Of a stretch of DNA of 43,177 nt, positions 1-43,177 are shown one piece after another. The position numbers were made by a program, and so were the translations under genes. The stretch spans positions 1-43,177 of the forward strand of contig CAJWYM010000023.1 in NCBI GenBank assembly GCA_913049555.1, read 5' to 3'. Positions within the stretch are counted from its first letter, which is position 1, and the number at the start of each line of letters is the position of its first letter. The notes beneath the pieces were generated by a model that saw only the letters and a list, made by a program, of their open reading frames with translations, was not told the DNA's origin and searched no databases. The DNA is from an uncultured Opitutia bacterium. GTDB lineage: Bacteria > Verrucomicrobiota > Verrucomicrobiia > Opitutales > CAJWYM01.

Positions 1-212
1 TGCCGAGTATACTTTGAAATATATCCATTGAAGTGGGTTAAACAATAAATGGATTCATCTATGGTAACAAGTATTAAGCAATGAATGAGTTCATGGAATA
101 AAATGACTTTTTTTCATTTTATTAGTTATAAAAAGAACCAAAGTCAACATTACCCAATGTTATTGTTGCTTATCGCCGCCCCAAACATGACAGGTGTTTA
201 GAGTTTTAATCG
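1..212. other. AT-rich sequence without a recognisable gene
   Basis: No reading frame of useful length, no tRNA and no clear terminator. It may include the left flank of the ISL3 relic, but I could not define an insertion-sequence end. Confidence 0.4.
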
Positions 213-588
213 GAAATATGTTACCAATATAATACAAAAGATACTGATTTATTTCTAATAGGCTTAGGCTTAAATGATCCGAGTTATAGCAAAGATTGTA
301 TCATTTATTCAAAAACTAGAGAGTTGGAATTAATAATAGATTTTAAAACAGCTTCAAAATTTAATTGTCCAGCTTGTTCTCATAAAAACAGCAAGTCTCG
401 AGATAGCAAAGAGAAGACTTGGCGATATTTTAACTTTTTTAAAAACACAAAAGAACTTCGCGTTCCACGATTTATTTTGTCCTGAACATGGATTAATTAC
501 TCGTAACCATCTATGAAGTCGACCTAGAAATAAGCTTACTTTATTATCCTTGATAGAGCTATTCCTAAATCTATTACAAATTTGGTGC
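213..588 (+). pseudogene. ISL3-family transposase, N-terminal remnant (degenerate)
   Basis: Conceptual translation from about 213 to 470 gives an open reading frame containing GLGLNDPSY, then NCPAC, then KTWRYFNFF and ELRVPR, which is the order of the N-terminal zinc-ribbon and 'TWRHL...RVPR' motifs of ISL3 transposases. The expected C-x-x-H-G motif follows as CPEHG at 478-492, but in another frame, so a frameshift lies around 465-477. That second frame has an in-frame TGA at 514 and continues as SRPRNKLTLL (compare R-x-x-S-R-F-T-L-L in the family) until TAG at 589. The catalytic DDE core is absent, so it cannot be active. I could not identify inverted terminal repeats. The family match is from remembered motif patterns, not a search. 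Confidence 0.72.
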
Positions 589-752
589 TAGCTCTTGCTA
601 GGACGAGGCTTGTTTTTTGAAGGCCTTTTTAGAGGATTGGGAAGTATTGTGTGTTTTGATTTATGATTGCCAAAGGATCTTTGTCATTCTCTTGGGATTT
701 CGTTGTTTTATATTCTGGAAAATGGGGGTTTTTGGTGTAAGTCTAGGGAGTC

Positions 753-2555
753 ATGTCTCCGATTATTACTAAGAGTATAAAAAAGCATTTGCTGGCGGTC
801 TTTTATTTATACTGGTGGCAATTTTCGATTGTTGTTTTGCTGATGGCTCTCTCAGCAGTTGCTAATGCGGTTTGGCCTTTTGTGCTTAAATTGATTGTGG
901 ATTCTTTGGAGCTTTCTAATGAGTTTGGGGTGCCCCCAGATTGGAACGAATTGACAACGCTCTTTGCTCTTTTTGTTTTTCTTTTTGCTGCAGGTTATTT
1001 TATGGTTGCGGCCATGCAGTTTGCGTGGTCTTTTCTGCTTTTTCCAGTTGCAAAGACAATCAAGTCGACTTTTTTCAATCATCTTCTGGGGCATTCTCAC
1101 AGTTATCTGGTACATCATTTGGCTGGCTCTATTGGTCGAAAAATCAGCTATGCTGCCGGCTCTTTTGAAATGCTGGCAGTGCTCATAATTTTCTTTATGG
1201 TTCCTGGCTTTCTACAATTTTGTATAGCGGGCTCCCTCTACATGCATGCCAATGCTTATTTAGGCCTGCTTTTTCTCTTCTGGCTTGCTTTGTATTTGCC
1301 CATCCTAGTTTTTGTTTCGAGGAAAATAGGAAAGTTGTGGGGCATCCATGCGGATGCGGATTCGGCTGCTTCGGGTCGCATGTTGGATGCTATCAGTAAT
1401 TTTTTGACCGTCAAAACCTTCAGTAGAAATCACTTTGAAGAGTCCCATGTGAATGATTTTTTGGACACTGAAATTCTTGCCTACAAGAGGGCTTGTATTT
1501 TGGAATCTTACATGAAATTGTTTCAGGCGGTTGCGATCAGTTTGCTGGGCATTCTCTCTTTTGCTCTTGGTTTTTATTTGTATAAAAAAGGTGAAATTTC
1601 TACGGGGGATGGAATCATGATCGGAGGTTTGTGGATCATGCTTAAGTCTTCTCTGCAGCATTTGGATTGGTCCGTCCAAGAAATGTTCAAACAATTTGGG
1701 GTTTTAAAGGACGCTTTGTCCTCTTTGAGTGTGGAACATGAGATCACAGATTCTTCCGATGCGGTCGATCTAAAAGTGACGGAGTCGAAAATTGATTTCG
1801 AGGGAGTCTGTTTTGATTATCTGGGGAGCAAACAAGTTTATGATAATTTTAATTTAACGATTCAAGCAAAGGGAAAAATTGGGATCGTTGGCAGATCGGG
1901 ATCTGGAAAGACTACTTTTGTGAATCTTCTTCTAAGATTCTACGAGATTGGTCGGGGAGTCATTAAGATTGATGGCCAAGATATAAGCAGGGTGAAACAA
2001 GATAGCTTGCGTGCAAACATAACAGTGGTTCCTCAGGAACCTTTGCTTTTTCATCGGTCCATTTATGAGAATATTCACTACGCTCGACCGGCCGCAAGTC
2101 GTGAAGAAGTGGTTGAGGCCTGCGAACTGGCATATTGTAGGGATTTTATTGAGAAGTTACCTGAGCAATACGAATCTATTGTCGGGGAGCGGGGGATCAA
2201 ACTTTCAGGGGGACAAAGGCAGAGAATTGCCATTGCTAGAGCTATTCTGAAGCAATCTCCGATTTTAATTTTTGATGAGGCTACGGCTGCACTGGATTCT
2301 GAGAGTGAACAGTTCATCCAAATGGCTTTTGATCGGATCATAGAGGAAAAAACAGTGATCGTGATCGCCCATCGTTTGTCTACTTTAAAAAGAATGGACA
2401 AAGTCATTGTTTTCGATGAGGGACAAATTGTGGAAATGGGGGAGCATAGGGATTTGATTCATCAGGGAGGGCATTATGCAAAACTCTGGGATCTCCAGTC
2501 GGGTGGTTTTATTGATTTTGAAAGGGATGTTGAGGGGCCCGTTAAGATCTACTGA
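753..2555 (+). CDS. ABC exporter, fused permease-ATPase (MsbA/lipid-exporter type)
   Basis: A 600-residue half-transporter: an N-terminal six-helix exporter-type membrane domain (about residues 15-330) followed by a nucleotide-binding domain (about 345-600). The NBD shows Walker A GRSGSGKTT near residue 381, the signature LSGGQ near 482, Walker B ILIFDEATAALD near 503 and the switch histidine in IAHR near 538. Such proteins work as homo- or heterodimers in the inner membrane and export lipids, peptides or drugs; the substrate cannot be read from sequence. The ATG is preceded by a good Shine-Dalgarno AGGGAG five to six bases upstream. It stands alone: the next same-strand gene is 500 bases away. 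Similar proteins are annotated as MsbA, but I see no reason to fix that symbol. Confidence 0.9.
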   Translation: MSPIITKSIKKHLLAVFYLYWWQFSIVVLLMALSAVANAVWPFVLKLIVDSLELSNEFGVPPDWNELTTLFALFVFLFAAGYFMVAAMQFAWSFLLFPVAKTIKSTFFNHLLGHSHSYLVHHLAGSIGRKISYAAGSFEMLAVLIIFFMVPGFLQFCIAGSLYMHANAYLGLLFLFWLALYLPILVFVSRKIGKLWGIHADADSAASGRMLDAISNFLTVKTFSRNHFEESHVNDFLDTEILAYKRACILESYMKLFQAVAISLLGILSFALGFYLYKKGEISTGDGIMIGGLWIMLKSSLQHLDWSVQEMFKQFGVLKDALSSLSVEHEITDSSDAVDLKVTESKIDFEGVCFDYLGSKQVYDNFNLTIQAKGKIGIVGRSGSGKTTFVNLLLRFYEIGRGVIKIDGQDISRVKQDSLRANITVVPQEPLLFHRSIYENIHYARPAASREEVVEACELAYCRDFIEKLPEQYESIVGERGIKLSGGQRQRIAIARAILKQSPILIFDEATAALDSESEQFIQMAFDRIIEEKTVIVIAHRLSTLKRMDKVIVFDEGQIVEMGEHRDLIHQGGHYAKLWDLQSGGFIDFERDVEGPVKIY

Positions 2556-3062
2556 TGACAGGAGTTTTCGGTATCAGTTGAAGGATTGAATCTGAAAGAT
2601 TGGGTTAGGCTTGAGTTTTTCAAATCAAGAATTTTTCCTTATTGAACTGAATGGATGAAATTAAATTTCTCGAACTAGGGATAAATAGCTTTTACGGCGG
2701 ATCGTCTTAGAAGTTCTCCTAAATCAAGCTCCTTGAACTTTGAATTATTTATGGAAATCTTCTCGGATTCGAAAGATTCTCTTTTGGATATTAACATTTC
2801 ATTTCGTTCTAATATCTTTTGCTAGAATTTCATTTTATATTGCATCCTCTGAAATAAAAATGAACGGTTTTGTTCAATGAAAAGTAAAGCCTCTCAGTTT
2901 TTTTCAAGAATCTGAAGATTTTATTGGGTCTCAAGCATTCGCTGTCGAGGCGTCCTATTTCTTTACATTTTCGATGTAGTTTCAATTTTTTTAAAAAATG
3001 GTGCTTGAAAAATAATAGATCTAAAGTAATGTAAGATAAGTGAAAGAAAAATTATTTTGATT
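2556..3062. other. 507-base spacer, no confident gene
   Basis: AT-rich, with no RNA gene recognised. The only coding-like stretch is a minus-strand 40-codon frame at 2675-2797, bounded upstream by an amber codon in the same frame; it is discussed under findings. The last 60 bases carry the presumed promoter of the downstream gene, with TTGAAA at 3005-3010 but no convincing -10 box. Confidence 0.4.
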
Positions 3063-3839
3063 ATGTGTCCTTCTATGTTTAACTTAAAAAACTACCCCGT
3101 TATGCATTCTCCATTTTTCTTTCTATCTCTATTCTTAGGCATAGGGTCTTTTTGCTGCCTGCTCGCTCAGAACAATCCTATTTCTCCTCTTGCTTTACCG
3201 GATAAGATGGTTGAAGCGAAGATACGAATTTACTGTGAACCCTCTCTATCAGGGAGTTATCGAGGGATAGAGACAAAATCCAGCATCGCGGGACTCATAT
3301 GGGTGGCGGGTAAGGAGTTTTTGGAATCAAAAAAAGTGGATTTGCAGGTCAATTCATCTAAAAATTTATTGAATTATAAAGGATCTCCCACTTTTTCACT
3401 TTATAAACTTGGAGAATTGCTTCCTAAAAAGAAGATTGCCTCTTGTGAATTAGATCTAGAGTGGAAGTCTGTTTTCATTGTGATGATTCCTAATATGAAT
3501 GGAGGTTATTACATGAAACCAATCAACTTGGGTGATGAGGCTTTTGTCTCAGGAACGGCTCAGCTGATTAATTTTTCTGCGGAAACGCTTTCTTCAAATT
3601 TAGGGGGGTCGACAATAATTACGGAGGCAAACGGAACGAATCTAATTTCTTTGAAACACGTGAAAAGTTATGAATTCCGTATGTTGCATGCGATTGAAAA
3701 CAAAAACAAACCTCAAAATTGGCGACTGATTGTTTCTAAAAATGTAAATGCTCGCAGTTCAGATAGGGTTTTAATTTATATTTACAGAAAATTCGGCAAT
3801 CGAGGTCCTTGGAATTCAAAAATCATATTGAACCCATAA
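3063..3839 (+). CDS. Exported hypothetical protein upstream of the protein A cassette
   Basis: I do not recognise this family. I chose the ATG at 3063; an in-frame TTG lies two codons upstream at 3057, and ATGs at 3075 and 3102 are alternatives. The N-terminus has a hydrophobic run (FFFLSLFLGIGSFCCLL) ending near AQNN, which reads as a Sec signal peptide. The mature part (about 220 residues) is polar, with alternating hydrophobic residues suggesting a beta-rich fold, and ends KIILNP. It lies 19 bases before the giant pseudopilin-like protein, on the same strand, so it is probably co-transcribed with it. By position it could be a structural partner of that protein in the periplasm or outer membrane; this is inference from neighbourhood only. 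Confidence 0.75.
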   Translation: MCPSMFNLKNYPVMHSPFFFLSLFLGIGSFCCLLAQNNPISPLALPDKMVEAKIRIYCEPSLSGSYRGIETKSSIAGLIWVAGKEFLESKKVDLQVNSSKNLLNYKGSPTFSLYKLGELLPKKKIASCELDLEWKSVFIVMIPNMNGGYYMKPINLGDEAFVSGTAQLINFSAETLSSNLGGSTIITEANGTNLISLKHVKSYEFRMLHAIENKNKPQNWRLIVSKNVNARSSDRVLIYIYRKFGNRGPWNSKIILNP

Positions 3840-3858
3840 TTCTCTTTATTTTCCTCAT

Positions 3859-6800
3859 ATGTTCTCTCAGAAAAAGACAATTTTGACCAAAAGTGGATTC
3901 GCCTTAATGATCTCTTTGATGGTTATGAGTTTGATCTTGGGATTGATTCTTGCCATGACCTCTATGGTGCGCGTAAGCACTCAAGAAGCGATCCACAAAA
4001 AAGCAATCGCTGCAGCTGAAAAGAATGCTTTGTTTGCAGTTCAGGAGGCGATTGGATACCTTCAAAAACTTACGGGTCCAGATCAAAGAGTCACTGCAAC
4101 GGGTGAAAATTACAGTTCGGACAGAGAGCGGAAAAATTGGACGGGTGTTTGGGATGCGAATCCAAATTCAGCTCAATACACTGAAAATATTGGGTGGTTG
4201 AATGGCAATACGCTTTCTTCTTCCAAACAACTCAAACAAACCGTCGATTTCTTGAGGCCCACTGAAAATCAGCTCTCCTTGAAGCAAAACTTTCATTCCC
4301 TCTTGAATGAGATGGAGGAAAGTGAGGGAGGATTTGCATGGACGGTCTTGGATGAGGGAGTGAAGTCTAAGATCAATCCAAGATACTTGGAGGATTACTT
4401 CAAAAATGAGGCTCAGAGGCCTTTTATTCCTGGGGATTTCGGGGGGAGTAAAATCTTGGGATCTGCAATCAGCCAGTCAGACAAGTTTAAGATATCCCGC
4501 TTATTTGATCTAGCCCAATTAGAGAATGGTTTGAATTTAGAAGGGATTGAAAGCAATATGGAAGAGCTATTCAATCATTTTACGGTCTCTTCTCTGGGAG
4601 TGCTGTCCAATGTCAAAGAGGGGGGCCTGAAAAAAAACCTCAGTGCAGCCTTCAGCTCCGACGATGCTTTCGAAGAACTGCTAGATTTTGCCGGTGAAGG
4701 CTCGGCAGGGGACAGTGTATTTGCTCCTTTGAATCCATCCAACAATCCTTTGGATGATCCAGGGGGTCCTCAATGGAGCCAAATGAGGTCCTTCTATCAA
4801 TCTTCAGCTTTGATTCAAGGCGATCGGGTTTCCATGAGAGTGCCTTCGGACTCTGAAAGTGGGATCTCTCCAGTGCTTGCTCAAATGAGATTGTTTGTCT
4901 ATGCAGGTTTGGTTCAAAAACCAGCGGATGCGACTCGGTTTGACTTGTATTGGTTTTTTATACCCTCCATTGCATTGTGGAATCCTTACGACGTAACCCT
5001 AGAGATTCCTGATCTTTATTTAAGAGCGTTTGAACCGAACCGGGATCCTCTTTCAGTGAATGGAATGGGTCAATTTTTTTATGGTGCGGAAGCAATTGGC
5101 AAGGTTCCCGGAAATGACAGTTCCTTTTTGGGGCAAGAAGTCAATAAACCGACTTTTAGTGAATCCGTGAAATGGGTTATAAATAATAGGATAAAATCTA
5201 TCGATGATTTGAAAGCGAAACCTTTTAAAGATGGAAGTTATGGGGCTGGAGATGCAATTCTTCCCCATGAACCTTTTAAGTTCAAGATCCCTGCAAGTTC
5301 CATAGCACCCGGTCAAGCAATGGTGTTTGGCTTGCGTGAAAATAAAGAACTTAGAGACAACCCAGATTCAAATGAGTTGATGGATGTTTTTGCGAATGGG
5401 AACAGTTACAACAATGGTTTTGGTTTTTATAGAAAAACTTCTTCTTGGATTGAGTGGAACCTTGGAGATTATGACTTGTGGTTGGTTTTGGGAGGCCAAG
5501 GAGATCTGTATGAGATGACTTGGGAGTTGAATACAAATAAGGATTTTGCGAACGATACTGTAGTCCAAAGGGTCAAAGATACTTCTATTTGGGGCTTGGT
5601 TAAAAATGGATACAAACTGACTTCTAATTTTTATGAAGCTCCTATGTTTGCAAGGGTGGATGCCACAATGCCTATTCCTCTTTGGGATGCTGTGGCTGGG
5701 AAAACCGTGGACACAACCCGATACCCCGCTTTTGGCTACTCCTTTTCCTATATTTTCCCGAACAATTCTTTGGATGAATTTACAGGACAAAAAATGATTC
5801 AATGGTTGGCTCAACACAATCCTAGAGCGGCTTATGGTGGGAAATCTCCAATGGCAGTTGGTAAATACCAATCGATCGATTGGACTACGGATCGTGGAAT
5901 TGATCAACAAGCGACTTACTATGGAACCTTCACTACCGATCCTAGTTGGAGTGAGGTTCAAATCAATGCATTTGCGGATGGTGCTGCATTGGGAACTACG
6001 GATCAAACCTATGGGCATCCAAGAGCCGTTTTGTTTACCGTCCCAAGAGAGGAGCATGCTTTTGCATCTATCACGGATTTTACCCACACCAATTTCAATA
6101 AAAATTATGATTATGATAATTTCCCAAATTATGGGACTACCCGACGTCTGTACAACAATTATCAACCGGCTTATCCTATTGGTAATTCATTTGTAGATGC
6201 CAGAATTCCTAACCATTTGACTCGAATACAATGGGCGGATCATCCAGAAAATGTGAAGAAACAGGACGAATTGACCAGTCACCATTACGACTATTCTTAT
6301 TTGTTGAACGAAGCTTTGTTCGATCGTTTTTTTACCAGTTCTTTAAATTTTAGTGACAGTCAAGGATCCAAGGAACTTGCTTTTCCATTAAAAAACACCC
6401 GGCTCATTTCTTTTGGTTCGGAAAAAAAGGCACTTTCAGAATTAAGAGATTTTAACAAGGCAGCTGAGAATCTTATGGTGGATGGCAGCTTGAATATCAA
6501 TTCTATGTCCCATGTTGCTTGGGAGTCTTTATTCAGTGCTTATTTATCCGTGGATTCTATTGAAACCCATGAGGGTAGAAATTCAGTCTCAAAAGAAGCG
6601 CCTTATTCTCGCTTGAATTTACCCCTCCATGGCAGTTCTGGCAATTTTGATCCAGATTCCAATCAAGAAGCATTTTCTGGATTTCGCTGTCTTAGCTCCG
6701 ATGAAATTTCTAAGTTGTCTACAATTGTAGTTCAAGAAATCAAGGAGACCAAAGGGGGTAAATTTCCATTTTTATCTATGAGCGAATTTGTCAATCGAGA

Positions 6801-7209
6801 TCCTTCTAGCAACCAAGAAAATTATCGAGTTCGTGGACTTTTGCAAAGATCGATCGATCGAGCTGGGTTGAATGATCATTTTTCCGGTTTGGGATACGAT
6901 GTAGATCCAAATACCGAATATTTGAACGATTATCCAGAGGGGAACTGGCAAGGTTCTGTGCATGCGGGAGTGCCGGGTTATTTGATGCAATCGGATTTGT
7001 TATCCAAGCTGGATAGTAGGATGAGTGTTCGTTCGGATACCTTTACTATTCGGGCTTCGGGGATCTTTAGAGACCCTGTCAATGGAGAAATTTTAGCAGA
7101 AAAAAAATGTGAGGTCTGTGTGCAAAGAACGCCTCATTTAGTGGATGAAGCACGGAGTAGTTCGGAGAGAAAGTATGAGATTGTTCGTTTCAAGTGGTTG
7201 GGACTTTAA
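3859..7209 (+). CDS. Giant pseudopilin-like protein, Verru_Chthon cassette protein A type
   Basis: A 1116-residue protein. Its start shows KSG-FALMISLMVMSLILG (residues 11-28), a prepilin-like cleavage site followed by one membrane helix, without the Glu5 of major pilins; this resembles the GspK/PilX type. It is followed by an A/K-rich helix and a GYLQKLTGPDQRVTATGE segment (residues 66-83), then NWTGVWD. That combination is the hallmark of the Verrucomicrobia-specific 'Verru_Chthon cassette protein A' family, whose function is unknown. The long remainder is rich in Asn, Asp, Gly and aromatic residues and is presumably extracytoplasmic. Cassette proteins B, C and D (short prepilin-like proteins) are not adjacent. 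No good Shine-Dalgarno precedes the ATG. The downstream sulfatase starts one base after its TAA, implying translational coupling. Confidence 0.8.
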   Translation: MFSQKKTILTKSGFALMISLMVMSLILGLILAMTSMVRVSTQEAIHKKAIAAAEKNALFAVQEAIGYLQKLTGPDQRVTATGENYSSDRERKNWTGVWDANPNSAQYTENIGWLNGNTLSSSKQLKQTVDFLRPTENQLSLKQNFHSLLNEMEESEGGFAWTVLDEGVKSKINPRYLEDYFKNEAQRPFIPGDFGGSKILGSAISQSDKFKISRLFDLAQLENGLNLEGIESNMEELFNHFTVSSLGVLSNVKEGGLKKNLSAAFSSDDAFEELLDFAGEGSAGDSVFAPLNPSNNPLDDPGGPQWSQMRSFYQSSALIQGDRVSMRVPSDSESGISPVLAQMRLFVYAGLVQKPADATRFDLYWFFIPSIALWNPYDVTLEIPDLYLRAFEPNRDPLSVNGMGQFFYGAEAIGKVPGNDSSFLGQEVNKPTFSESVKWVINNRIKSIDDLKAKPFKDGSYGAGDAILPHEPFKFKIPASSIAPGQAMVFGLRENKELRDNPDSNELMDVFANGNSYNNGFGFYRKTSSWIEWNLGDYDLWLVLGGQGDLYEMTWELNTNKDFANDTVVQRVKDTSIWGLVKNGYKLTSNFYEAPMFARVDATMPIPLWDAVAGKTVDTTRYPAFGYSFSYIFPNNSLDEFTGQKMIQWLAQHNPRAAYGGKSPMAVGKYQSIDWTTDRGIDQQATYYGTFTTDPSWSEVQINAFADGAALGTTDQTYGHPRAVLFTVPREEHAFASITDFTHTNFNKNYDYDNFPNYGTTRRLYNNYQPAYPIGNSFVDARIPNHLTRIQWADHPENVKKQDELTSHHYDYSYLLNEALFDRFFTSSLNFSDSQGSKELAFPLKNTRLISFGSEKKALSELRDFNKAAENLMVDGSLNINSMSHVAWESLFSAYLSVDSIETHEGRNSVSKEAPYSRLNLPLHGSSGNFDPDSNQEAFSGFRCLSSDEISKLSTIVVQEIKETKGGKFPFLSMSEFVNRDPSSNQENYRVRGLLQRSIDRAGLNDHFSGLGYDVDPNTEYLNDYPEGNWQGSVHAGVPGYLMQSDLLSKLDSRMSVRSDTFTIRASGIFRDPVNGEILAEKKCEVCVQRTPHLVDEARSSSERKYEIVRFKWLGL

Positions 7210-7210
7210 A

Positions 7211-8776
7211 ATGAAAGTAGATTCTATGAATTATAAATTAATGATAAGGCTTGTTTTCTTGGTGAGCTCGATCTGTCTATTCACACTGGGTTTTGCCTTT
7301 GAAAAAAAGGGTAGACCCAATATTTTATTTTTGACTCTGGATGATATGAATTGGGATTCCATGGGTGTGTATGGATCGAAAGTCCCAAAAATTACTCCTC
7401 ATATGGATGCTCTAGCCAAAAAAGGGCTTCGTTTTAAGTATGCGTATGTTCAATCTCCAAATTGCTCTCCATCCAGAAATGTTTTCCAGTCCGGTCGTTA
7501 TCCCCATAACTCGGGATTGGTTGGTTTCTATAATGTGCAACCAAGTTTTAAGACACTGCCGGAGCAGTTGAAAGAGAATGGATACATCACTGCGGTTCTG
7601 AATAAGCCTAGGGATTCCAGTATGCACGGTGATTATGATCAATTCTGGGATCACCATGAGATCATGAAAGCGGACAGGAAGCGAGATGCAGCCAGTTACA
7701 AAAGGGTTTTTGAAGATTTTCTAGAGAGGGTTCGTGAGGACAAAAAGCCTTTTTATTGTGTGGTCAATGTTGCAGATCCTCACAAACCTTTTTTTGGAGA
7801 AGCCGCTTCTAAAAAGGAGGGTATGGATGATTTTGAGCCCAGTAGACTTTACAAGACGAATGAAGTTGAAGTTCCTCCTTTTTTACCTGAGGCCAAAGAG
7901 ATTCATCAAGAAATCGCGGATTACTACAATTCTGTAAAGAGAGCCGATGATTGCATTGGAAGTGTATTAGAGGCATTTAGGGAAAGTGAATTTAAGGAGA
8001 ATACAATTGTCATGTTGGTATCCGATCATGGGATGGCTCTACCATTTGCTAAGTCTTCTTTGTATCCAAATGGGGTGCGAACCCCTTGGTTAGTGACTTG
8101 GCCAGGGAAGATCAAGCCCAATACTGTGGAAAAAAGGCATATGATTTCGGCCATTGATTTTATGCCAACGATATTAGATCTTTGCGGAATCGATCCGGAT
8201 CCAACTGTGGATGGTAGGAGTTTCCTTCCTCTGATTCAAGGAAGAGAACAGGCAGGACGCGATAAAGTATTTGTCCAATTTAATGAAAATGCAGGGGGGA
8301 ATCCTTCCCCAATGAGAGCCGTAATTACCAAGAAATATTGTTACGTTTTCAATGCTTGGTCCAATGGGGAAAGAGCTTTTATGTCGGCATCTAACTTTCA
8401 TACTTCTTACAAAAAGATGAAAAAAATGGCGGCTACGGATCCTAAAATAGAGGCCAGATTCAATCATCTACAGAAGCGATCTGTGGAAGAATTGTATGCG
8501 ATTGATAAAGATCCTCATGCTTTGAAAAATCTGATTGATAAATCAGTTTATAAGTCAATTGTGAAGCAGTTGCAAAGCACCTTGGAGAATTGGATGAAAG
8601 AGAATCAGGATCCTGCACTAGATGCTTTTCTTATCAAAGAGGATCCCGAAAAACTGAATGCTTGGTTTATGGCTGAAGATAAATCGGCAGAGCTTAGGGC
8701 CCAAACGATCCAATGGAAACGATATAAAAATCGGGCAGGGGGAACGGGTAAAAACAAAAAACTTTTTATCAAATAA
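7211..8776 (+). CDS. Exported sulfatase 1 (SGSH/sulfamidase-like, S1 family)
   Basis: Type I formylglycine sulfatase with active-site motif C85-S-P-S-R89, metal ligands in LDD (44-45) and SDHG (272-273), and K132 and K281 in the positions expected for sulfate binding. The VADPHKPFF segment (188-195) and SLYPNGVRTPWLV (283-295) resemble human N-sulfoglucosamine sulfohydrolase and related bacterial enzymes (S1_8-like), so an N-sulfo or similar glycan ester is a possible substrate; this remains a family-level guess. I placed the start at the ATG at 7211, one base after the previous stop; a longer frame opens at 7145 inside protein A, and ATG 7226 is an alternative. A signal peptide (LMIRLVFLVSSICLFTLGFAF) indicates export. 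No formylglycine-generating enzyme is encoded in the window. Confidence 0.9.
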   Translation: MKVDSMNYKLMIRLVFLVSSICLFTLGFAFEKKGRPNILFLTLDDMNWDSMGVYGSKVPKITPHMDALAKKGLRFKYAYVQSPNCSPSRNVFQSGRYPHNSGLVGFYNVQPSFKTLPEQLKENGYITAVLNKPRDSSMHGDYDQFWDHHEIMKADRKRDAASYKRVFEDFLERVREDKKPFYCVVNVADPHKPFFGEAASKKEGMDDFEPSRLYKTNEVEVPPFLPEAKEIHQEIADYYNSVKRADDCIGSVLEAFRESEFKENTIVMLVSDHGMALPFAKSSLYPNGVRTPWLVTWPGKIKPNTVEKRHMISAIDFMPTILDLCGIDPDPTVDGRSFLPLIQGREQAGRDKVFVQFNENAGGNPSPMRAVITKKYCYVFNAWSNGERAFMSASNFHTSYKKMKKMAATDPKIEARFNHLQKRSVEELYAIDKDPHALKNLIDKSVYKSIVKQLQSTLENWMKENQDPALDAFLIKEDPEKLNAWFMAEDKSAELRAQTIQWKRYKNRAGGTGKNKKLFIK

Positions 8777-8820
8777 TCGGGGCTTTTCATAAGACCAAAT
8801 GGAAGAATGTTTTCCTATCC

Positions 8821-8855
8821 TCAATCATTATAAAAAAGTTTCAATCACTTTAAAA
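8821..8855 (+). repeat. Imperfect 15-bp direct repeat, 20-bp period, upstream of sulfatase 2
   Basis: TCAATCATTATAAAA (8821-8835) and TCAATCACTTTAAAA (8841-8855) match at 13 of 15 positions and start 20 bases apart, about two helical turns. They end 19 bases before the ATG of sulfatase 2. Tandem direct half-sites of this spacing suit AraC-type or two-component regulators; binding is inferred. Confidence 0.4.
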
Positions 8856-8874
8856 TTACGGAAAAACAAAATAT

Positions 8875-10698
8875 ATGAATACAAAATGCAAACGATTGTT
8901 TTCAATGCTCTGCTTGAGCACTTTACTCTTAAATACAATAGCTTCTGAGAAACCGAATATCGTTTTTATTATCTCGGATCAACACAAGCTTAAAGCAGCT
9001 GGTTGTTATGGAGATCCCCTCGCCATCACTCCTCACTTGGATCAACTGGCAAAGCGTGGAGTTCGGTTGAACAATTGTTATGTCAATGCTCCCGTATGTG
9101 CGATGAGTCGGGCTTCTTACATGACGGGTATGGAGCCATATGTCAATGGAGCGATCTATCACAAAGCTCCCGTCCAAAAGAATGGAAAAGAGGTAAGATT
9201 GGGAGCCGGCTTTTTGAGAGAGACAGGGTATCATAAAGGGATTACTACTCTGGCACAGGTATTTCGCAATCATGGATATTTGACTGCAGCACCAGGCAAA
9301 ATGCATGTGCATGGAGAGTTGCAGAAAAATATAGATCCCAAGTTTCCAGAGGGCAATGATCTCGGTTTTGATGAAATTAGTTTGAGGTATTATACGAATT
9401 TCCCAGGGGGTCATTATTCCGATGTTGTGGGTGTGGACACTTATCACAGATACAGACAACTGAAGGGTTATAAAAGTTCAGGGGGTGTGGACAACCTGAA
9501 TACTAATTATCTGGCTACCCATGTGGTCGAGGATGAGGAAAATTATGATATGGTAGTCACCCAAAAGGCGGTGGATTATCTTAATAAAAGAGGTGCGGAT
9601 AAAAAACCATTCTTCTTGCATGTGGGTCTCGAGAAGCCGCATCCGCCTTTCACGACTGCTCAAAGATATCTAGATCTCTTCAATCCAGAGGACTTTGAAT
9701 TGCCGGAAACCTATGATGAATGGTATACAAAGGGAAAGTTTCCTTGGAGTCCTGATTGGATCCACAGTGGATTGCCAAAAAACAGTCCAAAAAAGGCTAA
9801 GAATGCGATCGCCTCCTATTATGCCTGCGTCACCCAGGTGGACGATATGGTGGGACGAATTGTGGAATCTTTAAAAGAGAATGGTTTGTCGGAGAATACG
9901 ATCGTTATTTACACAACGGATCATGGAGAGCATTTGTTTGAGCACGGTTATCGAGGAAAACACAATATGAATGAAGCTTCTGTGAATGTGCCTTTTATTA
10001 TTTCTTACCCGAAAGAATTGCCGCAGAATACAACCAACAATTCTTTGGTGAGTTTAGTAGATTTAATGCCTACGTTTTGTGAGATTTTTGACTGGGAAAT
10101 TCCTTCAAATGCAACAGGCCAATCTTTTTATGGGATTTTGCAAAGTGGGGCCATGAAAAAGGACAGAACCGTTTACTGTGAGTATCGGTCTGGCAACTAT
10201 AAGGCTTTCCCTAAGGAGAAAGATTTACCCTCAAGAATGGTTCGAAGAGAGGATTTTAAATACATTTATACTCATGGGATCATCGATCAATTTTATCAGG
10301 TCGAAAAGGATCCAAATGAGCTGGAGAACTTGGCCTTCTCTCCTGAGTATGAAAAGTTAGTCAAGAAATGGAGGTTTCAAGCTTTGGCAGATTGGAGATT
10401 CCCAGATTATTATCCAATGAAATTTGAAAAGGTTGATGGCATGCTTCGCTGGAATTCTTTTGAAGGAGGTGCCACCTCTTACACCCTCCATTACAGTAAA
10501 GACAGCAATCCTTTGAATGCTGAAATTGTCAAGGATTCGATCGGAACAAACTCTGTTGATATTCAAAAACCCGGATATTATTGGGTCACTGCCAATCCTG
10601 ATTATACAAGAACTGTAAAGCGTTTTGGAGAAAGACCGGTTCTTCTTCAAAAGCATTCTTACCAGTTGCCCGTTACAGATGCTGTATGGATCCAATAG
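8875..10698 (+). CDS. Exported sulfatase 2 with atypical C-A-M-S-R active site
   Basis: A 607-residue S1-family sulfatase. Metal-site residues appear in ISDQH (33-37) and YTTDHGEH (346-353); the GKMHVHGE block (141-148) and K362 fit the sulfate pocket. The formylglycine motif is C75-A-M-S-R79: the usual Pro or Ala at the third position is Met. The first 23 residues form a signal peptide (LFSMLCLSTLLLNTIAS). After the catalytic domain, residues of about 515-607 look like a fibronectin-III-like module (LRWNSFEGGATSYTLHY), which may aid substrate contact. It is paralogous to sulfatase 3: both share HVGLEKPHPP, a following QR-(Y/F)-x-DL stretch and the same overall order. A 98-base gap with a direct repeat separates it from sulfatase 1, so it may have its own promoter. 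Confidence 0.9.
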   Translation: MNTKCKRLFSMLCLSTLLLNTIASEKPNIVFIISDQHKLKAAGCYGDPLAITPHLDQLAKRGVRLNNCYVNAPVCAMSRASYMTGMEPYVNGAIYHKAPVQKNGKEVRLGAGFLRETGYHKGITTLAQVFRNHGYLTAAPGKMHVHGELQKNIDPKFPEGNDLGFDEISLRYYTNFPGGHYSDVVGVDTYHRYRQLKGYKSSGGVDNLNTNYLATHVVEDEENYDMVVTQKAVDYLNKRGADKKPFFLHVGLEKPHPPFTTAQRYLDLFNPEDFELPETYDEWYTKGKFPWSPDWIHSGLPKNSPKKAKNAIASYYACVTQVDDMVGRIVESLKENGLSENTIVIYTTDHGEHLFEHGYRGKHNMNEASVNVPFIISYPKELPQNTTNNSLVSLVDLMPTFCEIFDWEIPSNATGQSFYGILQSGAMKKDRTVYCEYRSGNYKAFPKEKDLPSRMVRREDFKYIYTHGIIDQFYQVEKDPNELENLAFSPEYEKLVKKWRFQALADWRFPDYYPMKFEKVDGMLRWNSFEGGATSYTLHYSKDSNPLNAEIVKDSIGTNSVDIQKPGYYWVTANPDYTRTVKRFGERPVLLQKHSYQLPVTDAVWIQ

Positions 10699-10886
10699 AT
10701 AAAAACTCTAAGCTACTGATGAATTTTCTCTTTGAATTCTGCATTTCAATCGATTTCAAACTTAATAAAAATTTGCTTATGAATTCTTTGGAATTCTTAA
10801 AAGTTTCTCATGCAAAAATATTGCCTCTGATTCCCTTTTCAGACTGCATCTTAAAAAAGGCCTCTTGGACAGAAAATTCCCTATCT

Positions 10887-10893
10887 AAGGAGG
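10887..10893 (+). promoter_or_regulatory. Strong Shine-Dalgarno that fixes a TTG start
   Basis: AAGGAGG lies four bases before TTG at 10898. An in-frame TAA at 10886-10888 excludes any upstream start, and the nearby ATG at 10908 is out of frame. This site therefore supports the short, signal-less N-terminus of sulfatase 3. Confidence 0.7.
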
Positions 10894-10897
10894 TCTT

Positions 10898-12715
10898 TTG
10901 AAAAAAAATGTGGTAGTGATTGTTTCGGATCAACATCAGGAGAAGGCGATGGGGTGCTCAGGTCATCGAATCGTAAAAACTCCCAATATAGATGCATTGG
11001 CCGAGTGCGGCGTGCAATTCAATCGTGCCTATTGTGCTTCTCCGCTTTGTGCTCCCTCAAGAGCGGCTTACATAACCTCCAGTTTACCGCACAGAAACTC
11101 AGCAATGTATCATATTCATAAAATAGAGGGAGAAGCTACTGCCAGTGGATTTCATCGCTTTCCTGGAATCAAGGAGGAATTTACAAGCATGGGTGATTAT
11201 TTCAAGTCGCATGACTATGCAACGGCTGCTATAGGAAAAGTTCATGTCCATGGGGAAACGAGAGAATATGATCTGGGCTTCGAGACTCGAATGCTTCGTT
11301 TCTATACCTATAATTTTGAAGATTATGAAGAGGCTGTATCAGAGGGAGATTCTGCCCTTGGCAAGAGAAAGCGTCTTCAATATACCTCAAGGGGTGAAGA
11401 GGGTTTTCCTTATGACTACAGTTGGACTGGCCAGTATAATAACTTGGACGATCGATGTCCGGCAGTGATTGAGACGATGACAGAAAGTTGTTTGGAGGAA
11501 AGGGATATGTTTGATGTCCTGACTACAGAGGCCTCTCTTAAATATATTGAGCAGAACAAGGAAAAGCCGTTTTTACTTCACGTCGGTCTTGAGAAACCCC
11601 ATCCACCTTGGACTGAAGTGCAAAGATTTATGGATTTGTATTCTGCTGAGGATATTGAGGACGATGCTTTGCCTCTAGCTTGGGATGAGGAAAATCGATC
11701 GTTTCTAATGGATTGGTTGCAAGGAACTCCCACAAAAGAAAAAGTCAAAATCGCTCAGGCTTCCTACTACGCAAATATTACTTCCTTGGATGAAAAAGTG
11801 GGCAAAATCATTCAGAAACTGAAAGATGAAAACCTCTTCCACAATACCATTGTTGTCTATACCAGTGATCATGGTGAAATGTGCTATGACCATGCACAAA
11901 TAGAAAAGCATTGCATGTATGAATCTTCGGTAAGAGTGCCTTTAATCCTCTCAGGACCTTCTTTGCCTCAAAATAAAAAGATTCACCGACCGGTTTCTTT
12001 AATAGACTTATTGCCAACATTGGGGGAGCTCTGTGAGCTGGAACCTGCTGAAAGTTTTGAGGGAGAATCTGTCGTCCCTTATTTACAAGATGAAAAAGGA
12101 TTGGATGAGAAATGGATTTACTGTGAGTTCACTCAAGTGGGTTACTCCTCACACCCTCAGGGTTCGGGAAGGAGAGTTCCGATGCGAATGGTGCGAAACG
12201 CTGATTATAAATATATTTACACCCATAATTTACCGGATCAGTTGTATGAGGTGGACAGTGAGGAGATCTATTCCAAAGACAATTTAGCTGCAACTCATCG
12301 AGGGGTGGTTCAATCCATGAAGGCGATGGCTCTAGCGGGATGGCACAGTGATGGGATGTTAAAAAAACATTCCGAGGAGTTAGATATTGAAGATTTACTC
12401 GGGGACAATCATCTGAAGTTTAACTTATCGAATCAGGAAGGCAGAATTAAAGTTCTTCTTGTGCCTGTATCGGAACCTGTAAAGACTTGGGATTCATTTT
12501 TGGAAAAATTAGTAAGCCAAAAAATTAGGAAAATAAAAATATTTGTGGGTGCCGAAAATCATTTTCACAAAGCACAACTATTGAGGACTGTAGAAATTTG
12601 CAATGAAGATAAAATCGAGATTTTATTGAGTCCTAATCCATCAGAATCTTATGCTTGGCTAGTCGCTGAAAGTGAAGATTCAACCCTCTCTGCCTCCAAA
12701 GAAATCAAACTATGA
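10898..12715 (+). CDS. Sulfatase 3 without signal peptide (predicted cytoplasmic)
   Basis: A 605-residue S1 sulfatase with complete catalytic motifs: VSDQH (9-13), C51-A-P-S-R55, GKVHVHGE (113-120) and YTSDHGEM (321-328). The protein begins MKKNVVVIVSDQH, so the first beta strand of the fold starts at residue 4 and no export signal exists; the in-frame stop at 10886 rules out a longer form. The start codon is TTG with a strong Shine-Dalgarno. It is a paralogue of sulfatase 2 (shared HVGLEKPHPP and flanking blocks). The C-terminal 80 residues (KVLLVPVSEPVKTWDSF and onward) differ from sulfatase 2 and are unrecognised. A cytosolic location implies uptake of sulfated oligosaccharides or monosaccharides before desulfation. 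Its stop overlaps the start of sulfatase 4 by ATGA. Confidence 0.9.
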   Translation: MKKNVVVIVSDQHQEKAMGCSGHRIVKTPNIDALAECGVQFNRAYCASPLCAPSRAAYITSSLPHRNSAMYHIHKIEGEATASGFHRFPGIKEEFTSMGDYFKSHDYATAAIGKVHVHGETREYDLGFETRMLRFYTYNFEDYEEAVSEGDSALGKRKRLQYTSRGEEGFPYDYSWTGQYNNLDDRCPAVIETMTESCLEERDMFDVLTTEASLKYIEQNKEKPFLLHVGLEKPHPPWTEVQRFMDLYSAEDIEDDALPLAWDEENRSFLMDWLQGTPTKEKVKIAQASYYANITSLDEKVGKIIQKLKDENLFHNTIVVYTSDHGEMCYDHAQIEKHCMYESSVRVPLILSGPSLPQNKKIHRPVSLIDLLPTLGELCELEPAESFEGESVVPYLQDEKGLDEKWIYCEFTQVGYSSHPQGSGRRVPMRMVRNADYKYIYTHNLPDQLYEVDSEEIYSKDNLAATHRGVVQSMKAMALAGWHSDGMLKKHSEELDIEDLLGDNHLKFNLSNQEGRIKVLLVPVSEPVKTWDSFLEKLVSQKIRKIKIFVGAENHFHKAQLLRTVEICNEDKIEILLSPNPSESYAWLVAESEDSTLSASKEIKL

Positions 12716-14745
12716 AGAAACATATTTTATCAAAAACTTTAATATTGATTATTTTTACCCAATTAGTTGCATTGTTCGGAACTGAGAAAAAGCCAGACAT
12801 TGTATTTATATTATTAGATGATTTAAGATACGATGCGATGTCTTTCATGGATCATCCTTATATCCAGACCCCGAACATGGATCAGTTGAGAGCAAGAGGT
12901 GCTTGGATTAAGAATGCTTTTGTGACCACTTCTATATGTTGTCCCTCAAGAGCCAGCTTTCTTACAGGTACTTATGCGAGTAGGCATGGGGTCATCGACA
13001 ACGAAACTGCCGAGTACGATCCTGAGATTACTCCCCCAGTCTCCATGTATTTGCAAGAAGTGGGATACAAAACAGCGATGATCGGAAAGTGGCATATGGG
13101 ATACTCTGGCAGTCCGAGAAAGGGCTTCGATCATTGGCTCAGTTTTGAGGGGCAAGGGGTTTATAACAATCCAACTTTTAATATCAATGGTGTAGAGTCT
13201 ATGTTCTCAGGCTACACTACAGATCTTCTAACCGATCATGCGATCGAATTTATCAAAGAACAAGACAAAGAGAAGCCCTACTTTTTGATGTTGTCCCACA
13301 AAGCAGTTCATGAGCCTTTTAGACCGGCGATTCGTCATAAGAAGGCTTTCGGGGAAGGGTTGAAGGATCAGGAACCTTTGAGTTTTTCTTCTGATTTTAA
13401 AGGAAAACCTCTATGGCAAAGGCGTCAGCGTGTAAAAGATGTTCGGTGGCACTGGAGGACGAAGGATCGAGAACAAGAATCGATCCCAGAGCGGATCGCT
13501 CAAGAGGACTTTGGAAAAAGAAGTAAATATGTGGATCAACTTCGATGTGCGGCCGCTGTCGATGAAGGAATTGGAAAAATTTTAGAAACTTTAAAGAAAA
13601 GAGGATCTTTGGAGAATACTTTAATTGTCTTTTCAAGTGACAATGGTTACTTCCATGGGGAGCATCGTCGCTGGGATAAGAGGCTTGCTTATGAGGAAAG
13701 TCTACGTATCCCAATGCTGATTTCTTATCCAAAGCTGATTGCTGAAAATTCTACGGTGGATGGAATGGTTAATAATATAGATTTTGCTCCTACCATTTTG
13801 GAGTACGCGGGCATTCGTATCCCGGAACAGATGCAAGGTCTGTCTATAAAGCCTCTCTTGGAGGGAGAGAAGGAATCTTTGCGTGAAGAGGTGTTTTATG
13901 AATATTGGACGGAGCTTGTGCATTCAATTCCGACGATGACTGCGCTTCGAACGGATCGGATCAAGTTGATTTCTTTTCCTGAGTTGGAAGACATTGATGA
14001 ACTCTATGATCTGGAGAAAGATCCGCATGAAATGACAAATCTGGTTCAGCATCCGGAATATTCTTCGGTGTATGAGAGTATGAAAAAGAGGCTTCAAACT
14101 AAGATTCAAGAGGTGGGTTGGAGAGCCGATGTGTTCCCTCATAATTTAGAAAGATTTCGAGGAGAGCGAGGAACTTTGTTTCAATTGACGAGCTCCAATG
14201 GAAAGATCTTGGACGGTGCTCAGGGTAGGAATGATTTGAGTATAAAGAATGTTGAATGGAATCAAGGGGCATTCGTTTTTGACGGACAGAGTTCGATCAC
14301 AGTTCCTTTTTCAAAGACGGAGGATCCTTCACAATGGCCCTTTCATTTAGAAGTAGAATTCTATGCTGAAAAGGATGGTGTTCTTGCTTTCCAAGCGAGT
14401 AAAGGTTATGGCTTTAAACTGTTTGTTGAAGAGGGCCGCCCAGGAGTTTCCACGCTTGCAAAAACTTGGGTCGCCACGACAACGACGATTGATGCGGTCG
14501 ATACCGTGATTGGAGAATGGGCTCATGTTGAAATACTGATTGATTACAACCGATTGTCGATGTGGCTGAATGGTGAGTTGGTGGATACAATGGCTCTGCC
14601 TCTTCCGTTAAAACATTATACACACAAACCTCTCCTAATTGGTTCTGGAAATACGATTGATGGATTTGGCGATTTGCCAAAAAATGGATTTGAGGGAAAA
14701 ATTAAGAATTTCTCTATTTCTAGGAAATTAAAAAAACCTCTTTAG
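12712..14745 (+). CDS. Exported sulfatase 4 (GlcNAc-6-sulfatase/S1_11-like) with LamG-like C-terminus
   Basis: A 677-residue sulfatase. The signal peptide covers about residues 5-23. Motifs are LLDDLRYDAM (34-43), C76-C-P-S-R80, MIGKWHMG and SSDNGYFHGEHRRWDKR (D310, N311 as metal ligands). The blocks 'GYTTDLLTDHAIEFI' and 'LSHKAVHEPF' recall N-acetylglucosamine-6-sulfatase/S1_11-type enzymes, but substrate is not proven. Residues of about 520-672 form a concanavalin/LamG-like domain (VFDGQSS, GEWAHVEILIDYNRLSMWLNGE), a likely carbohydrate-binding addition. Its ATG overlaps the TGA of the previous gene, so the two are translationally coupled although one product is exported and the other is not. 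It is the last gene of the block and converges on the nuclease-like gene 27 bases downstream. Confidence 0.9.
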   Translation: MKKHILSKTLILIIFTQLVALFGTEKKPDIVFILLDDLRYDAMSFMDHPYIQTPNMDQLRARGAWIKNAFVTTSICCPSRASFLTGTYASRHGVIDNETAEYDPEITPPVSMYLQEVGYKTAMIGKWHMGYSGSPRKGFDHWLSFEGQGVYNNPTFNINGVESMFSGYTTDLLTDHAIEFIKEQDKEKPYFLMLSHKAVHEPFRPAIRHKKAFGEGLKDQEPLSFSSDFKGKPLWQRRQRVKDVRWHWRTKDREQESIPERIAQEDFGKRSKYVDQLRCAAAVDEGIGKILETLKKRGSLENTLIVFSSDNGYFHGEHRRWDKRLAYEESLRIPMLISYPKLIAENSTVDGMVNNIDFAPTILEYAGIRIPEQMQGLSIKPLLEGEKESLREEVFYEYWTELVHSIPTMTALRTDRIKLISFPELEDIDELYDLEKDPHEMTNLVQHPEYSSVYESMKKRLQTKIQEVGWRADVFPHNLERFRGERGTLFQLTSSNGKILDGAQGRNDLSIKNVEWNQGAFVFDGQSSITVPFSKTEDPSQWPFHLEVEFYAEKDGVLAFQASKGYGFKLFVEEGRPGVSTLAKTWVATTTTIDAVDTVIGEWAHVEILIDYNRLSMWLNGELVDTMALPLPLKHYTHKPLLIGSGNTIDGFGDLPKNGFEGKIKNFSISRKLKKPL

Positions 14746-14772
14746 GGAAATCTGGGAAAATTTAATTGGGAT

Positions 14773-15789
14773 CTAGGAGGACAATTTGTATTCTCCCGTC
14801 TTGGGATTTTTTTTCAGTTCAAGGTAAGGCATAGAACTGCTCTCGGTCGTAAAAGTAATTTTATTGTTTGAGATTTTGGCAGATCCCTTAAGATTCACGC
14901 TTTTGCTGTGAATAATTTTGTAAGTAGCTACCAAGTGTCTGCTCATGTTGTAAAATTCATCTTCTTTTTCTGTGAAATCAAAAAATAGGGTGGGTATGTT
15001 GTGTTTTTTGAGCTCGGTATGAATTTTAGTGGGCGTGCTTTGTAGAATTCGGTATTGCTTGAATTTTGGTATAAATAAATGTTTTTGCTCGGAGAATAGA
15101 ACATAAGTAAAGTCCGCATCCGTAAAGAGTTTTTTTAGAGGAACAAATAAATGAGAGTATAAGTTTGGAATATCCAGATCAATTTTTCCTGCTTTGCTTT
15201 CGAGGATAATAATGTGTCTTTTATTGCCATATCGATAGTCAAAAATACCATCTAAATCTGTAATGTGTTGGTAGCCCCATTTGCCACTGCCTGTTTTTTT
15301 AAGAAGGATCATGTTTGGATACTTACCAATTTTTAGAACGATATCTTCGGCATTCGCGACGATAAAACCCTCTCTTTCTTTCGGGTTGAATTCATTGTTA
15401 AACAAACCACCCAATTTTCCATAGCCCTGATCGTAGGTTTGAAGAAATCGCTTCATAATTCTTCTGGAAACGCGTTCTGCTAAATCTCCTCTAATATTGC
15501 TTATTCCCTCTTTATTAAAGGGGTACGCTGCATCTAAAAGGTCGGCAACCGTATAGATGTCGTAGTTTAGTTGATCAATCGTGTAAGTGAGCAATTTTTT
15601 TTCGGTGAAAGGAAGCTCTTTGTTGATGGGATGATTGATATGATGATAGTTTACTCTAGGGCGAAAGTGATGGTTCTGGGTGATTGAGTATGCATTTTTA
15701 TTTTTACCATGAAACTCCCAATGAAAGGGAAAAAATTTTAAAAATGGACTGTCCCAAGCGACTTTTTTTGTATCAGATTCAGTATTCAT
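14773..15789 (-). CDS. Uncharacterised protein with PD-(D/E)xK nuclease-like motif
   Basis: I do not recognise a named family. I use the ATG at 15789; the frame also allows a TTG two codons upstream at 15795. In the 338-residue product, a helix GDLAERVSRRIMKRF (from residue 101, Glu105) precedes a strand-turn-strand with D178/D180 in TDLDGIFDY and E197-S-K199 in IIILESKAGK. The pattern Glu, then Asp, then about 16 residues, then E-x-K is that of PD-(D/E)xK phosphodiesterase folds. No helicase, methyltransferase or DNA-recognition domain is visible. It has no signal peptide, is rich in Lys, His and Tyr, and stands alone between a sulfatase and the MOSC gene. It could be a solo endonuclease, a restriction or defence enzyme, or an inactive relative. 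Confidence 0.75.
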   Translation of the reverse strand: MNTESDTKKVAWDSPFLKFFPFHWEFHGKNKNAYSITQNHHFRPRVNYHHINHPINKELPFTEKKLLTYTIDQLNYDIYTVADLLDAAYPFNKEGISNIRGDLAERVSRRIMKRFLQTYDQGYGKLGGLFNNEFNPKEREGFIVANAEDIVLKIGKYPNMILLKKTGSGKWGYQHITDLDGIFDYRYGNKRHIIILESKAGKIDLDIPNLYSHLFVPLKKLFTDADFTYVLFSEQKHLFIPKFKQYRILQSTPTKIHTELKKHNIPTLFFDFTEKEDEFYNMSRHLVATYKIIHSKSVNLKGSAKISNNKITFTTESSSMPYLELKKNPKTGEYKLSS

Positions 15790-16207
15790 ATCCAATCAGA
15801 TTAAATCCATTTTGATTGCGAATTCTATTTTGATGGAGGGCTGGCTCTAAAAGACCAAAGAGGGGATGTTTTAGTCCTGAAAATTAGAATGAACTCTTTT
15901 GAGTCTAGAGCGGTTAGAGATGAACGAGGATAAGTTGAAGAATAGATAAAAGAACTTTGAGTCAAAGAATCAAAACAAGTCAATCTAGCCAATGAAAACA
16001 AAGAAGTGGAGGAACTGAAATTCTTTTGCTCAGCAAAATCAAAGAATCGTCTCTGAAAACTCAAGATGCAGTGAGTGAAGTTAAGTATAATTTTGAATGG
16101 TAAAGGATCGTTTAAATAAACACACACAAACTTATAATAGTAGTTTCATGGATAGGATACAACTGTTTAAAACTTGCAGATCTAACTTTGGCGAATAATG
16201 TGTTTTT
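15790..16207. other. 418-base spacer between divergent genes
   Basis: Contains a 100-codon minus-strand frame (15825-16127) rich in Ser, Phe and Leu with no ribosome-binding site or recognisable motif, which I do not accept as a gene. The plus strand shows several stop-interrupted stretches. It must hold promoters for both flanking genes, but none stands out. Confidence 0.35.
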
Positions 16208-16720
16208 ATGAGTGTATTTCAGGTTGAAATATCAAATTTGTTCATCTCCTATGGACATGATTTTCGTGGACATCATGGTATGCCTAGGGGCAATCATCCT
16301 GTTGACAGTGTCGAGTCCATTGATTGTGTCCAAGGCTTAGGGATTAAAGGGGATCGCTATTTTAATTATAAAGAAGATTTCAAAGGACAGATTACTTTTT
16401 TTGATTCTAGTTTGCATATAGAAATAAAAGAAAAATTCCATCACCCAGATCTTTGTCCGAGTGCTTTTCGGAGAAATGTGATTGTTAAGGGTCTGGACTT
16501 AAATTCGCTGATAGGAAAGGAGTTTTCAATCAATGGAGTTCGTCTTTCAGGCAGTGAGGAATGCAAACCTTGCTATTGGATGGATGAAGCGGTTGGCAAG
16601 GGAATCGAAGATTTTTTAAAAGGAAGAGGCGGTCTGCGTTGTAGGATTTTGAGTAATGGGAGTTTGTCCCTCGGCAGACAAATGCTTACGGTTCATGAAG
16701 GAACAGATCCAAAGCAATAA
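16208..16720 (+). CDS. MOSC-domain protein
   Basis: A 170-residue single-domain protein. The GLGIKGDRYF motif (about residues 44-53), the RRNVIVKGLDLNSLIGKEF segment (88-106) and the E-C-K-P-C segment (from about residue 117) with its cysteines are typical of MOSC domains (molybdenum cofactor sulfurase C-terminal). These domains are thought to bind or transfer sulfur, often near molybdenum-cofactor or amidoxime-reducing proteins. The exact reaction is unknown for stand-alone members. No signal peptide, so cytoplasmic. Its 3' end overlaps the likely start of queG by 26 bases, suggesting one transcript, although the two have no known shared pathway. Confidence 0.85.
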   Translation: MSVFQVEISNLFISYGHDFRGHHGMPRGNHPVDSVESIDCVQGLGIKGDRYFNYKEDFKGQITFFDSSLHIEIKEKFHHPDLCPSAFRRNVIVKGLDLNSLIGKEFSINGVRLSGSEECKPCYWMDEAVGKGIEDFLKGRGGLRCRILSNGSLSLGRQMLTVHEGTDPKQ

Positions 16721-17714
16721 AGAGCTCATCCGATCCAAAGCCTCTGAACTTGGGATTGATGTCTGTGCATTTGCATCTCCAAAAGCAGACGTTCGAAAAG
16801 CCTATTTGGAAAGTTGGTTGTCCTCAAAAAAAGCAGGAAATATGGATTGGATGTATCGGAATGTTGAAATGCGAGGCAACCCTGAGAGTGTTTTGGAGGA
16901 CACCAAAACAGTGATTATGTTTGGGTTGAATTATTATCAACCGCCTCCCGCACAAAGAGGAAAGATTGCCACCTATGCATTGGGTCGAGATTACCACAAA
17001 GTTTTTAAGAAAAAAATTCAAAAATTAGGGACTTACATTGAGGAAAATCTTGGTGGACGAACGAGGACTTTTGTGGACACCGCTCCAATCATGGAAAAAC
17101 CCTTGGCAGCTTCAACCGGTATGGGATGGCAAGGAAAAAGCACCTTGCTCATTCATAAGAAATTCGGAACTTGGTTGTTTCTAGGAGAGTTGTTCACAAA
17201 CTTATCGATCGAACACGATCAAGATAGCAGCCAAGGCAAAGGCTATTGCGGAAAGTGCACCCGGTGTCTGGATGCATGTCCAACCAATGCGATTGTCGCT
17301 CCTTATCAATTAGATGCTAGGAAATGCATTGCCTATCTAACGATTGAGCACAAGGGCCCGATTCCGATGGAATTTCGAAAACTTATTGGGGATAAAGTCT
17401 ATGGGTGTGATGATTGCTTGACCGTTTGCCCTTGGAATCGGTGGGCAAAGCAAACTCGGGAGGCAGATTTCAAAGCTAGACCTTTGCCCGATTTGGCAGA
17501 TACCCTCTCTTGGAAGGATGAAGATTTTCTCAAGGCCTTTGCTGGCTCTGCAGTTTATCGCTTGAAACTGGAGCGTTGGAAGAGAAATGTCTGTGTGGTT
17601 CTTGGCAATATTGGAACTAAAAAAGATTTGGTAGCCCTCCAGCAAGTCAAAGGGGAATCTGAGTTGGTGGATGAGCATGCAGATTGGGCGATTAGGCAGA
17701 TTCAAAATCCTTAG
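16695..17714 (+). CDS. queG: Epoxyqueuosine reductase QueG
   Basis: Cobalamin- and iron-sulfur-dependent enzyme reducing epoxyqueuosine to queuosine in tRNA (last step of queuosine synthesis). With start ATG 16695 the product has 339 residues; the open frame extends upstream to 16656 but that would place more of it inside the MOSC gene. The catalytic Asp is D128 in FVDTAPIMEKP. Two [4Fe-4S] sites are clear: C185-G-K-C188-T-R-C191-L-D-A-C195-P and C238-D-D-C241-L-T-V-C245-P, with C211. The C-terminal part carries a HEAT-like tail (LVDEHADWAIRQI). Other queuosine genes are not in the window. Confidence 0.95.
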   Translation: MKEQIQSNKELIRSKASELGIDVCAFASPKADVRKAYLESWLSSKKAGNMDWMYRNVEMRGNPESVLEDTKTVIMFGLNYYQPPPAQRGKIATYALGRDYHKVFKKKIQKLGTYIEENLGGRTRTFVDTAPIMEKPLAASTGMGWQGKSTLLIHKKFGTWLFLGELFTNLSIEHDQDSSQGKGYCGKCTRCLDACPTNAIVAPYQLDARKCIAYLTIEHKGPIPMEFRKLIGDKVYGCDDCLTVCPWNRWAKQTREADFKARPLPDLADTLSWKDEDFLKAFAGSAVYRLKLERWKRNVCVVLGNIGTKKDLVALQQVKGESELVDEHADWAIRQIQNP

Positions 17715-17719
17715 TTTTT

Positions 17720-17989
17720 TTGGAAGATTTTCGAGGATTGATTTTTGAACTTTGTAGAAGCGTTTTGTTCTATGAAACCATAGGGGTTTACAAGTTCCTT
17801 GGAATCAAAGGGACCCATGATGGAATGAAATATCTTACACAAAAAACTAAATTAGAATGGTTTAGAGAATTAAAAGAAAAGCGAAGTAATTTTTTAAAGA
17901 ATTTTAGAGAAAGTATAGTTGCGATTTTTTTAGGAAAATATAAGAAGATAAACAAATTTCCTCTAAACCAAACACTCATTTGTAAATAA
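17720..17989 (+). CDS. Doubtful small ORF after queG
   Basis: An 89-codon frame starting with TTG six bases after queG, without a ribosome-binding site. The translation contains YETIGVYKFLGIKGTHDGMKYL and a Lys/Glu-rich helix, which look protein-like, but I recognise no family and AT-rich non-coding DNA can give similar composition. It may be a relic or a small real gene. It occupies most of the 340-base gap before the TpsB gene, in which I see nothing else. Confidence 0.25.
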   Translation: MEDFRGLIFELCRSVLFYETIGVYKFLGIKGTHDGMKYLTQKTKLEWFRELKEKRSNFLKNFRESIVAIFLGKYKKINKFPLNQTLICK

Positions 17990-18054
17990 TTATGCCATCG
18001 TTGGTTGTGAATATTTTAAATTGACAAACACCAAAAAAAATATACAAGGGAAGC

Positions 18055-19851
18055 GTGTTTCTAAACTTTATCAAGTTTTTTAAAAATAATTGCGATCTTG
18101 TTTTCAAATGGATTGTACTTTTTGCTTTTTTTAAAGTATGCCTAGTTTTAAATGCCCAAAAATTTGAAGATATTGCACCAATTCCTTTAGAATCAGTGGG
18201 CTCTGTCGGGGACATTTATTTGGATCCAGATTACTATACAAGCAGCTTGAATGAGGAATCTCCTGCGCTATTAGACAGTTTAAATGGGGTTGTTTTTGTT
18301 AATAGTTTCGACGATATTGTTAAAGAGGGTCGAGAAGATTTGAATATCGTAATTGAGGATATTCCTATTCTTCAAAATGAAGTTTTTAAAAGCCGAATCA
18401 TTCCCCTTATTGGTCAACCTGTGAATCTGAAACTATTGGATGAGATCACCAATGAGGTCGTGCTTCATTTTCGAGAAAACAAACGACCGGTAGTCGATGC
18501 GATCATTCCTGAACAAGACATTCAAACAGGCACGATTCAAGTTTTAGTTCTTCAATCGAAGCTAGGACAAGTAATTGTTGAGAACAATCGTTACTTTTCT
18601 CAAGATCTTTTACTTGGTAAGTTAAGAATTAAAAAAGGAGAGGAACTTGATTCTGCAATTCTAAAGGAAGATTTGGAATGGATTAATGAAAATCCTTTCC
18701 GACAAGTGGATCTTGTCTACAGTCGAGGAGAAAATTCTCAAGAGACAGATATTACATTGAATGTTCGAGAAAAGTTGCCTCTTCGAGTGTATGCAGGTTA
18801 TGAAAACAGTGGCAATGAAGCTACGGGTTTAGACCGATATTTAGCTGGTTTTAACTACGGAAATGTTTTTGGCTTGGATCATACAATCAGTTATCAATAC
18901 ACCACCTCGTCGGATTTGGATAGGTTGACAGGGAACTCTATTACCTACGATATTCCGATCTCTCCCACCTCTAAAATTAATATTCTGGGAAGCTTTGCGG
19001 AGAGTCATTTGATGTTTGAGGATTCACTTGGTTTGGACGGTCGTAATTGGCAACTGGGGCTTAGATACACAAAGGAATTGAGGAATCTGGGCCCTCTAGA
19101 GCATTCAGTCAATTTTGGATTCGATTTTAAAGAGAGTAAGTCAGAAGTGATCATTTCTGGTTTTGCTGCCGATGAAAATACGACCCATATCAACAACTTT
19201 GTTTTCGGATATTATGCAAAATTGAGCGATCCTTTGGGAATTACAAGTTTGTCTACGAATTTATTTTACAGTCCAGGAAATCTAACGGATAAAAATAATG
19301 ATTTACAGTTCGGAGGGCCCACTTCAAATGCGAATGGATCAGCAATTTCATTCGATCCAAATTCTCAAGCAAATTATACCTATGCTAAGATTGGCTTAGA
19401 TCGTAAAACTCGATTGCCTTTCTCCTTTATTTGGAATGTTCGTGCGGAATATTTACTCACTTCAACGAATCTTTTACCCTCTGAGCAACTGACCCTTGGG
19501 GGCAGCAATACAGTTCGTGGATATCAAGAGGCTGAGTCCAACATGGACACAGGTTACTGGATCAACACTGAAATAGTGGCCCCAGGGTTTTCGCTGGGTA
19601 AAATGTTTAAAAGTAAATGGAACGATGAGCTGAATTTATTGTCGTTTTTTGATTATGGATCAGGAAGGAATAAATTTAAAACTGAGGGAGCGGTCAATGA
19701 TTGGGAAATGTATAGCTCCGGATTGGGGATGCGCTATTTGGTAAATCCGTATTTTAACATGAATATGAGTTGGGGATATCAACTGAAAGATTCCGTTCTT
19801 TATCCTGACGATCGTGAGAGAGCCCACATCAGTATTTCATTGACCTATTGA
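18055..19851 (+). CDS. TpsB/FhaC-type outer-membrane transporter (POTRA + beta barrel)
   Basis: A 598-residue outer-membrane protein. The start is GTG at 18055 with AAGGGAAG just upstream. A hydrophobic signal peptide ends near LNAQ. Residues of about 75-245 carry POTRA-like modules (ENKRPVVDAIIPEQDIQTGTIQVLVL is cut here to show VDAIIPEQDIQTGTIQVLV, typical of ShlB POTRA_2), followed by a barrel beginning LRVYAGYENSGNEATG. The conserved V-R-G-Y motif of the Omp85 lid loop is at about 487-490 (SNTVRGYQEAE), and the protein ends with an aromatic-terminated strand (ISISLTY). Such proteins export a TpsA partner exoprotein in two-partner secretion; none is adjacent, so the substrate must be encoded elsewhere or has been lost. 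Confidence 0.88.
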   Translation: MFLNFIKFFKNNCDLVFKWIVLFAFFKVCLVLNAQKFEDIAPIPLESVGSVGDIYLDPDYYTSSLNEESPALLDSLNGVVFVNSFDDIVKEGREDLNIVIEDIPILQNEVFKSRIIPLIGQPVNLKLLDEITNEVVLHFRENKRPVVDAIIPEQDIQTGTIQVLVLQSKLGQVIVENNRYFSQDLLLGKLRIKKGEELDSAILKEDLEWINENPFRQVDLVYSRGENSQETDITLNVREKLPLRVYAGYENSGNEATGLDRYLAGFNYGNVFGLDHTISYQYTTSSDLDRLTGNSITYDIPISPTSKINILGSFAESHLMFEDSLGLDGRNWQLGLRYTKELRNLGPLEHSVNFGFDFKESKSEVIISGFAADENTTHINNFVFGYYAKLSDPLGITSLSTNLFYSPGNLTDKNNDLQFGGPTSNANGSAISFDPNSQANYTYAKIGLDRKTRLPFSFIWNVRAEYLLTSTNLLPSEQLTLGGSNTVRGYQEAESNMDTGYWINTEIVAPGFSLGKMFKSKWNDELNLLSFFDYGSGRNKFKTEGAVNDWEMYSSGLGMRYLVNPYFNMNMSWGYQLKDSVLYPDDRERAHISISLTY

Positions 19852-20017
19852 CCATCGGGCTAGCAAGGATTCAAATCCTACTAATTTAGCGCATTGTTTG
19901 GTGTTTGATAAGAAGTTGGTATATAGTTTTAATCCAAATTAATTTTTTGCGTTTTCGAAGCAAACGTTTCGAATTAAGGACTCCAGTAACGTCCAGTTGC
20001 TTAGGTTTCTCCTGATT
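19852..20017. other. Spacer with possible decayed 3' continuation of the uxaC relic
   Basis: No intact gene. On the minus strand a short stretch reads LIWIKTIYQ...QTMR, faintly like the EIWL...KWRAMR region that follows the HCHL motif in uronate isomerases, but it is too decayed to be sure. TTCGAA occurs twice with an 8-base spacer (19954-19973). Confidence 0.3.
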
Positions 20018-20155
20018 CTACCCAATCTCCTTTCGATTTAAATGACAATGATGGTCATATAGGGCCATTTCATTGGCGATCTCATAAAAGAGTTTTTGGC
20101 CTGTTTTGTTGGATAAAAGGAAATTATTACGAACAAAGACAAAGCTTAAAGATCT
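20018..20155 (-). pseudogene. uxaC: uxaC (uronate isomerase) N-terminal remnant
   Basis: The minus strand reads without a stop from about 20155 to TAG at 20018-20020. The translation contains NNFLLSNKTGQKLFYEIA and then MALYDHHCHLNRKEI. This matches the beginning of glucuronate/galacturonate isomerase, where 'DDFLLxNxTAxxLYHxYA' is followed by 'DYHCHLxPxEIAEN'; the His-x-His pair binds the metal. No start codon is seen and the frame ends right after the motif, so about 45 of some 470 codons remain. It is a relic of hexuronate catabolism, in keeping with a polysaccharide-degrading lifestyle. The identification rests on recalled motifs. Confidence 0.68.
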
Positions 20156-20264
20156 AGGATGGGTATCTAGTTTTATTTATAAAAAGAAGAAAAATCTGGA
20201 ATGAACTTTTTTGAGGATTATATGGAATCCCTTAAAAACAGGATTGCACCATTCTTTATGGGCA

Positions 20265-20633
20265 TTATTTACGAATCCATGAACCATTAGGCATTTGGAT
20301 CCAAAACCCTTTAGGAGAGGTGTCTCTTATCTGATTGGCCCGTTTGGAACCAATTTTGGAAGGGGATTCTTTTACTTTATCAGCGATTGCATTGTAGACC
20401 GTTTCTCGATCCTTATTTTCATCCCGAACCATTTTTTCTTGAGTCGAATTGAGAGAACCTTTGAGTTCAAGGTAGCCTTGGTTGTTTTCACCCACTTGAC
20501 CCTCTGCTTTTAAGAGGGTAATCTTGGGGAGGCGACTGGTCATATCTTGCTTGATCGATTGCAAGGATTTAGCCTGTAAAGAGCAGGTAATAAAAAAAAG
20601 AAGAAATGTGTTTAAAAGGTATTTCATATTCAT
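20265..20633 (-). CDS. ydbL: YdbL-like DUF1318 protein
   Basis: A 122-residue exported protein with signal peptide (LLNTFLLFFITCSLQA). The mature part shows GQVGENNQGYLEL, NKDRETVYNAIADK and PKGFWIQMPNGSWIRK, matching the DUF1318/YdbL family pattern (GxVGE..GYL, R...Y..IA, G.W.....G.W). In Escherichia coli YdbL is a periplasmic regulator of the YdbH-YnbE bridge. The gene starts with ATG overlapping the TGA of ynbE (ATGA at 20630-20633), and is last in the three-gene operon. An in-frame ATG two codons later is an alternative start. Confidence 0.85.
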   Translation of the reverse strand: MNMKYLLNTFLLFFITCSLQAKSLQSIKQDMTSRLPKITLLKAEGQVGENNQGYLELKGSLNSTQEKMVRDENKDRETVYNAIADKVKESPSKIGSKRANQIRDTSPKGFWIQMPNGSWIRK

Positions 20634-20818
20634 AATTGGTCTTCTGCGATTTCTTCTGCCTGATTGTCAAGATCTCCAAAAAAATCCTCCAGTTCTTTTT
20701 CTATCTTTAAATTTATATCCATGGTTATGTGAACCGTATGCTCTGTTTTGACGGTTCCACATCCAAGTAAAAATAACAAACCGTTGGCTAAGAGTAGGGA
20801 GTATAAAAAGGGTTTCAT
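20630..20818 (-). CDS. ynbE: YnbE-like small lipoprotein
   Basis: A 62-residue lipoprotein: signal LLLANGLLFLLGC with the lipid-modified Cys at residue 20, followed by a short chain with HITMDINLKIEKELEDFF. The alternating strand 'ITMDINLKIE' corresponds to the 'ITINMNVKIE' segment of E. coli YnbE, an outer-membrane lipoprotein that stacks by beta-strand pairing with the C-terminus of YdbH. It sits 14 bases after ydbH and overlaps ydbL by four bases. Confidence 0.82.
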   Translation of the reverse strand: MKPFLYSLLLANGLLFLLGCGTVKTEHTVHITMDINLKIEKELEDFFGDLDNQAEEIAEDQL

Positions 20819-20832
20819 AAGAATGATTGAAG

Positions 20833-22911
20833 CTAATTTGTAGAGAAGTTCAATTTTTTATTTTTTCCTAGGTCTAATAAAGATTTCATAGATCCATTTA
20901 AATTGAGGTTTAAGTCGAGATTTATCTTCTTGTCTCCTTTAAAGCCCATAAAAATATCTTGTTCTTCGAGCGTGCTTTCTCCTAATATTTTTACTTTAAA
21001 CGGACTCTTTGGAGTTGGAGAAATGTCTATGATTAGATCTTCTAAAGTTAAGTTCTCCAGAGCTTTTTCAGCGGCAGACATCTCTTTGAATTGTCTTGTG
21101 TTCTCTGCCATTCCTTTCGTTAACAATCCCTTTGCCAAAAAGGACAATCGATTTGGATGCTTTGGATCTTTAGGGGGTAAAAGTCTGAGACTTCCTTGAA
21201 GTGGTATCCACTCATTGTCTTTGATTGCAAAGGGTAGGGTTCCACTTAGATGACCGGTAATGGAACCCTGAAAGTCGGGGATTTGTTTTTGGAGCTCTGT
21301 GAGGTTGATGGATTCTAACCACAGTCGAAATTCTCCGCTCTGATTCAGCACAGAGTAATGGGTATCCTTTATTTCAATGGAACCTTCTAGGGTATTTACA
21401 GTGAGGTCGATTCTATTTAATTGAGGAGGTTTGAGTTGGTAATCTATGGAACCGATTAAGTCTTGGAATTTCAAGGAGGCTCGATGGAAATTGGGAATCT
21501 TAATATTTTGGATTTGAAGAATGGGGTTCTCTTGAGGGGTTTTTACAGTGAAAAAGCAGGATCCTAAATCAAGGTGGAGGTCTAGTTCAGAATTGGAAAG
21601 AGAGAGGTTTTGGAGATTCACTTTATTTTTGGAGAATTCTTTTAGTGAAAAATTCTGGGTTGTCAATTGACCAGAAGTAATTTCCCAATCCTCTAGGTTT
21701 GGAATTTTTAATGCTTCTAAATGAATCCGCCCATTTACAACTTCGTAAAATTCAAAATTGTAGTCCGGTCCTATCTTTAAGAGCAGGTTTATTTTTCCAA
21801 CTGGGATTGCTTTTTTCGACCATTGAGTGGATAAAATTTGTTCTGCTAATTGGACTTTTAATTCGATCGGGCTGTTATAGTGAAAGTCTGTTTTTTTATA
21901 AGAACGAAGTATCCCCTCCCAATTCATTTTAATTTTTTGCGGCTCTTGTAAGTCGGTTTGCATGAAACCTTCTATTTTGCCAGATTGAAAGGTCTGAGAA
22001 TGGTCTGAGTATTCGAGTTCATCGATTTTGAGATGAACTTCAATCTTCCCTAAGTGTTTTTCAGTTTTGGGTTCTAGGAGCGTATCGCCAGAAAGATGAA
22101 ATTGAGGCTTTTGGAGTTTCCATTCTTTCTGTTCATAAAAAGAGCTTAATTGTTCCCCATTGAATTGAGCCTGAAATTCAAGTTTCAGATCTAACGGGTT
22201 CAGTTTGAGATTTATTTTAGAGTAAATCTTCTCTTTTGATTGGATTGAAAATGGTAAAGACAACTCTTGCTGGGACAAACTGTAGAGATTCATTAGATCT
22301 TCAGGATCCCAGTTACCTGAGGATTCAAGAAAAAAGTTCTTTTCTCGCTGATGAATGGTAAAGTCTACCTTAGAATTTATGAATTGGAACTGAGTGTTTA
22401 ATTCTAGATTCCTAGTTTCTAAGGACCCTTTGAATGTCGTTGTAAGTCCTAATTTTTCATGATTAAAAGATCCATCTAGGATTTCTATTTGATTAAAAGG
22501 AAGGGATCGCAAGAATTCATTGCCTAGCGACTGATAGAGTTCAAATAAAGTTTGATTTTTGAGCTCCTTATTTGCCTCAACAGAATCTTTTTTGTACAAA
22601 ACGTTCAAATTTTCAATCCAGATTTTATCGACTGTTTTGTCCATAAGTTCTTTCAAATCAAATTCAACCTTTAGATTTTTGACTAAAAGAGCCACCTTAT
22701 CATTGCTGTAGACTAGATTTGCAAATTGAATTTTTCTAAAGCTTACCTCTTGGATTGTAAATTGAGTGATTTCCGCCGGGGCAACCTTTTTAAGAACCCA
22801 GGATAGGACAAGGATTTTATTTGCAAAAACGATGCCCAGTACAATAGATATCAGTGCGATCGTGCAGGCAAAATAGAGCCTGCTTCGTTTTGCTATTCTC
22901 TTTTTGTTCAT
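20833..22911 (-). CDS. ydbH: YdbH-like AsmA-family intermembrane lipid-transport protein
   Basis: A 692-residue protein with one N-terminal membrane anchor (about residues 12-40, RLYFACTIALISIVLGIVF) followed by long amphipathic beta structure. The C-terminal part (SLRLLPPKDPKHPNRLSF and LDLNLNLNGSMKSLLDLG) is like YdbH. Together with TamB and YhdP, E. coli YdbH forms a hydrophobic groove spanning the periplasm that moves phospholipids to the outer membrane. Assignment relies on the domain pattern plus the strict ydbH-ynbE-ydbL gene order, which is conserved in Proteobacteria. First gene of the operon; a 317-base gap precedes it upstream. Confidence 0.8.
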   Translation of the reverse strand: MNKKRIAKRSRLYFACTIALISIVLGIVFANKILVLSWVLKKVAPAEITQFTIQEVSFRKIQFANLVYSNDKVALLVKNLKVEFDLKELMDKTVDKIWIENLNVLYKKDSVEANKELKNQTLFELYQSLGNEFLRSLPFNQIEILDGSFNHEKLGLTTTFKGSLETRNLELNTQFQFINSKVDFTIHQREKNFFLESSGNWDPEDLMNLYSLSQQELSLPFSIQSKEKIYSKINLKLNPLDLKLEFQAQFNGEQLSSFYEQKEWKLQKPQFHLSGDTLLEPKTEKHLGKIEVHLKIDELEYSDHSQTFQSGKIEGFMQTDLQEPQKIKMNWEGILRSYKKTDFHYNSPIELKVQLAEQILSTQWSKKAIPVGKINLLLKIGPDYNFEFYEVVNGRIHLEALKIPNLEDWEITSGQLTTQNFSLKEFSKNKVNLQNLSLSNSELDLHLDLGSCFFTVKTPQENPILQIQNIKIPNFHRASLKFQDLIGSIDYQLKPPQLNRIDLTVNTLEGSIEIKDTHYSVLNQSGEFRLWLESINLTELQKQIPDFQGSITGHLSGTLPFAIKDNEWIPLQGSLRLLPPKDPKHPNRLSFLAKGLLTKGMAENTRQFKEMSAAEKALENLTLEDLIIDISPTPKSPFKVKILGESTLEEQDIFMGFKGDKKINLDLNLNLNGSMKSLLDLGKNKKLNFSTN

Positions 22912-23228
22912 CTTACAAAAGGAATTCTACAAGAGAATTTTTTTCTAGCAAATGATATCCAACGATATGGATCTTGAATTTAGCACCATCCAACAAATGA
23001 AAAATACTGGATTGAATTGTGGGTCTGAGCTTACTGTGAATTTTTTATCGGAGCTTTTACTCCAAACTTTTCCTATCCGCTTAAAAGATTTATGAGAATC
23101 TTCGAGGAACATAAAGTTCTCATTTTAGAATTGAATCACCCATTAAGCTCTAGTTTCTTTTGCTTGAAACTGTTTTTCTCATTATTCTGGTTTCATTGGA
23201 TAACGAACTTACGCTCGTTTGAATTCTT
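22912..23228. other. 317-base spacer with a 42-codon coding-like fragment
   Basis: On the plus strand 22967-23095 opens with ATG and reads MDLEFSTIQQMK, then FLSELLLQTFPIRLKDL before TGA. This resembles the first helix pair of an Hpt phosphotransfer domain but lacks the His helix, so it may be a gene relic. A second frame (23092-23304) shows no recognisable protein. Confidence 0.3.
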
Positions 23229-24110
23229 TTATTTCAGAGATTTGTCGAAAAACCTGTCCATAATTGGAAGTGTTTTTTTGCTATGTTTAAAAAAGAACAT
23301 ATGACCTCCTTCTTTAAATTCATGGAGTTCAAAGTTAGCAACACCCATCTCTTGGCATTTTTTATTAAAAAATTGATAGTTGTAGGCGGGGACCAAGGAA
23401 TCTTTATCCCCATGCATAATGAAGATAGGGATTTGACCTTTATTGATATAACTTAGGGGTGAGATTTCTTTTAAAAATAGAGGGTTGTTGTTTTGCTCCT
23501 CGGTCAAAAACTTAAGCTTTCCTCTTTTTTCCGCTCGAGTGGAAAAGTCGGTGGGTCCTGCTACAGCGAAAACACATTGCACGGTGGAATCGAATTCGTT
23601 GTAAGCCGAGCTTTTAAATTTATCGAATTCGGGTGTTAGACCAATTAAAAGTGCTAGGTGCGCTCCGGCACTGTAGCCTTGAACTCCTATACGCTCAGGA
23701 TCTCCATTGAATTTAGTAGCTGACTTTTTGAGAAATCGAATGGCTTGTTTTACATCTAAAATGCAACTGGGTAGCGGAGCTTCGCTAATCAAGCGATAAG
23801 AAATGGTTGCTGCGAGGTATCCCCTTTGGGCGTAGCGAATGGCTTGGTAACGCATGCCATCTTTATCTCCTTTTGACCAACCGCCTCCATGAATAAAAAC
23901 TACGATGGGGAGCTTCTTGTCAGATGTTTTCTTTGTTTTGTAAGCGATGCCAATTTGACCCGCTCTTTCATGATCTCCTTCTCGATATTGAAGAACTTCA
24001 TAACTAATTCCATCAGGCAAAGAAAAATTATCTTTTGGAGCATCTCTTTTACCGAAAAGAGATGAAATGAAAGCGATTGATAGAAGGAAAACTTTAGTAA
24101 ATGGAAACAT
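23229..24110 (-). CDS. Exported alpha/beta-hydrolase, BD-FAE/carboxylesterase type
   Basis: A 293-residue esterase-like enzyme. A signal peptide (VFLLSIAFISSLFG) indicates export. The oxyanion-hole motif HGGG is at 74-77, the nucleophile S147 lies in GYSAGAHLA, D235/D237 in MHGDKDSLVP supply the acid, and H270 in GGHMFFF is the catalytic His. This arrangement is typical of the BD-FAE/Abhydrolase_3 families, which include acetyl-xylan, feruloyl and other polysaccharide esterases. A role in removing acyl groups from a glycan suits the neighbouring sulfatases, but lipid or other ester substrates are equally possible. It is preceded by an AT-rich spacer and seems monocistronic. Confidence 0.87.
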   Translation of the reverse strand: MFPFTKVFLLSIAFISSLFGKRDAPKDNFSLPDGISYEVLQYREGDHERAGQIGIAYKTKKTSDKKLPIVVFIHGGGWSKGDKDGMRYQAIRYAQRGYLAATISYRLISEAPLPSCILDVKQAIRFLKKSATKFNGDPERIGVQGYSAGAHLALLIGLTPEFDKFKSSAYNEFDSTVQCVFAVAGPTDFSTRAEKRGKLKFLTEEQNNNPLFLKEISPLSYINKGQIPIFIMHGDKDSLVPAYNYQFFNKKCQEMGVANFELHEFKEGGHMFFFKHSKKTLPIMDRFFDKSLK

Positions 24111-24235
24111 TTTAACAAAAATAATTAGAATAAAAGAATCTAATGTGTAATATAATATTACTATATTTTCAAGCTATAATTTTCTTTTACTGTTTTTGCT
24201 CTCTTGGGATTTGGATCTTTATTGAGAAAAAGGGC

Positions 24236-24269
24236 AAAAAAAAGCCTCCACTAGTTTTAACTAGGGAGG
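24236..24269 (-). terminator. Rho-independent terminator after the YceI gene
   Basis: On the minus strand a CCTCC-CTAG... stem pairs with ...CTAG-GGAGG (24245-24269) around a short T/A loop and is followed by eight T residues. It lies 16 bases after the YceI stop. Confidence 0.8.
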
Positions 24270-24284
24270 TTAAAAAAGTGAATG

Positions 24285-24914
24285 CTATTTACTGGATGCT
24301 CCTACAACTCTTAATGATACTTCAATCTTGTTGCTGACTTTATCTTCTTTTTTGCCAGCCATGATATTGAAATCTGAACGATTGACTGAAAAGTCACTTC
24401 TTACAACTAGCAAGTCTCCTTTGAGGTCATTTTTACCCATTCGTGCACCTAATTTGTCCTTAAGGAACATAAATTCAACAGGGACTGTGATTTTTTTGGC
24501 AATTCCTTTCATGGTGAAAGTGCCGGTTACGTCAGCAACCAAGGCTTGACCCACATTTTTTAAATTTGATAGAGATTCTGCTTCAAAGGCGATGTTCTTG
24601 TGCGTGCTAACATCTAGCCATTTACTCCCCTTTAGGTGATCTAACATCATGGGGTTGCCAACAGTTACTGAGTCGGATGAAATATTTATAATACCGGAAA
24701 TATTCTCGGGGTTGGCAGGATCAAAATTTATATTCCCACTGACACCATTTGCAAATCCACTGATTTGTTCTAAAGGAGCATCCAATAAAAATTGGGCATT
24801 GTTCACATTTTTAGGATCCGTAAAATCAAAAGAGATTCCAAAAGTGCTTAGAGTTGAGAAGCAAGTTAAAACTGAGTAAAGGGCGGTATTTTTAAGGAAT
24901 TTTTTAATATTCAT
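24285..24914 (-). CDS. YceI-family periplasmic protein
   Basis: A 209-residue protein with a signal peptide (about 1-26) and a YceI-like lipocalin barrel: FDFTDPKNVNNAQFLLDAP, HLKGSKWLDVSTHKNIAFE, GTFTMKGIAKKITVPVEF and RSDFSVNRSDFNI match the core motifs of the family (DF.V...H..I.F, G.LT..G...P). YceI proteins bind long polyprenyl or amide lipids in the periplasm; the physiological role is mostly unknown. It follows the small membrane protein gene by 6 bases and ends in a strong terminator. Confidence 0.9.
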   Translation of the reverse strand: MNIKKFLKNTALYSVLTCFSTLSTFGISFDFTDPKNVNNAQFLLDAPLEQISGFANGVSGNINFDPANPENISGIINISSDSVTVGNPMMLDHLKGSKWLDVSTHKNIAFEAESLSNLKNVGQALVADVTGTFTMKGIAKKITVPVEFMFLKDKLGARMGKNDLKGDLLVVRSDFSVNRSDFNIMAGKKEDKVSNKIEVSLRVVGASSK

Positions 24915-24920
24915 TTTGAG

Positions 24921-25178
24921 TTATTGTTGTTTGGGTTTTGTGAAGATCGAGATTGTAAATACACTGGCAGATAGAACTATGCCGAGGGCGAGCAATTCAA
25001 GACCGATTACTAGAGCCTCTTTGTGGACTGGATATTCCAATCCTGTGATCTCATCGATTTCTAGAGTGGAAACAGAAGTCTTAGTCCAACCAGTGGATGC
25101 CCCGGTAAAAATCCATGAGATGAGGGTGATCAATAAAATCAATAAGGAAACAACCTTTAGTATTTTCGTAATTTTCAT
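24921..25178 (-). CDS. Small two-helix membrane protein preceding YceI
   Basis: An 85-residue protein with an N-terminal helix (LKVVSLLILLITLISWIF), a 30-residue loop with GWTKTSVSTLEIDEITGLEYP, and a second helix (ALVIGLELLALGIVLSASVF). I know no functional name. Its stop is 6 bases from the YceI start, so the two form a transcription unit. The well-ordered loop between two helices suggests a periplasmic domain and perhaps a membrane partner for the YceI lipocalin; this is inference. Confidence 0.75.
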   Translation of the reverse strand: MKITKILKVVSLLILLITLISWIFTGASTGWTKTSVSTLEIDEITGLEYPVHKEALVIGLELLALGIVLSASVFTISIFTKPKQQ

Positions 25179-25405
25179 AGGTGAGCGCTGTTATATTTCA
25201 ACTGCAAATTATTCCATTGTAAGTAGAGTATGATTCTCTGAGTTACAAGAGTCAGACAATATTTCTTTTGCGATTTCTTTTTTCATTGAAACTTTTGGAT
25301 CGTTTATTGGGTCTTGCTGACAATCTTAACAGCAGTCTTTTTGATTTATCGAGAAAAATGCAGAGTTGAAACAAGAAATTGTAACGGAGTTTCTCTTTAT
25401 ATTGC

Positions 25406-25435
25406 TTGGCAGTTCATTGAAACTACCTATACAAT
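25406..25435 (+). promoter_or_regulatory. Candidate promoter of the agmatine deiminase gene
   Basis: TTGGCA at 25406-25411 and TACAAT at 25430-25435, spacer 18. Initiation near 25442 would give a leader of about 28 bases before the ATG at 25470 and would exclude the longer open frame beginning at 25314. Confidence 0.4.
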
Positions 25436-25469
25436 CTACTTCAATGATACAGGCAAAGCTGAGAATAAA

Positions 25470-26525
25470 ATGAAAGATTTGCCTTCCACATTAGGTTATA
25501 AAATGCCAGCTGAATGGGAGAGACAAAATGCGACTTGGTTTTCGTGGATCCACAACAACAGTCATTGGAATGAGAATCCAATTGAGATGAAAAAAACTTT
25601 GGCTGAAATCATTGCCACCATCAGTCAGTTTCAAAAAGTTTTTGTCAATGCTGCTGATTCCGTTCAGAAGGAACTGAATCACTTTCTTAAAAACCAATTT
25701 TTATATGTAGAAAATAATGTGTGCCTCTTCAATCATGAAACCAATGATTTATGGTGTCGCGATCATGGACCTATCTACGTTCGAAATGCTGAGGGATGTC
25801 TCGCTCTTGTTAATTGGGGTTTCAATGCATGGGGAGAGAAATTTCCACCTTGGGATTTGGACAATCAGATCCCAAATAAAATTGCCACTCTGCAAGGTTG
25901 TAAAAAATTTGATGCTCCAATGATTTTAGAGGGAGGGTCGATCGAAGTGAATGGGGTCGGTGATTTGATTACTACTGAATCGGTATTGTTAAATCCGAAT
26001 CGGAATCCTCAATTAAGTAGAAGTGAAATCGAAAAACATCTAAGAGATTATCTGGGAGTAAAAAGAATTTTTTGGTTAAAGAGGGGAATTGCTGGAGATG
26101 ATACCGATGGTCATATTGATGATTTGGTTCGGTTTGTTGATGAAAGGACTTTGGTGGTTGCATCGGAGGCAGATCCTAATGATGTCAATTTTGATGCACT
26201 CAATGAATTGTATTCAGATCTCCTATCCATCCTAGAATTGCATAATTTAGATTGGACTGTGCATAAATTACCTATGCCAAAGGCTTGCAATGCAAAAAAT
26301 TGGAGGTTAGATCGACTTCCTGCTAGTTATACAAATTTTTTAATTATCAATGAGGCAGTGATCGTTCCCGTTTTTGACCAATTAGAATCGGATGCCTATG
26401 CCTTGTCATTGCTTGGTAAATTGTTTCCTAAGCGAGAGATTGTGCCTATTGACTGTCGGGTTTCTGTCTTTGAGGGAGGAGCGATTCATTGCTTGAGTCA
26501 GCAACAACCCTACGGTCATTTCTAA
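25470..26525 (+). CDS. aguA: Agmatine deiminase (PPAD family)
   Basis: Hydrolyses agmatine to N-carbamoylputrescine and ammonia in polyamine synthesis. With ATG 25470 the protein has 351 residues, near the family norm; the open frame extends to 25314 but the extra 52 residues do not resemble the family, and the candidate promoter lies within them. Family motifs are WCRDHGPIYV, ILEGGSIEVNG, DDTDGHIDDLVRF and the C-terminal EGGAIHCLSQQQP with catalytic Cys341. The partner N-carbamoylputrescine amidohydrolase is not in the window. The gene starts divergently from the small membrane protein/YceI pair. Confidence 0.93.
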   Translation: MKDLPSTLGYKMPAEWERQNATWFSWIHNNSHWNENPIEMKKTLAEIIATISQFQKVFVNAADSVQKELNHFLKNQFLYVENNVCLFNHETNDLWCRDHGPIYVRNAEGCLALVNWGFNAWGEKFPPWDLDNQIPNKIATLQGCKKFDAPMILEGGSIEVNGVGDLITTESVLLNPNRNPQLSRSEIEKHLRDYLGVKRIFWLKRGIAGDDTDGHIDDLVRFVDERTLVVASEADPNDVNFDALNELYSDLLSILELHNLDWTVHKLPMPKACNAKNWRLDRLPASYTNFLIINEAVIVPVFDQLESDAYALSLLGKLFPKREIVPIDCRVSVFEGGAIHCLSQQQPYGHF

Positions 26526-26531
26526 TAAGAA

Positions 26532-26547
26532 CTCAATTTAATTGAGG
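26532..26547. repeat. Palindrome CTCAATTTAATTGAG, copy 1
   Basis: Lies 7 bases downstream of the agmatine deiminase stop. The 18-base string ACTCAATTTAATTGAGGG recurs at 29886-29903. The stem could act in termination here, though no T-run follows, or as a protein-binding site. Confidence 0.4.
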
Positions 26548-26676
26548 GGTCTTTGAGGGGCTTATTTTTGTTAGAAAATTGGAATTTTGAATGGTGTCTG
26601 CTCTCTATCTCGATGTATAACTTTGCGTTAAACTTTTTTCTTTTACTCTAATTTTTGGACTTACATTATTCTTATT

Positions 26677-27312
26677 ATGAATCTATATAATCTATATAAA
26701 AAATGTATACTTGTTGTCTGTCTTGGGTTTATGGTATCTTGCAATGCGGAAGATCCTGTAAAGCCAAGCCTTGAAACTTTGAAGGATGGACATGAACGCG
26801 CTACTTTTGCTGGGGGTTGCTTTTGGTGTATGGAAGCTCCCTTTGAAAAGTTAGAAGGGGTTTCTAGTGCGGTTTCTGGGTATGCTGGGGGAACAATTGT
26901 GGATCCGACTTACAAACAGGTCTCAAGTGGATCCACCAAACATTTAGAGGTGGTTCAAGTGACTTTTGATCCGAAACTCATTTCTTACGAGGAATTAGTC
27001 AGTACTTATTGGCGTTCTATGGATCCCACCGATCTGGGCGGACAATTTGCGGATCGGGGCTACCAATATTCTACGGCCATTTTTTATCACAATGAAGAGC
27101 AGATGAAAATTGCGGAAAAATCGAAAAAGGAGTTGTCAAAAACTGGTCCTTTTAAAAAAGAGATTGTGACTCCGATTATAAACTACTCCAACTTTTATCC
27201 GGCAGAGGAATATCATCAAGATTACTACCTCAAAAATCCGACACACTACTATGGCTATCGAAAGGGAAGTGGTAGAGAGGGATTCCTTGAAAAGTTCTGG
27301 GAGAAGGACTAA
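26677..27312 (+). CDS. msrA: Peptide methionine sulfoxide reductase MsrA, lipoprotein form
   Basis: Reduces methionine-S-sulfoxide in proteins. A lipobox (LGFMVSC, Cys22) precedes the catalytic domain, so it is probably membrane-anchored in the periplasm. The active site is GGCFWCMEAPF with Cys48 nucleophile; other motifs are GYAGG, HLEVVQVTFDP, MDPTDLGGQFADRGYQYSTAIF and PAEEYHQDYY. The domain is full length. No MsrB domain is fused or adjacent. The envelope location suggests protection of exported proteins from oxidation. Confidence 0.95.
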   Translation: MNLYNLYKKCILVVCLGFMVSCNAEDPVKPSLETLKDGHERATFAGGCFWCMEAPFEKLEGVSSAVSGYAGGTIVDPTYKQVSSGSTKHLEVVQVTFDPKLISYEELVSTYWRSMDPTDLGGQFADRGYQYSTAIFYHNEEQMKIAEKSKKELSKTGPFKKEIVTPIINYSNFYPAEEYHQDYYLKNPTHYYGYRKGSGREGFLEKFWEKD

Positions 27313-27519
27313 AAAAAGATTCCACTCCTTTTTACCATTCCAACCTCTAGTCGATGCTTTAGATCGTTGTATGTAATTTATATTTTTAGTCTATAATACA
27401 AAATTATTGAACCCTATAGCCTTGTTTTTTACCATTTATAGAAGTTTAAGAACCCTGAATAAATTGGGAATCTGTTTTACTTTTTGGCGATCGCTCTCTG
27501 AATCGAAATTTCAAAATCT

Positions 27520-28383
27520 TTAATCATTTTTTTTCACAGGCTGGAATTCCATCAACTCTCCTTCATCATTTGAAATGTATGCCTTTGCCTTTAAATGATC
27601 GAGTATTTCTCTGGCTAAAGGAGCCAGGAAGACTACTTTGGTTAGAGCATCCGCGATCATGCAGTTAGGAGCAAAAACCGTAACACTGTTTTCTTCTGGG
27701 ATCGATTCCTTGCTGTAAGGAGAAAGGATTGGATTGGCACTCGTATGGAAGTAGGAACCACTGGTAGCCACAGAACTAGCCTCCATGGGGATTTCGAGTC
27801 CTATCATAAATCCATCTAAGGGCATCCGAATGGTCACAGATTTCTGAAGCCATTGATTCATGCGAATATCACCACCTGCATTGATGGTGGCATCGATCGA
27901 CCTTGGGCATAGAGCTAGGGCACAATCCACTGCGTATCCTTTAGCGATCCCACCAAGATCTACGGCTAGAGGTTTTTTAAAGTAAATGTGGGATTGGGTT
28001 AATTCAATATCAGACCAATTTCCTGTATGGAACTTAGTATCGATATGGTTGGGCAAAAGCTCAGCATCTATCATAGCAGAGGCGATAGTGACATCATAAA
28101 AACCATCACTCAGTTTACTCATTTCAATCGCTTGATTTAAAACAGCATAAGTGTCGGCTGAAATCAGAACCTTTTCTTGGTGGGCATTTTGATTGATGAG
28201 ACTCAGTTCGCTTCCTTCATCATGAAAACTCATCAAGTTATGAATACGCTCTAATTCCTTGAAGAGATCTTCGGAAATTTGGATAAGTTCACTCTCAGGA
28301 ACTCTACCAGTTAAGCTTACTTCTACGTAAGTTCCTAATATTGGTTTGCATCGTTGAATGGATTTGGAGGGAGCTATTTTCAT
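27520..28383 (-). CDS. apbE: ApbE-like FAD:protein FMN transferase
   Basis: A 287-residue protein with the ApbE signature: PILGTYVEVSL, MSFHDEGSELSLIN, DLGGIAKGYAVD, NAGGDIR, SSVATSGSY and ADALTKVVFL. The family cleaves FAD and transfers FMN to Ser/Thr of flavoproteins such as NqrB/C or RnfG/D, or acts as a FAD pyrophosphatase. There is no signal peptide or lipobox (it starts MKIAPSKSIQRCKPI), whereas many family members are periplasmic, and it is at the short end of the family's length. No Nqr or Rnf gene is nearby, so its target is unknown. Confidence 0.9.
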   Translation of the reverse strand: MKIAPSKSIQRCKPILGTYVEVSLTGRVPESELIQISEDLFKELERIHNLMSFHDEGSELSLINQNAHQEKVLISADTYAVLNQAIEMSKLSDGFYDVTIASAMIDAELLPNHIDTKFHTGNWSDIELTQSHIYFKKPLAVDLGGIAKGYAVDCALALCPRSIDATINAGGDIRMNQWLQKSVTIRMPLDGFMIGLEIPMEASSVATSGSYFHTSANPILSPYSKESIPEENSVTVFAPNCMIADALTKVVFLAPLAREILDHLKAKAYISNDEGELMEFQPVKKND

Positions 28384-28812
28384 TGGGGATAAGCTTACAA
28401 ATTAATTTGCTTTTGTAAAAACAAAGCGGTGTCTCCAATTTCCCCTAATTGAAGACTAACCGATCACACATAGAAGAAAAGTAAAAAGGATAAGATAAAA
28501 TTCCAAATGAACAGTGTTTTAAAATTGGATCCCAAGTTTGCATGCGTCGGTTGATTTCATCTGTTCAATGGATTTAGGATAGATTCGCTCAATAAATATT
28601 TTTAATGGATCCATCCAGTTTCAACAATTTCTCCTCTTTTACTCTAACTGAGAGTCTCTGCAATGTCTCTATTTTCATGTTTAAGGATTGCTTGATTTTC
28701 GGTAAGGGATTGTTTTCCTTAAAAGGGGACCTTGTCCAAGTGATGCTCTTGATTGGGTGGGATAATTTTTCGATAAAAGGTCGCTGATTAATATTTTCAT
28801 TTTAGAGATTTT
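28384..28812. other. 429-base spacer, no confident gene
   Basis: Between the start of apbE and the end of the porin gene, both on the minus strand. A 60-codon plus-strand frame (28605-28787) has no ribosome-binding site or motif. Minus-strand frames are short and stop-interrupted. No structured RNA was recognised by eye. Confidence 0.35.
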
Positions 28813-29868
28813 TCAGAACAGAAGCTGGATTCTACTTCGAATCCCGTGAACCCTTGAGGAAGCTTCCGCATTCTTATAATGAGCTAAATCATAGCCTATA
28901 GAGAATTTTAAATCATTATTGTACCTATAAAAATTACTACCAAAATAGAAAGAATGAACCGATTCAAATTCATTGTGAGCGCCCTTCTTTGATCCCTTAT
29001 AGGTCTTATCTAATTGGACAGGATTTTCGTCACTGGCAAGATAAGCAAATCTACCAACAAAATCGATAGATTCATTTATTTTTAATAGAGGCATTATTTG
29101 AGCTCCCCAAGGATTGCTCATGAACCCAAACTCATTTTTAAAATCAGAGACCAGTGTCTCAGCCTTAATTTGGAATCTTTTCCAATGGAAGTCCGTGTAG
29201 ATCGTTCCGATAGAGGCATCATGGATGCCTCGGGCAGCCTTACTTAAAGACGCAAGCATAATCCCAAAAGAATATTCTCCCGCCTCAATTTTCTTACTGA
29301 AACCAAAATCTGTGGTGAGAGCGAACTCTTTTCCTCCAAAATCAGCGTCGACTTTTCCTTGATCGGAGTTGCTGATCGATCCTCTCCATTGAATAGAATC
29401 CCATGATTGAGTTACAAATATCCCTACCATTTTACCTCCGAGTCTTTGTTGATTCTCAAAATATCTTGAAAGCACAGAACGTTCTATGACTGGTAATTTA
29501 ATCGAAGAAGTGGTCAGCTCTTGACCTACATGGACTTTTAAATATCCAAATTCTATTTCCGTAGAAATTCTAGGACTGTAGGAGATGCTTGCTTTGTTTA
29601 ATTTTCCACCTGAATTTCCCGCCCAATCTCCAGCAATTTCTCCCGTAGAGTTATGGGTGAGATTGGCTTTTATGCCGAGCAACACTCTTCTCAACATCCA
29701 TGCATTCACTGTATGGGAATCTTTGCTCTTTAAGAGGTTATTCTGAAAGTGAATACGGCCATTTAAAGAAATTTTTTGTAGGTTTTGCTTTTCCGTAGTG
29801 AATTCAGTCGAGTATAAACTCTTTAAAAAAACTACTAGAATGATAGAAATAATTTTTAGAGATTTCAT
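28813..29868 (-). CDS. OprP/OprO-like outer-membrane porin
   Basis: A 351-residue outer-membrane protein. A signal peptide (IISIILVVFLKSLYS) is followed by a short NGRIHFQ strand and the RRVLLGIKANL, EIEFGYLKV and GQELTTSS segments typical of phosphate-selective porins O and P. Alternating amphipathic strands run to the aromatic end IQLLF. Family members form trimers with anion-selective pores. The usual length is about 400 residues, so this is a short form. The start lies 19 bases from a repeated palindrome that separates it from a divergently oriented 26-codon ORF, and a phosphate- or oligosaccharide-responsive control is conceivable but unproven. Confidence 0.82.
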   Translation of the reverse strand: MKSLKIISIILVVFLKSLYSTEFTTEKQNLQKISLNGRIHFQNNLLKSKDSHTVNAWMLRRVLLGIKANLTHNSTGEIAGDWAGNSGGKLNKASISYSPRISTEIEFGYLKVHVGQELTTSSIKLPVIERSVLSRYFENQQRLGGKMVGIFVTQSWDSIQWRGSISNSDQGKVDADFGGKEFALTTDFGFSKKIEAGEYSFGIMLASLSKAARGIHDASIGTIYTDFHWKRFQIKAETLVSDFKNEFGFMSNPWGAQIMPLLKINESIDFVGRFAYLASDENPVQLDKTYKGSKKGAHNEFESVHSFYFGSNFYRYNNDLKFSIGYDLAHYKNAEASSRVHGIRSRIQLLF

Positions 29869-29886
29869 AAAATAGAAATTATTATA

Positions 29887-29903
29887 CTCAATTTAATTGA
29901 GGG
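29887..29903. repeat. Palindrome CTCAATTTAATTGAG, copy 2
   Basis: Identical over 18 bases (29886-29903) to the copy at 26531-26548. It is positioned between the divergent porin (start 29868) and the small ORF (start 29926), so it could be an operator serving one or both. Confidence 0.45.
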
Positions 29904-29925
29904 CTTCTACCCTAGGAGGAATAAA

Positions 29926-30006
29926 ATGAACTTCTGGATAAAGAAAAATCTGCACTCTTTACCCTTGTGTGTGATCGCTTACAAAATGGGTAGAAAGTTT
30001 AAATGA
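29926..30006 (+). CDS. Putative 26-aa peptide with strong ribosome-binding site
   Basis: ATG at 29926 is preceded by AGGAGGA (29914-29920) with a five-base gap, a nearly ideal Shine-Dalgarno. The frame reads through 26 codons to TGA at 30004. The peptide begins MNFWIKKNLHS and ends KMGRKFK: basic ends flank a short hydrophobic centre (PLCVIAY). No family is known to me. It is divergent from the porin and has a repeated palindrome just upstream. It could be a small membrane-active or leader peptide, or the ribosome-binding site of a decayed gene. Another gene, the AraC-type regulator, begins 149 bases further on the same strand. Confidence 0.45.
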   Translation: MNFWIKKNLHSLPLCVIAYKMGRKFK

Positions 30007-30154
30007 GATTCCTTTAAAATTTTATAAACCATTTCAATATAATTAATTGTGCAGTATTTTAATCTGAATTTGCACTTTAGGATGAAGCGGAATCCACTAG
30101 TATTATTTTCTTTTACACTTGCAAGTTGCGACTGGGTTTCAATAGTAAGGGCAT

Positions 30155-31063
30155 ATGATCATTCGTGATGATGACTTAGATGCAGTGTTTTGTCCTTTTA
30201 CACCTCCACCTCTTTGTATTGAGGAGGGTGAGCGGTATGAGCTTTCTTATGTTCAAAAACGCGTTCGATCGGAAATTGATCTTTATTCTTATGAACTAAA
30301 AGCCAAAAATGGACACTGTACCTTTAAGGCAAATTTTGAAGGAAACAAGTTGCATTTTATCTATGTGCAGCAAGGGACCCTAACGCTCAGCAAAGATAAT
30401 ATCTCTGTTTCTAAGCAGATTTGTATCCTTTTAGATGAGCAGCCGGTCCACTTTGATATTTGCGAGGAAACTTCATTTATCGTAATCGAATGTGTTTCTA
30501 CTGCCAATTCAGTTCTTGAATATCTCCAGTATTTTGAAAGGCCAACTCGACTCCAAAAGGTAATTGATGCCCCGAGTGAACTTTTTGAACATTTGAATGA
30601 AATTGGGATCTACCATGAATCCAAACGTCGTAGTGCCATCTATTTGGAGGCCAAAGCAATTGAAGTTCTTGCTTTTTTATTCAGCACACCGGAGGTTTTT
30701 AAGGAGTCTACGGTGAGACGTTACAAACCGAGTCCAAATGATCGAAAAGCGATCGAAGATGCAGCCGCCTACCTTGAAGAAAATTTAGGAGAAGACCACT
30801 CGATCGAGAAAATCAGCAGGCATGTTGGGATCAATGAATTTAAGCTTAAAAATGGTTTTAAAGTTGTTTTCGGAACGACTGTTTTTGGATTTTTAAGGGA
30901 GCAGAGAATGATTGAAGCCAAGTCTCTTCTTGAAAAACAGGAATTGACTGTGATTGAGATTGCCAACGTCTTGGGCTACTCGAATCCGAGTCATTTCTCT
31001 CGGGCGTTTAAGGCGATGCACAACATTCTACCGAAAGCGTATCAAATTAGTTTGCAGACCTAG
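30155..31063 (+). CDS. AraC-family transcriptional regulator
   Basis: A 302-residue regulator. The N-terminal half (about 1-190) is an effector or dimerisation domain I cannot assign. The C-terminal domain (about 205-302) carries two helix-turn-helix motifs: YLEENLGEDHSIEKISRHVGINEFKLKNGFK is represented by HSIEKISRHVGINEFKLKNGF, and the second is VIEIANVLGYSNPSHFSRAFK. The second motif is the AraC family signature. The start ATG has TAAGGG six bases upstream. It lies downstream of the 26-codon ORF and divergent from the porin, so it may regulate either; the direct repeat upstream of sulfatase 2 also has AraC-type spacing. Direct targets cannot be read from sequence. Confidence 0.9.
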   Translation: MIIRDDDLDAVFCPFTPPPLCIEEGERYELSYVQKRVRSEIDLYSYELKAKNGHCTFKANFEGNKLHFIYVQQGTLTLSKDNISVSKQICILLDEQPVHFDICEETSFIVIECVSTANSVLEYLQYFERPTRLQKVIDAPSELFEHLNEIGIYHESKRRSAIYLEAKAIEVLAFLFSTPEVFKESTVRRYKPSPNDRKAIEDAAAYLEENLGEDHSIEKISRHVGINEFKLKNGFKVVFGTTVFGFLREQRMIEAKSLLEKQELTVIEIANVLGYSNPSHFSRAFKAMHNILPKAYQISLQT

Positions 31064-31103
31064 TCTTAGAATTAGGAGAAGAAATTCAAATCCATTTCTT
31101 GAA

Positions 31104-32216
31104 TCAGTATCGGTTCAATCTCAAAAAAAATTTAAGTCCCAAGCCTATGTATAAAATGTTTGGAATCCATAAAAGATATTGGGGATAAAGGTATGAGGAG
31201 TCTTTCAACCATCCGGGAATAACAATTGCAGCAAAGTAATAAACGATCGCCAAAACAAGGGCGATTCCTACATTGACCACCGTTTCTTTTCGGCCAATGT
31301 GCATCGAAAAAGGAATCCCAATGAAAGCAAAAGCAATGGTTGAAAAACTCATCGCTATATTTTGATGAATTTGCATTTCTATAGGGGTTCTCTTGGCTGG
31401 GTCTTGTTCGACATTTAACTTTTCAGTCAGTTCTGAATAAGTCATCATATTGAGTTTTTTATGGTAATTCACTTTCCCGACGAGTTGATCCATAGGAAGT
31501 TTTAGAGGAACCTCCTCCGATCGAAATGCAGGGATTCGGTTGTTGGTAAAGTTCTCTGGATCTGACTCTTTCCGATTTTCTATGGTTGCGCCCGAGGCAA
31601 CAAAATAGAGTTCATTGCTTTCTTTGTCATAATCAATTTTACCTTCATCTGCATGAATATAACGGATCACCCGCTTTTGATCATCTAGTTGCCAGATCCA
31701 AATATCTGTGGGCTTTCCATTTATATTGTCCCCTATATAAATGATATAACCCGGAAATTGATTGATAAATGTTTTTTCAGTCAGAAATTTGAGGGGGTCT
31801 TGAAACAGGATCTGGGCTTTGGATTCTTTGTATTCGGTTCTTGTTTTTGGGGCATAGTAAAAGTTGATGTACAGGGACAATGCTGAACAAAGAAGCGCAA
31901 TTAGAAAAATTGGCTGAGAAATCTTTGTGAGGCTGATTCCACTGGCTTTCATCGCTGTGATTTCTGCTTGTGCAGACAAACGTCCCATTGAAATAAGGAC
32001 CCCACAAAGAAATGCAATGGGCAATGCAAATACTAGAGCATACGGGATAATGAGAAGCAGGAGTTTGAAAAACGCGCCGATAGGGAGATAGTTAGAGGCG
32101 AGCAAGCCTAGAATATCTTTGATTGCATTTCCGATCAATAGGACAAACACAAAAATAAAGACTGCAATGATTGTGGATACTAAGGTTTCTTTAAAGAGAT
32201 AGCGAAAAAGGAGCAT
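31104..32216 (-). CDS. lptF: LptF/LptG-family permease (YjgP/YjgQ)
   Basis: A 370-residue inner-membrane protein with six predicted helices: two N-terminal pairs, a long periplasmic beta-jellyroll (about 120-275), and three C-terminal helices (FSTIAFAFIGIPFSM, VNVGIALVLAIVYYFAA). The RYLFKETLVS start and the 'LSAQAEITAMKASGISL' coupling segment are typical. In the Lpt machine LptF and LptG join LptB to lift lipopolysaccharide from the inner membrane. I label it LptF by its RYL start; it could equally be LptG. It is the last gene of a five-gene operon, after kdsB, which makes the activated KDO for the same lipid. Confidence 0.88.
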   Translation of the reverse strand: MLLFRYLFKETLVSTIIAVFIFVFVLLIGNAIKDILGLLASNYLPIGAFFKLLLLIIPYALVFALPIAFLCGVLISMGRLSAQAEITAMKASGISLTKISQPIFLIALLCSALSLYINFYYAPKTRTEYKESKAQILFQDPLKFLTEKTFINQFPGYIIYIGDNINGKPTDIWIWQLDDQKRVIRYIHADEGKIDYDKESNELYFVASGATIENRKESDPENFTNNRIPAFRSEEVPLKLPMDQLVGKVNYHKKLNMMTYSELTEKLNVEQDPAKRTPIEMQIHQNIAMSFSTIAFAFIGIPFSMHIGRKETVVNVGIALVLAIVYYFAAIVIPGWLKDSSYLYPQYLLWIPNILYIGLGLKFFLRLNRY

Positions 32217-32243
32217 GGTTCTTTTCTGGAGAAAAGTTAAGAG

Positions 32244-32978
32244 TTACAAACTTTTTAGTGCTGCTTCAAGTTTGGAAACATCTTCAGGGCTGTCGATTCC
32301 AATTGTGGCCGTGTGGGTAATTCCTACTCCAATTTTAAATCCATTTTCAATGGCCCTTAACTGCTCAAGCTTTTCGATATTTTCCAAATAGCCCTGCTTT
32401 AAAGAACGAAATTGGATCAGGAAATTTGCGCTGTATGCATAAAGACCTAGATGACGAAGTGCTGGAGATGCGGCCTGAAGCATTCCTTTGTGCTCTCGAG
32501 AGTAGGGGATTGGAGATCTGGAAAAATAGAGAGCTTGACGGTTTTCTGCTAAAACGACCTTCACTTGATTCGGGTCATGGAAGTCACTGTTGCTCTTAAA
32601 TGGAGTTGCAAGGGTAGCCATATCCACATTCGTTTGAATCAATTCTCCAAGTTTTCTTATCTGTTCACCAGTGATCAGGGGTTCATCTCCTTGAACATTT
32701 ATTACATACTCTGCTTTGATTCCATTATTAGCCTCCGCAATTCGATCGGTTCCACTTTCATGATCGGGGTGGGTCATGACGGTTTTATATCCATTCTCTT
32801 TCAAGATTTGTTTGATGGATGGGTCATCGACCGCAAAGAAAAGAGGCAACTCAGGGACTTCTTTTTTTATTCGATCTGCAGTCCAAAGAATCAGTTCTTT
32901 GCCAAGCACTTTGTGCAATAATTTCTTTGGAAACCGCTGCGATGCGAGGCGACAAGGGACTATAATTGCTAGATCCAT
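32244..32978 (-). CDS. kdsB: 3-deoxy-manno-octulosonate cytidylyltransferase
   Basis: Makes CMP-KDO from CTP and KDO for lipopolysaccharide inner core. The 244-residue sequence shows IIVPCRLASQRFPKKLL, MTHPDHESGTDRIAEA, INVQGDEPLI, LYFSRSPIPY, RHLGLYAYS and LEQLRAIENG, the diagnostic order. It overlaps purK by ten bases, and lptF follows 27 bases later, linking nucleotide synthesis with envelope biogenesis in one transcript. Confidence 0.96.
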   Translation of the reverse strand: MDLAIIVPCRLASQRFPKKLLHKVLGKELILWTADRIKKEVPELPLFFAVDDPSIKQILKENGYKTVMTHPDHESGTDRIAEANNGIKAEYVINVQGDEPLITGEQIRKLGELIQTNVDMATLATPFKSNSDFHDPNQVKVVLAENRQALYFSRSPIPYSREHKGMLQAASPALRHLGLYAYSANFLIQFRSLKQGYLENIEKLEQLRAIENGFKIGVGITHTATIGIDSPEDVSKLEAALKSL

Positions 32979-34114
32979 GAATCCATTAGATTTTTAAAGC
33001 ATAATTCTGCCTCTTTGAAGGCATCGTCTATAGAATCCCCAAAAACTGTAAAGTGACCCATCTTCCTGCTCTGTCTGGGTTCTCCTTTGTCATAAAGATG
33101 CAGTTTCACTCTTGGATTGCTTAGGAGTTGAGACCAGTCTGGCGAACGATTTTTCCATGCATCTCCCAAAATATTGACCATAACACAGGAAGAGAGGAGT
33201 TCTGTACTGCCAAGTGGGAGATCAGAAACGGCTCGAATATGCTGCTCAAATTGGCTAGTCATACAGGCGTTCATGGTATAATGACCAGAGTTATGGGGCC
33301 TAGGTGCCATCTCATTGATCAAGAGGCAGCCACTTGGATCCAAGAAAAATTCGATTGCTAGAAGTCCGACTAAGTCCAGTGTTTCGGCGATCTCCTTAGC
33401 CATTTCTTCCCCTTTTTGTATTGTTTCAGATGGCAATCTTGCCGGAACAATACTCATGTGGAGTATATGATTAATATGAATATTTTCTGCGATCGGAAAA
33501 ACTCGGACTTCTCCTCTTGGGTTGCGGGCTACAATTGCAGAAAATTCACCTTGGTGTTGAATCCATTTTTCCACGACTATCGAATCGGGGTCACCGAGTT
33601 GTTGCCACAAATCAAAAGCGTTCCAATTCTGAGCATCGGACAATTTAATTTGGCCCTTACCGTCATATCCAGAATCTGCTGTTTTTAGAACACAGGGAAA
33701 ACCAATTTCAGCAATACTTTTAGAAAGCTCTTCTGCGGAATTAGAAACCGAGAAAGGGGCACAAGGTAAATTTTTTGAGGTAAGAAATTCTTTTTCTCTT
33801 TTTCTGTTTTGACAGGTAAAAAGAATCGAGGCTTTAGGATATACAGGACAAAATTTTTCAAGAATTTGAACGGCCTCTGTAGACACATTTTCAAATTCGA
33901 GTGTAATGACTGAAAGCTCCTTAGCAAATTCTTCAAGGGCGCTTACATCCTCATAAGCTGCATTGATCTCCACATCAGAAACCATTCCAGCAGGAGACTT
34001 TTGATAGGGTTCAAAGACTTTGAATTTATAGCCTAAGTGTCGTCCTGCTAAAATAGACATTCGACCCAATTGCCCCCCTCCGAGCATTCCAATTTTGGAT
34101 TCGGGTTCAATCAT
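32969..34114 (-). CDS. purK: N5-carboxyaminoimidazole ribonucleotide synthase
   Basis: ATP-grasp enzyme carboxylating AIR to N5-CAIR with bicarbonate in purine synthesis. The 381-residue protein begins KIGMLGGGQLGRMSILA, followed by TLEFENVS, the ATP-grasp segment VLKTADSGYDGKGQ, VEKWIQHQGEFSAIVAR and NEMAPRPHNSGHYT. Full length. It overlaps purE by four bases (34111-34114) and kdsB by ten, so the pair purE-purK is coupled. Confidence 0.96.
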   Translation of the reverse strand: MIEPESKIGMLGGGQLGRMSILAGRHLGYKFKVFEPYQKSPAGMVSDVEINAAYEDVSALEEFAKELSVITLEFENVSTEAVQILEKFCPVYPKASILFTCQNRKREKEFLTSKNLPCAPFSVSNSAEELSKSIAEIGFPCVLKTADSGYDGKGQIKLSDAQNWNAFDLWQQLGDPDSIVVEKWIQHQGEFSAIVARNPRGEVRVFPIAENIHINHILHMSIVPARLPSETIQKGEEMAKEIAETLDLVGLLAIEFFLDPSGCLLINEMAPRPHNSGHYTMNACMTSQFEQHIRAVSDLPLGSTELLSSCVMVNILGDAWKNRSPDWSQLLSNPRVKLHLYDKGEPRQSRKMGHFTVFGDSIDDAFKEAELCFKNLMDSWI

Positions 34115-34611
34115 TCTGGAAAATTTGTATGAAGAACTGTGTTTGTCTGTTTTTCTCTAAAAGCGAGCAGGTGCATTCGAATTTCTGAGTCTGAGAGAGA
34201 CAAGATAGCCGCAGCACTCAATGCAGAATTGATAGCACCCGCCTCTCCAATTGCAAGTGTAGGCACAGGAATACCTGCCGGCATTTGGACAATAGACAAT
34301 AAAGAATCTACCCCGTTCAGGGTTTTGGATTTAACAGGAACTCCTAATACAGGAATGTGTGTCACCGCCGATAACATACCCGGTAAATGAGCAGCTCCTC
34401 CGGCTCCAGCAATAATGACCTGAATCCCACGACTCTCGGCCTGCTCCCCATAAGAGTATAGTTTCTGGGGAGTTCTGTGGGCACTCACAATCTCTTTCTC
34501 GTATGGGATCTGGAATTGCTCCAAGATTTTAGCTGCTTTTTCTAGTGTGCTCCAATCGGAGATGCTACCCATAACGATCCCCACTCTAGGAGCGTTTGAT
34601 AAATTACTCAT
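34111..34611 (-). CDS. purE: N5-carboxyaminoimidazole ribonucleotide mutase
   Basis: Converts N5-CAIR to CAIR. The 166-residue class I enzyme shows VGIVMGSISDWSTL, EIVSAHRTPQKLY, IIAGAGGAAHLPGMLSA, GVPVKSKTLNGVDSLLSIVQMP and GEAGAINSALSAAAIL, with the active-site His in SAHRTP. It follows the HPr gene by six bases and overlaps purK. Confidence 0.97.
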   Translation of the reverse strand: MSNLSNAPRVGIVMGSISDWSTLEKAAKILEQFQIPYEKEIVSAHRTPQKLYSYGEQAESRGIQVIIAGAGGAAHLPGMLSAVTHIPVLGVPVKSKTLNGVDSLLSIVQMPAGIPVPTLAIGEAGAINSALSAAAILSLSDSEIRMHLLAFREKQTNTVLHTNFPE

Positions 34612-34617
34612 AAAGAT

Positions 34618-34905
34618 TTAAGCATCTTCAAATTTGCGGTTAAAAAGCTCTTCCATCTCATCGAGCATGGAGTTTGAGTCTTCCCCTTCACAATTGAAGG
34701 TTAGAACCGAGCCTTCACCAGCGGCTAACATCATAATACCCATAATACTTTTTCCGTTGACCTCTTCTCCATCTTTATCAATCCAAACGGAGCATTTAAA
34801 TTTAGAAGCAATACGTACGATCATCGCAGCAGGACGGGCGTGGATGCCCAGCTTGCTAAGAACCGTTAGTTTTCTTGAGATCTTTTGATCCATGTCTTCA
34901 CTCAT
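34618..34905 (-). CDS. ptsH: HPr phosphocarrier protein (first gene of the operon)
   Basis: PTS phosphocarrier. With ATG 34905 it has 95 residues: the active-site His22 lies in GIHARPAAMIV and the regulatory Ser53 in GKSIMGIMMLAAGEG, as in HPr proteins that are phosphorylated by HPr kinase. An ATG at 34893 would give a 91-residue form closer to the family norm; an upstream TTG at 34944 lies in the -35 hexamer and is unlikely. No enzyme I or sugar permease is nearby, so it may serve a regulatory PTS branch. It leads a tight operon with purE, purK, kdsB and lptF. Confidence 0.9.
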   Translation of the reverse strand: MSEDMDQKISRKLTVLSKLGIHARPAAMIVRIASKFKCSVWIDKDGEEVNGKSIMGIMMLAAGEGSVLTFNCEGEDSNSMLDEMEELFNRKFEDA

Positions 34906-34915
34906 TCTATTGGAA

Positions 34916-34944
34916 TTTTTAGATATACCGGGTATTATTGTCAA
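34916..34944 (-). promoter_or_regulatory. Candidate promoter of the HPr-purE-purK-kdsB-lptF operon
   Basis: Reading the minus strand, a perfect TTGACA (34944-34939) is followed after 17 bases by TAAAAA (34921-34916). Initiation near 34909 would leave almost no leader for ATG 34905, which slightly favours the later start at 34893. Confidence 0.45.
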
Positions 34945-35014
34945 AACTTAATATAGTTATTAATTAAAACTTATATATTTAGCAATTGAAAGTCTAAACA
35001 ATTTTAGAGCCATT

Positions 35015-35028
35015 AAGGATTAATCCTT
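35015..35028. promoter_or_regulatory. 14-bp perfect palindrome between divergent genes
   Basis: AAGGATTAATCCTT lies in the 160-base gap between the HPr operon and galM, about 80 bases before the galM start. It is a candidate operator for a dimeric regulator; no regulator is identified. Confidence 0.35.
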
Positions 35029-35106
35029 GATTGATTTAAAATATAACAAATACTGATTTTTATTCAGAATCCAATTGAATATTAATTTAAAAAGCAGCTA
35101 TCTATT

Positions 35107-36147
35107 ATGGAATGTCTAGAATTTGGTAAAATGGAAAATGGCGATATTGTGAATCAATATACGCTTAAAAATGACAGCGGAATGGCTCTTGGAGTTCTGA
35201 CTTACGGAGGAATTATTCGAGAGCTATGGGTTCCGGATCGTGAGGGAGAGATGGCGGATATCGTTCTAGGATTCAATACCCTTGAGGATTATATTGAAAG
35301 AAACGATCCTTACTTTGGATGCATTACAGGTAGAGTTGCAGGAAGAACAACAGGTGGAAAATTTACCCTCGAAGGGGTGGATTATAAGTTTGTGTTGAAT
35401 GATGAACCCAACCACCTGCATGGGGGTTTAGAGGGATTGAATCGGAGGGTTTGGAAAGCAAAAGAGTTGTCGGAAAATTCAATTCAGCTGAGTTATACTA
35501 GTCTAGACGGAGACCAGGGGTATCCAGGAAATCTTGAAATGTCTGTGATCTATACCTTGACGGAAGAGAACGAACTTAGACTTGAATACCATGCGAAAAC
35601 AGATCAAGCGACGCCGATCTGTTTGACAAATCATTCTTATTTTAATTTGGCTGGTGAAGATTCGGGCCCTGTTGACGAGCAAACAATTCAGATATTTAGT
35701 GATCAATATGTTCCTACGGATGAATTTTTAACTCTTTTAGGAGGCGTGGAAAGTGTGGAAGGCAAAGCGAATGATCTCCGAGTCCCAAAGACTTTTGGAG
35801 AGACCATCCCAAATCTGCACCTAGAGCATGGAGATAATTATATGTTAAAAAAGGCTCCTTCTAATGAATTGATTCCGGTAGCTCGCACTAAAGATCTTAA
35901 GTCTGGTCGAGTCATGGATACTTTAAGCACAGACAATTGCTTGCAATTCTATACAGGCCATTTTTTAGATAAAGATGGACTGGTGGTTGTTGGCAAGTCT
36001 GGGGATCCATACAAAGCCCACGCCGGTTATTGTCTTGAGTGTCAAGGCTATCCTGATGGAGTGAACTCTCCGGAGATTATGGACAATATTCTAAGACCGG
36101 GAGAACGGTTTCAAGAAACCACTTTGTACCGGTTTACTACCGAGTAG
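35107..36147 (+). CDS. galM: Aldose 1-epimerase (galactose mutarotase)
   Basis: Interconverts alpha and beta anomers of aldohexoses. The 346-residue protein shows LTYGGIIRELWVPDREG, VLGFNTLEDY, GCITGRVAGR, the substrate-binding NHLHGGLEGLNRRVW (102-116), the catalytic His176 in NHSYFNLAG and the C-terminal catalytic Glu near residue 311 in CLECQGYPDGVN. Full length, cytoplasmic (no signal). It is divergent from the HPr operon and 109 bases upstream of the methyltransferase gene. It may serve use of sugars released by the polysaccharide enzymes. Confidence 0.96.
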   Translation: MECLEFGKMENGDIVNQYTLKNDSGMALGVLTYGGIIRELWVPDREGEMADIVLGFNTLEDYIERNDPYFGCITGRVAGRTTGGKFTLEGVDYKFVLNDEPNHLHGGLEGLNRRVWKAKELSENSIQLSYTSLDGDQGYPGNLEMSVIYTLTEENELRLEYHAKTDQATPICLTNHSYFNLAGEDSGPVDEQTIQIFSDQYVPTDEFLTLLGGVESVEGKANDLRVPKTFGETIPNLHLEHGDNYMLKKAPSNELIPVARTKDLKSGRVMDTLSTDNCLQFYTGHFLDKDGLVVVGKSGDPYKAHAGYCLECQGYPDGVNSPEIMDNILRPGERFQETTLYRFTTE

Positions 36148-36256
36148 AGACTTACATTTCTAATCTTGTAAATTTGGCAAGCTGTTCCATTCAAAATTCT
36201 TTACAAGTGTTTTTTAGATATGAGGAGTTTTTCAAGCATCAATAAGTTTTTGAAGA

Positions 36257-37246
36257 ATGGATGAATTACAGAAGATTATTTGTCGAGAGATTGATTCATT
36301 AGGGAAGCCGATCTCTTTTTATCGATACTTGGAACTTGCTCTCTTTCATCCCATTCATGGGTATTATTGTCGATCCTCAGACCGAGTTGGACATAGGAAA
36401 GAAGCCGATTTTTATACGGCTAGTAGTTTGGGACCTCTATTTGGGCAATTGGTTTTGTCTGCTATAAAAAAATTGCTTAAAAATGAATCCTTATTGGACT
36501 ATCAGTTTGTTGAAATCGGTGTTGAATCAGGCTCTGGGATTTCAGATTCTTGGGGGGAAGATGAGTTTCAAGAGACCTTTGCCTTCGGGATTCAAGACAA
36601 ACTTAAATTAACAGCTCAAAAAAAAGTTGTTTTTTCTAATGAGTTATTTGATGCGCAACCTTTTTGTCGATTTAGATATCTGGAGGGTGAAGGTTGGAGA
36701 GAACTAGGCGTTCATCATAAAGAGGGTGAATTGCAGGAATGCCTATTGGAGAGTTTTTCCATGGAGGGTGTTTCTGTCCAACACCGATTCCAAGAAGCTT
36801 CTACAAATCAATACCATGTGGATTACCCTGTGGGTGCCGAGAAATTATTAAAAGAAATCTTGGAATCTGAATGGACCGGCTTGTTTCTTGCCTTTGATTA
36901 CGGAAAAGCATGGAGATCTATCTTATATGAGTCACCCCAAGGAACTGCAAGAACCTATCAGAATCATCAAATGGGAATCGACCTATTAAAAACTCCAGGC
37001 TCTTTAGATATTACCCATCACATTTGTTGGGATCATTTAGAAGAGATTTTAAATGAAAATTTTTTTAGGGATATTAAAGTTTTGAGACAAGAGTCTTTTT
37101 TTATGAATTTTAGCTTGTTGGCAATCGAGCACATTATGCAAAATACCCAAAAAGGAATCATTGGGGGACGAGGCACTTTGATGGAACTTCTTCATCCAGG
37201 AAACATGGGTGCTAAATTTCAAGTCCTTTCTGGAATAAAAACTTAA
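36257..37246 (+). CDS. MidA/NDUFAF7-type SAM-dependent methyltransferase
   Basis: The N-terminus (FYRYLELALFHPIHGYYC) and 'ADFYTASSLGPLFGQLV' are the family markers of DUF185/MidA proteins. These methylate an arginine of a complex I subunit in mitochondria; in bacteria the target is less certain. The glycine-rich SAM loop appears as FVEIGVESGSG (about 86-96), less canonical than usual. It has 329 residues, near the family range, and no partner gene adjacent. Confidence 0.85.
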   Translation: MDELQKIICREIDSLGKPISFYRYLELALFHPIHGYYCRSSDRVGHRKEADFYTASSLGPLFGQLVLSAIKKLLKNESLLDYQFVEIGVESGSGISDSWGEDEFQETFAFGIQDKLKLTAQKKVVFSNELFDAQPFCRFRYLEGEGWRELGVHHKEGELQECLLESFSMEGVSVQHRFQEASTNQYHVDYPVGAEKLLKEILESEWTGLFLAFDYGKAWRSILYESPQGTARTYQNHQMGIDLLKTPGSLDITHHICWDHLEEILNENFFRDIKVLRQESFFMNFSLLAIEHIMQNTQKGIIGGRGTLMELLHPGNMGAKFQVLSGIKT

Positions 37247-37417
37247 AAATTAACGAGTTTAAGAGGGCTCTGGTTGGTTGGCTCCTTTTTATAACTTTTG
37301 ATTCTTTCCTTTGATTGGGCTTTATCGCTTGTCCTTGCAATCGATACAAATTATCTGAGATTTTAGTTTTTATTTTAGAAAAATCAGATACATTGTAAGG
37401 AGTTCTCTACTGTTAGA

Positions 37418-38302
37418 ATGCGTACCCCCCATCACCACAGTTTCTACCCAATTGTAATGATCACTGGAACTAGTTCTGGGATTGGATTTGAATGGATCAA
37501 AATCCTTGCTCGCGAGAAGTTCCGAGTGGTTGCAACTGCATTGCCAAAATCAGTGCAGCAAGTTCGTGACGCAGGTTTTAAAGACAGCGATCCATTTAAA
37601 CTTTTTGATTTGGACATCTCCGATCTCAATCGCCAAAAAGAGGTAGTTCGAGAAGTCCAAAAGAGGTGGGGAGATATAGAGATCTTAATCAACAATGCTG
37701 GGATTTCTTACCGATCTGTAATTGAGGATATGTCCAGTCAAAGTGAAGCGCATCAAATGTCTGTAAATTTTTCCGGACCGATGCATCTGACTCGATTAGT
37801 CCTTGAGGGCATGCGAAAAGTATTTAGAGGAAGAATTGTCAATGTATCTTCAGTGGGTGGAATGATGGCCATGCCAACGATGGGCTATTATTCAGCTTCG
37901 AAATGGGCTTTAGAAGGGGCAACGGAGGCATTGTGGTTTGAAATGAAACCTTGGAATATTCATGTCTCTTTAGTTCAGCCTGGTTTTATAAACTCACTCG
38001 CTTTTAAAAAAGTGTTTTATTCAGATAAAAAAGGTCTAAAAATAACGACCAGCCCTTATGCAAGTTATTATGAAAATATGACTCAATTTATTAGTTTTTT
38101 TATGAAACATGCCCTATTCGACTCAAAAGATGTAGCGAAGGTCATTTACAAAACAATTTGTAAAAAAGATCCAAATCTCAGGATTCACGGAACTCCTGAT
38201 GCATTTTTCTTTTATTATTTACGTAGAATTTTACCGGCTCGCTTATTTCTTAGACTTTTGTATTGCATGCTTCCTAAAAGAAAGGATTGGGTAAGAAAAT
38301 GA
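37418..38302 (+). CDS. Short-chain dehydrogenase/reductase
   Basis: Classical SDR of 294 residues: cofactor loop T16-G-T-S-S-G-I-G23, NNAG near 92-95, catalytic Y158-S-A-S-K162 preceded by the Ser in VNVSSVGG. NAD(P)-dependent alcohol/ketone oxidoreduction; substrate unknown. The lysine-rich C-terminus (LRRILPARLFLRLLY) is hydrophobic and could contact membrane lipids. The start is the first ATG of the frame; no close ribosome-binding site is seen (AAGGAG is 14 bases away). Its TGA overlaps the ATG of the DoxX-like gene. Confidence 0.92.
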   Translation: MRTPHHHSFYPIVMITGTSSGIGFEWIKILAREKFRVVATALPKSVQQVRDAGFKDSDPFKLFDLDISDLNRQKEVVREVQKRWGDIEILINNAGISYRSVIEDMSSQSEAHQMSVNFSGPMHLTRLVLEGMRKVFRGRIVNVSSVGGMMAMPTMGYYSASKWALEGATEALWFEMKPWNIHVSLVQPGFINSLAFKKVFYSDKKGLKITTSPYASYYENMTQFISFFMKHALFDSKDVAKVIYKTICKKDPNLRIHGTPDAFFFYYLRRILPARLFLRLLYCMLPKRKDWVRK

Positions 38303-38751
38303 AGCTCAACTTTGAGGATTGGAGCGATCTGTTGTTTCGACTGATGTTCAGTAGCCTTTTTTTTGGGTTGGGGTTTGAACACTTGTTTCAGGATGAAACC
38401 ATCCTTAAATTTATGCCGGATTGGGTGACCTACAGACGACCTATTTCAATTCTTTGTGGTTTGATTTTATTGACAGGAGCTTTGTCTATTCTACTAGGGT
38501 TTAGAATAGAACAATTTGCGAAAATACTAGCTTTATTTATCTTTCTTGTCACGCTTAGCGTTCATGGAGTTGCTTTGTTTCGCACTCCTGTAGACTTACC
38601 GCAAGAATGGAAGTGGTTGTGGGAAGTTTTCCAACGAAGTAATTTCGTTAAAAATATTTGCTTGCTTGGTGTTTGTATTCATTTGATAAACTACACTCCG
38701 GGTCGATTGACCGTATCCAATATTATTCGTTATTTGCGAGGCAATGATTGA
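38299..38751 (+). CDS. DoxX-like membrane protein
   Basis: A 150-residue protein with four predicted helices, resembling DoxX/DUF417-like families (LLFRLMFSSLFFGLGFEHL, FMPDWVTYRRPISILCG, LLTGALSILLGF, ALFIFLVTLSVHG). Its role is unknown; relatives are linked to quinone or sulfur redox chemistry. I chose ATG 38299, which overlaps the SDR stop as ATGA, over the earlier in-frame TTG 38287. A clear terminator follows. Confidence 0.78.
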   Translation: MKLNFEDWSDLLFRLMFSSLFFGLGFEHLFQDETILKFMPDWVTYRRPISILCGLILLTGALSILLGFRIEQFAKILALFIFLVTLSVHGVALFRTPVDLPQEWKWLWEVFQRSNFVKNICLLGVCIHLINYTPGRLTVSNIIRYLRGND

Positions 38752-38768
38752 ACTTTTTGGTTATCAAA

Positions 38769-38791
38769 GCCTCTGAGAGAGGCAGTTTTTT
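38769..38791 (+). terminator. Rho-independent terminator after the SDR-DoxX pair
   Basis: GCCTCT-GAG-AGAGGC stem-loop followed by six T residues, 17 bases after the DoxX-like stop. It lies in the gap between converging genes. Confidence 0.8.
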
Positions 38792-38890
38792 GTTATCCTT
38801 TAGTGATGATTGCACTGTTTGAATTATCAAAAAATTTTCTTAATCTAATAAATTGTCGCCAAAAGAGGATTTTCTTGTCAGTAAACTTTT

Positions 38891-41089
38891 TTACCAGACT
38901 GTAGGAATTTGAGAGTGCCTATGTAACTTTTCTACAAGGTGAGTCTTCCTGTCTGTGGATTGGGTGTTTTTGATTGCCATTGCATAGGCTGTAGAATCTC
39001 CAACGAGAATGACTTTTTCCTTACCTCGGGTGATGGCTGTGTAAATTAGGTTTTTTTGAAGCAACATAAAATGTTGCTTTAAAATAGGTATGATAACCAG
39101 TGGATATTCGCTGCCTTGGCTTTTATGCACAGAAATGGAATAAGCAAGTTGAAGGTCTAGGAAGTCTGATTTTTCAAATTCTACCTTTTGGTTGTCAAAT
39201 TGAATCAGCGCGGTCTTATCCTCGGTATCAAGTGTTTGAATATATCCCACATCCCCATTGAATATATTTTTGTCATAATTATTTCGCGTTTGAATGACTT
39301 TGTCCCCTTTTTTGTAAAAATTGGAGCCAATTTGGAGTTTTTCTGCAACCGGGTTGAGGATCTCTTGGCTGATCAGATTGATATTTCCGATGCCGGCAAT
39401 TCCTTTGTGCATAGGAACAATCAATTGAGTTTGTCGGATTGGGTGGAGACCAAATTTTTGAGGAATTCGATGATTGAAGAGCTCTTTAATTTGTTCGATA
39501 CATTGTTCTGGAGTATCTGCTGGTAGATAGTGTATGTCGGTTTTGGGATTGATTTGATGAACACTCTTAGCAGAAGGGGGTAAGGCGATACGGTTGGCCA
39601 GGATTGCATGGGCTACAGAAACAATAGAACTTTCTTTTTTCTGGCGAAATACAGTATTAAGCTCCGTTACTTTTCCAAATCCTGAGTGGATTAGGTCTCG
39701 CAATACATTTCCACATCCCACAGACGGGAGCTGATCTACATCTCCAACAAGTAAAAGGTGAGAACTTGCAGGGAGTGCTTGGAAGAGGGAAGCTGCAAGT
39801 TTAGTATCCAACATACTAGATTCATCAATAATTATGAAATCAGATTTTAGTGGGTGTTCTTTGTTTGAAGTGAATTTTTTTTCAGCTGGGTCAAACTTCA
39901 GCAATCTGTGAATGGTTTGGGCGTAACTGTTTGTGGACTCTGCCAATCTCTGAGCAGCTCTTCCCGTTGGCGATGCGAGTAAAATCCTTGCATTTTTGGC
40001 CTTTAAAATCTTTACGATACTTGAAAGGATCGTAGTTTTTCCAGTCCCCGGACCCCCAGTTAGGATAGAGAATTTGTTTTCGAGGGCATTCCGAATTGCT
40101 TGTTCTTGCATATTTGCGAATTGAAAGCCCGCTTGATCTTGTGACCATTTTAAGGCTCTATCGACATGAATTGCTGGCAAGTTTGAAGGAGCGCTGCAAA
40201 TAAAACGAATCGATTGAGCGACTTCTTTTTCTCTGATTTCAGTCGCTTTTAACTGGAGCTTACTTTCTTCAGGTCTTACCAATCGTTTCTGAGCGAGTAA
40301 ATCATGGATGAATGGAGCGACTGTTGTTAGATCCAACTGAAGGAGTTCTGCTGTATGGGACAAACATTGCTCCTCAGGAAAAATTGTATGGCCCTCTTCC
40401 TCCAGAACTTGAATCGTGTAAAGAAGTCCTGCGTGAATTCTTTTCTCCGAATTGCTAGGTAGCCCAAGATTGAGTGCGATCCGATCCGCGGTTTTAAAAC
40501 CAATTCCAGCAATGTCCTCAACTAATTTATAGGGATTGGCTTCAATGTTTGCCTTTGCCTCCATCCCATATGTTTTTACTAACTTTAGGCATTGAGCATT
40601 TGTGACTCCATATGTTTTTAAAAAAAGCATAATCTCTCGAATTGCCTGTTGCTTGTCCCATGCAATTTTGATTTGTTTTGCTCTTTTAGCCCCTATACCT
40701 GGGACTTCTTTCAATCGGCCAGATTCATGAGAGATGACTTCGAAAGTTTTATCAGCAAAGTAATCCACAATTTTGTCAGCATATACTTTTCCAATACCAG
40801 GGATGAGACCACTTCCAAGGTATTTTCTAATTCCGTGAACCGAGGAAGGAAGCCGAGATTGGAATTTTAAAACCTTAAATTGTTTTCCATATTGATTGTG
40901 GTGGTTCCATTCTCCCATAAGCTTCAAGTTTTCACCACAGTTCACTGCTGGTAAAATCCCTGAAATTGTAATGACTTCCCTGCTTTTTTGGATTTGGAAT
41001 TCTGCGATGCAGTATTCGTTTTCTTCATTGCGGTAAACAACTCGGTCGATTGCCCCGATTAGTATGGTGGATAATTGTTCTTCTGACAA
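38891..41089 (-). CDS. recD2: RecD2-type ATP-dependent DNA helicase
   Basis: A 732-residue SF1B 5'-3' helicase. The N-terminal region has an OB-like segment (AEFQIQKSREVITISGILP) and helix-hairpin-helix motifs (GLIPGIGKVYADKIV, EVPGIGAKRAKQIK, DIAGIGFKTADRIA), which mark RecD2 rather than the RecBCD RecD subunit. The motor has Walker A G345-G-P-G-T-G-K-T-T353, DESSML (motif II), VGDVDQLPSVGCG, VFRQ and the C-terminal SVHKSQGSEYP and YTAITRGKEKVILVG motifs. RecD2 acts without RecB/C in mismatch-type repair and fork protection. It is monocistronic and divergent from the small lipoprotein gene. Confidence 0.95.
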   Translation of the reverse strand: MSEEQLSTILIGAIDRVVYRNEENEYCIAEFQIQKSREVITISGILPAVNCGENLKLMGEWNHHNQYGKQFKVLKFQSRLPSSVHGIRKYLGSGLIPGIGKVYADKIVDYFADKTFEVISHESGRLKEVPGIGAKRAKQIKIAWDKQQAIREIMLFLKTYGVTNAQCLKLVKTYGMEAKANIEANPYKLVEDIAGIGFKTADRIALNLGLPSNSEKRIHAGLLYTIQVLEEEGHTIFPEEQCLSHTAELLQLDLTTVAPFIHDLLAQKRLVRPEESKLQLKATEIREKEVAQSIRFICSAPSNLPAIHVDRALKWSQDQAGFQFANMQEQAIRNALENKFSILTGGPGTGKTTILSSIVKILKAKNARILLASPTGRAAQRLAESTNSYAQTIHRLLKFDPAEKKFTSNKEHPLKSDFIIIDESSMLDTKLAASLFQALPASSHLLLVGDVDQLPSVGCGNVLRDLIHSGFGKVTELNTVFRQKKESSIVSVAHAILANRIALPPSAKSVHQINPKTDIHYLPADTPEQCIEQIKELFNHRIPQKFGLHPIRQTQLIVPMHKGIAGIGNINLISQEILNPVAEKLQIGSNFYKKGDKVIQTRNNYDKNIFNGDVGYIQTLDTEDKTALIQFDNQKVEFEKSDFLDLQLAYSISVHKSQGSEYPLVIIPILKQHFMLLQKNLIYTAITRGKEKVILVGDSTAYAMAIKNTQSTDRKTHLVEKLHRHSQIPTVW

Positions 41090-41132
41090 AATTCGATTAA
41101 TTTACATGATGACTTGTTTTTAGTAATAAATA

Positions 41133-41160
41133 TTGTTAACTTAGTAAAGTTTTATATAAA
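41133..41160 (+). promoter_or_regulatory. Candidate promoter of the small lipoprotein gene
   Basis: TTGTTA (41133-41138) and TATAAA (41155-41160) separated by 16 bases, in the divergent gap; initiation near 41167 gives a leader of about 41 bases. Confidence 0.45.
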
Positions 41161-41207
41161 AGCCGATAACAATAGCTCTAGATAATCATTCATAGAATAA
41201 ATAGATC

Positions 41208-41432
41208 ATGAAAAAATTAGCCGCAATACTATCAGCAGGATTTCTACTTTTGGGAATAGCCTGTGAAACTACTAGTAGTGACAGCTCAAGTTCTAAAAAA
41301 GAAGTGACCCAAGCAGCATCTGATGATGTTAGCTTAACGAGTTACTACGAAGAGCAACTAGAGAGAGAAGATCTTTCACCCGAGTTGAGAAGCTATTACG
41401 AGGAGCGTTTGAAGGAAGAATCCTCTGAATAA
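41208..41432 (+). CDS. Small lipoprotein with duplicated YYEE(Q/R)L motif
   Basis: A 74-residue lipoprotein: signal LAAILSAGFLLLGIAC with Cys19, then a Ser/Thr-rich linker and a C-terminal helix. The helix repeats SYYEEQLEREDLS (about 44-56) as SYYEERLKEESS (about 62-73), two near-identical 12-residue units. No functional family is known to me. It has its own promoter and terminator, so it is a complete single-gene unit. The charged, repeating coil suggests a cell-envelope tether or protein-protein adaptor. Confidence 0.85.
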   Translation: MKKLAAILSAGFLLLGIACETTSSDSSSSKKEVTQAASDDVSLTSYYEEQLEREDLSPELRSYYEERLKEESSE

Positions 41433-41457
41433 GTTTCTTTAACATTCACTGCTTTCG

Positions 41458-41487
41458 AAAAAGCCATCTCAAAGATGGCTTTTTTTG
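41458..41487 (+). terminator. Rho-independent terminator after the lipoprotein gene
   Basis: AAAAAGCCATCT-CAA-AGATGGCTTTTTT: 12-base stem, three-base loop and a T-run, 26 bases after the stop. It would also work in reverse. Confidence 0.88.
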
Positions 41488-41664
41488 CATTTGGATTTGT
41501 GTTTGAAGTTCAAAATTTGAAAACAGTCGACGTTGCGATTGTCATCGATTTGAAGCTTTTAAGACTTGTAGAACTCGTTCAAAACCATTTTTGGATTTCT
41601 GTAAAATTACAATAGGTTCTCATTTGAGATTTTATGAACAGGTCGATTTGAGAATAAATCTTTC

Positions 41665-42276
41665 TTAAATATAAAAATCTGTATTGTTTCTAATCCAGTG
41701 TAAAAGACTCGATTTAGAATTATCAATCAATAATTTATCCTTATAGTTTTCAGAGTATTGGGTCGTAGTAGAGAGGATTTTTTTAATGTCTGCTTGATTG
41801 CTTCTTAGATCTTGAACCCAATCCTGTCGAATTGGATATCCCTCTAAGTCTACTAATTTAAAGAGAAATTTTAAATAGACAACCGGGGCGTATCGGTTTT
41901 CTAAAAGCTTATCAAAGCTACTTTCTACAAGTTGATAACGAATGACCTCCTCATCGAGCCATTTTGAGTTTCGATCGATGAGATGGGAAATCTCGCTTGC
42001 AACCAAATACGAGTCGTATTTAAAAGCCAACTTGCGTCTTGATTCAAGCAGTTCTATTTCTTGTAAAAATTCTCCACCATGCTTGCTGCTTTTTAAAAGG
42101 AATTCAGCGGTGTCAAATAAATCCACCCCTTGGAAGGGATTGCTGTTTTTTTTAGATTTTTTTAAACAATTGTTACAAGAACCATTTTTACTTATAAATG
42201 TAATTTTGTATAAGTTTTCTCCTAATAGAGTCTTATTGAGAAGAATGCCGATCTTTTTATTGTCGGAATCATCCAT
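41665..42276 (-). CDS. RecO-like DNA repair protein (divergent, short)
   Basis: With ATG 42276 the protein has 203 residues. The opening strand pattern (IGILLNKTLLGENLYKITFISKNG), then NPFQGVDLFDTAEFLLK and FLQEIELLESRRKL follow the OB-fold and helical segments of RecO, a RecFOR mediator loading RecA on gaps. The usual C-terminal zinc-finger cysteines are missing; a CNNC pair sits in the N-terminal part instead. It is about 40 residues shorter than typical RecO. It follows the DUF502 gene by 11 bases on the same strand. An unrelated divergent protein with a similar pattern cannot be ruled out. Confidence 0.6.
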   Translation of the reverse strand: MDDSDNKKIGILLNKTLLGENLYKITFISKNGSCNNCLKKSKKNSNPFQGVDLFDTAEFLLKSSKHGGEFLQEIELLESRRKLAFKYDSYLVASEISHLIDRNSKWLDEEVIRYQLVESSFDKLLENRYAPVVYLKFLFKLVDLEGYPIRQDWVQDLRSNQADIKKILSTTTQYSENYKDKLLIDNSKSSLLHWIRNNTDFYI

Positions 42277-42287
42277 GGACAAAGCGT

Positions 42288-42983
42288 TTAACTAGAGGAA
42301 ATCGGAGTCTCAATAGGGTTGTTCAAAGTAACGGGATTTTGATTTTCATCAAAGGGTGGAACGACTGCGCCTCCAGAGACAATGAGCTTCATTCCTTCCC
42401 CAATAGTCATTTGTAAACTCTTTATCTCTTGTTTGGGAAATAAGACAAGAAAACCACTGGTAGGGTTGGGAGTTGTAGGTATAAAAATATTTACCAAATG
42501 GTCTTTGCTAATATATTGGGCCTCTCCTTTAGAATCCCCCGTTAGAAAACCAATTGCATAGACTCCTTTTCTTGGAAATTCTACCATTACAACTTCTTTA
42601 AAAACTGCTTTATTGTCTTTACCAAAAGTATCGACAATCTGCTTGACCGTTTCATAGACCTTATTAACAAATGGAACATTGCTAAGGAGACGCTCCGTAA
42701 AACGGATGAGAGCTTTTCCAAGTAAATATCTAGATAGGTATCCTAAGAGCGTTAGAAAAGAAAATACCAATAGTAGACTGACTACTCGAAGACCTGTTCG
42801 GACTCCTGGGATTTTCTGCCAGTTTGGATCTAAAAGTTCGAATACTCGGTCTGCAGTAGGAGATCCCACTTTATCTAGGAGAAAATTTACAACAATAATG
42901 GTTACCGCTAGGGGCAACAAAATAAACAAACCAGTAAAAAAAGCATTTCTAATGGATACAATGTATCTTTTATCCTCACTCAT
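42288..42983 (-). CDS. DUF502-family membrane protein
   Basis: A 231-residue protein with two membrane helices (FFTGLFILLPLAVTIIVVNFLL and VVSLLLVFSFLTLLGYLSRYLLG) and a DUF502 soluble domain: IPFVNKVYETVKQIVDTF (as VPFVNKVYETVKQ), FKEVVMVEFPRKGVYAIGFLTG, VNIFIPTTPNPTSGFLVLFP and MTIGEGMKLIVSGG. The family is widespread but of unknown function. It stands upstream of the RecO-like gene and probably shares its transcript. Confidence 0.9.
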   Translation of the reverse strand: MSEDKRYIVSIRNAFFTGLFILLPLAVTIIVVNFLLDKVGSPTADRVFELLDPNWQKIPGVRTGLRVVSLLLVFSFLTLLGYLSRYLLGKALIRFTERLLSNVPFVNKVYETVKQIVDTFGKDNKAVFKEVVMVEFPRKGVYAIGFLTGDSKGEAQYISKDHLVNIFIPTTPNPTSGFLVLFPKQEIKSLQMTIGEGMKLIVSGGAVVPPFDENQNPVTLNNPIETPISSS

Positions 42984-43066
42984 AAACCTTAATTTGAGAA
43001 GATCGAGTCACAAATATCAAGCTTAGAATTTAAATGCTTAAAATTTAAAGAATTAAATAAAAAAGC

Positions 43067-43095
43067 TTGCACAGGGAGGGGTGAAAATGCATTAT
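43067..43095 (+). promoter_or_regulatory. Candidate promoter of the initiator tRNA gene
   Basis: TTGCAC (43067-43072), 17-base spacer, CATTAT (43090-43095). Initiation near 43103 would precede the tRNA by about 19 bases. Confidence 0.4.
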
Positions 43096-43121
43096 GGAAA
43101 TCTTTACCAGTTATAGATCGC

Positions 43122-43177
<56 letters not shown>

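Follow-up and report, generated by a model that had tools for sequence, protein, structure and literature searches.

What is a giant pilin-like protein doing directly in front of four sulfatase genes? This question was raised by a locus of an uncultured Opitutia bacterium (Opitutales), located in the window analysed here, which is the whole 43,177-nt stretch of contig CAJWYM010000023.1 (assembly GCA_913049555.1). Sulfated algal glycans are hard to degrade for most bacteria, and, to our knowledge, their capture by Verrucomicrobiota is largely unknown. At positions 3063–14745, the genes for a companion protein, protein A and four sulfatases follow each other closely, all on the + strand. The analysis indicated that the locus consists of ordinary sulfatases beside an unnamed, widespread module, formed by A and its companion.

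The companion (TTG 3057 or ATG 3063 to 3839, + strand) is a 258-aa protein with a Sec-type signal peptide, encoded upstream of A, in agreement with the exported companion that the original prediction had described. Protein A (1116 aa) is encoded at 3859–7209 (+) with its stop codon at 7207–7209, and sulfatase 1 starts at ATG 7211, one base past the end of A as had been stated. The four sulfatases expected downstream of A all matched PF00884, with E values of 3e-49 to 2e-55. According to their sequences, sulfatase 1 (7211–8776, +; 3e-49) possesses a signal peptide and a C-S-P-S-R site, and sulfatase 2 (8875–10698, +; 3.5e-55) also has a signal peptide. Sulfatase 3 (10898–12715, +; 2.8e-51 from residue 3) has a TTG start, a C-A-P-S-R site and no visible signal peptide, and sulfatase 4 (12712–14745, +; 1.5e-55) has a signal peptide, a C-C-P-S-R site and a C-terminal Laminin_G_3 domain (PF13385, 2e-8). 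Accordingly, the C-x-P-x-R site is present in sulfatases 1, 3 and 4. In sulfatase 2, this formylglycine motif is replaced by C-A-M-S-R. The intergenic gaps from the companion through A to sulfatase 4 were 19, 1, 98, 199 and −4 bp, the last being the 4-bp overlap of sulfatases 3 and 4. A consensus scan placed a terminator-like hairpin, followed by a T run, just 3' of sulfatase 4 (14794–14806, +), and such hairpins were no more frequent than in shuffled sequences. Because the hairpin and T run directly follow sulfatase 4, it is plausible from the sequence that the companion, A and sulfatases 1–4 form a single transcription unit. Elsewhere in the window, a two-partner secretion transporter of the ShlB/FhaC type, containing POTRA domains, is encoded at 18055–19851, and a tRNA gene at 43122–43177, missed by ARAGORN but matched in Rfam with 32.8 bits, is truncated where the contig ends. 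The 3.1-Mb draft genome as a whole gave about 118 sulfatase matches.

The identity of A was examined with family models. The original prediction had labelled it a "Verru_Chthon cassette A" protein (TIGR02600), and this label had to be abandoned. A is like that family in its length, pilin-like N-terminus and phylum, but the NCBIfam model matched only residues 13–74, the pilin helix, and the score of 17.3 bits is far from the cut-off of 332.3. No A paralogue in the same genome reached the cut-off, and the tested A homologues also scored far below it. Members that passed the cut-off were rare, being found in 7 of 240 genomes of the phylum. When the profile of 73 A homologues was compared with that of seven true TIGR02600 members, 80 N-terminal columns were aligned with a probability of 97.5%, and the alignment ended after the pilin helix. 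On the score and this alignment, membership in the family was rejected. That A is a diverged cassette protein A, as the match of TIGR02600 to its N-terminal 60–80 residues might suggest, is thus highly improbable. Cassette proteins B–D had been called missing. Indeed, none of them adjoins A, and no NCBIfam match to B, C or D was obtained among the ten window proteins scanned; this is not a loss, because the locus is not that cassette. The description of A as Verrucomicrobia-specific fits the titled records among the best 80 loci (Verrucomicrobiota/PVC, with one "Bacterium") and extends as far as those loci.

Modelling of A with AlphaFold2 (mean pLDDT 80, pTM 0.85) pointed to another family. 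GspK is the protein that caps the pseudopilus, or "piston", of type II secretion. In VIA-align, the top four matches of the model were XcpX (6utu, 5vtm), GspK (3ci0) and the XcpGHIJK filament model (9a1f), with Z scores of 14.6, 14.4, 14.1 and 13.6 over 219–254 residues, compared with 3.8 for the next match. The likeness was exposed only by VIA-align re-ranking, as a plain Foldseek search of whole A against the PDB returned nothing (best E 1.2). The predicted fold follows that of GspK/XcpX (3ci0, 5vtm, 6utu), beginning with the N-terminal helix and ending with the C-terminal strands, and A shares with these proteins a G^F-type cleavage site and the lack of Glu5. Unlike them, A is three to four times longer, occurs in multiple copies outside gsp operons and is paired with a secreted companion. 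NCBIfam T2SS_GspK matched 17 of 26 A homologues below the cut-off, N-terminally where the range was shown; for NF037980 the homologues gave at most 31 bits, short of the curated cut-off of 130. The window protein itself had no match to NF037980 or to Pfam, including T2SSK, and hhalign of A with two GspKs of its own genome covered the helix alone. Sequence profiles linked A to no solved structure. PF03934 was also tried as a GspK marker and rejected, as most of the inspected matches listed were in long ORFs unlike pseudopilins. The GspK identity of A rests on the predicted model, because sequence similarity is undetectable beyond the helix.

In the model of A, an unbroken pilin-type α1 helix of 59 residues (residues 14–72; 3898–4074, +) stands right after the cleavage site G13/F14. 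The motif of this class III cleavage site was held by 68 of the 73 A homologues, with G at −1 in 62 and F at +1 in 68, and position +5 was mostly I, V, A or L with no Glu5. The lack of Glu5 in A fits a capping subunit, because the subunit that caps the minor-pilin complex at the tip of T2SS and T4P filaments is Glu5-less (PMC10191384). The C-terminal part (residues 860–1116; 6436–7206, +) is conserved and would close the GspK-like fold, with the GspK alignments reaching residue 1115/1116 and with invariant residues N879/N881/S882/A887/W888 and R1058/D1060/F1062. Between them, residues 390–720 (5026–6018, +) are variable and partly of low confidence (stretches with pLDDT <50), and they are a candidate ligand-binding part; the majority-residue fraction was 0.20 there, compared with 0.46 in residues 1–170 and 0.49 in residues 860–1116. 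Together, the pilin helix, the cleavage site and the predicted fold bear out the view of A as pseudopilin-like. The model is strong evidence for placing A among the minor pseudopilins of GspK fold, as a giant member that is larger by about 800 residues. In type IV pili, there are modular pilins onto which adhesive domains have been grafted (PMC10191384). For instance, PilB and PilC of Streptococcus sanguinis are minor pilins with a large extra module and a proposed adhesive role at the tip (PMC10191384), as A may be, but the extra mass of A is inserted inside a GspK-type fold and is not a known grafted adhesive domain.

The second question was which gene is the constant partner of A. In the gene calls of nine Opitutales genomes, a companion lay within two genes of A at 47 of 53 loci, with a median gap of 4 bp. 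On the same strand, it was downstream at 42 of these loci and upstream at 4, and one locus had divergent copies. A profile search added at least three companion loci missed by the ORF selection, which brings the count to about 50 of 53. The genome of the window contains 12–13 A loci, depending on whether two pieces cut off at the edges of contigs C46 and C94 belong to a single gene. Among the titled genome records of the best 80 loci, the pair was found in Opitutales relatives, Akkermansiaceae and one Kiritimatiellota isolate, and Akkermansiaceae also had many A copies on their own. Across 46 genomes, the match counts of the companion followed those of A (rho 0.81). Moreover, the more two A paralogues of a genome differed, the more their companions tended to differ as well (rho 0.39, against a mean of 0.07 in permutations; 0/1000). 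This within-genome co-divergence indicates that A–companion pairs stay together, and does not by itself prove contact. It is A together with the companion that is conserved as a unit. Multiple copies of this unit are found in single genomes across Verrucomicrobiota, about 12 of them in the genome of the window. No description of this module was found in the open papers searched, and no name for it in the family libraries searched. Some Akkermansia copies had other surroundings. In three MAGs (L163, L164 and L186), a companion-less A follows proteins of about 960 and 490 aa in the same order; in L164, the former matches PEP-CTERM weakly and contains a Chlamydia PMP repeat, and the latter is GH18-like. 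In Akkermansia glycaniphila Pyt, three A genes are clustered, with a companion after the last.

The companion of the window matched the profile of its family significantly (E 3e-21). The family comprises secreted proteins of about 220–310 aa and has no Pfam entry. The AlphaFold2 model of the companion (pLDDT 85) is all-beta, with two domains after the signal peptide, and had the PepT2 ectodomain as its nearest match (Z 12.7); among viral models, it matched DUF4397-annotated proteins (Foldseek E 2e-7). Its sequence profile gave only weak matches to solved structures, namely designed proteins and cysteine synthases. Neither the companion nor A showed a recognisable carbohydrate-binding domain.

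The relation to sulfatases was then considered. The survey of gene neighbourhoods that had been suggested as a check showed that the link to sulfatases is not random. Of the 253 module neighbours, 26 were sulfatases, and of the 301 control-window genes, 12 were (10% vs. 4%; Fisher P = 0.004). The control windows were taken from the same genomes; most lay on contigs that carry A, and A itself was present in some, so the test is conservative. In the Pfam-scanned sample, the numbers were 14 of 105 and 5 of 115 proteins, respectively. In the genome of the window, a sulfatase lay no more than 5 kb away from 9 of 13 A loci, or from 8 of 12 if the two contig-edge halves are one gene, whereas 26% would be expected (P = 0.001–0.003). 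The proposed coupling of A to sulfatases was thus right as to a physical, non-random link, but the conserved partner of A is the companion and not a sulfatase. The other neighbours were varied. The 47 closely spaced same-strand neighbours (same-strand runs with gaps up to 100 bp) included GH5, GH78, GH13, GH94, GH130, GH2, an esterase and the sugar transporter families MFS_2 and SSF, and transporters and regulators were also among the module neighbours. SusC/SusD families were absent from the 25 commonest neighbour families of the general survey.

Across all 46 genomes, the number of modules correlated with that of sulfatases, counted as first-look candidates (rho 0.50), and genome size correlated with both. 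In genomes of at least 2 Mb, the two were unrelated (rho 0.21, P = 0.21). For instance, one genome combined about 7 sulfatase candidates with 18 modules, and another had 312 candidates and 2 companions. Some relatives with 140–300 candidates had no or almost no modules. A sulfatase-specific role of the module was rejected on the unrelated counts in genomes of at least 2 Mb. Sulfatases are enriched beside the module, yet they are not its specific partner. Its varied glycan neighbours and the unrelated counts tie the module primarily to glycan loci, and less to sulfatases in their own right. The same unrelated counts in genomes of at least 2 Mb, together with the very diverse neighbours, the many Akkermansiaceae copies without an adjacent sulfatase and the fact that just some of the loci have enzyme genes close by on the same strand, would also fit a general adhesion or surface module carried along in variable catabolic islands, with sulfatase proximity reflecting island content. 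This explanation is rather unlikely; the enrichment over same-genome control windows and within the genome of the window speaks against it, as does the 1-bp spacing between A and sulfatase 1.

The genome also encodes T2SS/T4P machinery: one prepilin peptidase, secretins, several extension (assembly) ATPases, and, on contig C38, a GspG-to-GspF operon with its own GspK of 373 aa. A second, partial operon has another GspK. Protein A is not encoded together with G, H, I and J in a gsp operon; in the C38 operon, the GspK is the small one. At a paralogous locus on contig C22, the order is companion, A, a mini-secretin gene and then at least four sulfatases. The mini-secretin gene (L054:12394–13509) matched Secretin_N (1.8e-12) and Secretin (1.2e-6).

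We tentatively prefer, at a probability somewhat short of even, the explanation that A and the companion form a locus-specific tip of a pseudopilus or pilus, which would engage the polysaccharide of the neighbouring locus. After trimming by the prepilin peptidase, A would take its place in the minor-pseudopilin tip of a filament, either a pseudopilus or a type IV-like pilus, that the T2SS/T4P machinery of the cell itself assembles. The variable ectodomain of A and a bound companion would sit at the tip and engage the substrate of the neighbouring locus, here probably a sulfated polysaccharide. The polysaccharide would then be brought to the enzymes encoded alongside, presumably from the same transcript. 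In favour of this tip are the GspK-like fold, the cleavage site without Glu5, the conserved ends and variable middle of A, the conservation and co-divergence of the module, its enrichment at glycan loci, the machinery in the genome and the mini-secretin gene of the paralogous locus. Against it count the lack of sequence similarity to GspK past the helix, the predicted nature of the fold, the small GspKs of the same genome, the lack of a recognised carbohydrate-binding domain, some A genes, mainly of Akkermansiaceae, without companion and sulfatases, and the module number that does not follow the sulfatase number. Since the genome already holds small GspK genes, A need not sit at the tip. A related proposal exists for the phylum. 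The MUL2 type IV-like pilus (amuc_1099–1102, one of whose proteins is PilM and another pilin-like) has been linked to glycan attachment in Akkermansiaceae (PMC13174399). Like A, MUL2 comprises pilus-type proteins with a proposed part in glycan attachment in Verrucomicrobiota, but it is a different gene set, and the description consulted mentions no giant GspK-fold protein (PMC13174399).

The main rival to a glycan-capturing tip is enzyme export, besides the island-borne adhesin. A would then be a cargo-specific tip with which a shared T2SS recognises and pushes out the neighbouring enzymes, such as the sulfatases. The GspK fold of the A model and the T2SS operon agree with this, and the minor-pseudopilin complex of T2SS contacts secreted effectors (PMC10191384). 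In addition, sulfatases 1, 2 and 4 have signal peptides, and the mini-secretin gene adjoins A in the paralogous sulfatase locus. However, sulfatase 3 has no visible signal peptide, some sulfatase-rich relatives have almost or entirely no modules, and transporters and regulators also adjoin the module. Export by such a tip was accordingly judged improbable, to about the same degree as the adhesin. In either form, the tips may serve polysaccharide loci; capture of the glycan is the likelier way and export of cargo the less likely one. Both forms sharpen the idea of the original prediction that the structure might display or export the enzymes or bind the polysaccharide.

A and its companion may therefore be an undescribed, locus-specific surface device for polysaccharide handling. 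The phylum-wide, many-copy GspK-fold giant and its secreted partner, enriched at glycan loci, provide concrete candidate genes and proteins. It is possible, though somewhat unlikely, that Verrucomicrobiota use at least a dozen exchangeable, locus-encoded giant pseudopilus tips, each with a secreted partner, for substrate capture at polysaccharide loci. If so, the single piston cap GspK would become part of a diversified family, and the exchangeable tips would be a retractable counterpart of SusD-type glycan binders.
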